Part shown: positions 1 to 64,000 of the stretch, in pieces
Layout of the letters: each line of letters begins with the position of its first letter
Numbering within the stretch: position 1 is the stretch's first letter
Assembly: GCA_016874755.1 (NCBI GenBank)
Contig: VGTH01000018.1
Coordinates: 1 to 64,000 of the forward strand
Length of the DNA stretch: 64,000 nt
Direction of reading: 5' to 3'
Origin: Deltaproteobacteria bacterium
GTDB lineage: Bacteria; Desulfobacterota; Binatia; UBA9968
Made by a program: the position numbers and the translations under genes
The notes under the pieces: model-generated
The model's database searches: none
What the model was told of the DNA's origin: nothing
Seen by the model: only the letters and a program-made list of their open reading frames with translations

Positions 1-300
1 AATCGATCTTGTGAGCGCAAATCGTGAGTGATACCGAGAGTGTGGGGGCAACTTTGGGGGCAGTACTGTTTTTTTGAACTCAACATCTAATGAGATATTA
101 AGATGTTAGAGGAAAAATTCGATTCCCTTCGGCACCATCCTTTACTCCTGAGGCCGCCGGCGAAGCAAGCGGCGACCGTCTAGCGTGGCTGGATTTCTTG
201 GCGTAATCCCGTGCGTGAGATTCCAATCGGCTCCAGCAAAATTCGCCGTCAAATTTTCGTCGGGCAAAAGCGTTTGCCCAAAGCGCCGATGCATTAAAGT
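1..300. other. Gene-free left edge
   Basis: I see no convincing coding frame here. Around 40-70 there is a doubled G-rich word (gtgggggcaactttgggggca) followed by a T run. Positions 119-138 (ttcgattcccttcggcacca) look loosely like the T-loop and 3' end of a tRNA, but the spacing is about three bases short for a real tRNA end and no 5' half is present. It may be the edge of an integrated element lying to the left, which I cannot see. Confidence 0.4.
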
Positions 301-741
301 ATGAAGCGCCACGTTACATTGTTGGGGTTTTTGCTGCTGTTCGCTCCCGGCTGCACTTACAATCTGGTCGGGGCAGATAAGGCCTACCATGAGGTTATTT
401 CCGGCACCCTATTCGTGAATCCGATCACCGGTCGAGGGCAGGTAGAAGCCGAAGGGCTCATATCCAAAGTCCGGTGTGGTGGGCCGGCGAGCGTCAATAA
501 TTCGCTGCGAACTGTGGTGTCGGCGGAGCAGACCAGTGGCGGGGTGCTGCTGTGCGCGAACGGCAGGGTCATCAATGTTTCGTACTCCCGGTCGGAGCAG
601 GGCAATATCGGCGTCGGTAAAGACCAGTATGGCAGCGTCTTCGATTTTGCTTTTGGTATGTCCAACGAAGAAGCCAACGCAAGAGTTACCGAATATCTGC
701 AGCGCGCTTCACTGAGAGCGGTTCCGCCAAAGAGCCAGTAA
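301..741 (+). CDS. Putative lipoprotein of unknown function
   Basis: A 146-residue protein with a short, positively charged start (MKRH), a hydrophobic stretch (residues 5-14) and a lipobox-like FAPGC ending at Cys18, so it is probably exported and lipid-anchored. The mature part has no domain I recognise; a run of Gly/Val-rich strands and two further cysteines (around residues 59 and 81) suggest a small beta-rich fold. It stands alone, upstream of and convergent with another lipoprotein gene. No clear ribosome binding site precedes the ATG, so the start is chosen on the signal peptide. Function unknown. Confidence 0.6.
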   Translation: MKRHVTLLGFLLLFAPGCTYNLVGADKAYHEVISGTLFVNPITGRGQVEAEGLISKVRCGGPASVNNSLRTVVSAEQTSGGVLLCANGRVINVSYSRSEQGNIGVGKDQYGSVFDFAFGMSNEEANARVTEYLQRASLRAVPPKSQ

Positions 742-767
742 GTTCTTGGGTGGTTGCCGCACTCTAC

Positions 768-1436
768 TTATTGTGCCCATTCTGCATAGGCCAGCCGCTC
801 CGTAAAAGCCACTTCCCTCTTGGTGTAAGCTCGATACTCGTTCGACATGCGGTCATGCGGATTGGTCGAGGTGATCTGCAGGAACTCATCGGCGAGGCTG
901 ACGGCCATGCGGGCTTTGCTGCCGGCGTCTTCGAGGGTGAACGTGCCGGCGTTTTTTTGTAGGGCGGTAACTTTGAAGCCGGCGCTTTCGCCCAGTTTGG
1001 CGACCGATTCCAAGATTTTGTCGGGCGCGCCCTTGGTCCGATAACGATACTCGTTGATGTACGGCACAGAAAAATAGCGCGCAGTCTCCATCGCTTTCAC
1101 GATGCCGGCGGAGTCGAAATGGAATGTTGCCAAGACTCGTGTGTTGGTGATGACCGTAGTCGGTAGGGGTGGAATCGCGCCTTCCATGATCGGACTTCTT
1201 ATGTTTTGGTATTCCGTCGCGGTGTCGGCGATATTATAAACCCAGAAAGTCTGCTCTTTGGGCTTGGCCACACCCAGAACGGCTTCGACTTCATTCTTGT
1301 GCGTCTGGCCAACCACGATCCGGCTGAGCTTGTGTTCGACGTCTGGCTGGGAGACGAAGGTGGGCTCTTGGGTGGCGCACCCTAGCAATGACATTAGGAC
1401 CCAAGGGGCTATCAGCCTATAGTGACGGAGTTTCAT
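768..1436 (-). CDS. Lipoprotein with BamE/SmpA-like N-terminal segment
   Basis: A 222-residue protein. The N-terminus has a signal peptide ending in the lipobox LLGC (Cys20). Residues about 38-60 (VVGQTHKNEVEAVLG) follow the pattern of the SmpA/OmlA (BamE-like) fold, in which a glycine-led helix precedes a 'vLG.P' turn. The rest is unassigned; the C-terminal part has alternating strands and a charged tail. It probably sits in the outer membrane. Family membership is inferred from a short motif only, and true BamE proteins are usually shorter. It is convergent with the preceding lipoprotein gene. Confidence 0.6.
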   Translation of the reverse strand: MKLRHYRLIAPWVLMSLLGCATQEPTFVSQPDVEHKLSRIVVGQTHKNEVEAVLGVAKPKEQTFWVYNIADTATEYQNIRSPIMEGAIPPLPTTVITNTRVLATFHFDSAGIVKAMETARYFSVPYINEYRYRTKGAPDKILESVAKLGESAGFKVTALQKNAGTFTLEDAGSKARMAVSLADEFLQITSTNPHDRMSNEYRAYTKREVAFTERLAYAEWAQ

Positions 1437-1517
1437 GGCTGGCCATCATAGCGCATTACTGCAGCGTCGGAAATATTGCGCAAGTCCTGTGTGTCGCTGA
1501 CTTGGCCGGACGGCGAT

Positions 1518-1546
1518 TTGAACCGGCCGGGCCGATATGTTATTAA
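1518..1546 (+). promoter_or_regulatory. Candidate sigma-70 promoter for rpmE
   Basis: TTGAAC (1518-1523) and TATTAA (1541-1546) are separated by 17 bases, and the rpmE start lies 21 bases downstream of the -10 box. Good fit to consensus, but predicted by eye only. Confidence 0.4.
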
Positions 1547-1566
1547 ACTGGACTCCGAGGTAACTC

Positions 1567-1770
1567 ATGAAAGAAGGCATCCATCCAGAGTACAAGAAGG
1601 CAGTTATCGCCTGTGCGTGCGGCTCGCAGGTCGAGACCCGCTCGACCCAAGGCACGATCCATGTGGAAATCTGCTCAAACTGCCACCCATTTTTTACGGG
1701 AAAGCAAAAGTTCATCGACTCGGCTGGCCGGGTTGAGAAATTCCGCAAGAAATATGGCCTCAAGAACTGA
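1567..1770 (+). CDS. rpmE: 50S ribosomal protein L31
   Basis: A 67-residue L31 of full length. It is the zinc-binding (C+) form: Cys16, Cys18, Cys36 and Cys39 form the CxC...CxxC set. The segment [15 protein letters not shown] is the family hallmark. L31 sits on the large subunit at the bridge to the small subunit. The ATG is preceded by a GAGGTAA Shine-Dalgarno. A candidate promoter lies just upstream and a strong intrinsic terminator about 55 bases downstream, so it appears to be a monocistronic unit placed before prfA, a common neighbourhood for rpmE. Confidence 0.97.
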
Positions 1771-1824
1771 CGTTTGCGTGGGACTTGCGCTGAATCTGAA
1801 CTACTAGGTATCCAGGTCGGTACG

Positions 1825-1862
1825 AAGGGCAAAGGGCAGTGATCACCCTTTGCCCTTTTTTA
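1825..1862 (+). terminator. Intrinsic terminator after rpmE
   Basis: A perfect 12-bp stem (1825-1836 with 1046-type spacing to 1846-1857; arms aagggcaaaggg and ccctttgccctt) encloses a 9-base loop and runs into TTTTTT. Placed between rpmE and prfA, it separates the two transcription units. Confidence 0.8.
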
Positions 1863-1898
1863 TTGGCAGAAATTTTCTTCCAGCGATTCGATTGAAGT

Positions 1899-2963
1899 AT
1901 GCTTGATAAATTAGCCGAAGTAGAAAAGCGCTACGTCGAACTGGAACGGCTGATGGCCGATCCGCGGCTGCTCAATCAGCAGCGCGAGTATTCCAAGGTC
2001 GCCAAAGAACGCTCGGAACTGGAGGAAATCGTCAGCTGCTTTCGCGAATGGCGCAAGGTGGAGCAGGAGATTGCCGACAACCGCGAGCTGCTCGAAGAGA
2101 AAGACGAAGCGTTGCGAGAGATGGCCAAAGCAGAGCTGGCCCATCTGCGCCAACGCAAGGAAGAACTTGAGAGCAAACTGAAATTTCTCATCTTGCCGAA
2201 GGATCCTAACGATAGCAAAAACGTCATTTTGGAAATCCGCGCCGGCACCGGCGGTGACGAAGCGGCCTTGTTCGCCGGCGAGCTATTTAGAATGTACAGC
2301 CGTTACGCCGAAGGGCGCGGTTGGCGCGTTGAAATCATGAGCTCGAACCCAACCGGGCTGGGTGGCTTCAAAGAAATAATCGTCAGCATCGAAGGGCAGG
2401 GCGCCTACAGCCGGTTGAAATTTGAAGGCGGCGTGCACCGGGTGCAGCGGGTGCCGGTCACCGAGGGCTCGGGGCGCATTCACACCTCGGCGGTGACCGT
2501 GGCGGTGCTGCCGGAGGCTGACGAAGTCGAAATCGCCATCGACCCGAAGGATTTGCGCGTCGACGTGTTTCGTTCATCGGGACCCGGCGGACAGAGCGTC
2601 AATACCACGGACTCGGCGGTGCGTATCACCCATATTCCCACCGGCATCGTCATCTCCTGCCAGGACGAAAAGTCGCAGCATAAGAACCGCGCCAAGGGCA
2701 TGAAGATTTTGCGCGCCCGCTTGTTGGAAAAGAAGCAGGAGGAACTAGCCTCTGAGATCGCTGCTACCAGAAAATCGATGGTTGGCAGCGGTGACCGTAG
2801 CGAGCGCATCCGCACCTACAATTTTCCGCAGGGACGTTTGACCGATCATCGCATCAACTTGACGATCTACCAGTTGGATCGGCTGATGGAAGGTCAGATC
2901 GATGAAGTGGTGGAGGGGCTGATCACGCACTATCAAGCCGAGGCGTTGAAGGCGACAAGTTAA
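1899..2963 (+). CDS. prfA: Peptide chain release factor 1
   Basis: A 354-residue class I release factor that recognises UAA and UAG and triggers peptidyl-tRNA hydrolysis. The peptidyl-transferase GGQ motif is at residues 230-232 ([16 protein letters not shown]). The codon-recognition tripeptide is PVT at 186-188, of the PxT type that marks RF1 (RF2 has SPF). A long N-terminal coiled-coil (about 1-95) is typical. It is followed after 42 bases by prmC, whose product methylates this GGQ glutamine. Assignment to RF1 is firm. Confidence 0.97.
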
Positions 2964-3005
2964 TTTTGTACGCCGTTCAAAAGTTCAAAGATTCGGTCGG
3001 TTCGC

Positions 3006-3914
3006 ATGAACGAACAGGCATTTAAGGATTCTTCGCCGCGCACGGTCCGGGCCGAGCTCTTCTGCGGCGTTGAGATTCTGCGGCGCGCCGGCATCGAAAG
3101 CGCGCGCCTCGATGCCGAGGTTTTAATGTGCCATGCGCTCGCGGCAAGTAGGACCGAACTGTACGTGCGCTTTGAACAATTGCTAGCGCCCCACGAAATC
3201 AATGCATTCCAAGAATCGTTGCAGCGGCGCGCGCGCCATGAGCCGGCAGCGTACATCAGCGGGGCAAAGGAGTTCTGGTCTCTCGAGTTTGCCGTCGATA
3301 CTAGCGTATTGATTCCTCGGCCCGAGACTGAGCTCTTGGTCGAATGGACGTTGTCACGGGCGCGCAAGCTCGGCGATGGGCGGTCGCTTAAGATTCTCGA
3401 TCTGGGCACGGGCAGCGGCGCGATTGCGGTGGCTTTGGCGACGGAGCTGCCCGAGGCGCAGATGTGGGCCAGCGATGTTTCGCCGGCGGCGCTCGCAGTG
3501 GCAAGGAGCAACGCAAAACGGCATGGGGTGGAGCGGCAAATAAATTTTCTTAGCGGCGATTTGTTCGAGCCGCTGATGGATCACGATATTCGGTTTGATC
3601 TCATGGTGTCAAACCCGCCCTACATAGCGAGCCGGGAGTTGGCCGGCTTGCCACCCGAGGTTCGCGACTATGAACCGGTCGGTGCCTTAAATGGCGGCAA
3701 GGATGGATTGGCGTATTATCGCCGCATTGTTGCGGGCGCGGCGCGATGGTTAGCGCCCGGCGGTTCTCTCCTCTGTGAAATCGGTGCGGACCAGGGACAG
3801 GCCGTTGCGGGGCTGATCGTTCACGCGGATGGCTTCGACGCCCCGGAGATCCACCAGGATCTGGCAGGCAAGGATCGTGTAGTGATCGCGACGAAAGGCG
3901 GCGCCGGTGGATAA
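3006..3914 (+). CDS. prmC: Release factor glutamine N5-methyltransferase
   Basis: A 302-residue SAM-dependent methyltransferase that methylates the glutamine of the release factor GGQ motif. The SAM loop DLGTGSG is at residues 132-138 and the substrate-binding NPPY motif at 203-206. An N-terminal helical domain (about 10-90), which docks on the release factor, is present, giving the usual family length. Its coupling to prfA upstream is classical. The 3' end overlaps the murA start by 8 bases, implying translational coupling. Confidence 0.95.
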
Positions 3915-5175
3915 GATCGTTATCCAAGGCGGCCGGCGGCTCCACGGCGAAGTCTCGGTGAGCGGTTCGAAGAACGCCGCGCTGCCGATTCTCATTTCGT
4001 CGTTGTTGACCGGCGAGCCCTGCAGTTATCAAGACATTCCCAAGCTTGCCGATATTCGTACGACGTTGCGATTGCTGGTGGGGCTGGGCGCGCGAGTCGA
4101 CCGCGACGCTTGGAATGACGGCAGCGGTGATTTGACGATCCAGGCTGGGCGGATCACGAATTTCGAAGCGTCCTACGACTTGGTCAAGACGATGCGCGCT
4201 TCGTTTTTGGTCATCGGCCCGTTGGTGGCGCGTTTTGGCGAAGCGCGGGTGTCGACGCCGGGCGGCTGTGCCATCGGCGCGCGGCCCATCGACATTCATC
4301 TCAAGGGTCTGGAAGCGCTGGGGGCGAGCATCGAGCAGAGCCACGGCTATATCGAAGCACGCGCGACCAAGCTGCGCGGCGCAAAGATCTATCTCGATTT
4401 CCCGTCGGTGGGTGCCACGGAAAATCTCATGATGGCGGCGGCGCTGGCCGAAGGCATCACGGTTATTGAAAATGCCGCCAAAGAACCCGAGATCGAAGAC
4501 CTGGCAGCGGCGCTCAACGCCATGGGTGCCAACGTCGATGGCGCGGGCAGCGATATCATTATCATCGAAGGCGTCGAGCGGCTGCATGGCGTAACGCACC
4601 GGGTGATTCCCGACCGCATCGAAGCGGGCAGCTTCGTGATCGCCGCAGCCTTGACCGGCGGCGATGTGTTGGTCAAAGGCGCTCGTCCCGGCCACCTCGA
4701 CTCGTTTCTGATCAAGCTCAAGGAAGCGGGTGTGATGCTCGAAACCGAAGCCGATGGAATTCGCGTCAAGACCAACGGCAAGATCAAGAGCGTCGACGTG
4801 AAGACGCTGCCCTATCCCGGCTTCGCTACGGATTTGCAAGCCCAGATGATGGTGTTGATGGCGGTGGCCAACGGCGTCAGCGTGATCACCGAGACGATTT
4901 TTGAGAATCGTTTCATGCATGCCCAGGAGCTTGACCGCATGGGGGCGCAGATCAAGCTCGAAGGCAACCGCGCCGTGGTGCGCGGCGTGCGCGAACTATC
5001 GGGCGCGCCGGTGATGGCGAGCGACCTGCGCGCCAGCGTGGCGTTGGTTCTCGCCGGCCTGGTGGCCAGCGGCACGACCGAGGTCTCGCGCGTCTATCAT
5101 CTGGATCGCGGTTACGAGCGCATCGAGCAAAAGCTCTCGAACCTCGGTGCGCAAATTGCCAGGGTCAAAGAATAA
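3907..5175 (+). CDS. murA: UDP-N-acetylglucosamine 1-carboxyvinyltransferase
   Basis: A 422-residue EPSP-synthase-fold enzyme that transfers enolpyruvate from PEP to UDP-GlcNAc, the first committed step of peptidoglycan synthesis. The catalytic cysteine is present at Cys121 in the loop [16 protein letters not shown], so a fosfomycin-sensitive form is expected. K22/N23 (SKNAALP) match the conserved lysine region. The start is a GTG overlapping the end of prmC, with AAAGG just upstream. It sits at the head of the his genes, an arrangement common in deltaproteobacterial genomes. Confidence 0.97.
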
Positions 5176-5177
5176 CA

Positions 5178-6467
5178 GTGAAAGTTAGACTGCTTAAAAC
5201 TACCGACAGCGGCTTTGCCGACTTTGTCTCGAAGGTGCTCGATCGGCGTGGCAGCCGCGAGGGCGACGTTGAGAAACGCGTCGAGGAGATCGTCAGCGCG
5301 GTGCGCCAACAGGGCGACCGCGCGTTGTTTCGCTACACGCAGATGTTCGATCGCGTTACGGTCACTGCGGCGACAGTGGAAGTCACGCAGGGCGAAATCG
5401 ACAGGGCGCTGGCGCAAGTCTCGGCGCAAGACCTGTCGACGTTGCGCCTGGCCGCCAAGCGCATCGCCAACTTTCACAAGAAGCAGCTGCAGAAGAGCTG
5501 GCAGTACCGCGACCCCATCGGCATGATTCTCGGCCAGCGCATCACGCCGCTGGAACGAGTCGGGGTCTACGTGCCGGGCGGCAAGGCTTCTTATCCGTCG
5601 ACGGTTTTGATGAATGCGATGCCGGCGAAAGTCGCCGGGGTCAAAGAGATCATCATGACCTCGCCCATGGGTGAGCAGAGCGCGATCATTCTTGCCGCCG
5701 CCAAGCTCGCCGGCGTCGATCGCATCTTTCGCGTGGGCGGCGCACAGGCGATTGCCGCGTTGGCGTTTGGCACCGCGTCGATTCCGAAAGTCGACAAGAT
5801 TGTCGGCCCTGGAAATATCTTTGTCGCGACGGCCAAACGCATGGTGTTTGGCGAGGTCAATATCGATTCCATCGCCGGGCCTAGTGAAATTCTTTTGCTC
5901 GCCGACGAAAGCGCAGAACCGGCGCATGTCGCTGCCGATCTCCTCTCGCAAGCGGAGCATGACGAGATGGCGGCGGCGCTGTGCGTGACGACGTCCGTGG
6001 CAATGGCGCAGCGGATTCAAACCGCGCTGGAACTGCAAATCGCTCAAACCAAACGACAGACGATTTCGCTCAAGTCCTTAACGAAATATGGCGCCATCAT
6101 TGTCGCCCGCGGCGAGGCGGAAATGGTCGAGTTGGCCAACGCCATTGCGCCGGAGCACATCGAGCTGATCGTCAAGCGGCCAGAAAAATTGGCGGCGCAG
6201 ATTCGCAACGCGGGCGCGATGTTTCTTGGCGCTTACTCAGCGCCGCCGCTGGGCGATTACATGGCGGGACCCAATCACGTCCTGCCGACGGGCGGTAGCG
6301 CGCGCTTTTTTTCGCCGTTGGGCACCTACGACTTTCTCAAACGCACCACGATTATCCACGCCGAGAAGAAAGCGCTGCGCAGTTTGGCGCCGAAGATTAC
6401 CCATCTGGCGCGGCTCGAAGGCCTCGACGACCATGCGCGCTCGGTGGAGGTGCGGTTTAATAAATAG
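5178..6467 (+). CDS. hisD: Histidinol dehydrogenase
   Basis: A 429-residue enzyme that performs the last two oxidations of histidine synthesis, L-histidinol to L-histidine, using NAD and zinc. The family signature VGPGNIFVATAKR is followed by VNIDSIAGPSEILL, and the zinc-site segment LSQAEHDEMAA plus the later APEHIEL are intact. It starts with GTG two bases after the murA stop, so the genes are probably co-transcribed. hisG, which often lies between murA and hisD, is missing here and must be elsewhere if the pathway is complete. Confidence 0.96.
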   Translation: MKVRLLKTTDSGFADFVSKVLDRRGSREGDVEKRVEEIVSAVRQQGDRALFRYTQMFDRVTVTAATVEVTQGEIDRALAQVSAQDLSTLRLAAKRIANFHKKQLQKSWQYRDPIGMILGQRITPLERVGVYVPGGKASYPSTVLMNAMPAKVAGVKEIIMTSPMGEQSAIILAAAKLAGVDRIFRVGGAQAIAALAFGTASIPKVDKIVGPGNIFVATAKRMVFGEVNIDSIAGPSEILLLADESAEPAHVAADLLSQAEHDEMAAALCVTTSVAMAQRIQTALELQIAQTKRQTISLKSLTKYGAIIVARGEAEMVELANAIAPEHIELIVKRPEKLAAQIRNAGAMFLGAYSAPPLGDYMAGPNHVLPTGGSARFFSPLGTYDFLKRTTIIHAEKKALRSLAPKITHLARLEGLDDHARSVEVRFNK

Positions 6468-6500
6468 TTTCGAGTATTGGTTTCCGAGTTACGAGTCTCG
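6467..6500. repeat. Dispersed intergenic word, family GTTTCGAG (copy 1)
   Basis: The gap between hisD and hisB carries gtttcgag, gtttccgag and gagtctcg words. Related strings recur at 36725-36750, 39774-39805 and 44362-44391, always intergenic. Function unknown. Confidence 0.45.
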
Positions 6501-6516
6501 TGACTGAAGAGGTTTT

Positions 6517-7104
6517 ATGGGGCGAACCGCGAAAGTTGATCGCAAAACCAAAGAGACTGACATTTCAGTTTCTGTGAATCTCGACGGCACGGGTCAGGCG
6601 GAGATTGAAACCGGCATGCCGTTCTTCAATCACATGCTCGATGCCTTTTCGCGCCATGGCTTGTTCGACACCAAGATTCGCGCCAAGGGCGACCTTGAAG
6701 TCGATTATCATCACACCGTCGAGGACGTCGGTTTGACGCTGGGCCAAGCGTTCAAAGACGCGCTGGGCGACAAGCATGGCATTCGGCGTTTCGGCGAAGC
6801 GAGTTGTCCGTTGGATGAAACGTTGGCCAAAGTGGTGGTCGATCTCAGCGGCCGGCCCTATCTTTCTTACAACGTGAAAATTCGTCCGGGTCGGGTCGGC
6901 GATTTCGATACCGACTTGCCCCATGAGTTTTACGCAGCGTTCGCAAATCAATTGGGCATGAACCTGCACATCGACGTCGTGCGCGGTGAGAATCCGCATC
7001 ATATTATCGAAGCATGCTTCAAGGCGTTTGCGCGGGCGATGGATTTCGCGACGCAGGTCGATCCGCGCATCGAAGGGATACTTTCGACCAAGGGTAGTCT
7101 GTAA
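6517..7104 (+). CDS. hisB: Imidazoleglycerol-phosphate dehydratase
   Basis: A 195-residue monofunctional dehydratase converting imidazole glycerol phosphate to imidazole acetol phosphate. The metal-binding signature HHTVED (about residues 68-73) and the second histidine cluster ENPHHIIEACFKAFARA are both present. The length equals the stand-alone enzyme, with no fused histidinol-phosphatase domain of the enterobacterial type. GAAGAGG precedes the ATG. It is third in the hisD-hisB-hisH-hisA run. Confidence 0.97.
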   Translation: MGRTAKVDRKTKETDISVSVNLDGTGQAEIETGMPFFNHMLDAFSRHGLFDTKIRAKGDLEVDYHHTVEDVGLTLGQAFKDALGDKHGIRRFGEASCPLDETLAKVVVDLSGRPYLSYNVKIRPGRVGDFDTDLPHEFYAAFANQLGMNLHIDVVRGENPHHIIEACFKAFARAMDFATQVDPRIEGILSTKGSL

Positions 7105-7154
7105 ACCAAAACTCATTGAAAACCGTTCCAGCCGTTTAAACGGCCATTACGACC

Positions 7155-7769
7155 ATGATCGCCATCATCGACTACGGCATGGGCAACTTACGCAGCGTGC
7201 AGAAGGGGTTCGAGCGCGTCGGCTGCGCCGCCACTGTGACACGCGACGCGGGCCAAATTCACTCAGCCCGAGCCGTGGTGCTGCCCGGGGTCGGCGCGTT
7301 TAGCGCGTGCATGGAAAATCTCGCCAAGTTTGGTTTGGTCGATCCGATTCGCCAGACGGTCCGGTCGCAAAAGCCATTTCTTGGCATCTGCCTGGGTTTT
7401 CAATTGTTGTTTTCTGAGAGCGAGGAGTTCGGCATTCAAAAGGGCTTGGACCTCTTCCCCGGACGCGTGCTCGGCTTTCCGCACAACGAGTTGAAAGTGC
7501 CGCACATGGGCTGGAACGCGATCGCCAAAGAAAAAGACTCGCCGTTTTTGCAAGGTATCTCCAGCGGCGACTACGTTTACTTTGTCCATTCTTTTTACGT
7601 TGCGCCGCAGGATGATTCGCTGATAGCGACGACCACAGATTACGGGCGAGCCTTTGCTTCGAGCATCGCCACCGAGCGGCTGTTCGCCTGCCAGTTCCAT
7701 CCGGAGAAGAGCCAGGAACTTGGCCTGAGAATACTGGCTAATTTTGGCCGCTTCGCTGAAAACAGTTGA
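7155..7769 (+). CDS. hisH: Imidazole glycerol phosphate synthase, glutaminase subunit
   Basis: A 204-residue class I glutamine amidotransferase that hydrolyses glutamine and channels ammonia to HisF. The nucleophile is Cys79 in FLGICLGFQLLF, and the His/Glu pair is in the C-terminal CQFHPEKSQ. It needs HisF as partner, but no hisF occurs in this window. It follows hisB after 50 bases and is separated from hisA by an AT-rich repeat. Confidence 0.96.
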   Translation: MIAIIDYGMGNLRSVQKGFERVGCAATVTRDAGQIHSARAVVLPGVGAFSACMENLAKFGLVDPIRQTVRSQKPFLGICLGFQLLFSESEEFGIQKGLDLFPGRVLGFPHNELKVPHMGWNAIAKEKDSPFLQGISSGDYVYFVHSFYVAPQDDSLIATTTDYGRAFASSIATERLFACQFHPEKSQELGLRILANFGRFAENS

Positions 7770-7782
7770 TATGGATAATGGA

Positions 7783-7862
7783 AATTGAAAATGCCGCAAT
7801 CAGATCAGGCCTTCTGCCCTCAGTTCTTTTCAATTTTCAATTTTTAATTTTCAATTATTTTT
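7783..7862. repeat. AT-rich intergenic words (ATTGAAAAT / TTTTCAATTTT)
   Basis: The hisH-hisA gap contains gaaattgaaaatg and then a stretch of repeated ttttcaattt units in the opposite sense, an imperfect inverted pair. A similar gaaattgaaaatgg lies at about 14010. The T-rich end runs straight into the hisA start with no obvious Shine-Dalgarno. Role unknown; it could act as a weak hairpin in the his transcript. Confidence 0.4.
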
Positions 7863-8597
7863 ATGCAGATCATTCCCGCCATCGATCTCAAAGACGGCAA
7901 GTGCGTGCGGCTGTTTCAAGGTGAAATGGACAATGAGACCGTCTATTTCGAGGAGCCGGTGGCGGCGGCCAAACATTGGCTCGCCGAGGGCGCGAGCTTT
8001 CTGCACATCGTCGATCTGAACGGTGCTGTCGAAGGGCGTCCGGTGCACACGAAAGAGGTCGCGGCGATTTGCGCGCAGCCGGGACTGCGGGTCGAGCTGG
8101 GCGGCGGTTTGCGTACGGTCGCCGCGGTGGAGACCGCGTTGGGACTCGGCGTCGACCGCGCCGTTATCGGCACGGCTGCCTATGATGATGCCGCATTTCT
8201 GCGAACGTTGTGCGAGAAATTTCCGGGAAGAATTGTCGTCGGCATCGACGCGCGCCAGGGCAAAGTCGCGATCAAGGGCTGGAAAGAGACCACTGCCCAG
8301 GACGCGGTCGAGCTGGCGCGGCGCTGCGAACAAGCTGGCGCAGCGCGCATTATTTACACCGATATCAACCGAGACGGCGCGAGCAGCGGCGTGAATCTCG
8401 ATGAGACGGTGAAGCTTGCCCGCGCAGTGAAGATTCCGATTATCGCATCCGGCGGTGTGGCGACCCTCGACGATGTCCGCCGCTTATTGCCGCTCGAAAA
8501 AGAAGGCATCGAGGGCGTCATCGTCGGCCGTGCGCTTTATAATAAGGCATTTCGTCTGCGCGAGGCGGTCGCGGTGGGATCGTCGGCTGGCGCCTGA
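7863..8597 (+). CDS. hisA: Phosphoribosylformimino-AICAR ribotide isomerase
   Basis: A 244-residue (beta/alpha)8 barrel catalysing the Amadori rearrangement of ProFAR to PRFAR. The N-terminal PAIDLKDGKCVRLFQG carries the catalytic Asp8, and the mid-barrel YTDINRDG carries the second Asp. The phosphate-binding SGGV and GVIVGRALY loops are intact. The stop TGA shares its last base with the ATG of the next gene, so the two are translationally coupled. In most genomes hisF follows hisA; here an unrelated SGNH-fold gene does. Confidence 0.96.
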   Translation: MQIIPAIDLKDGKCVRLFQGEMDNETVYFEEPVAAAKHWLAEGASFLHIVDLNGAVEGRPVHTKEVAAICAQPGLRVELGGGLRTVAAVETALGLGVDRAVIGTAAYDDAAFLRTLCEKFPGRIVVGIDARQGKVAIKGWKETTAQDAVELARRCEQAGAARIIYTDINRDGASSGVNLDETVKLARAVKIPIIASGGVATLDDVRRLLPLEKEGIEGVIVGRALYNKAFRLREAVAVGSSAGA

Positions 8598-9673
8598 TGA
8601 AAAAACTTTTCCAAAATTTCTGCCTGGTTTTTTTCGCGGTTCTCTTCACTCTTTTGATGGTGGAAGGCTTTGCTTGGTTTGCGCCCGACGGCGTGCTGCC
8701 AGCGCGCCTGCGCGATTTGCGCGATCAGCTCGATCGCAATCTCAAAGCCGACAGTTTTATTGCGCCCGACTCGGAGCTGATTTTCAAGATCAAGCCTAAC
8801 CAGGACATGATAGTGAAGCATCCCGACTATCAGATGCGCGTCGTGACGCACCTCAATTTGCCGGACATCGGCTTTCGCGGCGGCAGCGTCGGCGGGCCGC
8901 CATGGGCGATAGCGGTGGGAGATTCTTTTACTTTCGGCCAGGGGGTTGATCACGAGGTTGTGTGGACGACGCTGCTGGCGAAATCGATCGGTAGAGAAGT
9001 GATTAACATGGGCGTGCCGGCTCAGGGCCCGTCACAGTATACGCGCATCCTCAAACGCTATGGATTGGCGCAGCGTCCGCGGGTGGTTTTCTATGGCTTT
9101 TATTTCAACGATCTTGATAGCGCAGTGCGCTTTCAGCGCAACCAGCGCGGCATACCGGTTCGCCGTTACTTGCGCGAACACTCGATCGTCTACAATCTCA
9201 CGCGCAGCGGCAAATCGGCGAAGGCCCAGAAACCAGTGTTTTTCAAAGCGCCGGGGATCGAGTTGGCATTGGAGCCCGAAGGGCTGCGCCGTGAACTCGA
9301 ACGACAAGCGGAGAAGTTCGATGAACGCTGGGCTGCCGTCAGCCGGGAAGTCGACGAAGCGATCAGAGTCAGCCAGGGGGCAGGGGTCAAGTTCGTGCTT
9401 CTGTATTTTCCTTCCCGTTGGGAAGTTCACTGGGAGCAGATCAAGGCGCCGCTCGATTTTCCGAGCCATCTCGACATGAATCGCGTGCGTCGTAAAGTGC
9501 TGGAATACTGCGGCAGCAAGGCGATCGCCTGCTTCGATCTTTCGCCCGCGCTCAAGCGCGACGCGGGCCAGAACAAACAGCTCTACTTTCGCACCGACGG
9601 CCATTGGAACATCGAAGGTAACCGCGTTGTTGCCGAGGCGATCCGAGAATTTGTCGGACAAAATCGATTCTAA
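8597..9673 (+). CDS. SGNH/GDSL-fold protein, membrane-anchored, AlgJ/AlgX-like
   Basis: A 358-residue protein with one N-terminal membrane segment (about residues 8-24) and a periplasmic SGNH-hydrolase-like domain. The nucleophile block is GDSF at 108-111 (AVGDSFTFGQGV), an Asn-containing segment YFNDL follows, and the catalytic Asp/His pair is DGHW at 334-337. This arrangement occurs in O-acetyl esterases or transferases acting on cell-surface polysaccharide, but the substrate cannot be read here. It overlaps hisA by one base, so it is translated from the his message, an unusual partnership. Confidence 0.75.
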   Translation: MKKLFQNFCLVFFAVLFTLLMVEGFAWFAPDGVLPARLRDLRDQLDRNLKADSFIAPDSELIFKIKPNQDMIVKHPDYQMRVVTHLNLPDIGFRGGSVGGPPWAIAVGDSFTFGQGVDHEVVWTTLLAKSIGREVINMGVPAQGPSQYTRILKRYGLAQRPRVVFYGFYFNDLDSAVRFQRNQRGIPVRRYLREHSIVYNLTRSGKSAKAQKPVFFKAPGIELALEPEGLRRELERQAEKFDERWAAVSREVDEAIRVSQGAGVKFVLLYFPSRWEVHWEQIKAPLDFPSHLDMNRVRRKVLEYCGSKAIACFDLSPALKRDAGQNKQLYFRTDGHWNIEGNRVVAEAIREFVGQNRF

Positions 9674-10055
9674 CGTAGAAATCCTACCTGCAATCGGCCT
9701 CAGTACCATGGGTGGCCGTCAAGTCATCATCGGGCTGGCAAGCGTGGTCATGGGCGTCGGGAGCCCCACTGAGCGCTTGGGTCGGTTTGCCCTGCCGGAT
9801 TGGCTCCCATTTGTTGTCGTAAATGAACAGAATTGGCAACTGCCCAATTCGCAGGCTGGTTTTGCCTAATTTTATGCCAGAAAGCACCCCAAGGCAGCAA
9901 ATTCTTGTTATTTTTCAAACGCTCTCTCGTGGCACGAACAGAAAACTACATGGCACCAAGATTGCGTTGGAGTTACATGATTTCATATTTCTGGCAAGAG
10001 TTGACGCCATTGTGTGAGATTTTCAGATGAAAAATTCTCTTGGAGGTAGGGTTCA
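9674..10055. other. Intergenic gap before the porin gene
   Basis: About 380 bases with no coding frame I believe in, no tRNA-like fold and no clear terminator. The last 20 bases contain TTGGAGG, a strong Shine-Dalgarno for the porin at 10056. The promoter for that gene is presumably here but I cannot pick it out confidently. Confidence 0.4.
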
Positions 10056-11297
10056 ATGAGGCTGCGCTGGTTCGCGTTAGGTATTTCGGGTTTTCTTTTT
10101 GTCGCTGGGCATAGTTTCGCTCAGGAGGACAAGCCGTTGGCGCCGGGCTGGTTGAGCCTGGACAGTAGTGTCGGTGTCCTCGACAAAGGCATTGCCAATG
10201 GCAAGTCGGCGCTGGAGAAAGCAGTTGGCATATCGATCGGTGGTTTTATCGATACCAGCTATGAGTGGAGTTCCAACCATCCGAAGAGTGCGCGCAACAT
10301 CACCGGTCGCTATTTCGACAAAGATCACAACAAGATTTCGTTTAACTATTTTCATCTGGCGATTGAGAAGCCGGAAAAGGATTGGGGCGTGGGCTTCAAG
10401 CTGTCCGGCGATTTCGGCCGCGGTGGTGAATTGTTGCGCGAAGCTACCTTATGGGGCAGTCGCCTGAAGGATGAACCCTCGGCGGAATTGCGCGAAGCTT
10501 TTCTGACCACGACCATCCCGCTCGGCGCCGGCATCGGCATCAAAGGCGGTTTGTTCGTCACGCCGCTGGGCACGGAAATTCTCAATGCGCCGGGTGCGTA
10601 CAACGATAACATCTCGCGCTCGTTCGCGTTCAACTATGGTGTGCCGCTACGCCATTTAGGCATGTTGTTCAGCTATCCGTTTCACAAAACCGTGACGGCG
10701 AGTCTTGGCGTAGTCACCGGCTGGGACAATCCGCGCGACAATAATCATGCGCCGTCGCTCTTGACGGGCATCAATTGGACTCCGGCCGATGCTTTCGGTT
10801 TGGCAAGCAATCTGATCTGGGGCCCAGAGCAGACGGGCACCAGCGGCTCGAAACGGCTGGCCTGGAGCAATGTCGCGACCATCAAGCCGATCGATCCGCT
10901 GACTCTGCTCGTGGAATATACCTTGGGTAGGGAGTCCAATATCGCCACGCCGACTCGGTCCAAGGACGATGCTTATTGGCATGCTATTGCCGCCATCGCG
11001 TCGTACAACTGGACTGAGCGCTTCAATACGGCGCTGCGCGGCGAAGTGTTCTTGGACAACGAAGCGGCGCGTACCTTCGGCTTCTTCGCTGCGACCGCGC
11101 CGCGGAGCGTCACGCTCGGCGAGTTGACCTTAACCACGAGCTACAAGTTTACGAAAATGTTTATCGGTCGGGCCGAAGTGCGCCAAGACTGGGCCAACAA
11201 GGGCGTCTATCAAAAGGCCGCAACAACGCCGACAGCAACCAAACGACTCTCGGCATGCAATTGCTTTACACGTTCTAACTTGCTTGCCTCCTGTTAG
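10056..11297 (+). CDS. Outer-membrane beta-barrel porin (OmpL/BBP2-like), 3' frameshift
   Basis: A roughly 410-residue barrel with a Sec signal peptide (about residues 1-22, cleaved after HSFA) and alternating amphipathic strands, resembling the putative beta-barrel porin-2 family. The open frame ends at 11297 with an unlikely Cys-rich tail. Adding one A to the AAAA run at 11212-11215 instead gives GRNNADSNQTTLGMQLLYTF and a stop at 11276-11278, the proper aromatic C-terminus used by the BAM complex. I therefore think the true end is 11278 and the shift is a sequencing indel or a recent mutation. Substrate unknown. Confidence 0.8.
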   Translation: MRLRWFALGISGFLFVAGHSFAQEDKPLAPGWLSLDSSVGVLDKGIANGKSALEKAVGISIGGFIDTSYEWSSNHPKSARNITGRYFDKDHNKISFNYFHLAIEKPEKDWGVGFKLSGDFGRGGELLREATLWGSRLKDEPSAELREAFLTTTIPLGAGIGIKGGLFVTPLGTEILNAPGAYNDNISRSFAFNYGVPLRHLGMLFSYPFHKTVTASLGVVTGWDNPRDNNHAPSLLTGINWTPADAFGLASNLIWGPEQTGTSGSKRLAWSNVATIKPIDPLTLLVEYTLGRESNIATPTRSKDDAYWHAIAAIASYNWTERFNTALRGEVFLDNEAARTFGFFAATAPRSVTLGELTLTTSYKFTKMFIGRAEVRQDWANKGVYQKAATTPTATKRLSACNCFTRSNLLASC

Positions 11298-11337
11298 AAC
11301 CAAAAAAGGAGCAGCTTCGGCTGCTCTTTTTTTGGTT
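11298..11337 (+). terminator. Intrinsic terminator after the porin gene
   Basis: A long hairpin (arms beginning aaccaaaaaaggagcag and ctgctcttt) with a CTTCGG loop and a seven-T stretch on the 3' arm. It lies 20 bases after the restored porin stop, which supports the restored C-terminus. The A-rich 5' arm would let it work on both strands. Confidence 0.85.
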
Positions 11338-11444
11338 GTAAGCAGCCAGTTTTAACTCAATCGCATTCATGCTGTAGCGTTTTTCGATTGCGCAGCTATC
11401 GATTTGCTAGAAAATCCATCGGGTGGTTGGTATTTTGGCGGGTG

Positions 11445-13103
11445 ATGGGTTCCTCTCTCTTTCCTACGCCTGGGAGCTCAACGGCGGCAGGATGGCGCCA
11501 ACTAAACACGCCTAAAAATTATCCGGTCTTCTTGTTGGTCCTTAGCTCGCTGATTTTTTTTACTGGCCTGGGCTCGCGTGATTTCTGGGCGCCGGTGGAG
11601 CCGCGCTATGGTGAGATCGCGCGCATCATGTTTCTCAAAGGCGAGTGGATCGTCCCCGCCGTCAACGGGGATCTCTACACAGATAAGCCGATTCTCTACT
11701 TCTGGCTGGTGCACTTTTTTTCCAAACTCGTCGGCGCGGTCAACGAATGGACGGTGCGTTTGCCCGCCGCCCTCGGCGGCATCGGCTTGGTGCTGGCTAC
11801 CTACAAGCTCGGCAAGGAATTCTACACTCCACGAGTCGGCCTGTGGGCCGGTGTTGTCATGGCGACTTGTGTGCGCGTGATCTGGGAGGCGCGTTGGGCG
11901 CATCTCGACACGCTGTTTACGTGTTTCTTTACGCTGTCGATGTTGTTCGCGGCACGAGCGGTGCTCGACAAAGCGCAGCGCAACCAGTTTTTGTTTGCCT
12001 ACGCGTGCATGGCCCTGGCAACCCTGACCAAGGGATTGATTGGCATTGTCTTGCCTGGGCTAGTCCTTGCGAGCTTCGTGATGATTAGGCGCGAATGGCG
12101 GTTGATTCTCGAAGCGCGCCTGGTGCCGGGAATCTTTGTCTTTCTCGCCATCGCCGCGCCCTGGTTCGTGCTCGTCAACCATGCGACCGACGGTAAGTGG
12201 CTCTACGATTTTATCTATCTCCACCATATTCAGCGCTACACCGACGGACTGGGCCATAGGGAACCCGTGTATTACTATTTGCGGACTCTACCGGTAGACT
12301 TCTTGCCCTGGACAATCGTCGCAGTGCCGTCTCTGTTTGTCTATCGGATCGACTGGAAGTGGTTGCGCCAACCGGCACGGCTGTTTTTGTTCCTGTGGTT
12401 TGCGGCGATTTTTGTTTTTTTCTCCGCCTCGGACACCAAGCCGGATCTTTATCTGCTGCCGCTTTTTCCGGTGGTGGCACTGTTCATCGCCAACTTCATC
12501 ACGGCGTGGGCGGATGACAGCTTTGCTCAACACCGTTGGTACCGCGGCATTGTGGTCACCAGTTTTGGCATCATGGCGATTGCCTGTATGGCTTCGCCGA
12601 TGGCTGCCCGGTTTGTCCGGCCAGATGCTTTTGTTCCGGCCCTTATCGCTGGCAGCGTGATGGGCGCAGGCACCCTGCTGACGGCATACGCGGCCTGGCG
12701 AAAGCCGATACCAATCATGTGTTGCGCTGTTGCCGGCACGATGGCCACCGGCATCGTTGCGCTGGCGTATTCGATTTTTCCATTCGTCGATCGCTTTAAG
12801 TCGCCACGGCCGGTTGCCGCGGCGGTCGCGGGCCATATCGCGGCGACGCCGCTCTATATCTATGCCGATTCGATGCACGATTATAATTTTTATGCCGGAC
12901 GGAAATTGATTCCGGTGATTTCCACAGCCGACCGCTTGGACAAGCTCAGGCAGGAGGCGGGTTCGGGGTTTCTTTTAGTCAAACACAAAGATCTACGCGA
13001 GCTGGGCGGGCAGAATCAGGATCTGATTGACAGGAAAATCGCCGTCGACCAACGTGCGCCTGGGCGTTGGTGGTATCTCTTGCCGCTTGAGCCGAAACCG
13101 TAG
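11445..13103 (+). CDS. Glycosyltransferase 39 family (ArnT-like) membrane protein
   Basis: About 552 residues with roughly a dozen membrane spans. The first periplasmic loop has RDFWAPVEPRYGEIARIMF, the acidic loop of GT-C fold transferases that take sugars from polyprenyl-phosphate donors; later EARWAHLDTLFTCFF matches the ArnT/PMT pattern. The likely role is to add a sugar to lipid A, a glycolipid or protein at the periplasmic face; the acceptor is unknown. I chose the ATG at 11445. A TTG at 11388 would add 19 polar residues before the first span. It starts just after the porin terminator, so it is a separate unit. Confidence 0.8.
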   Translation: MGSSLFPTPGSSTAAGWRQLNTPKNYPVFLLVLSSLIFFTGLGSRDFWAPVEPRYGEIARIMFLKGEWIVPAVNGDLYTDKPILYFWLVHFFSKLVGAVNEWTVRLPAALGGIGLVLATYKLGKEFYTPRVGLWAGVVMATCVRVIWEARWAHLDTLFTCFFTLSMLFAARAVLDKAQRNQFLFAYACMALATLTKGLIGIVLPGLVLASFVMIRREWRLILEARLVPGIFVFLAIAAPWFVLVNHATDGKWLYDFIYLHHIQRYTDGLGHREPVYYYLRTLPVDFLPWTIVAVPSLFVYRIDWKWLRQPARLFLFLWFAAIFVFFSASDTKPDLYLLPLFPVVALFIANFITAWADDSFAQHRWYRGIVVTSFGIMAIACMASPMAARFVRPDAFVPALIAGSVMGAGTLLTAYAAWRKPIPIMCCAVAGTMATGIVALAYSIFPFVDRFKSPRPVAAAVAGHIAATPLYIYADSMHDYNFYAGRKLIPVISTADRLDKLRQEAGSGFLLVKHKDLRELGGQNQDLIDRKIAVDQRAPGRWWYLLPLEPKP

Positions 13104-13129
13104 CGGCGCATCGAATGCGTTGACACAAT

Positions 13130-14007
13130 GGTCTCGATCAGCCGGTGTGGAAGCAATTCAGCGACTGGATATGGGGCATGACGCGGTTGGATTTCGGCGC
13201 GTCGATGTGGACTGGCCAGCCGGTGGCGCATGAGATCGCGATTCGCCTCGAGCTGAGCATCGAGTTAGCGCTGCTGGCGACATTTGTCGCCGTGCTGCTG
13301 TTGTTGCCGCTCGGCGTTCTCGCAGCGGTGAAGCAGGACACTTGGATTGATTATGCATTCGAGCGCGACGTGCTCTCAAGAGTTATCTACGGCGCGCGCA
13401 CCGCGCTTTGGGTTGGCTTTGCTTCATCTTTGTTGGGTGCCTCCCTGGGCGCGCTGATCGGCGTGGCGAGCGCTTACTTTGGCGGCAAGGTCGATCTCTT
13501 GCTGCAGCGCTTCATGGACCTGCTATTGTCGTTTCCCCTGATCATTCTCGCGCTGGTGGTGGTTTCTCTGCTTGGCTCCGGCATGACCGACGTTATTTTT
13601 GCCATCACCGTGCCGATGATTCCTCGCTGCGCGCTGGTGCCGCGTAGCAGCGCGCTGGCGCTGCGTGAGATGCCCTTCGTCGAAGCCGCGCTCGCTCTGG
13701 GGTTTGGGCCGATGCATATTATTCTGCGCCATATGCTGCCCAACGTGATGGCGCCCGATCTGATCATGCTCACGGCCTTTCTCGGCCAAGCGATTTTGCT
13801 GGAGGCGTCGTTATCGTTCCTTGGCCTCGGCGTTGCCGAGCCCCAGGCCGCCTGGGATTAATGCTGCGCGGCGCCGCCGTCGACTTCGCCGAACGCGCGC
13901 CGTGGATGGCGATCTATGCGGGCATTGCCATCAGTTTGTCAGTTTTTGCGTTCAACCTATTTGGCGACTCCTTGCGCGATGCGCTCGATCCGAAACTGCG
14001 GATCTAA
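13130..14007 (+). pseudogene. dppB-dppC fusion remnant (peptide ABC permease)
   Basis: The N-terminal part (from about 13130; QPVWKQFSDWIWGMTRLDFG to AVKQDTWIDYA) is the middle of a DppB/OppB-type permease whose first membrane span is absent, with an in-frame TGA at 13121-13123. At about 13350-13361 the sequence jumps to a DppC/OppC-type permease (RDVLSRVIYGARTALWVGF), including the EAA-loop region ALALGFGPMHIILRHMLPN. A one-base loss in GGG at 13854-13856 stops the frame at 13861; the other frame continues GLMLRGAAVDFAERAPW to DALDPKLRI and a stop at 14007. So dppB's end, dppC's start and the rest of the transporter are gone. It is very unlikely to work. Confidence 0.85.
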
Positions 14008-14078
14008 GAAATTGAAAATGGCGAGCCGGCCAAGGTATCTTTTACTATCTGCATAACTTGAGGAGATTGCGACCACGA

Positions 14079-14534
14079 ATGTTCAAGTCATCTACTGTCA
14101 AAGCCATTATCTTTGTCTTGGGCGGCATCATTGCCGGCTATCTCATATTCTTTGATCTGCCGACGTTTTCCAAGCGCAATGAAGTTACGGGATCCATCGA
14201 GCATATGAATCGCGAGGCGGCGCAGCTCAACCGATCGTTGCCGTCCCTGCTCGATAAAGAGACCGAGCTGACTATTACCGAAGGCGCGGATCGCATGTTG
14301 ATCTACAAGTACCGATTGATCAACGTTGCGGTCGGCCGTTTGGATCACGAGCGCTTTGCCGCCGAATCTGGGCCGAAGCTCAGGCTCGCCTCTTGCGCGA
14401 CGCCGGGCACGCGCGATGACTTTCTCAAAAAAGGGATAAGTCTACGCTACTCGTATTTCGACAAGGACAAGCAGCATGTTGCGACGATCGACGTGACGCC
14501 GGAGGATTGCGGGTTTGACGCGTCACCGCGCTGA
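14079..14534 (+). CDS. Membrane-anchored protein of unknown function
   Basis: About 151 residues. One hydrophobic segment near the N-terminus (VKAIIFVLGGIIAGYLIFF, about residues 6-24) should anchor it, with a soluble domain of about 120 residues outside. The rest has two cysteines (LASCATPG and PEDCGF) that could pair. No family recognised. The ATG at 14079 is preceded by GAGGAGA at 14060-14066; an upstream TTG in frame is less likely. It stands between the permease remnant and a minus-strand receptor gene. Confidence 0.6.
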   Translation: MFKSSTVKAIIFVLGGIIAGYLIFFDLPTFSKRNEVTGSIEHMNREAAQLNRSLPSLLDKETELTITEGADRMLIYKYRLINVAVGRLDHERFAAESGPKLRLASCATPGTRDDFLKKGISLRYSYFDKDKQHVATIDVTPEDCGFDASPR

Positions 14535-14547
14535 TGGCGGCGACGCG

Positions 14548-14583
14548 TATCTCAAATCTCAGATTTCAAATCTCAAAAAAATC
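14548..14583. repeat. AT-rich intergenic words (ATCTCAAATCTCA)
   Basis: Three near-copies of atctcaaa / atttcaaatctcaaa in the convergent gap between the unknown membrane protein and the TctC receptor gene. Similar in style to the aatccaaaatcc words at 41155-41195. Confidence 0.4.
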
Positions 14584-14594
14584 ATACCCGGCGA

Positions 14595-15620
14595 TTACTT
14601 TAGGATTTCTTTCGCCCGTGGGATCAATTTCGGGTCGAGATTGAAAACGTCCCTGACGTTGCGTTCCAATTCCGCTCCATCGAGCGGGTTTATATCCAAG
14701 CGCGCCTTGGTGGCGTCGGCGATGAATTCCGGATCTCTCATCGTGTCCATGAACGCTTTGCGCAGTATCTGCACGCGGTCCTTCGGCGTGTTCGGCGGCA
14801 GCACGAAGGGCCGCGCGGTCGGGCCAACACTGTGGACAATCGCTTTGACGAGCTTTTGACCTTCCTCGGTTTTGGCGTAGTTGATCGCGAGTGGCAGCTT
14901 TGGCTGGTCAGGATGAGCCTTTGGAATGTTTTGCAGAATCATCACGAGCTCGCCCGAGGCGAGCTCTTTGCTCCAGGTGGCTTTGAGCGATTCCCAAGAG
15001 TTACAAATGCCGTTCACTTCGCCGCTGCCGAAGGCGAGCCGGACGTCGGCGGTGCCTTTGTAGCCAGTTACTAATTGAAAGGGTAAACCAATCGCCGGCG
15101 CCAAGACTTTCGGAATGTCATCGGTGGCCGAGCCGGCACCGACGCCGCCGAATTTGATTATTGTCTTGCTGGATAACCACTGTTCGATGCTGGTGATGCC
15201 GGTGCTTTTGTGCACGCCGATCATGTAGTTGTCCTGCGCCGGCACGCCAATGTACTCGAACTTTTTCGATTCGAACTCGACGCCGGGTTTGCCGAGGAAC
15301 TGCTGCAGGAACAGGCCGCCGATGAAATGGCCGATGGTGAGGCCGTCGGGTTTGGCGACCTTGTACATGTGATTGGCGGAGATCAAGAATCCCGCGCCGG
15401 GCATGTTGTCGACGATCAAGTTCGGGTTGCCGGCGATGTGTTTGCCCATGTGACGTGCCATGGTGCGCGCGTAGGTGTCGTAGCCGCCGCCGGCGGTGGC
15501 GCCGACGATGATGCGCACGGTCTTGCCGCGGTAGAAGTTATCCTGGGCCTGCGCCTGCAGGGACGCGAAGGGCACAATCAGTAAAGCGGCGAAAACAAGT
15601 TTCAACGAACCTCTGGCCAT
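14595..15620 (-). CDS. Tripartite tricarboxylate transporter-type substrate-binding protein (TctC/Bug family)
   Basis: A 341-residue periplasmic receptor with a signal peptide cleaved near QAQA-QD (about residue 26). FYRGKTVRIIVGATAGGGYD is the hallmark ligand-contact loop of TctC/BugT proteins, and PGAGFLISANHMYKVAKPDG follows as in the family. Such proteins bind carboxylates and hand them to a TctAB membrane pair, but no tctA or tctB lies nearby, so this is an orphan receptor. GAGGAGG precedes the ATG. A paralogue lies immediately upstream. Ligand unknown. Confidence 0.88.
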   Translation of the reverse strand: MARGSLKLVFAALLIVPFASLQAQAQDNFYRGKTVRIIVGATAGGGYDTYARTMARHMGKHIAGNPNLIVDNMPGAGFLISANHMYKVAKPDGLTIGHFIGGLFLQQFLGKPGVEFESKKFEYIGVPAQDNYMIGVHKSTGITSIEQWLSSKTIIKFGGVGAGSATDDIPKVLAPAIGLPFQLVTGYKGTADVRLAFGSGEVNGICNSWESLKATWSKELASGELVMILQNIPKAHPDQPKLPLAINYAKTEEGQKLVKAIVHSVGPTARPFVLPPNTPKDRVQILRKAFMDTMRDPEFIADATKARLDINPLDGAELERNVRDVFNLDPKLIPRAKEILK

Positions 15621-15662
15621 GAATCCTCCTCGTGGCGTCCCTTAGACGTGCACCGGGTGTGC

Positions 15663-16685
15663 TTACTTCAGTATCTCTTTGAGCTGGCTGACGATCGCCG
15701 GCTCGATCTTGAAAAGCTGGTGAACGATCTTTTCGATCTCCTCGCCGGTGAGGGGATCGGTGTCGAGGCGCGAGCGTTTGGCGTCGGCGATGAACTCGGG
15801 GTCTTTGAGGGTTTCAGTGAAAGCCTTGCGCAATAGCAGCACGCGATCTTTCGGCGTGCCTGGTGCGACCGCGTAGGGGCGGGTGATCATCGCTGGGTCG
15901 TGGCCGCCGAACTTGAGAATCTGCTTGGCGTTGTTGTCCGGCGCAAAGTCTGTCGCGTTGGGTACCTTCGGCAACTCCGGATGGGCTTTCGGGTTAACCT
16001 GCAGGACGACGAATACGTTGCCGGAGTCCAGCCCTTGGCGCCAAATCGATTTGATTGACTCCCACTGCCAACAGCCGCCGGCGACTTCGCCTGCCTCAGC
16101 TGCCAAGCGGACTTCGGCGGTGCCTTTATAACCAGCGACCAGTTGGATCGGCAGCTTCAAAGCCGCCAGCAATAGCTTGGCGGTATTATAAGTGGTATCG
16201 CCGGGCGCAACGCCGCCGACCTTCACCGGCGTTTTGGAATTGCGCAGCGCGTCGAACGTGGTGATGCCGCTGGCTTTGGTGAAGGCGCAGGCGACGTTGT
16301 CTTGAGTCGGAATGCCGATGTATCCGAATTTGCGAGCGTCGAATTCGATGCCAGGCTTGCCGACGACCTGGTTGATGACCTGGTTGCCGTGGAAATTGAG
16401 AATCGTCAGGCCGTCTGGTCTCGCGACCTTGTAGACGTGATTGGCCGCGAGCAGGCTCGCCGCGCCGGTCATGTTCTCGACGACGATCGCCGGATTACCG
16501 GGAATATGGCGGCCCAGATGGCGCGAGATCAAACGCGAGTAGGTGTCGAAGCCGCCGCCGGCGGAGAAGCCGACGATCAGTTTAATGGTTTTGCCCTCGT
16601 AAAAGGGCGCCGCCGCTACGGCCGACAGCGCTGTCGTGCCGAGGAACGCTAGCACAAGAAAGAACTTGCTAAAGAGTTTGATCAT
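15663..16685 (-). CDS. TctC/Bug family substrate-binding protein (second copy)
   Basis: A 340-residue paralogue of the neighbouring receptor, again with FYEGKTIKLIVGFSAGGGFD after a signal peptide ending near SAVAAA. I start it at the ATG giving MIKLFSK because AAGGAG lies at correct distance upstream (an ATG six codons earlier would overrun that site). Only about 40 bases separate it from the next receptor gene, so the two are probably one operon. The divergence between the copies suggests different ligands. Confidence 0.87.
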   Translation of the reverse strand: MIKLFSKFFLVLAFLGTTALSAVAAAPFYEGKTIKLIVGFSAGGGFDTYSRLISRHLGRHIPGNPAIVVENMTGAASLLAANHVYKVARPDGLTILNFHGNQVINQVVGKPGIEFDARKFGYIGIPTQDNVACAFTKASGITTFDALRNSKTPVKVGGVAPGDTTYNTAKLLLAALKLPIQLVAGYKGTAEVRLAAEAGEVAGGCWQWESIKSIWRQGLDSGNVFVVLQVNPKAHPELPKVPNATDFAPDNNAKQILKFGGHDPAMITRPYAVAPGTPKDRVLLLRKAFTETLKDPEFIADAKRSRLDTDPLTGEEIEKIVHQLFKIEPAIVSQLKEILK

Positions 16686-16766
16686 GCAGGCTCCTTCGCA
16701 CACCGAGGAGATTTAGAGGAAATTAACTAGCAGCTTTTAGAGTGGTGTCAACGGGCGCGGAGAACG

Positions 16767-16832
16767 GGCGCAATAAATTGCGCCTCTACCCGCGGAGCAA
16801 TGTGTTTTGCAGGGGCGTGATTTATCACGCCC
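16767..16832. repeat. Pair of short palindromes (REP-like)
   Basis: Two small palindromes lie 29 bases apart: ggcgcaat-aa-attgcgcc (16767-16784) and gggcgtga-ttta-tcacgccc (16813-16832). They sit in the gap below the selenoprotein candidate's stop and could act as its transcript end, although no T run follows on either strand. Words of this type are scattered in many environmental genomes; that is recollection, not a search result. Confidence 0.5.
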
Positions 16833-16842
16833 GTTCTGCACA

Positions 16843-17634
16843 TCAACGGTCTTGGCGCATCTCGGCTATTAGCTCTCGTTCCCATGCGCGGCTGCCGTCG
16901 GGCAGCCACTGGAAGCCGGGGTCGCGAATTTCGCCAGCGCGGGTGAATTTAGGCAACTCGGCAAGCGCGCGTTCGAGCACCGCTTCGTTGCGGCCACGAT
17001 CATGCGGCGGGCCGAAGGTGCGGCCGACCGGATGGTCGACGAAAACGACACGCGGCGCGGTTACTTTGCTGATGATGTCGTGCGCGGTGCCGATTAGCAG
17101 CGTGGGAATGCCTTGGCCTTCGATCACGTGGGCGATGAGACCGACGGTCTCATGGCAGAACGGTCAATAGGGGACGAGCAGGGCAAGGTCGACTCGTGCC
17201 TCCTTCATATCTCTGGCAATGGCTGTCGCCAGCTCGTTCTCTATCTTAGCATGATCGCGCAAGCCGCCCATGCACGAGAAATGAAACGGCGCCAAGCTGC
17301 CGACCAATCCGCGCTTGACGAGATTGGCCAGCGCGGTGCGCGGAAAGACGATCTCTGGGTCCTGCTTGGGTACGCGGCCGATGCCCGAGTGGTGATCGAT
17401 GATGATTTCTCCCGCTGTTGGATCGGATGGAACTTTGCGATAGCCGAAATCTTCGCGAGGAATGAACGGCTCTTGCTGCGTCAGGCGCAGCGCAGCGCTG
17501 GTCAGCAGCGCCACGCGCGACTGATTCAACGGCTTGGTTGCCGGGCACCACGCCGGCTTGGATGGTTTAACCAAAACCCGCGGTGGTTTGGGCGCCGAGT
17601 TTTGCGCCATGATCGGAAGATATTCGAAGGGCAT
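16843..17634 (-). CDS. GrdB-family reductase, candidate selenoprotein (in-frame UGA)
   Basis: A 263-codon protein if the UGA at 17164-17166 (codon 157) is read as selenocysteine. The frame is open on both sides of that one codon, giving LALLVPY-U-PFCHETVGLI, a UxxC redox motif followed by the HxTVGL segment of the glycine/sarcosine/betaine reductase selenoprotein B family. The N-terminal half (PAWCPATKPLNQSRVALLTS, then SLAPFHFSCMGG) also fits. The ATG at 17634 has AAAGGAGA upstream; a longer frame to 17781 would overlap the next gene. A hairpin lies just after the UGA. The small single-gene form is not a full clostridial reductase, so the substrate is unknown. A sequencing error for TGC remains possible. 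Confidence 0.75.
17135..17166 (-). promoter_or_regulatory. Candidate bacterial SECIS element
   Basis: On the mRNA, ten bases after the UGA (17164-17166), a perfect 8-bp stem AUGAGACC/GGUCUCAU (17146-17153 and 17135-17142) closes a three-base loop GUC. Bacterial SECIS hairpins lie immediately 3' of the UGA and need G and U in the loop for SelB contact, as here. The bulged U of the E. coli fdhF element is not seen. Because this stretch is also coding, the perfect stem is notable. Confidence 0.6.
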
Positions 17635-17749
17635 AGCATCTCCTTTGCGTCGAAGTAACGTAGCACAAGCTTGCCCGGGGCTGCTAATGTGCCGATGTTG
17701 AAGCGATGCGCCAGCGGAAAATAGTTGTTCATGATGAGGCTTCAGGCGA

Positions 17750-18103
17750 TCAAGCAAAGCTAAGAAATTCTGGGGGGACATAAAGGCCGCGCTGCCGAAG
17801 CGGTTCTGGCGACTCTGTTTCGCAAAGTATGCGCAGACGTCTCATTCGAGAGGCGGCTTGAACAAGATACATCGGCTCTGAAATTGCCTCGATCTCCGCG
17901 GTCCAGCTAGGTGCGGGCTGTTTGGTTCTCAGAGCGAGCAATTCCACCAGTGCTGCGGCGATCGCGAGCAGCTGCAAATGGGCGGCTTCTGGCCGAGGAA
18001 TGAGATTTAGGCAGGGATGTTCACGGAGAAAATCTTGTGCCAAACCGCGCAGCTCAAGATTGTCAAGCCGAGGGTGAATTGTGAATCCCCTTATGATAAG
18101 CAA
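17750..18103 (-). CDS. Conserved-looking protein of unknown function
   Basis: A 117-residue protein. The C-terminal third (EPMYLVQAASRMRRLRILCETESPEPLRQRGLYVPPEFLSFA) looks like a compact conserved segment, rich in Arg and with a PPEFL ending; I have a recollection of similar unnamed proteins but cannot name a function. No signal peptide or membrane span is evident. It lies upstream of the selenoprotein gene on the same strand and is divergent from yggS with an 8-base gap, so its start and that of yggS are back to back. Confidence 0.5.
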   Translation of the reverse strand: MLIIRGFTIHPRLDNLELRGLAQDFLREHPCLNLIPRPEAAHLQLLAIAAALVELLALRTKQPAPSWTAEIEAISEPMYLVQAASRMRRLRILCETESPEPLRQRGLYVPPEFLSFA

Positions 18104-18111
18104 AATCCCTC

Positions 18112-18804
18112 ATGATAGATGTCGCCGCGAATTACCGGAAGGTCTCGGATCGGATCGCACAAGCTGCGCTTCGATCTGGCCGACCAGGGACTGCTGTTAG
18201 GCTGTTAGCCGCCGCCAAGTCGCAGAGCGCTCACGCGGTTCGTGCTGCGATCGCCGCGGGTGTTTCGTTAATCGGTGAAAACTATGTTCAAGAAGCGCAG
18301 GAGAAGATTCAGCAAATCACGGTGCCAGCCGAGTGGCACATGATCGGTCACTTGCAGCGCAACAAAGCCAAGATGGCGGTGGATTTGTTCGACGTCGTCG
18401 AGTCCTTGGATAATCTTGCTCTGGCGCGCGAGTTGGACAAGGAAGGCAAGAAGCGGGGCAAGATTGTTCGCACGTTTATTGAGGTGAACCTGGCCGGCGA
18501 AGAGAGTAAGACTGGCGTCGCGAGGAGCCAGTTGACGGCGTTGCTCGACGGCATCGCCGAGCTGCCGAATCTTTGCGTTGAGGGTTTGATGACCGTGCCG
18601 CCGTTTCGTGAAAACTCAGAGGAAGTCAGGCCATTCTTTCGCGAGTTACGGGAGCTGAGCGAAAAACTCAGAGCGCAGAAAATCGCCAACGTGCATCCAA
18701 CTGAGCTATCCATGGGCATGACCCACGATTTTTCAGTCGCGATCGAAGAAGGCGCGACGATCGTGCGTATTGGCACGGCGCTGTTCGGGCCGAGAAAGAG
18801 CTGA
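18112..18804 (+). CDS. yggS: YggS/PLPBP family pyridoxal phosphate-binding protein
   Basis: A 230-residue alanine-racemase-fold protein that binds pyridoxal phosphate and helps keep vitamin B6 and amino-acid pools in balance; no catalytic activity is established for the family. The PLP lysine is Lys36 in LLAAAKSQSA. Family marks include LIGENYVQEAQEK, WHMIGHLQRNKAK and the C-terminal LSMGMTHDFSVAIEEGATIVRIGTALFG. It ends one base into the yggT start, the common yggS-yggT pairing. Confidence 0.95.
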   Translation: MIDVAANYRKVSDRIAQAALRSGRPGTAVRLLAAAKSQSAHAVRAAIAAGVSLIGENYVQEAQEKIQQITVPAEWHMIGHLQRNKAKMAVDLFDVVESLDNLALARELDKEGKKRGKIVRTFIEVNLAGEESKTGVARSQLTALLDGIAELPNLCVEGLMTVPPFRENSEEVRPFFRELRELSEKLRAQKIANVHPTELSMGMTHDFSVAIEEGATIVRIGTALFGPRKS

Positions 18805-19103
18805 TGTTCGTTTTGGCAAACTTGATCATCGCCTTTGCGCAAATCTTGGACTATGTGCTGTGGGCGTATGTCTGGATTTTGATTGGCCGGGTGGTGATTT
18901 CCTACGTCAACGCCGACCCGTACAATCCGCTGGTGCGCTTTCTGCATCTGGCTACCGATCCGATATTGGATCGAGTGCGCGCAAAGCTGCCGATGACCGC
19001 GGCCGGCTTTGACTTGTCGCCGATCGTAGTTTGGCTGGCCGTGCTTTTCTTGCAGCATTTTCTGGTGCGCACGCTTTTCGATATAGCGCACGCGTTGAGA
19101 TAG
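18804..19103 (+). CDS. yggT: YggT family membrane protein
   Basis: A 99-residue integral membrane protein with two hydrophobic halves. The central motif NPLVRFLHLATDPILDRVR after a first span of WAYVWILIGRVVISYV is the family signature (NP..rfl...t.P.l.p.r). The family is widespread and has been linked to membrane or osmotic stress and to division-site proteins; its biochemical role is unsettled. The start ATG overlaps the yggS stop by one base, so translation is coupled. Confidence 0.92.
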   Translation: MFVLANLIIAFAQILDYVLWAYVWILIGRVVISYVNADPYNPLVRFLHLATDPILDRVRAKLPMTAAGFDLSPIVVWLAVLFLQHFLVRTLFDIAHALR

Positions 19104-19120
19104 ACAACAGGAGTCTCGCT

Positions 19121-20077
19121 ATGGAATCGCTCTTCGCCGCGGATATTCGCGATAACCAGCTAGTCGATTCGCTGTTTTTGGTGGCGACCAAAAACCATGG
19201 TGTCACCAAGAACGGCAACGGCTATCTGATTTTGAAGCTGCTCGACCGCACCGGTGAGATCGAAGGGCGGGTGTGGGACCGGGCCGATGACTTGGCGCGC
19301 GGTTTCGACAAAAACGATTTTGTCCGGGTGCGCGGCCAGGCGACGCTTTATCAGGGTAAGATGCAGATCCGTGTGCAGGATGTTTCGCGGGTCGATGAGA
19401 AGACGGTGGCGCCGGAGGATTTTTTGCCAAAGAGCGCGCTCGATCCGGAGGCGATGGTCGCCGAGCTGCAAACGATTTTGCGCGGTATCAAAAATCCCCA
19501 CTTACTGGCGCTGGTCGAAGCGTGGTTCGCCGACGAAGATTTGATGAACCGGTTGAAGCAAGCGCCGGGTGCCAAGACCATTCATCATCCTTATATTAGC
19601 GGGCTTTTGGAGCACACCCTGTCGCTGCTCAAGCTGATTCTCAAAGTCGTCGAGAACTATCGCAACATCGACGTCGACTTGCTGCTGGTCGGCGGTTTTC
19701 TCCATGACATTGGCAAAGTTTACGAATTCTCCTACGACCGCGCCGTCGAATACACCGATGAGGGGCAACTGCTCGGTCACTTGGTCATGGAAGTCGAGAT
19801 GGTCAATCAGAAGATCGCGACGATTCCCGACTTTCCAAAAGAGCTGGCGCTGCTGGTCAAGCATATGCTTGTGAGCCATCATGGTGAATATGAATTTGGC
19901 TCGCCGAAGTTGCCGCAGACTTTAGAAGCGGTGATTTTGCACTCGCTCGACGACCTCGACGGCAAGATTCAGGCGATTCAAAACATGCCGGAGAAAGAAG
20001 CCGGCTCGAAATGGACGGCGTTTCATCGCGCTTACGGCCGGAGCTTTTTTCGGCCGCATGACAGAACCGAGAAGTGA
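19121..20077 (+). CDS. YhaM-like 3'-5' exoribonuclease (OB-fold plus HD domain)
   Basis: A 318-residue protein. Residues about 10-95 form an OB-fold nucleic-acid domain (KNGNGYLILKLLDRTGEIEGRVWD). An HD phosphohydrolase domain follows: HHPYISGLLEHTLSLL, then FLHDIGK, then HMLVSHHGEYEFGSP and a late Asp in HSLDDLDGKIQAI, so all metal ligands look intact. This layout is that of YhaM/CBF1-type 3'-5' exonucleases. The start at 19121 has ACAGGAG upstream; a longer frame would overlap yggT. The gene precedes an aldehyde dehydrogenase after 9 bases. Confidence 0.85.
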   Translation: MESLFAADIRDNQLVDSLFLVATKNHGVTKNGNGYLILKLLDRTGEIEGRVWDRADDLARGFDKNDFVRVRGQATLYQGKMQIRVQDVSRVDEKTVAPEDFLPKSALDPEAMVAELQTILRGIKNPHLLALVEAWFADEDLMNRLKQAPGAKTIHHPYISGLLEHTLSLLKLILKVVENYRNIDVDLLLVGGFLHDIGKVYEFSYDRAVEYTDEGQLLGHLVMEVEMVNQKIATIPDFPKELALLVKHMLVSHHGEYEFGSPKLPQTLEAVILHSLDDLDGKIQAIQNMPEKEAGSKWTAFHRAYGRSFFRPHDRTEK

Positions 20078-20086
20078 GAAGGTGTT

Positions 20087-21505
20087 ATGAAGGATTTCAT
20101 CGCTGGAGCGTGGATCGACAAATCCCAAAAAATCGAAGTCACCAATCCTTTCGATAGTTCGGTCATCGATGCGGTGCCGAAGGCGGATGCCAATGATTTA
20201 GAGAACGCCTTGGCGTTTGCCGAGCGGGGCGCGAAGGTCATGGCTAAGCTGTCTTCCTACGAGCGCTGGAAGATTCTGCGCAAGGCGGCTGACATGATGG
20301 CGGCGCGCAACGAAGAGCTCGGTCAAATCATCTCCAAGGAAGAGGGCAAAATCATTGCTGAAGGGCGCGGCGAAGCGAGCCGCGCAGTGGAAACTATGAT
20401 GGGGTCGGCGGAAGAGGCCAAGCGGCTGCACGGCGAAACGGTGCCGTTGGATGCCGACCCCACCGGCAGCAAAAAATTGGGCTTTACGCTGCGGGTTCCC
20501 TGCGGCGTTGTCGCGGCGATTGCGCCGTTTAATTTTCCGCTCAATCTGGTCACGCACAAAGTCGGGCCGGCTTTGGCGGCGGGCAACTCGGTGATCGTCA
20601 AGCCGGCGTCGGATACGCCGCTCTCGGCGTTGAAGCTGACGGAAATTCTACTCGAAGCGGGACTGCCGCCCGAAGGGATTCAATGTCTGACCGGTTCTGG
20701 CGGTGAAATTGGCGATGCCCTCGTTGCGGACCGGCGCGTGCGCAAGGTTACGTTCACTGGAAGTCGGGAAATCGGCGATCGCATTTGCCGCACGGCGGGC
20801 ATAAAAAAAGTCACCATGGAGCTCGGTTCGAACAGCCCGGTGATTGTGATGCCCGATGCCGATTTGGAGAAGGTTGCGACAGTTTTGGCGATGACCGGCT
20901 ACGGCAATGCCGGCCAAACCTGCATCTCGACGCAGCGCGTGTTAGCGGGCAAGAAAATCTATGGCGATTTGCTAAAGGTCCTAAAGCCGAAAGTTGAAGC
21001 GCTCACCACCGGCAATCAACTCGACGAAAAGAACAAAGTCGGTCCGATGGTCAAAGAGAGCGAGGCTGTGCGCGTCGATGAATGGGTTAACGAAGCGGTC
21101 AGCGGCGGCGCGAGGTTAGTCGCCGGCGGCGGGCGCCGCGGCGCGATCTATTTGCCGGCGGTGGTCGCCGATGTACATCCGGATATGCGCATTTCGCGCG
21201 ACGAGCTCTTTGGTCCGGCAGTTGCGGTGACGCCGTTCGACACCATTGACGAGGCCATCGCGCTGGCCAACGATAGCGTCTACGGACTGGCAGCGGGCAT
21301 TTTTACCGATAACGTCGAATGGGCGATGAAGTTTGCCCGCGAAGCAGAGGCGGGCAATCTCCATGTCAACTGGGGCTCGCAGTGGCGCGTCGATCTCATG
21401 CCCTACGGCGGCCTCAAAGATTCTGGTTTCGGCAAAGAAGGGCCGAAATACGCGGTGCAAGAGATGACCGAGTTGAAGATGGTGGTGTTTCATTTGCAGG
21501 CGTGA
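20087..21505 (+). CDS. NAD(P)-dependent aldehyde dehydrogenase
   Basis: A 472-residue ALDH-superfamily enzyme oxidising an aldehyde to a carboxylate. The general base is Glu245 (KKVTMELGSNSP) and the nucleophile Cys279 (GNAGQTCIST). The cofactor loop VTFTGSREIG and the APFNFPLN segment are intact. The overall look (short N-terminus, GETVPLDADP, GGLKDSGFGKEGPKYAVQEM) resembles the lactaldehyde / non-phosphorylating glyceraldehyde-3-phosphate group, but the substrate cannot be fixed from sequence alone. It follows the exonuclease gene closely and has AGAAGGTG before the ATG. Confidence 0.92.
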   Translation: MKDFIAGAWIDKSQKIEVTNPFDSSVIDAVPKADANDLENALAFAERGAKVMAKLSSYERWKILRKAADMMAARNEELGQIISKEEGKIIAEGRGEASRAVETMMGSAEEAKRLHGETVPLDADPTGSKKLGFTLRVPCGVVAAIAPFNFPLNLVTHKVGPALAAGNSVIVKPASDTPLSALKLTEILLEAGLPPEGIQCLTGSGGEIGDALVADRRVRKVTFTGSREIGDRICRTAGIKKVTMELGSNSPVIVMPDADLEKVATVLAMTGYGNAGQTCISTQRVLAGKKIYGDLLKVLKPKVEALTTGNQLDEKNKVGPMVKESEAVRVDEWVNEAVSGGARLVAGGGRRGAIYLPAVVADVHPDMRISRDELFGPAVAVTPFDTIDEAIALANDSVYGLAAGIFTDNVEWAMKFAREAEAGNLHVNWGSQWRVDLMPYGGLKDSGFGKEGPKYAVQEMTELKMVVFHLQA

Positions 21506-21600
21506 GGCTTGAGGCAACCGGCAGCAGCCGGAACGGGGCTTGGTTTGTCACGCTTTGAGCGGCGTGAACCGATTGGAACAGTTTGAACGAGTTAAGAAAA

Positions 21601-22323
21601 ATGCGAAGTGATGGGCGCAAGCCAAAAGAGTTGAGGCCGGTGAAGATTACGCCGAGCTACATTAAGACCGCCGATGGCTCGGTGCTGATTGAGATGGGCG
21701 ACACCAAGGTCATTTGCACGGCAAAATTGGAAGAGCGGGTGCCGCCGTTTTTGCGCAACAGCGGCAAGGGCTGGATCACCGCCGAGTACGGCATGCTGCC
21801 GGGCTCGTCGCAGCAGCGCATCGGCCGCGAATCGTCGCGCGGCAAAGTTGGCGGGCGGACTCATGAGATCCAACGGCTGATCGGCCGCAGTTTGCGCGCG
21901 GTGGCGGATCTAACATTACTCGGCGAGCGGACCATTTGGATCGACTGCGACGTCATTCAAGCCGACGGCGGCACCCGCACGGCGTCGATCACCGGCGCCT
22001 ATATCGCCGTCGCAGAGGCGCTGAGCAAATGGCTCAACAAAGGCTTGATGAACCGCGACCCGCTCAAAGATGCGGTGGCGGCGGTCAGCATCGGCATCAT
22101 CGATGGCAAGATTCTCCTCGATCTCTGCTACGAAGAAGACAGCCGCGCCGAAGTCGACATGAATTTCGTCATGACCGGTTCGGGCAAATTCATCGAAGTG
22201 CAAGGCACCGCCGAGCACGAGCCGTTTAGCCGCAAACAGATGGAACAGATGGCGGAGATCGCTCAGGGCGGTATTAAGGAATTGCTTAAAGCACAAAAAA
22301 GGATCCTGGCGTCGCTCGGCTGA
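21601..22323 (+). CDS. rph: Ribonuclease PH
   Basis: A 240-residue phosphorolytic 3'-5' exoribonuclease that trims tRNA 3' ends. The start [16 protein letters not shown] is the standard N-terminus, which is why I take the ATG at 21601 rather than a TTG 18 bases upstream. [22 protein letters not shown] and [19 protein letters not shown] hold the phosphate- and RNA-binding Arg/Asp residues. rdgB follows after 11 bases, the usual rph-rdgB pair, and the run continues into the fatty-acid-like block. Confidence 0.96.
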
Positions 22324-22334
22324 GCCCTCCTGCG

Positions 22335-22943
22335 ATGACGGAATTATTGATCGCGACTACCAATCAAGGAAAATTTGCCGAAGTTCAGGCTTACCTGAGC
22401 AAACTGCCGCTGCAAATTATTTCGCTCAAAAGTTTGGCAAGTTATCCCAACGTGGTCGAAGACGGCGCGACCTTTGAAGCCAACGCGCTCAAGAAAGCGC
22501 GCACGCTGGCGGATTTTTCCGGATTGCTGACGCTGGCTGACGACTCGGGCTTGGAAGTCGACGCGCTCGGCGGCGCGCCAGGAATCTATTCGGCCCGCTA
22601 TGCCGGTCCGGAATTCGACGACGACGAAAATAATCGCAAGCTGCTGCACGAGTTGCGCGGGGTGCCAGAGAAACGGCGAACGGCGCGGTTTGTTTGCGCC
22701 TTAGCCTTGTGCGCGCCGAGAAATCGCGGCATGGCGGATTGGACGGTGCGCCAATCCTGCGAGGGGCGCATTGCCTTTGCGCCCAAAGGCGCGCACGGCT
22801 TTGGCTACGATCCGCTGTTTTTCTTTGCGCCCTTTGGCGAGACCTTCGGCGAGATCGAGCGCGAGCTCAAAGCCACGGTGAGCCATCGCGGCAAAGCCCT
22901 GCAAAAGTTGGCCGAGGCGCTGCCGTCGTTGTTGCCCAAATGA
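22335..22943 (+). CDS. rdgB: XTP/dITP diphosphatase (non-canonical purine NTPase)
   Basis: A 202-residue HAM1/ITPA-fold pyrophosphatase that removes dITP, ITP and XTP from the nucleotide pool. The N-terminal LLIATTNQGKFAEV (phosphate loop), the LADDSGLEVDALGGAPGIYSARYAG segment with catalytic Asp, and GFGYDPLFF are all present. It overlaps the next gene by four bases (ATGA), so rph, rdgB and the downstream ketosynthase-like gene are probably one message. Confidence 0.96.
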   Translation: MTELLIATTNQGKFAEVQAYLSKLPLQIISLKSLASYPNVVEDGATFEANALKKARTLADFSGLLTLADDSGLEVDALGGAPGIYSARYAGPEFDDDENNRKLLHELRGVPEKRRTARFVCALALCAPRNRGMADWTVRQSCEGRIAFAPKGAHGFGYDPLFFFAPFGETFGEIERELKATVSHRGKALQKLAEALPSLLPK

Positions 22944-23674
22944 GCAGCGAAGTTTCGTTCTCGATCGGCGCCCACGCAGCCTGGGCTCCGGGGCTGGAGA
23001 GCCCGGCGGCTTGGCAAGCGTGGGCAAAAGGCGCAGTCGAGATCGCCAGCGCTGGCGAGCCGCCGCTCAAGGCGATGCCCGCCATGCTGCGGCGCCGCGC
23101 CGGCACGCTAGCGAAAATGGCGCTGGAAGTCGCTTATCGCTGTTTGGACGAACGGCGCGATGTGCCGATCGTCTTTTGCTCGCGCCACGGCGAGGCGGAG
23201 CGCTCGGCGACAATGCTCGCGGATCTCGCGAAAGATCAGCCGTTGTCGCCGACTTCCTTCGCTCTGTCGGTGCACAATGCGGTGGGCGGACTCTTTTCCA
23301 TGGCGCGGCGCGACCGCGCTAATCATATCGCCATGGCCGCGGGCCAAAGCAGCGTGGAGCACGGCGTGATCGAAGCTTGCGGCCTGTTGGCTGACGGCGA
23401 GCCTGCGGTTTTGCTGGTGGTTTACGATTGCCCGCTGCCGGCGGTGTATCGATCCTTTCACGACTGTCACGAACAACCCTTCGCTTGGGCCTGGTTGATG
23501 GAGCCCGCCGCCGCCAACAGGATCACACTTGCCTGGGCTGCGGCGGAGAGCGCGCCGGCGGACGCCAGCGCATTGTCAGGGGGGTTGGCCGTGCTGCGCT
23601 TTTATCTGCTTGGCGACTCCCGCACGGAACGCGTCTGCGACGGACGGCGCTGGCTGTGGTCGCGCGATGCTTAG
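22940..23674 (+). CDS. Beta-ketoacyl-synthase-like protein (N-terminal domain type)
   Basis: A 244-residue protein matching the 'ketoacyl-synt_2' type: MPAMLRRRAGTLAKMALEVA near residue 50, VFCSRHGEAERS, then LSPTSFALSVHNAVGG. It has thiolase-fold features but lacks the usual active Cys-His-His set of a working condensing enzyme, as is typical of these small companions in aryl-polyene and flexirubin-type clusters. It overlaps rdgB upstream (ATGA) and the acyltransferase downstream (8 bases). The role is likely auxiliary in acyl-chain building; the product is unknown because the cluster is cut downstream. Confidence 0.8.
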   Translation: MSSEVSFSIGAHAAWAPGLESPAAWQAWAKGAVEIASAGEPPLKAMPAMLRRRAGTLAKMALEVAYRCLDERRDVPIVFCSRHGEAERSATMLADLAKDQPLSPTSFALSVHNAVGGLFSMARRDRANHIAMAAGQSSVEHGVIEACGLLADGEPAVLLVVYDCPLPAVYRSFHDCHEQPFAWAWLMEPAAANRITLAWAAAESAPADASALSGGLAVLRFYLLGDSRTERVCDGRRWLWSRDA

Positions 23675-24441
23675 CGTATTCGCCCGCTGGTCGCGGGTTT
23701 TTTTGTCGCGGTGGGGTTTTTTGCGTTCGGCGTCGGTGGCTTGATCCAACTGGTCGCCTTTCCCATCATCCGGCTTTTTGTCCGCGATCGCCAGGAGCGC
23801 GCCAATCTTGCGCGCGATTTCATCGGTTGGAGCTTTGCTTCGTTGATCGGCTTTTTGCGCTTGACGCGGGTATTGGATTATAAAGTGATGGGAGCCGAGA
23901 GACTTGAGCGCCGCGGTCTGTTGATCTTGCCAATCATCCGACGTTTCTCGATATCGTGTTTCTGATGTCGCTGGTGCGGCGGGCGGATTGCATTGTCAAA
24001 GGGGCGCTCTGGCGCAACCCGTTTTTCCGCGCCCCGGTGGCGGCCGCCGACTATATTCGCAACGACGATAGCGAAGCGCTGCTGGCCGACTGTGTAGCGG
24101 CCTTGGAGCGCGGGGAAAATTTGATTATTTTTCCCGAAGGGACGCGCACTGCCTCCGACGGCACTTTCAAGTTGCAGCGCGGCGCTGCTCACGTCGCGCT
24201 GCGGGCACGCCGCGATATCACGCCCGTGCTGATCCGCTGCCGGCCGGTGATGCTGGCGCGCGATGTTCGCTGGTGGAAGATGACGCCGCAGCGATCGCAA
24301 TATGATATCGAAGTCAGAGAGGACATTGCTGTGGCGCAGTTCGCGGCGCAGCCGGCTGGCGATGGTTTGGCGGCGCGCCATCTGACCGACTATTTGCGCG
24401 AGTTTTTCACGAGGGAGAATCGTATTCATGCAGCCGTTTGA
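23667..24441 (+). pseudogene. Lysophospholipid acyltransferase family protein, frame broken twice
   Basis: The gene opens with ATG at 23667 (MLSVFARWSRVF) but the frame breaks in the T run at about 23698-23704; adding one T restores ...VAVGFFAFGVGGLIQLVAFP. A second break at about 23929-23931 (ttgcc) falls just before the catalytic motif; adding one G gives NHPTFLD, the HX4D motif. The C-terminal part is intact with FPEGTRT and ends at 24441, overlapping the acyl-carrier gene. Both breaks are missing-base events at short runs, so this may be a sequencing artefact rather than true decay. In life it would acylate a lipid or polyene intermediate at the membrane. Confidence 0.75.
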
Positions 24442-24703
24442 GGACGAGATCAAGCAAATGATCATCGATGTCTTGCAGCTCGAAGACATCACGGCGGCCG
24501 ACATCGACAGCGCGGCGCCGCTGTTTGTCGCTGGGTTGGGGTTAGATTCTATCGATGCGCTCGAGTTGGGCGTGGCGATTCAGAAGCGCTACGGCATTGT
24601 GCTGTCGGCGAGCGCAGAAGAGAACCGGCGGCATTTTAGCTCGGTGCGCGCGCTTGCTAGCATGATCGAAACGCAGCGCAAAAATGGGGATCAGGCGAAA
24701 TGA
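24428..24703 (+). CDS. Acyl carrier protein (first of a tandem pair)
   Basis: A 91-residue acyl carrier with the phosphopantetheine serine in GLGLDSIDALEL (about residue 42). The helix-2 acidic stretch is standard. It starts inside the end of the acyltransferase gene and overlaps the next carrier by four bases (ATGA). Paired carriers of this kind sit next to ketosynthase-like and acyltransferase genes in aryl-polyene type clusters, and are distinct from the housekeeping AcpP. Confidence 0.9.
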   Translation: MQPFEDEIKQMIIDVLQLEDITAADIDSAAPLFVAGLGLDSIDALELGVAIQKRYGIVLSASAEENRRHFSSVRALASMIETQRKNGDQAK

Positions 24704-24963
24704 GCGCGGCCTTACCGCAGACCCAAGACGAAATTTATCCCTGGCTGGTCGGCCTGCTGAGCGAAATGTTCGAATTGGACAAGACGCGGATCACGCCGCA
24801 GGCCAACCTCTACACCGACCTTGATATCGATAGCATCGACGCCGTGGACCTGGCGGTTAAATTCAAAGAGCTCACCGGCAAACGGCTGGCGCCGGAAACT
24901 TTCAAGAGCGTGCGCACGGTGCAGGACGTGGTCGATGCGTTGGCCGGATTGATGGTCGGGTAG
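24700..24963 (+). CDS. Acyl carrier protein (second of a tandem pair)
   Basis: An 87-residue carrier with the attachment serine in TDLDIDSIDAVDL. Its sequence differs enough from the first carrier to suggest a separate role, as in the ApeE/ApeF pair of aryl-polyene clusters. The reading frame starts at the ATG overlapping the preceding stop. A cut membrane-protein gene follows after five bases. Confidence 0.9.
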   Translation: MSAALPQTQDEIYPWLVGLLSEMFELDKTRITPQANLYTDLDIDSIDAVDLAVKFKELTGKRLAPETFKSVRTVQDVVDALAGLMVG

Positions 24964-24968
24964 TTCTC

Positions 24969-25106
24969 GTGCGCCGCATGGCTGCGATCTTGGCGGTGCC
25001 GATCACGCTGGCATATCCCTTGGCGATTTGGCTCGGCGATGGGCATATTGAGCCGCGTTTTCTTGCCGGCGCCTTGTTAGTCACTCGGTGCCAATGCCGT
25101 GGTTAA
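24969..25106 (+). pseudogene. 5' fragment of a COG4648-type membrane protein gene
   Basis: From a GTG at 24969 comes a start VRRMAAILAVPITLAYPLAIWLGDGHIEP, a membrane span of the kind that opens the small COG4648 membrane proteins found right after the paired carriers in aryl-polyene type clusters. After LAGALLV the frame runs into unrelated sequence (TRCQCRG, stop 25104-25106) which in another frame is a piece of a second gene. So the gene is cut at about 25083 after roughly 38 codons. The identification with COG4648 is from position and hydrophobic pattern. Confidence 0.6.
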
Positions 25107-25227
25107 CATTGTGAGCTACTACGACAGGAAAATCATGTCGAGCCAGTCGGAGTTCGAGTGCCATGCCGGCGCGCTGATTGCCGGAGTCGTGCTGCGCGGC
25201 GAGTACGCAACGGTCGCCGATAAGTAG
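25085..25227 (+). pseudogene. 3' fragment of a paralogue of the 25270 gene
   Basis: The frame LGANAVVNIVSYYDRKIMSS then QSEFECHAG ... VVLRGEYATVADK (stop 25225-25227) closely matches the C-terminal region of the next gene (GADAVVNIVSYFRNETTASP, TEFQCHAG). No start or 5' half exists, since the sequence to the left is the cut membrane-protein gene. It is the right-hand side of a deletion or rearrangement scar. Confidence 0.8.
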
Positions 25228-25269
25228 GCTGGTATCTCACCGGGTGAGGCGCAACAAAAAGACCCGACC

Positions 25270-25833
25270 GTGACACGATGGATCGCGGTGACGCTGGCTG
25301 TGCTGCTAACGTGCGTCATTGCGCGCGTTGTTGACGCGCGCAATGTCAAGCCCATTGTTTCGATTAATGACGCCATGCAAAGCGCCAACATCGATGGCTC
25401 GGTGCGGTTTTTCTTTGCCCAGCAGAAGGCCCCAGCCGTGGCTAAGCGCTTGGGCAGCGCTTCGGTGCATGAGAAGGTATCAACCCGTCCGGAACGCGAT
25501 GAAGAATCGTGCAAAGCCGCCTTTCGCGAAGCTCTGCAAGCGCTGCAAAAGCGAGCGCAAAGAGCGGGCGCCGACGCCGTGGTCAATATCGTGAGCTATT
25601 TCCGCAATGAAACGACTGCGAGCCCGACCGAGTTCCAATGTCACGCCGGCGCCGCCGCGCATGTGCTGTTAAGGGGGGAATGGTGCAGCTGGCGCACTAA
25701 AATTCGCAATGGGGAAGTGATACCGATCGGTATCGCTTCTCACAGAAACTCACCGATACTTCTCGCCCATCCGCCACAGGTGGATCGTGTGATAGTGCAG
25801 AATGTCTTTTCCCTTCTTCTCCGGCGTGGGTAG
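25270..25833 (+). CDS. Small exported protein of unknown function (GADAVVNIVSY family), 3' frameshift
   Basis: A signal peptide (about residues 1-22, ending near VDARN) precedes a domain with two cysteines (EESCKAAFREALQALQKRAQ and FQCHAGAAAH) and the core GADAVVNIVSY. I recall similar proteins loosely named 'excinuclease ATPase subunit', a label without support. The open frame runs to 25833 with an implausible tail. One more G in the six-G run at 25673-25678 gives LLRGGMVQLAH and a stop at 25698-25700, agreeing with the paralogous fragment upstream (VLRGEYATVADK). So 25700 is the probable true end. Confidence 0.6.
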   Translation: MTRWIAVTLAVLLTCVIARVVDARNVKPIVSINDAMQSANIDGSVRFFFAQQKAPAVAKRLGSASVHEKVSTRPERDEESCKAAFREALQALQKRAQRAGADAVVNIVSYFRNETTASPTEFQCHAGAAAHVLLRGEWCSWRTKIRNGEVIPIGIASHRNSPILLAHPPQVDRVIVQNVFSLLLRRG

Positions 25834-26334
25834 TTTGATTGAGTTATCCGGCTCCCAGCCTTCAATGCCGAAGTCGTGGGCGACGATTCTCGTGCCGGGT
25901 TTGAGCTGTTTTTTGAAGCTTGGCTTCATCGCTTGGTTGAACCAGGGCAGCATGTAGAGCGTGACCACTGTGGCGCGGGAGATGTCGGCTTTGAGCGCGT
26001 CTTCGGCGCGGAACTCGACTAGGTGGCTGACGCCGGCGGCTTTGGCGTCTTTTCTCGCTTTTGCCAGCAGCAACTGGTCCATCTCAATGCCCACGGCTTT
26101 GACGCGGTATTTCTGCGCAGCGCGAATGACGATGCGGCCGTCGCCGCTGCCGAGGTCATAGACGACATCGCCTTTTTTCACTTCGGCCAACTCCAGCATG
26201 CGGTCGATGACTTCCACCGGCGTCGGCACGAAAGGGATCTCTTCGCGCGGGCCTTGGCTATGAGCGACGCCGGCCATGACGCACAGGACGATGAGCAGGA
26301 AAACGGGCGGTGTCAGAGAGAATCTCGGTTTCAT
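25750..26334 (-). CDS. Exported class I SAM-dependent methyltransferase
   Basis: A 194-residue protein with a signal peptide (start MKPRFSLTPPVFLLIVLCVM, cleavage near AHSQG) and a Rossmann methyltransferase core: VVYDLGSGDGRIVI for SAM binding, VGIEMD for the ribose and EDALKAD for the adenine. The tail IVAHDFGIEGWEPD resembles small methyltransferases with a DOT1-like look. Export is odd, as SAM is cytoplasmic; the leader may instead be an uncleaved anchor facing inward. An ATG 12 codons upstream is possible but would put charged residues before the leader. Confidence 0.75.
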   Translation of the reverse strand: MKPRFSLTPPVFLLIVLCVMAGVAHSQGPREEIPFVPTPVEVIDRMLELAEVKKGDVVYDLGSGDGRIVIRAAQKYRVKAVGIEMDQLLLAKARKDAKAAGVSHLVEFRAEDALKADISRATVVTLYMLPWFNQAMKPSFKKQLKPGTRIVAHDFGIEGWEPDNSIKLPTPEKKGKDILHYHTIHLWRMGEKYR

Positions 26335-26411
26335 GGCAGCAAATATGACGCAGCGAAGAGGCGAAAACAAACGTGGTTGTCATTTCTGCGAAAGCAGACT
26401 ATCTATGGGAG

Positions 26412-27737
26412 ATGGCAATTGACACCCCGGCTAACTCCGGTAAACGACCGCCACTCTCGTTACCTTTCTACTACGGTTGGTTCGTTGTTGCGCTTTGTTT
26501 TCTAACCACTTTGACGAGCGCTGGCGTGCGTTCTTCGCCGTCGGTGTTGATCCATCCTTTAGAAGCTGAATTCGGCTGGAGCCGGGCGCTGATCGCGTCG
26601 GCAATCAGCATGAATTTGCTCTTGTTCGGCGTGGCTGCGCCGATCAGCGGTTATTTGATCGACAAGTATGGGCCGCGCAAGGTGATGCTCGGCAGCTTGA
26701 TCCTATTGATCGCCGGGGTCAGCGGCACCGTGGTGATGGACCAGTTTTGGCAGTTCTTTTTGGTCTGGGGCGTCATCGTTGGCCTTGGCGCCGGCGGTGT
26801 TGGTTCGGTGTTGACCGCCACTGTCGGCAATCGCTGGTTTGTCGCGCACCGCGGTTTGGCGCTGGGCATTCTCGGCAGCGCCAGTTCCACGGGGCAGTTG
26901 ATTTTTCTGCCGCTTTTTATGTGGCTCATCGCCACTTCCGGGTGGCGCTTCGGCTCGTCGGCTTTGATCATCATCGCGATTATTCTCTTGCCGCTGCTTT
27001 TTCTTTTCATGCGCGACGATCCGGCCGAAGTGGGGCTCGAACCCTACGGCGCCGGCGATCCGAATGCTACAGCCAAAGCCGGCGCAGCTTCGCTGCGGGG
27101 GACTTCGGCAAAAAACGCCACGATTACCGCTCGCGAAGTCGTGAGCCATCCAACCTTCTGGCTGCTGTGCGGCAGTTTTTTTGTGTGCGGCGGCACGGCC
27201 AATGGTTTGATCGGGACACATTTGATTCCGCACGAAGTTGAAATCGGCATTCCGCAAGTCATGGCGGCGTCGCTGGTCGGGATTATGGGCACGCTGAACA
27301 TCGTCGGCACGACGTTTTCCGGCTGGATGATCGATCGGGTGGCAGCTCACAAATGGTTAGCCTTGGTATATGCGCTGCGCGGCGTGTCGCTGTTGATTTT
27401 GCCCTTCGTCAAAGACTTCAACGGCTTAGTGTTGTTCGCGATCGTCTATGGCCTCGATTGGTTTGCCACGGTGCCGCCGTCGATGGCGATCACCGCCGAT
27501 ACTTTTGGCCGGCAAAACGTCGGCAAGGTCTACGGTTGGATATTCATGTCGCATCAGATCGGCGCGGCGATCATGGCTTCGGCGGCAGGAGCGGTGCGCG
27601 ATTATCTCGGCGACTACAACGTCGCTTTTCTCGCCGGAGGGTTTATTGCAATGATCGCCGCTGGGCTGGCGTTGCAAATCAAGCCCAAGCCGAAGGAATC
27701 GACACCAGCCCCGGTGACCGCGCCGGCGGGAGCGTGA
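26412..27737 (+). CDS. MFS transporter (oxalate/formate or monocarboxylate-like)
   Basis: About 441 residues with twelve predicted spans. YYGWFVVALCFLTTLTSAGV followed by HPLEAEFGWSRALIASAISM is the opening of the OFA/monocarboxylate type of the major facilitator superfamily, and DKYGPRKVMLGS is the signature loop between spans 2 and 3. The second half has the matching DRVAAHK loop. Substrate is probably a small organic anion; not fixed by sequence. It is divergent from the methyltransferase gene. I took the ATG giving MAIDTPAN; an earlier in-frame start is possible. Confidence 0.85.
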   Translation: MAIDTPANSGKRPPLSLPFYYGWFVVALCFLTTLTSAGVRSSPSVLIHPLEAEFGWSRALIASAISMNLLLFGVAAPISGYLIDKYGPRKVMLGSLILLIAGVSGTVVMDQFWQFFLVWGVIVGLGAGGVGSVLTATVGNRWFVAHRGLALGILGSASSTGQLIFLPLFMWLIATSGWRFGSSALIIIAIILLPLLFLFMRDDPAEVGLEPYGAGDPNATAKAGAASLRGTSAKNATITAREVVSHPTFWLLCGSFFVCGGTANGLIGTHLIPHEVEIGIPQVMAASLVGIMGTLNIVGTTFSGWMIDRVAAHKWLALVYALRGVSLLILPFVKDFNGLVLFAIVYGLDWFATVPPSMAITADTFGRQNVGKVYGWIFMSHQIGAAIMASAAGAVRDYLGDYNVAFLAGGFIAMIAAGLALQIKPKPKESTPAPVTAPAGA

Positions 27738-27823
27738 CGGTGAAAGCGGAAACGCCGGTTTTCACGCTCGGCGCAACCTTCGCCGATGGCACGTCGGCGA
27801 CGCAGAACGCAGTGATCCCGTAG
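27734..27823 (+). pseudogene. Orphan fragment of the M6-protease repeat module
   Basis: Overlapping the MFS stop is a 29-codon frame ending VFTLGATFADGTSATQNAVIP. This matches the end of the repeat module in the metalloprotease at about 32230-32285 (FTLTVGFSDGSSATAQTTI). Only this last piece of the module is present. It is probably the 3' scrap of another secreted repeat protein removed by deletion. Confidence 0.5.
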
Positions 27824-27853
27824 CGCCAACGCCCATAAAGAACCAATCGCCGG

Positions 27854-28261
27854 CTATTCCGATTCGCTGAAGTTTGAGACGCGCCAGTGAGCACCGTCTT
27901 TGCGCGCCGCGATGAGCCATTTGCGGGTAAATACGCTGCCGTCGTCGGATTGAATGGTGCCTTCGTACAGAAAGGACGCCCGTTTGTCGCTCTCTCTTTT
28001 TTCCAGCAGTTTGTAGTTGACCCTGGGTTTTTGTGTGGCAGCGTCGATCTTATGGCCCTCGGTCAGGCGAATCTCCTCGTTGATCTTGTCGAGGGCGAGA
28101 CTGACCGCGTAGGCTTTGGCTTTAGACAAATTGATCTGCACGTAGTGTTGATCGATAAATTCTTCGACGACTCCCTGGGGGCCGCTCAGATCGCGGTTGC
28201 AGGCAAAGAAAAGCGAAAACCAAATTAGCACGCTTAAGTGTTTCGTCCAGAGACGTTTCAT
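27854..28261 (-). CDS. Putative lipoprotein of unknown function
   Basis: A 135-residue protein with a leader (MKRLWTKHLSVLIWFSLFFAC) and a lipobox-like FFAC at Cys21. The mature part (VVEEFIDQHYVQINLSKAKAYA early, then KWLIAARKDGAHWRVSNFSES at the end) has the outline of small NTF2-like/DUF4878-type lipoproteins, a cone fold with a final beta strand. That family call is a guess from pattern. It lies 7 bases downstream of the hydrolase gene on the same strand and is probably co-transcribed with it. Confidence 0.6.
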   Translation of the reverse strand: MKRLWTKHLSVLIWFSLFFACNRDLSGPQGVVEEFIDQHYVQINLSKAKAYAVSLALDKINEEIRLTEGHKIDAATQKPRVNYKLLEKRESDKRASFLYEGTIQSDDGSVFTRKWLIAARKDGAHWRVSNFSESE

Positions 28262-28268
28262 GAGCTAA

Positions 28269-29021
28269 TCAGCCTACGCTATCCACGATCCAAGTCAAAG
28301 CTTCTTGCATGGCCAAGCGCATGTCGCCGGCGCCCGACAAGCGATGATCGGCGCCGCGAAAGATCGACAACTGTTTGGCGCCGGGCAGGCAGGCATAAAG
28401 CTCATAAGCCTCTTCTACCGGCACGATCTCGTCGCGGTCGCCGTGCAGAATCAGCACCGGGCAAGCGATCCGTCGCGCCGCGGCAGGCACGTCGATTTTT
28501 TCCAAATCTTCAAGCAGCGAAACATTCAACCGCTGGCCGTGGTAGATCGTAAAGCCGCTGGTGCGCCACTGTCGCAGTTCCTCCGGCGTCAATATTCGTT
28601 TGGGAAATTTTTCCGGGTGGAGCGGTGCGGCGAGCGTCGCGACGCCGGCAATGGCCGCTTCCTGAGCGGCAAACAACAACGCCACAGTGCCGCCCATACT
28701 CGAGCCAAAGAGCGCGACCTTGCCGGCGCTGCGGCGCGCGATCAACTCAAACGCGGCGCGCAGATCCGCGACTTCGCCGCTGTAGGTAATGTCGGCCAAG
28801 TTTCCGCTAGAGTCGCCGACGTAGGAAAAATCGAAACGCAGCGCGAGTATGCCGCGCTCGGCCAACGCGTCGGCGAGCTGCATCAATTTTTCACTGTTCT
28901 TGGTCGACTCCATGCCATGGCAGAGAATCGCGGCGCCGCGCGGCCCCCCGAACGGGTGATGCCAGACGCCGGACAAGGTCGCACCGCGTTCGTTGGCGAA
29001 CAGGATCTTCTCTTGCGGCAT
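28269..29021 (-). CDS. Alpha/beta-fold hydrolase (serine aminopeptidase S33-like)
   Basis: A 250-residue serine hydrolase. The nucleophile elbow is GSSMGG with Ser108, the acid is in LHGDRDEIVPVEEAYELY, and the base is in ADHRLSG near the C-terminus, so the triad is complete. An oxyanion HG (CHGMEST) precedes. There is no signal peptide, so it is cytoplasmic. Substrate unknown; the family covers esterases, thioesterases and peptidases. It precedes the lipoprotein gene by 7 bases. Confidence 0.85.
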   Translation of the reverse strand: MPQEKILFANERGATLSGVWHHPFGGPRGAAILCHGMESTKNSEKLMQLADALAERGILALRFDFSYVGDSSGNLADITYSGEVADLRAAFELIARRSAGKVALFGSSMGGTVALLFAAQEAAIAGVATLAAPLHPEKFPKRILTPEELRQWRTSGFTIYHGQRLNVSLLEDLEKIDVPAAARRIACPVLILHGDRDEIVPVEEAYELYACLPGAKQLSIFRGADHRLSGAGDMRLAMQEALTWIVDSVG

Positions 29022-29284
29022 AAACTGTACTGTTGCTTAGAATTGCGGCTATCTCAAGAATAAAAAAGCGCGGCTGTCGGGCGACCGGTTGTTGTGGAGC
29101 GCAAGCCCCGGATCTCACAGTGGAACATTGGCTTGCCCTCCCGATGGACATTCGATATATCTGCCTCGACTTGGCCAACTCAGCCAAAGGGAGGCAAAGA
29201 GGCTACGCGAAAGTCCAACGTTATCTGGGCTGTATTCGGGTCTCGATCGAGTTTTAGGTGCGTTGTGAATTACCTGGTGAGCTT

Positions 29285-29689
29285 ATGAAGGCACGGATCA
29301 TCCGGCGCGTGCTGACAGCGCAGCTATTGTTGTTCTCGATAGCGTTCTCCAGGCTTGCGGTCGAGGCGGTGCCGATGGCGCCCAATGAAAGCTGGGTGGT
29401 CGCTGCGGTCGTGGCGATTGCCGTTGTCGACTCCTCCACGCTCGATATCCAACCGCAGCAAAAACTATTTCGCTATCAACTTCGTATAACGAACGTCGAG
29501 GCGGTTCCCGGCGCGGACAATGTCTTGCGCGGCTATGAGGGCCGGACCATTGAGGCCCTGACGCGCGAGCCGCTTGGGAGTGACGCGGTGAAAGGGCAAA
29601 AGGTAAAGGTACGAATCAGCTTTCAAGGCGATGAGCGCCGTGGCCACTACTGGATACTCGAATCGGCTCTCATACCGCGGGCGCAGTGA
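29285..29689 (+). CDS. Exported protein of unknown function next to the M6 protease
   Basis: About 134 residues (start MKARIIRRVLTAQLLLFSIA). A signal peptide or anchor covers about residues 8-30, and a second hydrophobic run (WVVAAVVAIAVV) follows at about 40-50. The remainder (LFRYQLRITNVEAVPGADN, then GQKVKVRISFQGDE ... YWILESAL) looks like a small beta barrel, possibly OB-like. It ends 8 bases before the protease start, so the two probably form one operon; a role in secretion or protection of the protease is speculation. Confidence 0.55.
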   Translation: MKARIIRRVLTAQLLLFSIAFSRLAVEAVPMAPNESWVVAAVVAIAVVDSSTLDIQPQQKLFRYQLRITNVEAVPGADNVLRGYEGRTIEALTREPLGSDAVKGQKVKVRISFQGDERRGHYWILESALIPRAQ

Positions 29690-29697
29690 GGTGGGTC

Positions 29698-32600
29698 ATG
29701 AAATGGATGGGATATAGAGAGTTTGCACTACTTGTCGCTGCTTGGATTGTCATCGGCTTGTTGCCACCGGCTGAACTGCTCGCGGTGCCGGCACGAACCA
29801 CGCCCGAGGACTTGCGCCAGCCGGATGGAACGGTTATCACCGTGCGGCAATTCGGCGATGAATGGAGCAATGGCCTGCGCACGCCCGACGGCTACACGAT
29901 ACTGAAAGACGATCGCACGGGCTACTGGATGTTTGCCGAAGACGCACCCAGTGGCGGAATGCGCCGATCAAATCGGATTGTCGGACGCCATGCGCCGACG
30001 GGGATCCGTAAATTCATCCGCGAAAGGCCGGCGCGCGCGCCGGGGCTTGCCGCTGAGGCGGCGCCATTCGCGGCGCCAAGTTTGACGGCGAATTTGGGCA
30101 GTCAGCCGCTACTGGTCATCCATGCAGATTTCACCCCGTCGGTGCGCGTTGGCAGCACTGCGGCAAGCCTGCATAACAAGTTTTTCGGCGCCACGGGCAG
30201 TGTTAGGCACTATTACCAAACGGCATCCTACGGCAACTTCTCAATTGAGCCGGCGCCGGAAAATAACGTGGCGCTTGGCGGGCTAGTCAACGACGGCATC
30301 GTTAGCGTGACGCTCAATTACACTCACCCCAACACCGGCAGCGCCATCGACAACCGCAACCGCAATATTACGCGCGATGCTTTGATCGCGGCCAATCAAT
30401 ACGTCGATTTCTCCCAATTCGATCTAAACGGTGACGGCGTTCTCTCGCCGACGGAGCTACATATTATTATCGTGGTTGCCGGCTACGAGCGCTCGTATAC
30501 TTCTAGTCCCTGCGGCGCCAGTACCTGGGGCCATCGATGGGGATTGAGCGGCAGCGTGCCGGCGCCCACGCTCGACGGAAAAATCGTTGGGCGCACCTAC
30601 GCGGCTTTTGGCGAATGGCATTGCAGCACTAGTAACACGCCGGGACACGAGGCGACCATCGGTATCATGGCGCACGAGCTCGGACATGATCTCGGCCTGC
30701 CAGACCTTTACGATACCGACGGCAGCTCGCGCGGCGTTGGCGCCTGGAGCATCATGGCGGGCGGGAGCTGGAACGGCATTGCGCGTCCCGGCGACTCACC
30801 GGCCCATTTCGATCCCTGGAGCAAATTTTTTCAAGGATGGACAAGCCCGACGCTGGTCACCGGCACGCTCGCCAACCAGTCGATTGCGGCCTCGGCGGCG
30901 ACGCCGCAGGTATATCAATTGCTCCCCGGCACGCCCTCGTCGGGAGAATATTTTCTCATCGAGAACCGGCAACGCGTCAACTATGACGCGGCGATCCCGG
31001 GAACCGGACTGCTGATATGGCGCATCGACGCAAGCAAGAGCAACAACGACGCGGAATGTTTCCCCGGCGGCCCCTCCTGCGCTGTCGCGCACTACAAAGT
31101 AGCGGTGGTGCCGGCGGACAACTTGTTCAACTTGGAGCGCAATATGAATAGTGGCGATGCCGGCGACCCCTGGCCCGGCTCTTCCGGCAACGCCAACTTT
31201 ACCGCTTTATCGCTGCCCAACAGCAACTTCTACAGCGGCGCCCCGAGCGGTGTGAGCGTGACCGCGATTGGCGTTGCAAACGGAGTGGCCACCGCGACGC
31301 TTAGCGGTCTTGATAACGGCCCGCCGGACACTCTGATCAGTGGCAGCCCGCAAGCACTGACGAGCGCGACAAACGCAGACTTCACTTTCACGTCGAGCAA
31401 GGCCAATAGCACATTTGCCTGCAAGCTTGACGGCGGCGCTTTTGCGTCCTGCACGAGCCCGAAGAGCTACAGTGGATTGGTGGCGGGTAGTCACACGTTT
31501 TCTGTCCAGGCGACCGATCAAGGCGGCAGCACCGACCCGACACCGGCAATTTTTACTTGGACCATCGACAACATTGCGCCGGACACGAGTATTACAAATG
31601 GTCCGGCACAATCGATCACGCAGAATAGCACGACCTTCAATTGGACCGGTTCTGATAACGTGAGCACTGCAGGAAACTTAGTTTATGCCTACCGTCTCGA
31701 TCCGATCGAGCCGAATTTCTCAGCCTTTGGCGCTGTGACCGAGAAATCTTACAGCGGGCTGGCCAACGGCAACTACACATTTATCGTAAAAGCCAAAGAT
31801 CAAGCCGGCAACGAAGATGCCACTCCGGCGACTAGATCCTTCGCGGTGAACATCGTGGCAGCGGGCCCGATTGTCTTGGCGTACAACGGCATGCTGCGTG
31901 ACCGCGTCGGCCAGAACAACCAATTTGGTTTCGGCGATGGGCGGCCCGATCCGACGTTCACCGTGACTTTCCCCGCGGGTGGGACGACGCGGACGGTGAC
32001 GTTGCTGCGATTGGACAGCAGCGACGGCGGGGTGTGGGACACTAACGCGGGAACCGGGTTTTGGACATTGGGGGCGGCGAGCAGTTTGGACGCTGGGCTC
32101 TATAATGCTGGCAACGATGCGGTTAGTTTTGCCGTAGCGCCGGCTGGGAGCTTTAATTTGTTCGCCTCAGAGTGGCACTTAAACACGACGAGCTTTCCCA
32201 ACGGATTGTTTCATGCCGACGCGGAATTTACGTTGACGGTGGGCTTCAGCGACGGTTCGAGCGCGACAGCACAGACCACCATCACAGGGCCGCCATCCGA
32301 CACCACGGCGCCGGACACCAACATTACGGCCGGACCGAGCGGCACGATCACCGCCAATAGCGCGACGTTTGGTTGGAGCGGCTCAGACAACGCGACGACG
32401 ACTGGCAACCTCGTTTATGCCTACCGGCTCGATCCAATCGAGCCGAACTTCTCGGCATTTGGAGCGGCAACCAGCCGGGCTTACAGCAATTTACCTAATG
32501 GCAACTACACCTTTGTTGTAAAAGCGCGAGACCAAGCCGGGAACGAGGATACGACGCCCGCGACGCACGCATTTACCGTAAACGTCGCTACGGGGCCGAT

Positions 32601-33071
32601 TGTCTTGACGTACAACGGCATGCTGCGCGATCGAGTAGGGCAGAACAATCAATTTGGCTTCGGCGATGGGCGGCCCGATCCGACGTTCACCGTGACGTTT
32701 CCAGCAGGTGGGACGACGCGCACGGTGACGTCGCTGCGTTTGGATAGCAGCGACGGCGGGGTTTGGGATACCAACGGCGGGTCGTTCTACTGGACGTTAG
32801 GAGCGGCGGCAGGCTTGGACACGGCGCTTTACAACGGTGCCAATGACGGAGTGAGCTTCGCAGTAAATCCCGGCACTAGTTTCAACCTATTCGCATCCGA
32901 GTGGTACTTGGACACGACGAGCTTTCCGAACGGCTTATTTTTCGTACGGGAGCTGGCTTTACGCTGACGATAGGTTTCAGTGACGGCACGAGTGCGACGG
33001 CGCAAACCACCATCGCTCCGGCGGCGCCGGTGAACGCGACGGTGGTCAATGCAAATCCGAAGCGGCGCTAA
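29698..33071 (+). CDS. Secreted M6-family metalloprotease with repeat modules, 3' frameshift
   Basis: A signal peptide (about residues 5-25) leads a prodomain-like region and an M6 (immune inhibitor A-like) catalytic domain with the zinc site HELGHDLGLPDLYD near residue 325, preceded by a calcium-loop-like DLNGDGVLSPTEL at about 242-254. After about residue 540 come Ig/Fn3-like modules (PPDTLISGSPQALTSATNAD onward) and two copies of a 243-residue unit. The frame as read stops at 32967, but adding one T to the TTTTT run at 32938-32942 restores the repeat (TGAGFTLTIGFSDGTSATAQ) to a stop at 33069-33071, giving about 1124 residues. Substrate unknown; likely degrades extracellular protein. Confidence 0.85.
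31579..33017 (+). repeat. Tandem duplication inside the protease gene
   Basis: Two units of about 729-732 bases start at 31579 and 32311. Each codes a Fn3-like module (YAYRLDPIEPNFSAFGA, KDQAGNEDTTPAT) plus a second module beginning GPIVLAYNGMLRDRVGQNNQ. Stretches such as 31921-31975 and 32650-32704 are almost identical in DNA, pointing to recent duplication or gene conversion. Confidence 0.85.
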
Positions 33072-33140
33072 GTCAGCCAAGAGTTTCACCCGCTAATTCA
33101 ATTCGCCATGGCGCCGTGGTATCTTAAGTCGCCGCACGCC

Positions 33141-34049
33141 ATGGACGAACTTATCAAAAGCTACGGCGAGCACCTGCGCAATCAGCGGAACGTCTCGCCG
33201 CACACCCAGCGCAACTACGTCAGCGACGTGGCGCAGCTGCGGGGATTTCTAGTCGACGCCACATTCTGCCTTGCGGCTCCCGATGTCGTCGATGTTGGCA
33301 AAATCGATATTCACGTCATTCGTGCGTTCTTGGCGTCGTTGGCCAAGGATCGTAAGAAAAGCTCCATTGGCCGCAAGCTGGCGGCGCTGAAAAGCTTCTT
33401 TGGCTACTTACTTGCGACTCATGAAATCGACAAAGACCCGCTGCTGTTGATCGAGACGCCGAAGCAAGAAAAGCCGCTGCCGGTGTTTTTATCAGTCGAC
33501 GATGTCTTTCATTTGTTAAATGGCGTCAAGGTCGAAAAGATTCTCGACACCCGCGACCGGGCGGCGCTGGAGGTTTTTTATTCCACCGGTATTCGTGTCA
33601 GCGAGCTGGTTGGTCTCAATTGGGCGGATATCGATTCTAATCTCGGCATTGTGCGCGTGCTCGGCAAGGGCTCGAAAGAGCGCATCGTGCCGATCGGCGC
33701 AGTGGCGCTGCAGGCGCTGCGCGACTATGGCGCGGAGCAACGCAAGAAGTGGCACGTGGAGAGCAAAGGCGCCGCGCCAGTTTTTTTGAACCATTCAGGC
33801 CAGCGCATCAGCACCCGCAGCGTCGCGCGCATCGTCGAAAAGCATCTCAAGAAAGCCGGCATCGCCGTCAGAATGGGGCCGCACGGCCTGCGCCATACCT
33901 TCGCGACGCATTTACTCAACAGCGGCGCCGACCTGCGCGTGATCCAAGAACTGCTTGGTCATGCGAGCTTGTCAACCACGCAAAAGTATACGCATCTAAA
34001 TCTCGATCAGCTCACGGCAGTCTACGATAAGGCTCATCCGAGGGCGTGA
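33141..34049 (+). CDS. xerC: Tyrosine recombinase XerC
   Basis: A 302-residue site-specific recombinase that resolves chromosome dimers at dif with XerD. The N-terminal core-binding SAM-like domain begins MDELIKSYGEHLRNQRNVSP. Catalytic residues are all seen: Arg in FYSTGIRVSELVGL, Lys in GKGSKERIVP, HxxR in HGLRHTFATHLL, and the His/Tyr in GHASLSTTQKYTHL. I use the ATG at 33141 to match family starts; another ATG 11 codons upstream is in frame. xerC beside hslVU is a known arrangement; here a small opposite-strand gene lies between. Confidence 0.93.
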   Translation: MDELIKSYGEHLRNQRNVSPHTQRNYVSDVAQLRGFLVDATFCLAAPDVVDVGKIDIHVIRAFLASLAKDRKKSSIGRKLAALKSFFGYLLATHEIDKDPLLLIETPKQEKPLPVFLSVDDVFHLLNGVKVEKILDTRDRAALEVFYSTGIRVSELVGLNWADIDSNLGIVRVLGKGSKERIVPIGAVALQALRDYGAEQRKKWHVESKGAAPVFLNHSGQRISTRSVARIVEKHLKKAGIAVRMGPHGLRHTFATHLLNSGADLRVIQELLGHASLSTTQKYTHLNLDQLTAVYDKAHPRA

Positions 34050-34333
34050 GAGATCAGTCAGACCTCATGGACTGGCTATGTGCCCTTTGTGCGATCGCGA
34101 TCACGCGCGGTTTGGAATGTTACGCGGCTGTGAATTGCCTTTCATGGGCGTTGACAAAGTTAGAGGCACAAGGAGAGAATCCCGGAAGGTTTTGCAGAGG
34201 CAAGATGGGGGGCGTCAACGGTGCGGACGTTCTCGGTCGTGACCGGCTCTTCGGCTTTGCTCAACACTTTGTGGAGTTAGCTCGACCAACCGTCAATATG
34301 CTCGCTGGCGCTATCCGCAAAATGAATTGACTA
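34050..34333. other. Gap between xerC and the small cNMP-binding gene
   Basis: No credible gene. An open plus-strand frame exists but has no family look and no ribosome site. Possibly decayed remains of the missing half of the minus-strand cNMP-binding gene, but I could not find its expected FGE..L motif in any frame. Confidence 0.35.
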
Positions 34334-34489
34334 TTATTCGCCTGCTTCAAGGTAAGCAAGGTAAACCTCTCGGCCATCACGTTGTTTGCTTACTTCGACC
34401 GTTCCTTCCTCGATAACATAGGCCGTTCCCCCTTGGTCGTTTTCCTTTACGATGACTTCTCCAGGTTGATACCGGCCCAGCTTGATCAT
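34334..34489 (-). CDS. Half-size cyclic-nucleotide-binding-domain protein
   Basis: A 51-residue frame, MIKLGRYQPGEVIVKENDQG then TAYVIEEGTVEVSK, QRDGREVYLAYLEAGE, stop. This is the first half of a CAP_ED domain (pattern 'pGe.i..e.d.g..aYvI..G.vev....dg.e..la.l..Ge'), ending just where the ligand-binding 'fGE' loop should follow. GGGAGGAG lies 4 bases before the ATG, so it looks well translated. It is either a true micro-protein or a truncated regulator whose 3' part was lost. It lacks the phosphate-binding Arg/Ser, so it probably cannot bind cAMP. Confidence 0.6.
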   Translation of the reverse strand: MIKLGRYQPGEVIVKENDQGGTAYVIEEGTVEVSKQRDGREVYLAYLEAGE

Positions 34490-34661
34490 GAAACTCCTCC
34501 CGATGAAATAATTTCACCTTCGCAGTCCGCTTATAACGGAATGGTTGCGTAGACAAGGGCGATTCGGTTGCCGGAGACCAACTGGGGCGCATCCTCCATC
34601 ATTTTGTTTGGGCGACTTGCGTGTTACTCTGCTAGTGGCTTAACGGCTAAGGAATCGAACA

Positions 34662-35192
34662 ATGTTCCACGGCACAACCATATTAGCGATCAAACACAAC
34701 GGTAAAGTCGTCGTCGTCGGCGACGGGCAGGTAAGCCTTGGCCAGACGGTGATGAAGCGCAGCGCTCGCAAGGTGCGCAAGCTTTATCATGACAAAGTCA
34801 TTGCCGGTTTTGCCGGCGCGACGGCGGATGCGTTTACGTTGTTCGAAAAGTTCGAAGGCAAGCTCGAACAGTTCAACGGTAATCTCAAGCGCGCGGCGGT
34901 CGAATTGGCCAAAGATTGGCGCACTGACCGCATGCTGCGCCGTCTTGAGGCGCTGTTGATCATCGCGGACGTCAACGATTTGCTGGTGATCTCGGGCAGC
35001 GGCGATGTGATCGAGCCGGACGATGGCGTGATCGCCATCGGCTCCGGTGGCAACTATGCGCTGGCCGCCGCGCGGGTGCTCGTCAAACACTCTCAGCTCG
35101 ACGCCCGTGCCATCGCCGAAGAGGCGATGCGCCAGGCGGCGGACATCTGCATTTACACCAATTCGCAGCTCACCTTTGAGCAATTGCCGTAG
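34662..35192 (+). CDS. hslV: ATP-dependent protease subunit HslV
   Basis: A 176-residue proteasome-like peptidase of the HslUV (ClpQY) complex. The catalytic threonine is the first of TTI at residues 5-6 ([10 protein letters not shown]), exposed after removal of the leading residues. [25 protein letters not shown] and [15 protein letters not shown] are family marks. Four or five residues before the Thr is common in this group. It is followed by hslU after 64 bases. Confidence 0.97.
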
Positions 35193-35256
35193 GCGCGCCT
35201 ACGGTGCCGAATTGATTGCATTTCCTGGCGAACTTGCTAGGTGTTATCCTATTCTC

Positions 35257-36645
35257 ATGAACGATGTAGCAAAAATAATTCCGCTCGACGCGGGTTCTTC
35301 CCCTGCGCCGGTGATGACACCTCGGGAAATCGTTTCAGAGCTCGACCGTTACATCGTCGGACAGAAGGATGCGAAGCGGGCCGTGGCGATTGCGCTGCGC
35401 AATCGCTGGCGCCGGCAACTGGTGCCGGAGGACCTGCGCGACGAGATTGCGCCGAAAAACATCATCATGATCGGACCGACGGGCGTGGGCAAAACCGAAA
35501 TTTCCCGCCGCCTGGCCAAGCTGGCGCAGGCGCCTTTTATCAAAGTCGAAGCTTCCAAGTTTACCGAAGTGGGTTACGTCGGACGCGATGTCGAATCGAT
35601 CATTCGCGATTTGACCGATCTGGCGGTCAACATGGTGAAAGAAGAGGAGAAGAAAAAGGTCGAAATTCGCGCCCGGGAAATTGCCGAGGAACGCATCTTG
35701 GATCTTTTGCTGCCGTCCAGCTCGAGCGAGAGCGGCGATGGCGAAGCGATCGACGCGCCGCGTCTGCAGGGGACGCGGGAGAAGTTCAAAAAAATGCTGC
35801 GCGACGGCAAGCTGGACGATCGCTTCGTCGACATCGAGATGACACAGAACATGATGCCGATGATCGAAGTGATGACGCCGCAGGGCATGGAAGGCATGGA
35901 GTTCAACTTGAAAGAGATGTTCTCCAACATGCTGCCGAAGAAAACCAAAAAGAAGACCGCCAAAATTCCCGAGGCGATGGAGATTCTCACCCAGGAAGAA
36001 GCGGCCAAGCTGATCGATATGGACAAAGTGACGGCGGAGGCCGTGCGCCGGGTCGAGCAATCGGGCATCGTTTTTTTGGACGAGATCGACAAGATCGCCG
36101 GGCGGGAGTCGAGCCACGGCCCGGACGTTTCGCGCGAAGGCGTGCAGCGCGATCTCTTGCCAATCGTGGAAGGTTCCACAGTCAACACCAAGTACGGCAT
36201 GGTGAAAACCGATCATATTCTCTTCGTCGCTTCGGGCGCTTTTCACACCGCCAAGCCCTCCGATCTGATTCCTGAATTTCAGGGCCGTTTTCCGATTCGC
36301 GTCGAGCTTTCGCCGCTGGGCAAAGACGATTTCGTGCGGATATTGACCGAGCCGAAAAACGCGCTCATTCGCCAATATGCCGCGTTGCTCGAAACCGAAA
36401 AAGTTCACTTGAGTTTCGGCGATGACGCGATCGAAGAGATCGCGCGCATCGCTGCCGACGTGAACGAGCGCACGGAAAACATCGGTGCGCGCCGGCTCCA
36501 CACCATTCTTGAACGATTGCTCGACGAGGTTTCCTTTACGGCACCGGAGATGCCCGGCAAGAATGTCGCCATCGACGCCCAATACGTCAAAGACCGCCTG
36601 GCGCCGATCTTGAAAAACGAAGACCTCTCGCGCTATATCCTCTAG
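35257..36645 (+). CDS. hslU: ATP-dependent protease ATPase subunit HslU
   Basis: A 462-residue AAA+ unfoldase that feeds substrates to HslV. Walker A is GPTGVGKTE, Walker B is [12 protein letters not shown], and the pore loop GYVGRDVES is intact, as are the I-domain (about 110-240) and the C-terminal tail ending DLSRYIL, which inserts into HslV. The start ATG at 35257 gives the normal [16 protein letters not shown] spacing; longer frames to the left run into hslV. A terminator-like hairpin follows the stop. Confidence 0.97.
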
Positions 36646-36673
36646 TTCAACGTTCAAAGTTCCAGTTGTAAAA

Positions 36674-36703
36674 TGGAGCGCGCCGCTGGCGCGCCGTTTT
36701 GGC
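36674..36703 (+). terminator. Probable terminator after hslU
   Basis: A 7-bp GC stem gcgcgcc/ggcgcgc (36678-36684, 36688-36694) with a GCT loop, then CGTTTTGG. The T run is short. An AAAATGG on the left would pair with part of it. It separates hslVU from the arg genes only partly, if at all. Confidence 0.45.
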
Positions 36704-36724
36704 TGTTGGAGCGATTGGCAGTGC

Positions 36725-36750
36725 GAAACCTGGAACACGAAACTCGAAAC
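36725..36750. repeat. Dispersed intergenic word, family GTTTCGAG (copy 2)
   Basis: The hslU-argB gap contains ggaacacgaaactcgaaac. The same 19-base string recurs exactly at 44371-44389 upstream of dapF, and related inverted words occur at 6467-6500 and 39774-39805. Confidence 0.6.
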
Positions 36751-36761
36751 GACCGCTGACC

Positions 36762-37643
36762 ATGGAAGATTTTATCGGCAAAGCAGAAGTTCTTATGGAA
36801 GCGCTGCCGTTCATTCGGCGCTTTTATGGGAAGACATTCGTCATAAAATATGGCGGCAACGCCATGATTGACGAAGAGCTCAAAGCGAGCTTTGCCCAGG
36901 ACATCGTCTTGCTCAAGTACGTCGGCGTCAATCCGGTGGTGGTCCACGGCGGCGGCCCGCAGATCGACGAAGTGCTGGTCAAGATGGGCATCAAGAGCCA
37001 GTTTGTCCGCGGCATGCGCGTGACCGATCAGCAGACGCTCGACATTGTCGAGATGGTGTTGGTTGGCAAGCTCAATAAAGAGATTGTCATGCTCATCAAC
37101 AAACATGGCGGTATGGCGGTGGGCTTGAGCGGCAAAGACGGCAGCCTCGTAGTCGCGCGCAAAATGAACGTGACCGTCTCTGAGAACGGCGCGCCGCCCG
37201 AAATCATCGATATCGGCATGGTCGGGGAAATCATTGGCATCAATCCGCTGATCATCGAGTCGCTCGATCAGAACAAATTTATCCCCGTGATCGCACCGGT
37301 GGGAGCCGGGCGCGAGGGCGAGACCTACAATATCAACGCCGATTTGGTCGCCGGCGAAATCGCCGAAGCGCTGCATGCCGAGAAGCTAATACTCATGACG
37401 GATGTTGCCGGTGTCAAAGACAAGAAGGGCGAGCTCTTGAGCACGCTCAAAGTCAATCAAGCGAAAAAGATGATCGAGGACGGTGTTATCGCCTCGGGCA
37501 TGATCCCCAAAGTCGAATGCTGCATGGAAGCGCTCAAGGGCGGCGTCGAGAAGACTCACATCATCGATGGCCGCGTAAAGCACGCCGTGCTGCTCGAAGC
37601 CTTTACCAAGCAGGGAGTCGGGACGGAAGTGGTGCGGAAATGA
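36762..37643 (+). CDS. argB: Acetylglutamate kinase
   Basis: A 293-residue amino-acid-kinase-fold enzyme that phosphorylates N-acetylglutamate, the second step of arginine synthesis. [10 protein letters not shown] carries the phosphate lysine and [11 protein letters not shown] the substrate loop. The N-terminal extension ([21 protein letters not shown]) is of the helix type found in arginine-sensitive hexameric enzymes, so feedback inhibition is likely. I start at the ATG 36762. The stop overlaps the argD start (ATGA), opening a tight argBDF run. Confidence 0.96.
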
Positions 37644-38833
37644 TGAAGAACCGCGATGTCGCCAAGCTCACCGATCAATATGTCGCGCAAACCTACGGAC
37701 GTTATCCGATCGCGCTCGTGCGCGGCAAAGGCGCGCGCGTCTGGGACGCCGACGGCAAAGAGTACATCGACTTTCTCGCCGGTATCGCGGTCAATAGCCT
37801 CGGCCATTGCCACCCGGCGGTGGTGCGGGCGATCCAGCAGCAAGCCAAGACGCTGATTCACGTTTCTAATCTCTACCATATTCCACCGCAGTCCGAGCTG
37901 GCGCGTGAGCTGTGCCGCCACTCGTTTGCCGACCGCGTGTTCTTTTGCAATAGCGGCGCCGAAGCCAACGAAGCGGCCATCAAGCTGGCGCGCCGCTACG
38001 GCGGCGAGCACCTGGGCGGCAAACATGAAATCCTAACGGCGCAGAATTCTTTTCATGGGCGCACGCTGGCGACGCTGACGGCCACCGGTCAAGAGAAAGT
38101 TCGCGCCGGCTACGATCCGCTGCCGGCGGGCTTCCGGCAGATCCCCTACAACGATCTGGCCGCCGCCGAGGACGCCATCGATGCAAACAAGACCGTCGGT
38201 ATCATGATCGAGCCGATCCAAGGCGAAGGCGGCGTTCATGTGCCGGACGACGCCTACATGAAAGGGCTGCGTGATCTGTGCGATCGGCGCGCCATCTTGC
38301 TGATTTTCGACGAAGTGCAGACCGGCATGGGGCGCACCGGCAAGCTCTTTGGCTACGAGCATTTCGGCGTTGCTCCCGACATCATGACCCTGGCCAAAGC
38401 GTTGGCGGGCGGTGTGCCGATGGGAGCGATGCTGGCGCGCGAGAAAGTCGCCAAGAGTTTCGGTCCCGGCAGCCACGCCTCGACCTTTGGTGGCAACCCA
38501 TTGGCTTGCAGCGCCGCGTTGGCAGTGATGCGGACGTTGATAACCGGCGGTGTGCTCAGAAGCAGCATCAAGACCGGTAAGTATTTCGCTCACGCTCTGG
38601 AAAAATTCAAAGACAAGTTCCCATTTGTACGCGGCGTGCGCGGCAAGGGGCTGATTCTTGGCTTGGAGCTCGACATCGAAGGGGCGAAAATTGTCGACGA
38701 ATGCATGAAAGAGGGGCTATTGCTCAACTGCACGGCGTACAAGATCTTGCGCTTCGTGCCACCGTTGACGATTACCAACAAAGAAATCGATCGCGGGTTG
38801 GCAATTCTAGAAAGAGTGCTGGCGCGTATTTAA
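37640..38833 (+). CDS. argD: Acetylornithine aminotransferase
   Basis: A 397-residue class III PLP aminotransferase converting N-acetylglutamate semialdehyde to N-acetylornithine. [20 protein letters not shown] binds the PLP phosphate, [15 protein letters not shown] carries the ring Asp, and the Schiff-base lysine is in [13 protein letters not shown]. It may also act as succinyl-DAP aminotransferase in lysine synthesis, as in E. coli, which would fit the lysine genes downstream. Starts with ATG overlapping the argB stop by four bases. Confidence 0.95.
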
Positions 38834-38853
38834 CCGTCGCGCAGCGAGATTTC

Positions 38854-39768
38854 ATGGCAAAAAAAGATTTGCTCAACTACCACCGGCTGAGCCGCGCCGA
38901 CATCGAGGCGATTTTTCGGCTGGCCGCGGACCTGAAGCACCAGCTCAAAAGCGGCATTGCGCACCCGCTGCTGGCGCATCGCTGCTTGGCGATGATTTTT
39001 GAAAAACCCAGTTTGCGCACGCGGGTGACATTCGAAGCGGGCATGGTCCAGTTGGGCGGCCACGCGGTGTTTCTGGGGCCCAATGAGGTTCAGCTTGGCG
39101 TGCGCGAAACCCCGGCGGATTGCGCGCGCAGCTTGAGCCGCTGGGTCGATATCATCACGGTGCGAACCTTTTCTCAGGAGACGCTGGTCGAGATGGCCAA
39201 CTACGCCACCGTGCCGGTGATCAACGCGTTGTCCGATGAGTCGCACCCCTGCCAGGTGCTGGCCGACTGCATGACGTTGATCGAGCACAAAGGTAGTCTG
39301 GACGGATTGAAAGTAGCGTTTATCGGCGACGGCAACAACATCGTCCATTCATGGATCGATGCCTGTGAAAAACTGCCGATCTCCTTTGCGCTGGCCTGCC
39401 CGAAGGGGTACGAGCCGTCGGTCAAGATCGTCGAAGAGGCGCGCGCCCACGGCGCCAAGGTTCTGATCACCCAGTCGATCGAAGAGGCGCTGGCGGGCGC
39501 CGACGTCGTTTACACCGACGTGTGGGCGAGCATGGGCCAAGAGCGCGAGGCGATCGAGCGCGCGCTGGCGTTTCGCGATTATCAAGTCAACGCCAAGACG
39601 GTGGCCATGGCCAAGAAAGACGCGGTGGTGATGCACTGCTTGCCGGCCCACCGCGGCCAAGAAATCACCCACGAAGTTTTGGAGGGGCCGCAGTCGATCG
39701 CCTTCGATCAAGCGGAAAATCGCTTGCATGTGCAGAAGGCGATCATGGTTTGGTTGCTGCAGGGGTGA
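38854..39768 (+). CDS. argF: Ornithine carbamoyltransferase
   Basis: A 304-residue enzyme forming citrulline from ornithine and carbamoyl phosphate. The carbamoyl-phosphate site is FEKPSLRTRVTFE, with DESHPCQVLADCMTL next, and the ornithine site ends with HCLPAHRGQEIT. Length and motifs are those of the anabolic trimeric form. The ATG at 38854 lies 20 bases after the argD stop. A longer open frame to the left overlaps argD and is rejected. Confidence 0.97.
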   Translation: MAKKDLLNYHRLSRADIEAIFRLAADLKHQLKSGIAHPLLAHRCLAMIFEKPSLRTRVTFEAGMVQLGGHAVFLGPNEVQLGVRETPADCARSLSRWVDIITVRTFSQETLVEMANYATVPVINALSDESHPCQVLADCMTLIEHKGSLDGLKVAFIGDGNNIVHSWIDACEKLPISFALACPKGYEPSVKIVEEARAHGAKVLITQSIEEALAGADVVYTDVWASMGQEREAIERALAFRDYQVNAKTVAMAKKDAVVMHCLPAHRGQEITHEVLEGPQSIAFDQAENRLHVQKAIMVWLLQG

Positions 39769-39773
39769 GATTG

Positions 39774-39805
39774 GTTTCGGGTTGCGAGTTTCGAGTTCCG
39801 GGTTG
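39774..39805. repeat. Dispersed intergenic word, family GTTTCGAG (copy 3)
   Basis: gtttcgggttgcgagtttcgagttccgg lies between argF and argG, the inverse sense of the copies at 36725 and 44362. Confidence 0.5.
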
Positions 39806-39884
39806 GATCGGCTTAAACTTCGTTCCGACACCATTAACCGCACGGCTCTGATTCTTAGAATAATTGAGGGAATAAGTAGACAGC

Positions 39885-41093
39885 ATGAACGTCAAGAAAG
39901 TGGTGCTCGCCTACTCGGGTGGGTTGGATACTTCGGTGATTTTGCGTTGGTTGATCGAGGAGTACGGCTGCGAGGTCGTCGCCTTTTGCGCCGACCTGGG
40001 CCAGGGCGAAGATCTGCGCGCGGTGCGCGAAAAAGCATTCAAGACCGGCGCCAGCAAAGTGGTCATTGGCGATTTGCGCGAGGAGTTTGTCAAAGATTAC
40101 GTCTTTCCGATGCTGCGCGCTAACGCAGTGTATGAAGGATCGTATCTGTTGGGAACTTCGATTGCCCGGCCGTTGATCGCCAAGGGGCAGATTGACGTCG
40201 CGCAAAAAGAAAAAGCCGATGCGGTGTCGCACGGCGCCACCGGCAAGGGCAACGATCAAGTGCGCTTCGAGCTGACCTATTACGCGCTGAAGCCAGGCAT
40301 CAAAGTCATTGCGCCTTGGCGGTTATGGACTCTGAACGCGCGCTCGACGCTGATCGACTACGCCAAGAAACACAACATTCCGGTGCCGGTGACCAAAGCC
40401 AAGCCCTACAGCACCGACCGCAACCTGTTTCACATTAGCTACGAAGGCGGCATTCTCGAAGACCCGTGGTCGGAGCCGCCGGCGGACATGTTCGTCTGGT
40501 GTCAATCGGTCGAGAAAGCGCCCAACCGTCCGGAGTATGTCGAGATCGATTATCTGCGCGGCAACCCCGTCGCCGTCAACGGCCGCAAACTCTCGCCGGC
40601 GAATTTGCTGGCGCGCTTGAACGACATTGGCGCCAAGCATGGCGTCGGCCGTGTGGATCTCGTGGAGAACCGCTACGTTGGCATGAAATCGCGCGGCGTC
40701 TACGAAACTCCCGGCGGGACGATCCTGCACACCGCGCACCGAGCGCTCGAGTCGATCACCCTGGACCGCGAAGTGTTGCGGCTGCGCGACTCGCTGATCC
40801 CGCGCTACGCCGAAATGATTTACTACGGCTACTGGTTTGCGCCGGAGCGCGAAGTGCTGCAGCGCGCCATCGATGCGGCGCAAGCCAACGTCACCGGGCG
40901 CGTGCGGCTAAAGCTTTACAAAGGCAACGTGATGGTTGCCGGAAGAAAGTCGGAGTACTCGCTCTACGATCCCGATATCGCGACCTTCGAGGCCGATCAG
41001 GTCTACCGGCAGGCGGATGCGGATGGTTTCATTCGCTTGAATGCGCTGCGGCTGCGATTGCAAAAAATCGCGAAAAGTCGAAGTAAAAAGTAA
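39885..41093 (+). CDS. argG: Argininosuccinate synthase
   Basis: A 402-residue ATP-dependent ligase joining citrulline and aspartate. The PP-loop is [13 protein letters not shown] near the N-terminus, followed by the citrulline site [13 protein letters not shown] and [16 protein letters not shown]. Full family length. It follows argF after 116 bases that include a repeat word and may carry its own promoter. argH is next. Confidence 0.97.
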
Positions 41094-41140
41094 AAATTCA
41101 AGATTAAAAACCCTGAGAACGCGCATCCCACCCCCACCCC

Positions 41141-42580
41141 TTGGCAGATGCCTCCGTGAAATCCAAAATCCAAAATCCAAAATCTAAAATAGGCGGGGTC
41201 CGCCGTGCGGCGCGGCCCAAAAAGCTTTGGGGCGGCCGCTTTACGGCTGCGACTAGCGATGCGGTCGAGGCGTTTACCGCCTCGGTCGATATCGACTCGC
41301 GGCTCTATCGCCATGATATCGAGGGCAGCATCGCCCATGCGAAGATGTTGGCCAAGCAGCGCATTATCAAATCCAGCGAAGCGGCGCAGATTGTCCGCGG
41401 CTTAAAAGCCGTGCAGCAGGAAATCGAGTCGGGCCGCTTCAAGTTCTCGCAGGCCGACGAAGATGTGCACATGAACATCGAGCGCCGGCTCACCGAAAAA
41501 ATCGGCGCCGCCGGCGGCAAGCTGCATACGGCGCGCAGCCGCAACGATCAGGTGGCGCTCGATATGCGGCTCTTCCTGCGGGAAGAGTTGGCGCAGATCG
41601 GTGCAAGCTTGGGCCGGCTGTGCCAGGCGTTTGCCGGCGCTGCTAAGCGCAATATCGATGTCATCATGCCGGGCTATACCCATTTGCAGCGGGCGCAGCC
41701 GGTGTTGTTCGCCCATCACTTGCTGGCCTATCACGACATGTTCGCGCGCGATCGCGCGCGCTTTGCAGATTGCCGCGAGCGCACGAATGTATTGCCGCTC
41801 GGCGCCGGCGCGCTGGCGGGCACGACCCACCCCATCGACCGCAACTACGTGGCGCAGCTGCTGAGTTTCCCGCGTGTGGCGCCCAATAGCATCGACGCGG
41901 TCAGCGATCGCGATTTTATTTTAGAGTTTCTCGCCGCCAGCTCGATTCTCTTCGTCCACCTGAGCCGGCTTTCCGAAGAGCTGATTCTCTGGTCGAGTCA
42001 GGAGTTTTCGTTTGTCGAGCTGCCCGATCGCTACTGCACCGGCAGCTCGATGATGCCGCAGAAAAAAAATCCCGATGTGCCGGAGTTGATTCGCGGCAAA
42101 ACTGGCCGGGTCTTCGGCCATCTCAACGCGCTCTTGACGATCATGAAGGGCTTGCCGCTGGCGTATAACCGAGATCTACAAGAGGACAAGCTGCCGCTGT
42201 TCGACACCGTCGACACGGTGAAAACCTGTTTGCAGCTGATGGCGGAGATCGTCGGCGGCATGAAAGTGCGGCGCGGCAACATGCTGGCAGCAGTGCGCGA
42301 CGGCTTCATGAATGCCACGGATTTGGCCGACTACCTGGTGCCGCGCGGTGTGCCGTTTCGCGAGGCCCACGCAGTGGCCGGCCGCGTGGTGCAGCACTGC
42401 ATTGCGCAGCGGCGGCGCATCGAGGAGCTGCCGCTCTCGGAACTCCAAGCATTTTCTGCTAAGTTCGCCAAAGACGTTTACGGTTATCTCTCGGCGGAAG
42501 CGATGGTGCAGCGGCGCCGTTCGCTGGGGGGCACGGCGCGCGCCAATGTATTGCGTCGCCTGAAGGAGTTGGGGGCGTAG
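41141..42580 (+). CDS. argH: Argininosuccinate lyase
   Basis: A fumarase/aspartase-fold enzyme splitting argininosuccinate to arginine and fumarate. The signature [20 protein letters not shown] holds the catalytic serine loop; [16 protein letters not shown] and the HTLQ-type [12 protein letters not shown] segments are present. The start is unsure: the frame opens with TTG at 41141 or GTG at 41156, both inside an aatccaaaatcc repeat, and the conserved part begins only at KLWGGRF (about 41222). The first 27 codons are therefore probably repeat DNA read through, or not translated. Confidence 0.93.
41155..41195. repeat. AT-rich word array (AATCCAAA)
   Basis: Three tandem copies of aaatccaa plus a variant aatctaaa just before the conserved start of argH. 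The upstream bases 41080-41110 hold related aagtaaaaa words. This low-complexity DNA blurs the argH start. Confidence 0.55.
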
Positions 42581-43018
42581 ATGAGAATATTTGTGTGGGC
42601 CCTTGCATTAGCGTTGTTCGCCGGCGGCTGCGGTAAAAAAGCCGATCCGCGCGCACCTGAGCTGGCGGCACCGGAGCGCATCACCAATTTGCGCGCTCAA
42701 AGCGCTGCGGACGGCATAAGTCTTTCATGGAATCGGCCTTCGCAATATGTCGACGGCCGTGAGCTCAAAGATCTGGCGAGCTTTGTGATTTTCCGCAAGG
42801 ATCTCCCCCAGAACTGCCTGGACTGCCCGGTGCCCTATCGGCAGTTGACCACCGTATCCGTCGAAGATCGCGACAAGTTCGCCAAACAGCGGCAGTACCG
42901 TTTTGTCGACGCCAATGTGCAGCCTAAGTCGGTCTACCGTTATCGTGTCACGTCGCAGCTAACCGACGGCACGCTGGGCGAGCCGTCCAACGAAATTGAA
43001 ATAGTCCGAGGTCCTTAA
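42581..43018 (+). CDS. Lipoprotein with fibronectin type III-like domain
   Basis: A 145-residue lipoprotein: leader MRIFVWALALALFAGGC with the lipobox AGGC at Cys17, then CGKKADPRAPELAAPERITN and a single Fn3-like domain (ISLSWNRPSQ ... YRYRVTSQLTDGTLGEPSNE). It starts at the base after the argH stop and overlaps the lysA start by one base, so it is firmly inside the operon. The short CGKKADPRAP head resembles the CG.KGPLY.P head of LptM-type lipoproteins that sit before lysA in other Proteobacteria; an equivalent role in outer-membrane assembly is speculation. Confidence 0.8.
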   Translation: MRIFVWALALALFAGGCGKKADPRAPELAAPERITNLRAQSAADGISLSWNRPSQYVDGRELKDLASFVIFRKDLPQNCLDCPVPYRQLTTVSVEDRDKFAKQRQYRFVDANVQPKSVYRYRVTSQLTDGTLGEPSNEIEIVRGP

Positions 43019-44289
43019 TGAACCATTTCGAATATCGCAACGGCGAAATGTTCGCGGAAGAGGTTCCGCTTAAACGCATCGCCAAAGAGGTCGGCACGCC
43101 GGCTTATGTCTACAGCCTGGCCACGCTCAAGCGCCATTACAACGTCTTTGACCAAGCGTTTGCCAAGGTGCCGCATATCGTCTGTTTTTCCATCAAAGCG
43201 AATTCCAATCTCGCTTTGCTGCGCGCCTTCGCCAAGCAGGGTAGCGGCTTTGACATCGTTTCGGGCGGCGAGCTGTTTCGCGCTTTGAAAGTAGGCGCCG
43301 ATCCCAAGAAGATCGTCTTCTCGGGCGTCGCCAAGAAAAAAGATGAAATTGAGTACGCCCTCAATAGCAGCATTCTGATGTTCAACGTCGAGTCCGAGCA
43401 TGAGCTTGCAGCGTTGAACGAGATTGCCGCCGGCATTGGCAAGAAGGCGCCGATCAGTTTGCGCGTCAACCCCGACGTCGATCCGCAGACCCATCCGTAT
43501 ATTTCCACCGGCATGAAGAAGGCCAAGTTCGGCGTCGATATCAAAAAATCCATCGACACCTACAAGAAAGCGGTGGCGATGAAAAATATCGACGTCGTCG
43601 GCGTCGACTGCCACATCGGCTCGCAGTTGACTTCGGTGACGCCCTTCGTCGATGCGCTGGCCAAAGTCCGCGAATATCTCGACCGTGTCTTAGTCGGTGA
43701 GATGAAAAAAGAAGGGGCGCAGATCAAATATCTCGACCTGGGCGGCGGCTTGGGCATCAACTATAACGATGAGAAACCACCGCTGCCGGACGAATACGCC
43801 AGCGCGATTATCAAAGGCCTGGACGGGTTGGATGTGACTCTGGTGCTGGAGCCGGGCCGCGTAATCGTCGGCAATGCCGGCGTGCTCTTGACGGAAGTGC
43901 AGTACATCAAAGAGACGGATACGAAAAAGTTTGTCATCATCGACGCCGGCATGAACGATCTGATTCGTCCGGCGCTGTACGGCTCATTCATGGCGATCAA
44001 GCCGGTGGCCGAGTCGAGGGCGGAGAGAATCACCGCCGACGTCGTCGGACCTATCTGTGAGACCGGTGACTTCTTCGCCCACGACCGCGAGATCGCCCGG
44101 CCGCAGCGCGGCGATCTGCTTTCGGTGATGAGCGCCGGCGCCTACGGTTTTACCATGGCGTCGAATTATAATTCGCATCCCAAGCCGCCCGAAGTGTTGG
44201 TCGACGGCGACAAGTATTACGTGGTGCGCAAGCGCGAGACTTTCGATGACTTGATCAATGGCGAGGTGATACCGGCAACGCTGCAGTAA
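43018..44289 (+). CDS. lysA: Diaminopimelate decarboxylase
   Basis: A 423-residue fold-III PLP enzyme that makes L-lysine from meso-diaminopimelate. The PLP lysine is Lys60 in VCFSIKANSNLALL; HIGSQLTSVTPF, LDLGGGLGINY and EPGRVIVGNAG bind the cofactor, and GPICETGDFFAHDR carries the catalytic cysteine from the partner subunit. The start ATG shares its first base with the preceding lipoprotein stop. Next come dapF, dapA and dapB, so this is the lysine end of a long arg-lys cluster. Confidence 0.97.
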   Translation: MNHFEYRNGEMFAEEVPLKRIAKEVGTPAYVYSLATLKRHYNVFDQAFAKVPHIVCFSIKANSNLALLRAFAKQGSGFDIVSGGELFRALKVGADPKKIVFSGVAKKKDEIEYALNSSILMFNVESEHELAALNEIAAGIGKKAPISLRVNPDVDPQTHPYISTGMKKAKFGVDIKKSIDTYKKAVAMKNIDVVGVDCHIGSQLTSVTPFVDALAKVREYLDRVLVGEMKKEGAQIKYLDLGGGLGINYNDEKPPLPDEYASAIIKGLDGLDVTLVLEPGRVIVGNAGVLLTEVQYIKETDTKKFVIIDAGMNDLIRPALYGSFMAIKPVAESRAERITADVVGPICETGDFFAHDREIARPQRGDLLSVMSAGAYGFTMASNYNSHPKPPEVLVDGDKYYVVRKRETFDDLINGEVIPATLQ

Positions 44290-44361
44290 CAAACCTTTAG
44301 CGTTTGAGAAGTCGGTTCGCTGTTTCAACACGAATCAGAGGCTATCAACTGAGCGAAAACC

Positions 44362-44391
44362 CGTAACTCGGAACACGAAACTCGAAACTGG
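44362..44391. repeat. Dispersed intergenic word, family GTTTCGAG (copy 4)
   Basis: cgtaactcggaacacgaaac then tcgaaactgg between lysA and dapF; it holds the same 19-base string as the copy at 36732-36750. Confidence 0.6.
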
Positions 44392-44404
44392 ACCGAAGGT
44401 CCCC

Positions 44405-45226
44405 ATGGAAATCCTCTTCACAAAAATGCATGGCGCAGGCAATGATTTTGTTTTCCTCGATTGCCTGAAGCAGGACTATGGCTCGCTCGAAGCCGTTGCA
44501 AAGAAACTTTGCGACCGCCGCTTCGGCATCGGTGCAGATCAGCTTTTGACGGTGCACGCGTCCAAGGTCGCCGACTTCAAGATGGAGATCTACAACGCCG
44601 ACGGCAGCCAGGTGGAGATGTGCGGCAACGGTATTCGCTGCTTTGCCAAGTACGTCTACGATCATGGCATTACCAAAAAGCGCGAGCTCGAGGTTGAAAC
44701 CTTGGCGGGCATCATTCGCCCGCGCATCGTTGGTGAGCTTGTCGAAGTCGACATGGGCGAGCCAATTCTCGATGGCCGCAAAATTCCGGCGGATGCCGAC
44801 GGCCAGATTGTCAACCGTCCGCTGACTGTTGACGGCAAGACCTACACGGTCACCTGCGTGTCCATGGGCAACCCGCACTGTGTGCTTTATCTCGACGACA
44901 TCGATTCCCTCGATCTGGAAAAAATCGGGCCGCGCTTCGAGCACCATGCTTTCTTTCCCAAAAGGGTGAATACCGAGTTCATCAAAGTCTTGAAGCGTGA
45001 CGAAGTGAACATGCGCGTCTGGGAGCGCGGTGCAGGGGAAACCTGGGCATGCGGTACCGGCGCTTCGGCCGTGGCGGTGGCGGGAGTCTTAGCTGGCAAG
45101 ACCGATCGTCAGCTGACGCTGCATCTCAAGGGCGGCGATCTTTCCATTGAGTGGCGCGAGAGCAATAATCGGGTTTATATGACGGGAGGCGCGGAAGAGG
45201 TTTTTCACGGGAGCGTGAAGGTTTAG
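44405..45226 (+). CDS. dapF: Diaminopimelate epimerase
   Basis: A 273-residue cofactor-free racemase interconverting LL- and meso-diaminopimelate. The two catalytic cysteines are Cys73 (VEMCGNGIRCF) and Cys216 (TWACGTGASAV). The N-terminal MHGAGNDFVFLDC is diagnostic. Its product is needed both for lysine and for peptidoglycan. It begins four bases after a repeat-rich gap and ends 8 bases before dapA, so the dap genes are coupled. Confidence 0.97.
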   Translation: MEILFTKMHGAGNDFVFLDCLKQDYGSLEAVAKKLCDRRFGIGADQLLTVHASKVADFKMEIYNADGSQVEMCGNGIRCFAKYVYDHGITKKRELEVETLAGIIRPRIVGELVEVDMGEPILDGRKIPADADGQIVNRPLTVDGKTYTVTCVSMGNPHCVLYLDDIDSLDLEKIGPRFEHHAFFPKRVNTEFIKVLKRDEVNMRVWERGAGETWACGTGASAVAVAGVLAGKTDRQLTLHLKGGDLSIEWRESNNRVYMTGGAEEVFHGSVKV

Positions 45227-45234
45227 GAGTCGTT

Positions 45235-46110
45235 ATGTTTACCGGTTCGATGGTCGCATTAGTCACGCCGTTCAAGAACGACAAAGTCGATTGGCAGAGC
45301 TTGGAAAGCCTGGTCGAATTTCATGTTCAAAACGGCACCCATGGGATCGTCCCGTGCGGCACGACCGGCGAGTCGGCCACGCTCAGCCATGCCGAGCATG
45401 ACGAGGTCATACGCACGGTCATCAAGTCCGTGCGCGGACGCGTGCCGGTGATCGCCGGCACCGGGTCCAATTCCACGGACGAAGCGGTGCGCCTGACCAA
45501 AGAGGCGGAGCGCTCCGGCGCCAGCGGCGCGCTGATGATTTCACCGTATTACAACCGGCCTACTCAAGAAGGCATCTACCAGCACTACAAAAAAGTTGCC
45601 TCGGAAGTCGGTATTCCGATCATTGTTTACAACATCCCTGGCCGCACCGGCTCAAAGATTGAGCCGGAGACGCTGGCGCGCATGGCGGAAATTGGAAATA
45701 TCGCCGGCGTGAAAGAAGCCACCGGCTCGGTGGACCAGGCGATCGATGTCATTCGCCTCTGCGGTGACAAGCTCGCGGTTTATTCCGGCGAGGATTCGCT
45801 GATTTATTCGCTCATGACGCTCGGTGGCAAAGGGGTGATTTCCACCGTCGCCAACGTCGCACCCAAACAAACCGCGCAATTGACGGAAGCCTGTCTGAAG
45901 GGCGACTGGAACATAGGACGAAAAATCCAGTTCGATTTAATTCCGCTGATTCGCGCTCTTTTCATCGAAACCAATCCGATCCCGGTGAAGACCGCGCTTG
46001 CCATGATGGGCAAATGCTCCGGCGAGTTGCGCTTGCCAATGACGGCGATGGCCGAAGGCAACGTCAAGAAATTGCGCGAGAGCATGACCCATTTCGGATT
46101 GCTCCACTAA
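45235..46110 (+). CDS. dapA: 4-hydroxy-tetrahydrodipicolinate synthase
   Basis: A 291-residue (beta/alpha)8 barrel condensing pyruvate and aspartate semialdehyde. The Schiff-base lysine is Lys160 in IAGVKEATGS; Tyr132 (VYNIPGRTG) and the GTTGESATL loop complete the site. The barrel is followed by the usual helical tail. TAGGAG precedes the ATG. dapB starts 3 bases after its stop. Confidence 0.97.
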   Translation: MFTGSMVALVTPFKNDKVDWQSLESLVEFHVQNGTHGIVPCGTTGESATLSHAEHDEVIRTVIKSVRGRVPVIAGTGSNSTDEAVRLTKEAERSGASGALMISPYYNRPTQEGIYQHYKKVASEVGIPIIVYNIPGRTGSKIEPETLARMAEIGNIAGVKEATGSVDQAIDVIRLCGDKLAVYSGEDSLIYSLMTLGGKGVISTVANVAPKQTAQLTEACLKGDWNIGRKIQFDLIPLIRALFIETNPIPVKTALAMMGKCSGELRLPMTAMAEGNVKKLRESMTHFGLLH

Positions 46111-46113
46111 TCC

Positions 46114-46917
46114 ATGCCCTTGAACATCATCGTCTGCGGCGTCGGCGGGCGGATGGGTGGCGCGGTCATCCGTGCACTCTCACAGCACCCCGGTGCCAAG
46201 CTCGTCGCTGCGATCGACAAGCCCGGCAGTGCGCGGCTCGGCAAAGATGCCGGAGAGAGCTCCGGTGCGGGCGCTGCCGGCGTCGCGATCACGGATCGCA
46301 TCGAATCATTTCTCAACTCGAAGACGGTGATGGTCGACTTTACCAATCCCGAAGCGTCATTGAGCTATCTACAAGCTGCGGCGAAGGTAAAAACGCCGGT
46401 GGTGATCGCCACCACAGGTTTCAATGCCTCGCAGTTGGCGGAGATTCAGCGGCTTGCCAAAAAAACTCCCACTCTGCTGTCTGCCAACACGAGCTTGGGT
46501 GTCAACGTACTTGTCTCACTGCTTGGCAAAGCGGCCAAGATGCTCGGCGACGACTACGACGTCGAGATCATCGAAGCGCACCACCGCTTCAAAAAAGACG
46601 CGCCGAGCGGCACGGCGCTAGCACTCGGTCGTTCGGTGGCGCAGGCGCTTGATCGCGATCTGGATAAGGTAAGTCTCAACGGCCGCAAGGGCATTGTCGG
46701 CGAGCGCTCGAAAAAAGAGATCGCGCTGCTGTCCGTTCGCGCCGGCGATATCGTCGGCGAGCACACGGTCATCTTTGGCGGCATCGGCGAGCGCCTGGAG
46801 TTCATCCACCGCGCCCACAGCCGCGACACCTTCGCCCACGGCGCTATCCGCGCCGCGCAGTGGCTGGCAAAGAAAAAGCCCGGCCTTTATAGCATGCAGG
46901 ACATGCTCGGGTTGTAG
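46114..46917 (+). CDS. dapB: 4-hydroxy-tetrahydrodipicolinate reductase
   Basis: A 267-residue NAD(P)H-dependent reductase acting after DapA. The nucleotide loop is VCGVGGRMGGAVIRAL, VIATTGF marks the cofactor pocket, and EIIEAHHRFKKDAPSGTALAL holds the catalytic histidine and lysine. It closes the lysA-dapF-dapA-dapB run. About 50 bases later a separate promoter leads to glyS. Confidence 0.97.
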   Translation: MPLNIIVCGVGGRMGGAVIRALSQHPGAKLVAAIDKPGSARLGKDAGESSGAGAAGVAITDRIESFLNSKTVMVDFTNPEASLSYLQAAAKVKTPVVIATTGFNASQLAEIQRLAKKTPTLLSANTSLGVNVLVSLLGKAAKMLGDDYDVEIIEAHHRFKKDAPSGTALALGRSVAQALDRDLDKVSLNGRKGIVGERSKKEIALLSVRAGDIVGEHTVIFGGIGERLEFIHRAHSRDTFAHGAIRAAQWLAKKKPGLYSMQDMLGL

Positions 46918-46964
46918 CGCGACCGGACTGGCTTCGCCTCGCATTTCCCGTCGGTCGACGCTTT

Positions 46965-46993
46965 TTGACTCCTCCCCCCCTATCCATTACATT
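46965..46993 (+). promoter_or_regulatory. Candidate sigma-70 promoter for glyS
   Basis: TTGACT (46965-46970), a 17-base C-rich spacer and TACATT (46988-46993), 31 bases before the glyS ATG. Strong match, by eye. Confidence 0.5.
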
Positions 46994-47024
46994 GTTGAGA
47001 TTCATTCTTAGGTAGGAACGAGCG

Positions 47025-48410
47025 ATGGTCGACATGGACAAGATCGTGTCGCTGTGCAAGCGGCGCGGGTTTATTTTTCAATCGAGCGAAATTTACGGCG
47101 GCACGGGCTCCTGTTGGGACTACGGGCCGCTGGGCGTCGAGCTGAAGAACAACGTCAAGCACGCCTGGTGGCGCGATTGCGTGCAATTTCGCTCCGACAT
47201 GGTGGGACTCGATTCTTCCATCCTGATGCACCCGCGGGTCTGGAAAGCCAGCGGTCATCTCGATCACTTCACCGACCCGATGGTCGATTGCAAAGTTTGC
47301 AAGGGCCGGTTTCGCGCCGACAAACTCGAGGACGCAAATTGCCTGCAAAAGCCGTCGAAACGGCCCGGGCAGCATGACGCGTGCCAGCTCACCGAAGCAC
47401 GGCTGTTCAATCTCATGTTCAAGACCTTCATGGGGCCGGTGGAGGATGATGCAGCGGTGGCCTATCTGCGGCCGGAAACCGCGCAGGGGATTTTCGTCAA
47501 CTTCGAAAACGTCTTGCAATCGATGCGCATGAAGCTGCCCTTCGGCATCGCCCAGATCGGTAAATCGTTTCGTAACGAGATTACGCCGGGCAACTTTACA
47601 TTTCGCACGCGAGAATTCGAGCAGATGGAGATCGAGTTTTTCGTCATGCCGGGCACCGACGAGGAGTGGCATCAGCGTTGGCTTGACGAGCGCTTCGCCT
47701 GGTATCCCAAATATGGCATGCGCAAGGAGAACATCCGTCTGCGCGAGCACGATAAAGACGAGCTGGCGCACTACGCCAAGCGCACGGCGGACATTGAGTA
47801 TCTCTTTCCAATGGGTTGGAGCGAGTTGGAAGGTATCGCCAATCGCGCGGATTTCGATTTGAAGCAGCACGCGCAGTTCAGCGGCAAGTCGCTGGAGTAT
47901 TTCGACGAGGAATCGAAGCAAAAAATCGTGCCCTACGTGATCGAACCTTCGGCGGGTGCCGACCGCGGCACGCTGGCCTTTCTGGTCGATGCCTACAGCG
48001 AAGAAGAAGTGAAAAACGAAAAGCGCGTGGTGCTGAATTTTCATCCTGAGCTGGCGCCGATCAAGATTGCCGTGCTGCCGCTGCTGAAGAAAAACGATCG
48101 GATTGTCGAGACCGCGAAAAAATTGATGGCCGACCTGCGTAAGCGCTGGCACACGGTCTACGACGACACGGCGTCCATAGGTAGGCTCTATCGCCGCCAG
48201 GACGAGGTCGGCACGCCGTTTTGTGTGACCGTCGACGTGCAAACCGTCGGCGACGACAAATCGGCGGCCGACAATAAGGTTACGATTCGCGACCGTGTGA
48301 CCATGCAACAGGTGCGCGTCGATCTCAGCGCCATGGCGGCGGTGATGGAAAAATTGATGGCGGGGGAGTGGGCTGAAGTTGCGGTCGCGCACGGGGTTAA
48401 GAAAGACTAA
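47025..48410 (+). CDS. glyS: Glycyl-tRNA synthetase, single-chain (dimeric) type
   Basis: A 461-residue class II synthetase charging tRNA-Gly. The first motif region ([23 protein letters not shown]) and motif 2 ([27 protein letters not shown]) are of the alpha2 type found in eukaryotes, archaea and some bacteria, not the alpha2beta2 GlyQ/GlyS form. A CKVC pair (about residue 90) is part of the insert that often binds zinc. The C-terminal anticodon domain runs from about 350. The single-chain type is useful for placing the organism. It has its own candidate promoter. Confidence 0.95.
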
Positions 48411-48417
48411 GCAGTTA

Positions 48418-50218
48418 ATGGAAAGGCCGACCGATTCTTCGCCATTATCGCCGCATTCGGTTTCTCATCGAGCGTTATCGCCGCTATCTCATCCTCGGCA
48501 TTCTCGGGCTGATTGCCACCGATTTGGCGGGGATGGCGCTGCCGTGGTTGATCAAGGGCGGCATCGACACCGCCCTGCAAAAAAACGGCGCTGACGCGTC
48601 GCTGCTCAAATATCCGCTGCTGATCCTGCTGGCCGCCAGCCTGCAGGGATTTTTTCGCTACTGCTGGCGCATCAACATCAACGGCATGTCGCGCCGCTCC
48701 GAGGCCGACCTGCGCGATCTGGTTTTTTCCCATCTGCAAAAACTGCCGGTTAGCTATTTTCAACACACCAAGACCGGCGACTTGATGTCGCGCTTGACCA
48801 ACGACATCCAGGCGGTCCGTGAGCTGGTCGGTTTTGGCACGCTGGCGATTGTCGACGCGCTGGTGGTGATTATCTTTAGCGTCGCCATGATGATTGCCAT
48901 CGATCCGTGGCTGACGCTCTGGTCGATGTGCTCGATGCCGCTGATCTCAGTCGCCGTGCGCGTCTTCGGCCGGCGAATCTTTCGCTGGTCGCACGAGACC
49001 CAAGAGCAGCTGAGCGAGATGAGCGCCTTCGTGCAGGAAAACCTCGCCGGCATGCGCGTGGTGCAGGCCTACGCGCAAGAACAAAACCAGATCGCGGCGT
49101 TCCGTTCTCGCAGTTTGGACTATCGCCATAAAACCATGTGGCTGGCGACGCTCTGGGGCATTTTTTGGCCGCTCATTCAGGTGCTATCCGGCATCGCAGC
49201 GACGATAGTGCTCTGGTACGGCGGCAGGCAGGTGCTCACGGGCACCATGACGCTGGGCCAGTTTGTCGCGTTCAACGGCTATCTCGCGATGCTCGCGTGG
49301 CCGCTGATGGCGGTGGGCTATGTGGTGAACTCCTACCAGCGCGGCATCGCGGCGCTGAGCCGTCTCGGTGAAGTGCTGGACGTGCCACCGGCGCAGCGTT
49401 TCGCGCCCGCGCCGACAACCGACTCGCGCCCAGCGCTCAAGGGCAATATCGAGATTCGCCATTTGACCTTCGCCTACGATAAGCACAGTGCGCCGGTGCT
49501 GCACGATGTCTCGCTGGCGGTGCCCGCAGGGAAGATTTGCGGTATCGTCGGCGCCACCGGTTCCGGCAAGAGCACGCTGGTCAATATGCTCGTGCGCCTC
49601 TACGATCCGCCGCCGCAAACCGTTTTGATCGACGGTGTCGACGTCAATCAGGTGCCGCTCAAGCAACTTTTGGCGGGCGTCGGGCTGGTGACGCAGGATA
49701 TCTTTCTTTTCTCCGGCACGATCCGCGAAAATATTCAGTTCGGCGCCGAAAACGGCAGCGGCGCCGGTGTTGAAGAGGCGTCGCGCATCGCGCAGCTTTT
49801 GCCGGCGATACAGTCGTTTAGCGAAAAGTTCGACACCATCGTCGGCGAGCGCGGCGTGCGCCTGTCGGGCGGGCAAAAGCAGCGCACCGCGTTGGCGCGG
49901 GCGATCATCAAGAACCCGCCGATCTTGATTCTTGACGACGCGTTTTCCAGCGTCGACGTCGAGACCGAAGAAGAGATTCTCAAAGAGCTCAAGCAGTTCA
50001 TGCATGGGCGCACGACGCTGCTCATTTCGCATCGGGTTTCGACCGTGCGCGCGGCGGACATGATCATCTATTTACAGGACGGAAAAATCATCGAGCAAGG
50101 GACGCACGACGAGCTGGTGGCGCAGGGCGGCGCCTATTATGAGCTTTATCATCGGCAGCAGTTGGCGCATGAGGTGGAGGTAATGAGTCACGACGGTGGG
50201 CTTGTTGCACACTCTTGA
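48418..50218 (+). CDS. ABC exporter subunit, non-canonical half (TM287/LmrC-like)
   Basis: A membrane domain with six spans followed by an ATPase domain: Walker A GATGSGKST, signature LSGGQKQR, Walker B ILILDDAFSSVD. The residue after Walker B is Asp rather than the catalytic Glu, the mark of the degenerate half of heterodimeric exporters. The frame is open from about 48427 but has no start codon until TTG 48524, inside the first span. An ATG at 48418 becomes the start (MEGRPILRHYRRIRF) if one A of AAA at 48422-48424 is dropped, so an indel is likely. Partner gene follows at 50448. Substrate could be a lipid or drug. Confidence 0.85.
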
Positions 50219-50228
50219 ATCTGGATTA

Positions 50229-50370
50229 CCCCCTTTGCAAAAGAGGGGAAGGGGAGATTGTCTACTCGCGCAGGAATAGGCCCCCTCAATTCTCCTCGAG
50301 CCGTGGAAAATTATGAACGCTCACACCGCACCCCTCAAATCTCCCCTAGCCCCTCTTTTCCAAAGAGGGG
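50229..50370. repeat. Inverted pair of a CCCCTCTTTT intergenic element
   Basis: ccccctttgcaaaagagggg then aaggggagatt at 50229-50258 returns as its reverse complement at 50337-50370 (aatctcccctagcccctc, ttttccaaagagggg), with about 80 bases between. A further partial copy (tccccctttgaaaaagcg) lies at about 50394. The pair could fold into a large hairpin between the two exporter genes. Elements with these words are, as I recall, widespread in bacterial intergenic DNA. Confidence 0.65.
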
Positions 50371-50447
50371 AATTCGGAGTCAGCCTGTATGTGTCCCCCT
50401 TTGAAAAAGCGAGTAGCAACTCGATCTGGTTCCAAGAGGTTTAGATT

Positions 50448-52259
50448 TTGGCTACCGAAGTCCATCCCGAAGACGAGATCCTGGGCAAGGCGTACGATGC
50501 GCGCTTGATGGCGCGCATTCTGCGCTACTTGAAGCCGTACCGGAAGCTCTTGGCGGTTTCGTTCACGTTCTTGATGCTGCAAACCGGCAGCCAGCTGCTC
50601 GGCCCGTATATCACCAAGGTCGCGGTCGACGGCTACATCGCCAACAGCGATATAGCGGGGCTCGACCGCATGGCGCTTTTCTATCTCGCCAACGTCTTTT
50701 TCGGTTTCATCGTCTTGTTCGTCCAAACCTACACGACCGAATACACCGGCCAGCGCGCCATGCACGACTTGCGCATGGAAATCTTTGCGCATCTGCAAAA
50801 GCAGGATTTGGCCTACTTCGACCGCAATCCGCTCGGCCGCCTGATGACGCGCACGGTGAACGACGTCGAGACATTGAATGAGCTTTTCAGCACGGGGGTG
50901 GTTGGCCTGTTGGGTGATCTTTGCATTGTCTTCGGTATCGCCGGGATGATGCTCTGGCTCGATTGGCGTTTGGGCCTGGTGTGTTTGGCCGTGTTCCCGG
51001 TGATTCTCTACGCCAGCCGCTTCTATCGACGCCGCGCCCGCGAGGTCTATCGCGAGAGCCGGCTGATCTTGGCGCAGCTCAACGCCGGTCTGCAGGAAAG
51101 CATTGCCGGTGTCGCCACCGTGCAGGCCTTCGGTCAGGAAGCGAAAATGTACGGTCGCTTCCAGGAGATCAACACGCGCTATCGCGGCGTGCAGCTGCAG
51201 GCGATCCGCAACAACGCGATCTTCTTTCCGGTGGTGGAAATCTTTAGTGCGGTCACCATCGGCCTGCTGCTCTGGTACGGCGGCGGGCTGACGCTGCAAA
51301 ATGCCGTGGCGCCCGGCGTGCTCGTTGCGTTCATTCAATACATCCAGCGAATGTACCAGCCGATTCGCGATCTCGCCGAGAAATACAACATTATGCAGGC
51401 GGCGATGGCCTCTTCGGAGCGCATCTTCACGTTGCTCGACACGCCGGAGACGATCGGCAATCCCGACAGACCGAAAACCGTCGAATCGTTTCGCGGCGAA
51501 GTGGAGTTCGACGATGTGTGGCTTTCCTATCGGCCGGGCGAGCCGGTGCTCAAGGGCGTGTCGTTTCGCGCCCGGCCCGGCGAAAAGATCGCTCTCGTCG
51601 GCGCCACCGGCGGCGGCAAGACGTCGATCATCTCGGCGCTCTGCCGTTTCTACGACGTCGAGCGCGGCGCCATTCGTGTCGACGGCATCGACGTGCGCGA
51701 GTGGAACAAGCAGGAGCTGCGGCGCCATCTCGGATTGGTACTGCAGGACGTGTTTCTATTTTCCGGCGACGTCGCGGAAAATATCTCGCTTGGCGACGAG
51801 CGTATTTCCGAAGACCAAGTCTTTGCCGCCGCGCGCCGGGCGCAGATCACGCCGTTCATCGAAAAACTGCCCAATCAGTTCAAAGAAGAAGTGCAGGAGC
51901 GCGGCTCGACGCTGTCGCAGGGGCAGCGCCAGCTGTTGTCCTTCGCGCGCGCGTTGGCGTTCGATCCCGGCATTTTGATTTTGGACGAAGCGACCAGCTC
52001 GGTGGACACACAGACGGAGATTTTGATTCAACGCGCCTTGGACGAGCTGCTGAAAAATCGCACGGCGCTGATCATCGCCCATCGTTTATCGACGATCAAA
52101 AACGCCGACCGGATTCTGGTCATTCACAAAGGAGAAATCTGGGAGCAGGGCAGCCACGACGAGCTGCTTGCGCAGGGCGGGTTGTACGCGCGCTTGTACG
52201 ATTTACAATATCGCGGCCAGGAGTCCGGCGGCGGGGTTCAGGTGGGTCCTATATCTTAA
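50448..52259 (+). CDS. ABC exporter subunit, canonical half (TM288/LmrD-like)
   Basis: A 603-residue full half-transporter: six spans (about 25-330) then an ATPase domain with Walker A GATGGGKTS, signature LSQGQRQLLSFARAL and Walker B ILILDEATSSVD with the catalytic Glu. LSQGQ in place of LSGGQ is the usual companion of the degenerate half encoded just upstream, so the two form a heterodimeric exporter with one working ATP site. The start is a TTG preceded by AAGAGG; no ATG fits the conserved N-terminus. Located at the inner membrane; substrate unknown. Confidence 0.92.
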   Translation: MATEVHPEDEILGKAYDARLMARILRYLKPYRKLLAVSFTFLMLQTGSQLLGPYITKVAVDGYIANSDIAGLDRMALFYLANVFFGFIVLFVQTYTTEYTGQRAMHDLRMEIFAHLQKQDLAYFDRNPLGRLMTRTVNDVETLNELFSTGVVGLLGDLCIVFGIAGMMLWLDWRLGLVCLAVFPVILYASRFYRRRAREVYRESRLILAQLNAGLQESIAGVATVQAFGQEAKMYGRFQEINTRYRGVQLQAIRNNAIFFPVVEIFSAVTIGLLLWYGGGLTLQNAVAPGVLVAFIQYIQRMYQPIRDLAEKYNIMQAAMASSERIFTLLDTPETIGNPDRPKTVESFRGEVEFDDVWLSYRPGEPVLKGVSFRARPGEKIALVGATGGGKTSIISALCRFYDVERGAIRVDGIDVREWNKQELRRHLGLVLQDVFLFSGDVAENISLGDERISEDQVFAAARRAQITPFIEKLPNQFKEEVQERGSTLSQGQRQLLSFARALAFDPGILILDEATSSVDTQTEILIQRALDELLKNRTALIIAHRLSTIKNADRILVIHKGEIWEQGSHDELLAQGGLYARLYDLQYRGQESGGGVQVGPIS

Positions 52260-52280
52260 CAGCGTGTAAGACTCTTCGGA

Positions 52281-52308
52281 GCCCTTCGACTGAGCTCAGG
52301 GCGAACGG
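52281..52308. repeat. GCCCTTCGAC...GTCGAAGGGC-type intergenic word
   Basis: gcccttcgactgagctcagg then gcgaacgg, with a gccct/agggc stem around the palindrome tgagctca. It sits in the convergent gap between the exporter and the Rieske gene. I recall the same word scattered in many soil genomes. Confidence 0.5.
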
Positions 52309-52359
52309 GTCGGAGGTTGAAATCGCTTTGGAAAGTCGGTCGATGTTGACTTTTCGCGA

Positions 52360-53640
52360 TCACGCCGGCGCGTTCTGCCGTTTGATTTTTCCCTGCACGA
52401 TGGCGCGAATATCGGCCGACTTCGGCGCCACTTCCGAGATCACCGCCAGGTGTGAGAAATGATTCGCTTTGGGATCGCGCACGACATGGAGCGGATCGCG
52501 CCCGGCCTTGACGTCTTCGATGCCCTTGAGCAGCAGCTTGCGCGCCGCGACGATCGCTTTGTCCGACGACACCAGATGTTCTTTGCTGCGGTCTTGGACG
52601 GCGCCGGCGCCTTCGATGACGCAGGCGTCCTGCGCCTGGAAGTTGTAGCCGATGCCGCTGAAGGATTTGTTCTTCATCGACTCGCGGTCTTGCAGGTAGC
52701 GATTGGCCTTGTTGCGGACCATGTGATAGTTCGCCGTCAATTCGTCGCGGCCGCGCAGCATCATCTCGCGCGCCAGCGGCCGCTCGCGGCTAAAGACGAT
52801 GACGAACTTCCAGTGATTTTCATCGTCGATGGGCACATGCCAATTCACTGAGTAGCCTTCCGCCGCCGTTTGGCCGGGAAAGGTGCTGAAGTTGGGCATG
52901 ATGAAATTGGACGTGCGAAAATAGATCCGATCGTCGGCGATGTTGCGCACCGTGAAGATGCGCACGCCGAAGTCGGTTAGTTCGAGCTCGATGCGCGGCG
53001 CCAAATCGGCGCCGAAGAGCGAATTGGGCGAGCTCTCGCTGCCGGTGACGCGGCGCTTCTTGTCGGACTCGGTCATTTCAAGATTGCGGTGCAAAAACGA
53101 CAGATGCACCGGGTCGATATTGCCCTCGTTGGATTGCAGATAGTTGCACGAGTGGTGAATCTTCGAGACGAAGCGGTGGTCGTCGGGCACGTTGAGAAAT
53201 TCGTACTTGGGCAAGAGCGGCGGTTCCCCCGGGCCGATGTAGGCGAAGATCACGCCGCCGGCTTCCCGGCAGGGGAACGACGGTTGGCAAAAGTCATGGC
53301 GGTGCTCGCCGCCATTCGGTTCGCCGGGCTGTTCGAGAATCTTGCCGGTCACGTCGTAAAGCCAGCCGTGATAAATGCAGCGCAGCCCGCCGTCTTCCAA
53401 CCGACCGTAACTCAAGTCGGCGCCGCGATGGCAGCAGTGGGCATCGAGCACGCCGACGCGGCCTTTGTCATCGCGAAAGATCACCAACTCTTCATTCATC
53501 AATGTGACCGCCAGCGGCGCACCGTCGGCTTTCAATTCCTCCGATAACGCCACCGGCTGCCAATAGCGGCGCAGCAGTTCGCCGCAGGGCGTGCCGGGCC
53601 CGGTCTGCGTCAGTAGTTGGTTTTCCTCTCGGCTGATCAT
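52360..53640 (-). CDS. Rieske-type aromatic ring-hydroxylating oxygenase, large subunit
   Basis: A 426-residue oxygenase component. The Rieske [2Fe-2S] ligands are Cys69/His71 (HCCHRG) and Cys88/His91 (CIYHGW). The mononuclear iron region NEGNIDPVHLSFLH follows at about 171-184. Overall it is like the phthalate 4,5-dioxygenase / O-demethylase group (ESMKNKSFSGI, FQAQDACVIEG). It needs an electron-transfer reductase, none of which is nearby. It is the distal gene of a minus-strand uptake and catabolic block; the substrate is probably an aromatic acid but this is not proven. Confidence 0.88.
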   Translation of the reverse strand: MISREENQLLTQTGPGTPCGELLRRYWQPVALSEELKADGAPLAVTLMNEELVIFRDDKGRVGVLDAHCCHRGADLSYGRLEDGGLRCIYHGWLYDVTGKILEQPGEPNGGEHRHDFCQPSFPCREAGGVIFAYIGPGEPPLLPKYEFLNVPDDHRFVSKIHHSCNYLQSNEGNIDPVHLSFLHRNLEMTESDKKRRVTGSESSPNSLFGADLAPRIELELTDFGVRIFTVRNIADDRIYFRTSNFIMPNFSTFPGQTAAEGYSVNWHVPIDDENHWKFVIVFSRERPLAREMMLRGRDELTANYHMVRNKANRYLQDRESMKNKSFSGIGYNFQAQDACVIEGAGAVQDRSKEHLVSSDKAIVAARKLLLKGIEDVKAGRDPLHVVRDPKANHFSHLAVISEVAPKSADIRAIVQGKIKRQNAPA

Positions 53641-53670
53641 CGGCGTATGCCTTCAAGTTCGATTACGCGG

Positions 53671-54726
53671 TCAATTCCCGGCCAATATTTTTTGGAACTT
53701 CTGCCGGATGCGCGTGTGCTCTTCGGAATTTTTGATCACGTCGGCGACAGAATAGGAAGTGAACTTGACGCCGCGCTTTTCCTGTTCGGCAACGAACTGC
53801 TGCATCTGCGTGCCTTTGACCAAATGGGAGCTGCTGCGGTCGGTTTTGTAGAGAATATCTTGGCCCTCTTTGGTCAACAGAAAAGCCGCCAGCAGCGCCG
53901 CGGCGTTGGGATTGCGCGCGTTGCTCGGCACCGTGAGATACCAATAGGACAGAATACCGGCGTCTTTGAAGACGTTGCCGTCGACGGGGCCGCCTTTCTC
54001 TTTCGCTTCTTGAGGCGCGGCCAAGTCGCAGTTAAAAACCAGCATGGCAAATTCGCCGGCGGCGATGCGGTCGTCTTCGCCGCAGCGAATCAAACCCGAG
54101 ACTTGTTTGACGAACTTGCCGAGAAACGCCGTGGTTTTTTCTTCGCCCCAGATCATCGACAAGCGGTCGAACGACGCGGCGTAGGGCGTCGAAGCGATCT
54201 TGCCTTTCCATTTTGGGTTGAGCACGTCTTCGACGCGCTGCGGAATGTCTTTGCCGGCGACCATTTTGGAATTGTAGGTAAAGCCCGGTGTGCGCGTCGT
54301 GACGATGATGACTTTGTTGTCGAAGTCGATCATCGGTTTGGTGATATGGGGAAACGCTTTGCTCCATTCAAACCCTTTGAGCGGCATGCGCGCCACGTGA
54401 TTCTCCGAGCCGACAAACAAATCAGTCGACGCCGGCTGGCCGGCCTTGGCCTCTTGAATGACCCGGCTGGCAAACTGCGGCATGGCCGGTCCCGGGGTAA
54501 ACTTGAAAGGCAGGTTCAAGCCGTAGGCTTTGTTGAAAGCCTTTTCCATCTCGGCGGCGCCTTCGATACCGCCCATGGTGCCGGTGCCCCAGCTGAGGAT
54601 CAGCTCGCCCTCTTTTTTGGCGCCTTCGAGCAGTTGCGCCTTTGTTTGGGCAAACGAACTGTTTGCGGTCGGGATCGCGATGTAGAAAAACAGGATGCTG
54701 AGGATCAATTTCTTACTATCAACCAT
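53671..54726 (-). CDS. Extracellular solute-binding protein, family 1 (ABC type)
   Basis: A 351-residue periplasmic protein with a signal peptide (cleaved near SSFAQ) and the domain layout of iron/polyamine-type binding proteins: LLEGAKKEGELILSWGTG, FNKAYGLNLPFKF, TDLFVGSENH, WKGKIASTPYAASFDRL. The four-tyrosine ferric site is not obvious, so an organic ligand is as likely as iron. GGAGGG precedes the ATG. No permease or ATPase gene is close, so like the TctC proteins here it is an orphan receptor. Confidence 0.82.
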   Translation of the reverse strand: MVDSKKLILSILFFYIAIPTANSSFAQTKAQLLEGAKKEGELILSWGTGTMGGIEGAAEMEKAFNKAYGLNLPFKFTPGPAMPQFASRVIQEAKAGQPASTDLFVGSENHVARMPLKGFEWSKAFPHITKPMIDFDNKVIIVTTRTPGFTYNSKMVAGKDIPQRVEDVLNPKWKGKIASTPYAASFDRLSMIWGEEKTTAFLGKFVKQVSGLIRCGEDDRIAAGEFAMLVFNCDLAAPQEAKEKGGPVDGNVFKDAGILSYWYLTVPSNARNPNAAALLAAFLLTKEGQDILYKTDRSSSHLVKGTQMQQFVAEQEKRGVKFTSYSVADVIKNSEEHTRIRQKFQKILAGN

Positions 54727-54797
54727 GAAAACCCTCCGGCTTAGAGACTTTAGTATGTTGGAGCAGGCCTCGACAAAGGGCGTGCGACTTAAAGATT

Positions 54798-55760
54798 TTA
54801 AAGCTCCATGTTTTTTCCGAGGCCTCTGCGCTTCGCTTCATCGTATAGCCACGCTGCAAATGCGATGTCGCCGTAGCCGCCCTGCGACTCGCGAAAAACG
54901 TTGATCTCGTCGCGGCTGGCGCGGCCCGCGGCGTGGCCGCAAACGACGTCGCCGAGCTCCGGCACGCGGCTCCATGACAGTTTGCCTTCAGCGACCAGCT
55001 CGAGCAATGGCAGCATCGCCGATTTGTCGGGATACTCGCGTTCCTGTTCCTGGCTGCCGACCACGGTGCGCGCGGCTTTCAAGTGCAGCTCGCGGCTCAT
55101 CTCGGTGGGCTTGCCCATGCTGCTAACATGCGTGCCGGCTTCGACCCAGTCAGCAGGAAAAATCGGTGTCAGCGAATTGGTCGCGGTGAGGATCACATCC
55201 ATGCCGCGCACCGCTTGTTCCGGCTTGTCGACGCCGCGCACGCTGATGCCAAGGCGTTTTTCGCCTTCCTCGCAGAATTTCTTGCGCCGCTCGGGATCGC
55301 GGCTCGACACGTAAATCTCGCTGATCGGTCGCACCGACTGCAGCGCTTTGATGATCCCAAAAGCGTTGCGGCCGACGCCGAACAAGCCAAGCTTCTTGGA
55401 ATCTTCGCGCGCCATGTGCTTGGCGGCAAGGGCGACGACTGCCGCGGTGCGCAGGGTGCCAAAGGGAAAGCCCATGAACGCCAACAGCTCACCGCTGTCG
55501 GCGTCGAACAAATTGCAGTACATTTTGTCGCCGCCGCCGAGCCCGCTGTTGGGGCCCATGCGCACGCCGACCCGGCGCTGCTTGAGCACGCCGCCGGAAA
55601 CGATGCGCAAAGTCTTGCTCGGTCCGACGGTGAGATTATAGGGCGCGCGCGGCACGAGCTGGCCGGCGGCCTGTTGCCGGTGCGCGTCCTCGATCAGCTC
55701 GATGGCTTTGGCGAGATCGAGCAAGGGGGACAGTTCGTCGCGGCTGAGTAATAGAGGCAT
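54798..55760 (-). CDS. Ornithine cyclodeaminase / mu-crystallin family protein
   Basis: A 320-residue Rossmann enzyme. KTLRIVSGGVL and RVGVRMGPNSGL form the substrate region, and LGLFGVGRNAFGIIKAL is the NAD loop, followed by ISEIYVSSRDPERRKKF. Members include ornithine cyclodeaminase, alanine and other imine reductases; the canonical catalytic Asp near residue 225 (FPADWVEAGTHVSSMG) seems present in altered context, so the reaction is not certain. It sits between the solute-binding protein and the M24 pair, all on the minus strand. Confidence 0.85.
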   Translation of the reverse strand: MPLLLSRDELSPLLDLAKAIELIEDAHRQQAAGQLVPRAPYNLTVGPSKTLRIVSGGVLKQRRVGVRMGPNSGLGGGDKMYCNLFDADSGELLAFMGFPFGTLRTAAVVALAAKHMAREDSKKLGLFGVGRNAFGIIKALQSVRPISEIYVSSRDPERRKKFCEEGEKRLGISVRGVDKPEQAVRGMDVILTATNSLTPIFPADWVEAGTHVSSMGKPTEMSRELHLKAARTVVGSQEQEREYPDKSAMLPLLELVAEGKLSWSRVPELGDVVCGHAAGRASRDEINVFRESQGGYGDIAFAAWLYDEAKRRGLGKNMEL

Positions 55761-55815
55761 TCTTAAACTCCGATCTTACTGGGACTGTGTCGCCATGGGG
55801 AAATTCTCCGTTATT

Positions 55816-55880
55816 TGTCATCCTGAGCGTGAGCGAAGGATCTGCTCTTCGCGCGGTTGCGTGAAGCAGATTCTTCGCCG
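55816..55880. repeat. TCATCCTGAGCG...GAAGGATCT intergenic word
   Basis: tgtcatcctgagcgtgagcg followed by aaggatctgctcttcgcg and a mirrored gaagcagattcttcgcc. It can fold as a hairpin (gatctgctct/gaagcagatt). Lies upstream of the cyclodeaminase gene. Confidence 0.5.
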
Positions 55881-55946
55881 TCGGCTCAAAATGGCAGTTG
55901 CGACACCATCTTCACCGGAAGGGTGCTCATGTTGGTCTCGCCGAAA

Positions 55947-57161
55947 TTATCTTGCCACCGCGAGCTCATGGGGCCGTTTGCCAAATCTTCGTCCGCCGTT
56001 TTTCGTCACCGCGACGGTATCGCCCCACTGGCAAATATACTCGCCGTCCGCTGAAATTGCCGACGGCTTCAAAATAAAAACCATATTCTCGCGCATCGCA
56101 ACGGCTAGTTGTTTTGGGCTCTTGGCGTGCGGCGTGATGATCGGACCATCGTCGCCCTGGCCGCGGCCGTGCATGTTGAGCTCGCCGACCGCACCCGCGG
56201 CTGGGCCAGTCTGCGGCGCGACTTCAGCGGCGGTTTTCTTGGTCAGCTCTGCCAACTCGCCGACGGTGACGCCGGGTTTTAAGTTTTCCAGCAGGCGATT
56301 GAAAATTTCCCGCTGTACTTTGATCAACTCGGCTTGCGCCGGGTTGATGACTTCGACATACACCGGCTGCACGATCTGAGAGCGATAGCCGATCCATGAG
56401 GCTTCGATTTCGTTGATGATCACATCGCCGCGCTCGAGCAGGCGCATGCTCGGGCGGGTTAGCGTGCGTTTGGGATTTTTTCCCGACACCCAAAAACAAT
56501 GCACCGGCAGCTCGGAACCGTTGCGCGTCATGGCATAGTGCATCGCCGCCCAAACTTCCCAATCTTTCACGCCGACTTTGGCGGCGGCGATTTCCGCGTC
56601 GACGGCGAGCTCGTTGATCTCGTTCGACTTGGCGAGCACGTCGAGCTCTTCCTGACTCTTGACGTAGCGCACTTCGTCGAGGATCGCCGTGGCATCCACC
56701 AGCTGCGTGCTTGGAAACGCCTGGCGAATCTGTTTCCAGGTGCCGTAAAAAATTGTCCCTTCCGGCGTGCGCGTGCCTTCGACTTCGCCGAGGCCGGTGA
56801 TGCCGATGCGGCCGTGCTCGAGCTTTAGTTCTTTCAAGCGCTCGACAATCACTTTGCCGTAGTTGCGCCGCGCTTCGCGCACATCGCTGACCCAGTCCTG
56901 CACCGTCGGCCATCGCGGGCCGGCCGAGGTGGCGACCACCGTGACTTGGTCCTCAATGGGAAACACCGCCGCCAAATCCGGCTCGCCGCCGCCGCAGTGC
57001 GTCAGGTAACGGGTGTTGGCCTGATAGTCGGCCGAGTGGCCGCTGTTTTGCGGCGTGACGATGACATCGAGATTTTCTTTGCGCATGTGCGCGCGCACCG
57101 CCGCCCAGCGGCGGTCGCGCTCAGCGATGGAAAAACGTGGGTAGGGGTAGAGATCAGCCAT
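55947..57161 (-). CDS. M24-fold (creatinase/prolidase-like) protein without metal ligands
   Basis: A 404-residue pita-bread-fold protein with an N-terminal creatinase domain (LYPYPRFSIAERDRRWAAVR) and a C-terminal catalytic domain. Working M24 metallopeptidases have two Asp, one His and two Glu ligands; here the first Asp position reads INEIEASWIGYRSQ (Glu, then Gln), and the C-terminal Glu sites read ILKPS and QWGDTV. So metal binding is probably lost, as in creatinase, which is a hydrolase without metal. The His of HGRGQGDDGP remains. Likely a C-N or C-S hydrolase of a small molecule rather than a peptidase. A paralogue lies next to it. Confidence 0.8.
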   Translation of the reverse strand: MADLYPYPRFSIAERDRRWAAVRAHMRKENLDVIVTPQNSGHSADYQANTRYLTHCGGGEPDLAAVFPIEDQVTVVATSAGPRWPTVQDWVSDVREARRNYGKVIVERLKELKLEHGRIGITGLGEVEGTRTPEGTIFYGTWKQIRQAFPSTQLVDATAILDEVRYVKSQEELDVLAKSNEINELAVDAEIAAAKVGVKDWEVWAAMHYAMTRNGSELPVHCFWVSGKNPKRTLTRPSMRLLERGDVIINEIEASWIGYRSQIVQPVYVEVINPAQAELIKVQREIFNRLLENLKPGVTVGELAELTKKTAAEVAPQTGPAAGAVGELNMHGRGQGDDGPIITPHAKSPKQLAVAMRENMVFILKPSAISADGEYICQWGDTVAVTKNGGRRFGKRPHELAVAR

Positions 57162-57188
57162 GAGTGAAAATTCCTGAAATAATTACGC

Positions 57189-57266
57189 ACCACGAAGACA
57201 CGAAGAGCACGAAGGTAAGAACAAAGTTTTTCTTTTCCGAACTTCGTGTCCTGCGTGTCTTCGTGG
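57189..57266. repeat. CACGAAGACACGAAG inverted intergenic element
   Basis: cacgaagacacgaagagcac (57191 on) is mirrored by cttcgtgtcctgcgtgtctt then cgtgg (57242-57266), a stem of about 25 bases with few mismatches and a 27-base loop, between the two M24-fold genes. Further ctttgcg words follow to 57310. The same words recur, as I recall, in many bacterial genomes. Confidence 0.6.
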
Positions 57267-57325
57267 CAAAAATTCTATCCGAAACTTTGCGTCCTTTGCG
57301 CCTTTGCGCGAGATATTCCGAAATC

Positions 57326-58504
57326 TTAAACGTCAATCACAAGTAGCTTCATCTCGCGCTTGCCCAACCGGCGCGCGCCGTTTTCGGTCACCGTCACGGT
57401 GTCGCCGATGCTGGCGCGGCCCTTGCCTTGGGTTGGCCGGACTTGAGGCTTGAGAATAAACGTCATGCCGGCTTTTAGTTCGAGCTTGGCAAAACGTTCG
57501 ATGTCTTTGTCGCCCATCAACGCCGGGCCGTCGTCGCCCAGGCCGCGGGCGTGCATCATCGGATGATTCCACGAGTACGCCCCGGCGCTTTCGACGGTCT
57601 TGGTATAGATATCGAAAAGGGCGCCGAAGGTCACGCCGGGTTTCATGGCGGCGAGCACGGCATCGAAGCAGGTGCGCGAGGTTTTGACCATCGCTTCATA
57701 GGCCGGGTTCGGTTTGCCGACCACGGCCGGATGCACCGCTTGCGCGGCGTAGCCGGCGTATTTGGCTTCGATCTCACCGACCAGATTGTCGCCGTTTTGG
57801 ATGACATAGTCGGTGGGCACGAAGGAGCTGTTGTAGAGATTGGGCCCGGCGCTCAAGAAAAACAACGTCGGCAGCTCGCCGCCGTTGGAAAGCATGGTGT
57901 GGAGCATCGATGCGTAAACTTCTTTCTCGCTGACACCCGGCTTGGCCGTTTGTTTCATCGTGTCAATCGCCTTTTCGATGATCGCTTCGGAGCGCTCCAG
58001 CATCGCTATTTCTTCCGCGCTTTTGATCGCGCGCGCTTCCTGCATCATGTCGGTGGCGTTGACGATCTTCGCCTGCGGAAAGGCTTCTTGAATCGCTTTG
58101 ACCGAAGAGTAAGGGATAATACCCTCCGGCGCGCGCACGAGACCGGCGAGGCCAGAAATGCCGATGGTGCTTTTTCCCAGTTTCAATTCGGTGATGCGCT
58201 CGATGGCGTTGCGGCTCCAGCGGTTGCGCCCGTCGCGCACGTCGGCAACCCAGTTCTGTGCTCTCTGCCACCAGCTCGAGCGATTGAATACGTAGGAAGT
58301 GACGTCGCCCTCGCGCGGGAAGACCGTAAACATCTCGGTGGCAAAGCCGCCGATGTTGGTGAGATAGCGCGAGTCGCCCTGCAGCTGCTCCCAGCGTCCG
58401 GTGTTGGCCGGCAGCAGCAAGACATCGATGCCGCGCTGGGCCATCTCCGCGCGCACCAGTTTGTAGCGCCGGTCGCGTTCTTGAATCGATAATTGTGGAA
58501 CCAT
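57326..58504 (-). CDS. M24-fold protein without metal ligands (second copy)
   Basis: A 392-residue paralogue of the neighbouring M24-fold protein. N-terminal VPQLSIQERDRRYKLVRAEM and the C-terminal barrel are present, but the metal positions read VGEIEAKYAGYAAQAV, ILKPQ and SIGDTVTV, again lacking the Asp/Glu set. HARGLGDDGP keeps the histidine. The paired copies may form a heteromer, or act on two related substrates. The close neighbours (OCD family, Rieske oxygenase, receptors) suggest small-molecule catabolism. Confidence 0.8.
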   Translation of the reverse strand: MVPQLSIQERDRRYKLVRAEMAQRGIDVLLLPANTGRWEQLQGDSRYLTNIGGFATEMFTVFPREGDVTSYVFNRSSWWQRAQNWVADVRDGRNRWSRNAIERITELKLGKSTIGISGLAGLVRAPEGIIPYSSVKAIQEAFPQAKIVNATDMMQEARAIKSAEEIAMLERSEAIIEKAIDTMKQTAKPGVSEKEVYASMLHTMLSNGGELPTLFFLSAGPNLYNSSFVPTDYVIQNGDNLVGEIEAKYAGYAAQAVHPAVVGKPNPAYEAMVKTSRTCFDAVLAAMKPGVTFGALFDIYTKTVESAGAYSWNHPMMHARGLGDDGPALMGDKDIERFAKLELKAGMTFILKPQVRPTQGKGRASIGDTVTVTENGARRLGKREMKLLVIDV

Positions 58505-58654
58505 GGGTCCTCGCTTGTTGGCTGGTCACACAGTTCAGATCGGCGCGCAGATAAACCTGATCGTCAAACTCATTGGGCCGGCCGCCCGGGGCAGATCGAG
58601 CAGGCCTTCAACCGCAGACCTTTTTAGAAGTAACGCCATGCCTCTTGCCTATTC

Positions 58655-59683
58655 TTATTGCGCCAAGATCTTCTTGATGCGCTCGACGATCTCGGCCGGT
58701 TGCTCGATAACTTCCTTGGCGATTTTGGCGAGCTGCTCGCCGCTGACCGGCGTGATGTCGAGTTTTTTCTGCTTGGCTTCTTCGAGCAGCGCCGGATCGG
58801 CCATCGCCTTCATCAAGCCGTCGCGCAGCAGCTTGAGCCGGTCGGGAGGAGTTGCCGGATGAGTGACCATCGGCCGGCCGAGCTCGCCGGAACCCAACAT
58901 GACAGTGGCGATGCGGCGGCTCAACTCCGGCGTCTTGAACTCGTTCATGAGGTCGTTCAGAAGCGGCGTGTCGGGCAGCTGCGGATCTTTCTTGGTCCCA
59001 GTTTGCATGAGAACGCGCACCAGGTTGGTTTTGCGCCAGGTGTGATAGGGCTCGCGGGAAAAATAGGCCTGGGTTGTAAACGAGCGGCAGACCACTTCGT
59101 TTCGTTCAGTAGCGATATCGATCTCGTTGCCGCCGGCGTAGCCGGTGACGATGGTGAATTTCGTGCCGAGCAGCTCTTCGAGCAGCCGCGGAATATAATG
59201 GCCGCTGGTGCCGGTGCCGGTGGCGCCGCATTTTGGCGGCTCCTTGGCGTCGCGAATGTCGCGCATATTTTTATAGGGCGCGTCGCTGCGCATGTAGAGC
59301 ATGTGTTCGGACTTGTCGGGACTGGCGATCCAGCCGAACTTTGGCCAGTCGAATTTGATCTCCTTGTTGCCTTGCAGCTGATTGAAATAGTGCGCCGGGT
59401 TGATCGACGCGATGGTTAGGCCATCGGGCTTGGCGACCGCGTAGACGTAGTTCGCCGCGACGATGCCGCCTGCTGCCGGCATGTTCTGCATGATCACGGT
59501 GGGATTGCCGGGAATATGTTTGCCGATATGGTTTGCCAACAGCCGGGCATAGATATCGTAGGCGGTGCCCGCCCCCGAGCCGACGATGAACGTGATGGTC
59601 TTCCCTTGATAGTACGGTGTCTGCCCCCGCGCCGACGCTGCGATGGTGAGCACCAATAGCAAGGCCCAAACAATTCGCTTCAC
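58655..59683 (-). CDS. TctC/Bug family substrate-binding protein (third copy)
   Basis: A 342-residue periplasmic receptor. I start it at GTG 59683 (VKRIVWALLLVLTIAASARG) because AAAGGAGG sits at ideal spacing upstream; an ATG 17 codons earlier would add polar residues before the leader. PYYQGKTITFIVGSGAGTAYD is the hallmark loop, with Ala replacing the usual glycine, and PAAGGIVAANYVYAVAKPDG follows. No TctAB genes are in view. It opens the minus-strand catabolic block and may supply its substrate. Confidence 0.85.
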   Translation of the reverse strand: MKRIVWALLLVLTIAASARGQTPYYQGKTITFIVGSGAGTAYDIYARLLANHIGKHIPGNPTVIMQNMPAAGGIVAANYVYAVAKPDGLTIASINPAHYFNQLQGNKEIKFDWPKFGWIASPDKSEHMLYMRSDAPYKNMRDIRDAKEPPKCGATGTGTSGHYIPRLLEELLGTKFTIVTGYAGGNEIDIATERNEVVCRSFTTQAYFSREPYHTWRKTNLVRVLMQTGTKKDPQLPDTPLLNDLMNEFKTPELSRRIATVMLGSGELGRPMVTHPATPPDRLKLLRDGLMKAMADPALLEEAKQKKLDITPVSGEQLAKIAKEVIEQPAEIVERIKKILAQ

Positions 59684-60285
59684 GGAACCTCCTTTGGACG
59701 ATAAACTATAAGTTTCTACAACGGGCTCGGACATTCTTAATCAATAATCTGGTTAGCATCAAGCAGTCATATTTGTAGCAGGGAGGCGAAGATTTTTATA
59801 ACCATTACCTGAATGCGGCATGTCGGTGGAGTGAAACTCCTCCGCTATTCCCTACACCACGGGCAGCCACCTAAGCTTCGCGTTTGCGTCAATCGGGAGT
59901 GCTGCCAGTTAATTCCAATGTCAAACACCAACCACCGCGCTCGGCACGTTCCGAATGTCGGAAAAGCCCTCAGTTATTTTCCTAACGCCGCAACTCGGTT
60001 GCCTGTCGTTTCGGCTGAACGACCCAGATGGCGAAATCCGTGCAAACATTCTGGACCGCAAACAAAATCGTGCTAATCGTATAGGCACTACGCGTTTCGC
60101 AGGAAAGGTATTTTAAGGATTTTTCAGTGCTTAGCGCAGCGGGTTAGCAGATTGACGCAAAGGCAGATGTGGTTCGGCAAGTTCGTTAAAGCTGCACAAA
60201 GTGCTTTGAAGGTCCAATCTTCCACGGCAAGGTACAGGATTTGCGTAAATTTTCATCGACTTGCCATGCCCAGAGGAGTTTTGAA
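59684..60285. other. Gap with regulatory room between divergent units
   Basis: About 600 bases between the divergent TctC and AgmX-like genes. Small open frames on both strands have no family look. I see an imperfect hairpin (cggtggag/ctcctccg) at 59824-59845 and nothing else. Promoters for both units should lie here. Confidence 0.4.
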
Positions 60286-60981
60286 ATGGTTTTTGCAACA
60301 ACGAGAAACAGCAGCCGCCGCACAAGCAATCAAAGACTTTTAGCCGCAGCGGGAGGGCTGTTTTGCGTCGCACTTATAGTCGTCGCAGTGGCGTTGCATC
60401 CCCGTGAAACTACGGAGGAGAAAGCTGAAACTTCAGATGGCTTGACCAAAGTGTCGAACAAGTCGCAAACACCATGGAATCTCGCGCTGGGCAATGTCGT
60501 CACGGTTGCGCCGGACTTGGGTTTAACTGTAAAAGGCCTGAAGGATGTCAAGTTGGAGCCCGCTCGTTTGGCTGCCATACTCGACAGCCAATTGACGTCG
60601 CTGCGTGATATCTATCGCGCGCAAAGCGAAAAACAGCCAACGCTGTTGGGCGCCTTGTTGCTTGAGATTGTTGTCGGTGATCAAGGGCGAGTGACGCAAG
60701 TGAGAGAGCTCAATTCACGCATTGTCGACGCGGAGTTTCGTAAGCTGGTATTGGCGGAAGTTAACAATTGGAACTTCAAAGACACCTTGCCGGACGGCGT
60801 GACGATTCACTGCCCGCTTTTGTTTGTGCGCGAAGGCATGGAAATGACAACGCTCGTGCAATGGGGAAAAAACCTCGGGTCATTCGAGAACCGGCCTGCT
60901 CCACGTGCTCCCGCTGCTGCCCCTGCGCAAGCGCCGGCCCCGACGGCACTGAAACCGCAGGCAGAAACAGCTCAGAACTAA
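60286..60981 (+). CDS. AgmX/TonB C-terminal-like protein, membrane-anchored
   Basis: About 231 residues starting MVFATTRNSS. One span (LLAAAGGLFCVALIVVAVAL, about residues 18-37) is followed by a linker and a domain with LRDIYRAQSEKQPTLLGALL, EIVVGDQGRVTQVRELNSRI, FRKLVLAEVNNWNF, the pattern of AgmX/PglI-type TonB-C-like domains (as in energy transducers and gliding proteins). A Pro/Ala-rich tail (APRAPAAAPAQAPAP) closes it. GAGGAG precedes the ATG. It precedes msrP by 50 bases and could assist it, but no real link is shown. Confidence 0.65.
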   Translation: MVFATTRNSSRRTSNQRLLAAAGGLFCVALIVVAVALHPRETTEEKAETSDGLTKVSNKSQTPWNLALGNVVTVAPDLGLTVKGLKDVKLEPARLAAILDSQLTSLRDIYRAQSEKQPTLLGALLLEIVVGDQGRVTQVRELNSRIVDAEFRKLVLAEVNNWNFKDTLPDGVTIHCPLLFVREGMEMTTLVQWGKNLGSFENRPAPRAPAAAPAQAPAPTALKPQAETAQN

Positions 60982-61031
60982 TCGTTGGCTTTATGCCGGC
61001 GGCCCAGCAACTCTGCTGACGTGCGAGAGAC

Positions 61032-62000
61032 ATGCCGCTTCCATCGCGTCTGTGGCAGTTGCCTGAACGCTGCGTGACTTCCGAAGCCAAGTTTCAGCAA
61101 CGCCGCCGGCTGCTCAAAGCACTCGCGTTTGGCGGCGCCGCTTGGTCGACGCACTATCTCTTAGGCTGCGGTCCGGCTGAAGATGCCGTGGCCACCGGGG
61201 CGCAGGAGAAACCACCCGCACCGGAGCTCTACCCGGCGCGACGCGACCACCGTTTCCTACTCGACCGGCCCGTGACTGCGGAAACTCACGCTGCCTCCTA
61301 CAACAACTTCTACGAGTTCAGCGTTTTCAAGAGCCGGGTTTACAAGCAAGCGGCGCGTTTGAAGACTTCTCCCTGGCAAGTTGCCGTCGTGGGATTGGTC
61401 GAGAGACCGCGCCTTTACGACGTCGATGAACTCGTGCGCAGCTTCGAGTTGGAAGAGCGGCTCTACCGCTTTCGCTGCGTTGAAGCCTGGGCCATGGCCG
61501 TGCCTTGGACCGGATTTCTGCTGCGCGATCTTATCAAGCAAGCTCAACCGCTGTCGGCAGCACGCTACGTGCGCTTCGAAACTTTCATGAATCCTGAGAT
61601 TGCCGGCAATCAAAGCTCGGCTTACGGCCCTTGGCCCTACAGTGAAGCGCTCACAATGGCAGAGGCAATGAACGAGCTCACGCTATTGGCCACTGGCATC
61701 TACGGTCATCCGCTGCCGAAGCAGCACGGCGCGCCGCTGCGTCTGGTGGTGCCGTGGAAGTATGGCTTCAAAAGCATCAAGTCGATAGTCAAAATCGAAT
61801 TTACCGCCGCGCAACCGAAGACGTTTTGGCATAGCAACCGGCCGAGCGAATATGACTTCACTGCCAACGTCGATCCGACGGTGCCGCATCCGCGCTGGTC
61901 GCAAGCGACGGAAAAAATGATCGACACCGGCGAGAAGCGTCCGACCCTGCTTTACAATGGATATGGAGAGCGGGTGGCGGGACTGTACGGAAAGGGATGA
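61032..62000 (+). CDS. msrP: Periplasmic protein-methionine-sulfoxide reductase, catalytic subunit
   Basis: A 322-residue molybdopterin enzyme of the MsrP (YedY) type, which repairs oxidised methionines in the envelope. The twin-arginine leader is QQRRRLLKALAFGG (residues 22-35), so it is exported folded. The Mo ligand is Cys149 in RFRCVEAWAMAVPWTG, and HGAPLRLVVPWKYGFKSIKSI is the family end motif. Residue 46 is a Cys in YLLGCG, so lipidation is possible. The usual heme partner msrQ is not next to it. An ATG at 61032 is used; a later start near the twin arginines would also serve. Confidence 0.92.
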   Translation: MPLPSRLWQLPERCVTSEAKFQQRRRLLKALAFGGAAWSTHYLLGCGPAEDAVATGAQEKPPAPELYPARRDHRFLLDRPVTAETHAASYNNFYEFSVFKSRVYKQAARLKTSPWQVAVVGLVERPRLYDVDELVRSFELEERLYRFRCVEAWAMAVPWTGFLLRDLIKQAQPLSAARYVRFETFMNPEIAGNQSSAYGPWPYSEALTMAEAMNELTLLATGIYGHPLPKQHGAPLRLVVPWKYGFKSIKSIVKIEFTAAQPKTFWHSNRPSEYDFTANVDPTVPHPRWSQATEKMIDTGEKRPTLLYNGYGERVAGLYGKG

Positions 62001-62043
62001 AACGTGGAAAACAGAAAGCGGAAACATCCGACTATTGAAGATG

Positions 62044-62087
62044 GAGGATAGAGAATGGCCAGCATCCATCATCCATTCTCTATCCTC
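62044..62087. terminator. Hairpin between convergent msrP and aminotransferase genes
   Basis: Perfect 15-bp arms, gaggatagagaatgg (62044-62058) and ccattctctatcctc (62073-62087), with a 14-base loop. No T run follows on either strand, but the position between two convergent genes fits a shared transcription end. The words resemble other intergenic repeat elements here. Confidence 0.6.
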
Positions 62088-62094
62088 GAATAAG

Positions 62095-63204
62095 CTAGAT
62101 CAGCTTTTTCAGCGCACTTGATAGCGTCTCGACGTTTTCTTCCCGCGCCCCGTGACCCATCAAACCGACGCGCCAGATTTTGCCTTTGAGCGGGCCCAGG
62201 CCGGCGCCGATTTCGATGTTGAAATCATCGTATAGTTTCGCTCGCACTTTGGCGTCATCGGCGCCGTCGGGAATTTTAATCGCGTTGATCATCGGCGCGC
62301 GGATCGACTCGGCAACCGCCGGCTCGATTTCTAACTTGCGCATCTCTTTGACGAACACATCGTGCACTCGGCGGTGGCGCTGCCAAGATTTTTCCAAGCC
62401 TTCTTCCAAGACGATGCGCAGCGACTCGTGCAGCGCGTAGTTCATGGAGATCGGCGCGGTGTGGTGATAGACGCGCTCGCTGCCCCAGTATTTTTCGATC
62501 ATCGACAAGTCGAGATACCAGCTCTGCACTTTGGTCTTGCGATTGCGGATGACTTCGATGGCGCGCTCGCTCATCGTGACCGGCGAGAGTCCCGGCGGGC
62601 AGCCGAGGCACTTCTGCGTGCCGCTGTAGCAGGCATCGATGCCGAGCTCGTCGACGCGCACCGGCGCGCCGCCGAGCGAAGTAACCGCGTCGACCAGCAA
62701 CAACGCGCCGCTGTCTTTGACGAGTTTGGCAATATCGTCCATCGGCTGCAGCACGCCCGTGGACGTTTCGGCGTGCACCAACGCCACCAGTTTGTATTTT
62801 TTCTTCGACAGCGCGTCTTTGAATTTCTGCGCGTCGAGCGCCGTGCCCCATTCGGCATCGATCTGGTCGACCTGCGCACCGCAGCGCTGCGCCACGTCGA
62901 CCATGCGCGTGCCGAAGACGCCGTTGACACCGATCAGGACGGCATCGCCAGGCTCGATCAAGTTGACGAAGCAGGTTTCCATCCCCGCGCTGCCGGTGCC
63001 CGACATCGGCAATGCGAGGCGGTTCTTGGTCTGAAAAACTTCGCGCAGCATGGCCATGCTCTGATCCATGATCTCGAGAAACTTCGGATCGAGATGGCCG
63101 ACCACGGGCAGCGCGAGCGCATCAAGCACTCGTTGATTGACCGGGCTCGGGCCGGGGCCGAGCAATGTGCGAATGGGCGGATTGGCTTTCGGTGCAGCGG
63201 GCAT
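62095..63204 (-). CDS. Class V PLP aminotransferase (alanine/serine--glyoxylate type)
   Basis: A 369-residue fold-I aminotransferase. Residues LLGPGPSPVNQRVLDAL open it as in AGXT/SPT enzymes; GTGSAGMETCFVNL binds the phosphate, LLVDAVTSLGGAPV carries the ring Asp, and the PLP lysine is in CYSGTQKCLGCPPGLSPV. Likely uses glyoxylate or pyruvate as amino acceptor with alanine or serine as donor, or the 2-aminoethylphosphonate/ureidoglycine side of the family. No pathway neighbours fix this; a fumarylacetoacetate-hydrolase gene is upstream on the same strand. Confidence 0.88.
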   Translation of the reverse strand: MPAAPKANPPIRTLLGPGPSPVNQRVLDALALPVVGHLDPKFLEIMDQSMAMLREVFQTKNRLALPMSGTGSAGMETCFVNLIEPGDAVLIGVNGVFGTRMVDVAQRCGAQVDQIDAEWGTALDAQKFKDALSKKKYKLVALVHAETSTGVLQPMDDIAKLVKDSGALLLVDAVTSLGGAPVRVDELGIDACYSGTQKCLGCPPGLSPVTMSERAIEVIRNRKTKVQSWYLDLSMIEKYWGSERVYHHTAPISMNYALHESLRIVLEEGLEKSWQRHRRVHDVFVKEMRKLEIEPAVAESIRAPMINAIKIPDGADDAKVRAKLYDDFNIEIGAGLGPLKGKIWRVGLMGHGAREENVETLSSALKKLI

Positions 63205-63308
63205 GATGGACTCCTAGAGGCGAAGAGCAAAGCGGTAAGGGCAAAGAATCGGGTCTTTACGGCAGTCCTTGCCGCTTAGCCCTTCGCGCTTTGCGTGTTC
63301 GACGGTTA

Positions 63309-64000
63309 CTACTCCTCAGCTTTTACATTCAATTCCATGCTGCCGATCTTCTCGATCGTGCCATGCAGTTTGTCGCCGTGGCTGAGTTTGCTGACGCCGG
63401 CCGGTGTGCCGGTGGTGATCAAATCGCCGGGGCGCAGGGTCAAATTGCTGCTGAGAAAACGAATGTGCTCGCGGATGCCGCAGATCATATCGCTGGTGTG
63501 GGCGATCATCGCTTCCTTGCCGTTCTGCAAGACTTTGATCGAGAGATTTTGCGGCTCGTCGATTTCGTCGCGGGTGACGATCCACGGGCCAAGACCGGAA
63601 AACGTGTCCATGCCTTTGCGGATGCAGCGCGTGTTGTGCATGCCCTTGCCCCACGGGTCGCGCTGGCTGATGTCCCAGCAGATCGTGTAGCCGAAGATAT
63701 AGTTGAGCGAGTCCGCCTCGCTCACTTTGCGCGCGCGTTTACCGATGACGGCGCAGAGCTCGCACTCAAAGTCTACCAGCTTGGAAATCTTCGGAAGAAT
63801 GATGGTGTCGCCTGGGCCGATGATCGAAGAAGTGGTCTTGATAAAGAACTCGGCCATCAAGGCATCTTTGTCGATGACCGGTCTGTTGGCGCTGCCCATG
63901 CGCTCGACCATCTCGGCACGGTGCGCGCCGTAGTTCGCCGCCGCGGCCCACAGCGTGCCTGGGTTCTGAATCGGAGCGAGCAGCTTGACCGATTTCAAAT
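63309..64000 (-). CDS. Fumarylacetoacetate hydrolase family protein, 5' end outside window
   Basis: At least 229 residues of an FAH-fold enzyme, cut by the window edge: the codons at 63996-63998 read into the conserved KLLAPIQNPGTLWAAAANYGAHRAEM, so the true start lies to the right. Metal-binding FECELCAVIGKRARKV (Glu pair), IFGYTICWDISQRDPW (Asp) and the SLSKVL-like tail ITTGTPAGVSKLSHGDKLHG are all in place. Such enzymes hydrolyse, hydrate or decarboxylate C-C bonds of acylpyruvates and related diketo acids in aromatic-compound breakdown. The stop is at 63309-63311. Confidence 0.88.
   Translation of the reverse strand, partial: LKSVKLLAPIQNPGTLWAAAANYGAHRAEMVERMGSANRPVIDKDALMAEFFIKTTSSIIGPGDTIILPKISKLVDFECELCAVIGKRARKVSEADSLNYIFGYTICWDISQRDPWGKGMHNTRCIRKGMDTFSGLGPWIVTRDEIDEPQNLSIKVLQNGKEAMIAHTSDMICGIREHIRFLSSNLTLRPGDLITTGTPAGVSKLSHGDKLHGTIEKIGSMELNVKAEE

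Follow-up and report, generated by a model that had tools for sequence, protein, structure and literature searches.

D-proline reductase and glycine reductase require PrdA or GrdE, and the pyruvoyl subunit of these systems activates amines. Selenoproteins assigned to PrdB have been counted in marine data, with 42 in the Sargasso Sea in 2005 (PMC1088965) and 235, carrying a UxxC motif, in GOS in 2008 (PMC2398784), and going by the available text of both papers, few selenoprotein families are more abundant in marine data. The selenoproteins of Anaeromyxobacter dehalogenans and Geobacter uraniumreducens were likewise reported in 2006 to include a 'proline reductase' (PMC1794560). In the available text of these three papers we found no statement on a PrdA gene adjoining those PrdB selenoproteins. 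The fluoroacetate reductase FarE/FarB of Synergistota also comprises a GrdB-type selenocysteine enzyme, for which C-F bond cleavage has been proposed; going by the part of its description available to us (PMC10838667), FarEB is a two-protein system, whereas the protein considered here appears to stand alone.

Here we describe a locus from an uncultivated Deltaproteobacteria bacterium (Desulfobacterota; Binatia), within a window of 64,000 nucleotides (positions 1 to 64,000 of contig VGTH01000018.1, assembly GCA_016874755.1). The kind of protein is already known, as PrdB or 'proline reductase' selenoproteins, and the window gene is a new member of it. The preliminary description of this DNA called this single-gene form, outside a clostridial Stickland setting, poorly explained, which was too strong, PrdB selenoproteins having already been reported elsewhere. 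A description of this member, of its hairpin or of the TctC pair beside it was not found in the available text of PMC1088965, PMC2398784, PMC1794560, PMC9312934, PMC13188914 and PMC10838667, and no report of Binatota selenoproteins or of a Binatota glycine reductase was found in the open-licence literature, with few subscription papers covered.

The PrdB-like gene (16843..17634, minus strand) encodes a predicted protein of 263 aa. Its frame runs on the minus strand through 263 codons (17634..16846) to a terminal TGA at 16845..16843, and its lone internal stop is a TGA at 17166..17164, codon 157, which lies in the context VPY-U-PFCHETVGL in the frame translation and, read as selenocysteine, gives a UPFC (UxxC) pair. 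A putative ribosome-binding site, AAAGGAG (17640..17646, minus strand), is situated five bases 5' of the ATG at 17634, and the start region is conserved in orthologues. A plain ORF list breaks the gene into one frame of 205 aa (17164..17781) and another of 94 aa (16843..17127, GTG). The preliminary description had joined two minus-strand frames across one UGA, placed a UxxC pair there and expected a standard caller to split the gene, all of which agrees with our reading of the frame. Judged by its sequence, this is almost certainly a true selenoprotein gene that ordinary ORF lists cut in two.

The source is a draft genome of 101 contigs and some relatives of the gene are broken, G010 having a TAA together with a frame change, so a sequencing error, a frameshift or a pseudogene at the UGA has to be considered. 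Among 25 genomes of the same bacterial family we found seven full-length orthologues with 66-81% identity over their whole length; with the window gene and a 31%-identical paralogue from G014 they form an aligned set of nine sequences from eight genomes. TGA stands at the aligned Sec codon in 9/9 of these, the window included, which upholds the position (codon 157) proposed beforehand. Values of pN/pS were 0.14-0.36 before the UGA and 0.19-0.44 after it (8 orthologues, 28 pairs), in a codon test that left out two fragmentary orthologues, the broken G010 gene and that of G008, which stops at a contig end. Similar purifying selection on both sides of the UGA indicates that both halves are kept as one protein. 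An identical TGA in eight genomes, selection on either side of it and, as described below, a covarying hairpin and the presence of selenocysteine machinery make an error or decay at this codon exceedingly improbable.

Across the phylum, 395 genomes were searched and the PrdB-like family was detected in 89 (E <= 1e-12). Among the matches listed, all contain TGA except that of G382 and a fragment in G291 that begins 3' of the Sec codon; two other phylum matches carry a TAA besides the TGA. We retrieved 40 phylum loci, one per genome and mostly from the top of the match list, and found TGA at the aligned codon in 39, the exception being G382 with GGA. This last locus (L166) encodes Gly at the Sec codon and retains a hairpin with 8/8 stem positions paired; it represents either a recent loss of selenocysteine or a sequence error. 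The second Cys of the UxxC pair is replaced by Asp (UPLDH) in 5/39 retrieved Sec loci (L151, L156, L157, L158, L159), so the resolving Cys is dispensable, while Sec almost never is. Positions invariant in 24 aligned sequences include H81, D92, P155, G204 and G208, and these residues beyond the UxxC pair suggest a substrate pocket.

Downstream of the UGA (17164..17166, minus strand) lies a bacterial SECIS-like hairpin, ATGAGACC-GUC-GGTCTCAT (17135..17153, minus strand), with an 8-bp stem and a three-base loop that occupies nucleotides 22-24 counting from the U of UGA, a distance that is fixed across sequences. Aligning 48 sequences (47 distinct; nine family members and 39 sequences of the phylum search), we observed stem pairing in 360/376 cells (95.7%), with two-sided changes in 6/8 pairs, and pairing fell to 13-47% when the partner column was slid by 1-3 positions. 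Stem covariation was 0.382 vs 0.156 in shuffled alignments and 0/500 shuffles attained any of five measures, figures to be read with the stem model having been derived from the tested sequences and the shuffle controls assuming independence among sequences that are in fact related. At silent sites, the third base of a Gly codon pairs in 48/48 sequences, where pooled Gly codon usage of these genes predicts 17.6, and that of a Leu CTN codon in 46/46, where 18.6 are expected; both expectations are optimistic owing to relatedness, although the direction of the effect is plain. In two alphaproteobacterial Cys homologues only 4 and 5 of the 8 stem positions pair. Deviating sequences are few, for example L175 and L176, which have a different minimum-energy fold. 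Taken alone, the window segment folds modestly better than its shuffles (z -1.76), and since single-sequence folding is this weak the case for the hairpin rests on covariation. A conserved hairpin with a fixed loop position provides a clean marker for finding more members of the family.

The window's own genome (G000, 99.55% complete) encodes the components needed for selenocysteine insertion: a tRNA-Sec (75.9 bits, the same gene being called by ARAGORN), selB (411 bits), selA (600 bits) and selD (382 bits, with one in-frame TGA at a GUAAK motif), the genes selD, selB and selA lying side by side on contig C16. The preliminary description had proposed looking for selA, selB, selD and tRNA-Sec in the genome and had regarded a lack of selA/selB/selC as decisive against its reading; with all of them present, that objection falls away. 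Across relatives, SelA scored above cut-off in 22/25 family genomes. One 100% complete genome (G021) is without matches to SelA, the PrdB-like protein, GRDA, GRDB and PF09338. G022 and G010 have GRDB with no SelA above cut-off, for which gaps in the metagenome-assembled genomes may be responsible, and four genomes (G004, G012, G016, G018) have SelA and none of PrdB-like, GRDA, GRDB or PF09338. With exceptions in both directions, the co-occurrence of SelA with Grd/Prd genes is just mildly supportive. The proposal of an unannotated selenoprotein is nevertheless well founded on the conserved TGA, the two-sided selection, the covarying hairpin and the machinery, and we regard selenocysteine insertion at UGA 157 as nearly certain.

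The assignment to the GrdB family made in the preliminary description did not hold. The best NCBIfam match is PrdB (TIGR04483), at 122.7 bits (1.6e-35, residues 26-237) against a cut-off of 300, while GrdB (TIGR01917) matches at 31.3 bits (cut-off 602.2) and the Pfam GRDB family (PF07355) at 16.2 bits (cut-off 22). With scores under the curated cut-offs of both PrdB and GrdB, the protein is PrdB-like and a member of neither curated family. The similarity to GrdB covers residues 90-224 and the C-terminal part of the model (1e-7), which is 431 positions long compared with the 263 aa of the window protein. The prdB frame of Ligilactobacillus also has a TGA with a UxxC motif (UGTC), matched to the Sec site by context, but there PrdA, PrdD and a racemase are neighbours, none of which accompanies the window gene. 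The marine 'PrdB' selenoproteins have the UxxC motif in common with the window protein, a likeness drawn from the available text of their published descriptions.

Structural comparison yielded less. The AlphaFold2 model (pLDDT 70.9, pTM 0.77) drew on five close sequences, a shallow alignment, and Foldseek found no match to it in the PDB at E <= 0.001. The best VIA-align hit, a B12-binding photocobilin protein, reached Z 8.0 over 114 residues; many other chains follow at Z 6-7.5, so no fold is claimed. A profile search of solved structures using 24 sequences returned nothing credible.

The match to PrdB raises the question of whether this is a true D-proline reductase subunit, whose PrdA/GrdE-like pyruvoyl partner would be encoded at another site of the genome; besides the 1.6e-35 score, the seven PF09338 (GrdE-like) genes of the window's genome, located on contigs other than the window's, would allow this. 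The score nevertheless lies far from the 300-bit cut-off, and a profile search for GrdE/PrdA-like proteins within 7.5 kb of the gene found one in 0/44 loci (40 phylum loci, G017, G011 and two plasmids; some contigs end within 7.5 kb). In control family loci the same profile gave 20 matches, of which 11 were profile rows and 9 were not. The genome of G017, which is 98% complete, has an orthologue at 66% identity together with selA, and yielded 0 matches to PF09338 and 0 to GRDA, although PF09338 does detect a known PrdA (92.6 bits, cut-off 22.2). The stand-alone form can thus exist without either, unless the missing 2% hides them.

The GrdE-like proteins themselves also bear on this reading. 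We aligned 18 of them (7/7 from the window's genome, three from G014 and eight from G015) with clostridial GrdG and Ligilactobacillus PrdA. Residue 242 of GrdG is taken to be the pyruvoyl-forming cysteine; both references have Cys at this position, compared with 0/18 of the GrdE-like proteins, and none of the seven from the window's genome has it. Six GrdE-like proteins scanned against the models (five from the window's genome and one from G014) had GrdG as best match and FarE as second, 6/6 falling below each cut-off. FarE is without processing cysteines, and the available text of PMC10838667 states the same for the betaine subunit GrdI, so loss of the pyruvoyl cysteine has precedent. With no PF09338-type neighbour at any locus, a nearly complete genome that has the gene without a detectable partner, and no presumed pyruvoyl source in the candidate partners, we find the D-proline subunit improbable. 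That this genome has the stand-alone form without a PrdA/GrdE match also speaks against naming that form 'proline reductase'.

Grd-type genes are otherwise plentiful in the window's genome. Contig C39 carries both GrdA (NCBIfam 189.6 bits against a cut-off of 130), whose frame holds one TGA, and GrdC-beta (570 bits against 450). Six long GrdB-like genes also occur, each with a TGA that falls within codons 346-353 of the region matched. Several of these long GrdB genes lie near GrdE-like genes, a neighbour that the window gene does not have. The expansion is distributed over C1, C2, C3, C9, C14, C25 and C58 (loci L032-L035 and L187-L189). By eye, the long GrdB genes on C14 and C1 (L033, L032) show a hairpin 3' of the UGA, TCGCAGC-GGC-GCTGCGA, with its loop also at nucleotides 22-24 and a design similar to that of the PrdB-like gene. 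The 8.3-Mb genome G015 (9% contamination) gave 27 matches to PF09338 and 20 to GRDB, with contig-end fragments among them; its Grd-type loci include L075-L078, L083 and L191. Many Grd-type loci adjoin substrate-binding proteins, two by Pfam and others by clustering. GrdC and GrdA occur together at L190:3076-8932, L186:8964-11077 and L193, where no GrdD-like gene beside them was noticed. Directly after GrdC/GrdA, G014 has genes for hydantoinase A and B (by domains), and a similar frame was seen by eye in G013.

Two same-strand genes follow the selenoprotein gene. The first (15663..16685, minus strand; the ORF is listed to 16703 and the ATG at 16685 was taken as start) encodes a TctC/Bug-type receptor that scores 19.2 bits with Pfam TctC, below the cut-off of 27, and matches solved chains of TctC (3.5e-8) and a terephthalate-binding protein (3.9e-8). 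The second (14595..15620, minus strand), 49% identical to the first, scores 39.1 bits with the same Pfam model, above its cut-off, and matches BugD at 2.8e-7. The preliminary description had noted two TctC receptors here, and both genes do resemble the TctC/Bug proteins, BugD and the terephthalate-binding protein among them. Bug receptors generally bind carboxylates. No TctA or TctB was noticed by eye among the adjacent window genes. Two TctC genes lie 3' of the gene in 8/9 orthologous loci with a flank available (G000, G009, G010, G011, G013, G014, G023 and G024, and not G017), while outside the bacterial family TctC was found near the gene in 0/40 phylum loci and 0/2 plasmid loci. The pairing is therefore real yet lineage-specific, seen just in one bacterial family. 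Upstream flanks differ between genera and some downstream genes are shared, which makes the TctC linkage suggestive, not strong.

We favour, with moderate confidence, a stand-alone PrdB-like selenoenzyme with a Sec-decoded UGA whose selenol would attack its substrate directly without a pyruvoyl subunit, and which is followed by TctC receptors; the window protein itself is most likely a pyruvoyl-free selenol reductase. Decoding of UGA 157 as selenocysteine, via the downstream hairpin and the genome's SelA, SelB, SelD and tRNA-Sec, has strong backing from the sequence. The selenol would then attack an activated carbon, one bearing a leaving group, of a small substrate, bypassing the PrdA/GrdE pyruvoyl subunit, and the Se-bound product would be freed by reduction, either through a selenenyl-sulphide with Cys160, later reset by a thioredoxin-type donor, or by an external thiol. 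The likely ligand of both TctC receptors in this bacterial family would be the substrate itself or a carboxylate related to it, bound for delivery or sensing. An alpha-substituted carboxylate is our guess for the substrate, since it agrees best with the receptors and with the lack of a pyruvoyl subunit. Several findings bear on this proposal. GrdA and GrdE-like genes occur elsewhere in the window's genome, and GrdA and the seven GrdE-like proteins could act in trans, but G017, which bears an orthologue and has no match to either, argues against a need for them. The replacement of Cys160 in some Sec loci indicates that this residue is not essential to the family, which counts against the favoured explanation, as do the restriction of the TctC link to one lineage, the GGA locus that keeps its hairpin and the modest folding of the window segment alone; the structural model gives no help.

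The UxxC pair could also belong to a general selenol-disulphide oxidoreductase, thioredoxin- or peroxidase-like, to which the TctC receptors would be unrelated passengers. The gene stands alone with varied neighbours outside the bacterial family, and many UxxC selenoproteins are classed as thiol redox proteins in the available text of PMC1088965. Such an enzyme fits poorly with Asp in place of the second Cys in five of the 39 Sec loci, with the invariant H81, D92, P155, G204 and G208 and the substrate pocket they suggest, and with the two TctC genes that follow in eight of nine family loci; we judge it possible, though on balance unlikely.

More broadly, and as a doubtful extension of the pyruvoyl-free reading, stand-alone 'PrdB' selenoproteins, perhaps including those of the ocean, might constitute an enzyme class of their own, selenol reductases that cleave C-X bonds of non-amine carboxylates without a pyruvoyl group. 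In Binatia-type bacteria they might belong to a wider set of Grd-type selenoenzymes that is without the pyruvoyl cysteine and sits among substrate-binding proteins, with receptors reading the environment for reducible substrates. The literature name for the relatives is proline reductase, and an ordinary ORF list halves the enzyme; if its true substrate can be identified, it may become possible to test what an abundant marine-metagenome selenoprotein family does.

Clustering of the neighbours at 44 loci, based on mechanical ORF lists, revealed no partner outside the family common to most of them. The PrdB-like frame itself makes up one of the two largest clusters, and a frame opposite the gene makes up the other. 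A putative luciferase-like monooxygenase, named from its sequence, is present in six loci, in four of which it lies directly upstream on the same strand. A Photobacterium plasmid hit is a record without annotation. Within the window, 157 bases separate the selenoprotein gene from the first TctC gene, compared with 57-69 in six relatives, and this gap contains (16766-16833) two near-palindromic repeats of the type GGGCG-GATAAATC-CGCCC; the repeat has 3 matches in the window vs 0.04 expected, two of them being one palindrome read on both strands. Further along, at 13145-13861, a short ABC permease ORF (BPD_transp_1) appears by eye to join a DppB-type start to a DppC-type part with an early end, and is possibly a decayed permease fusion.
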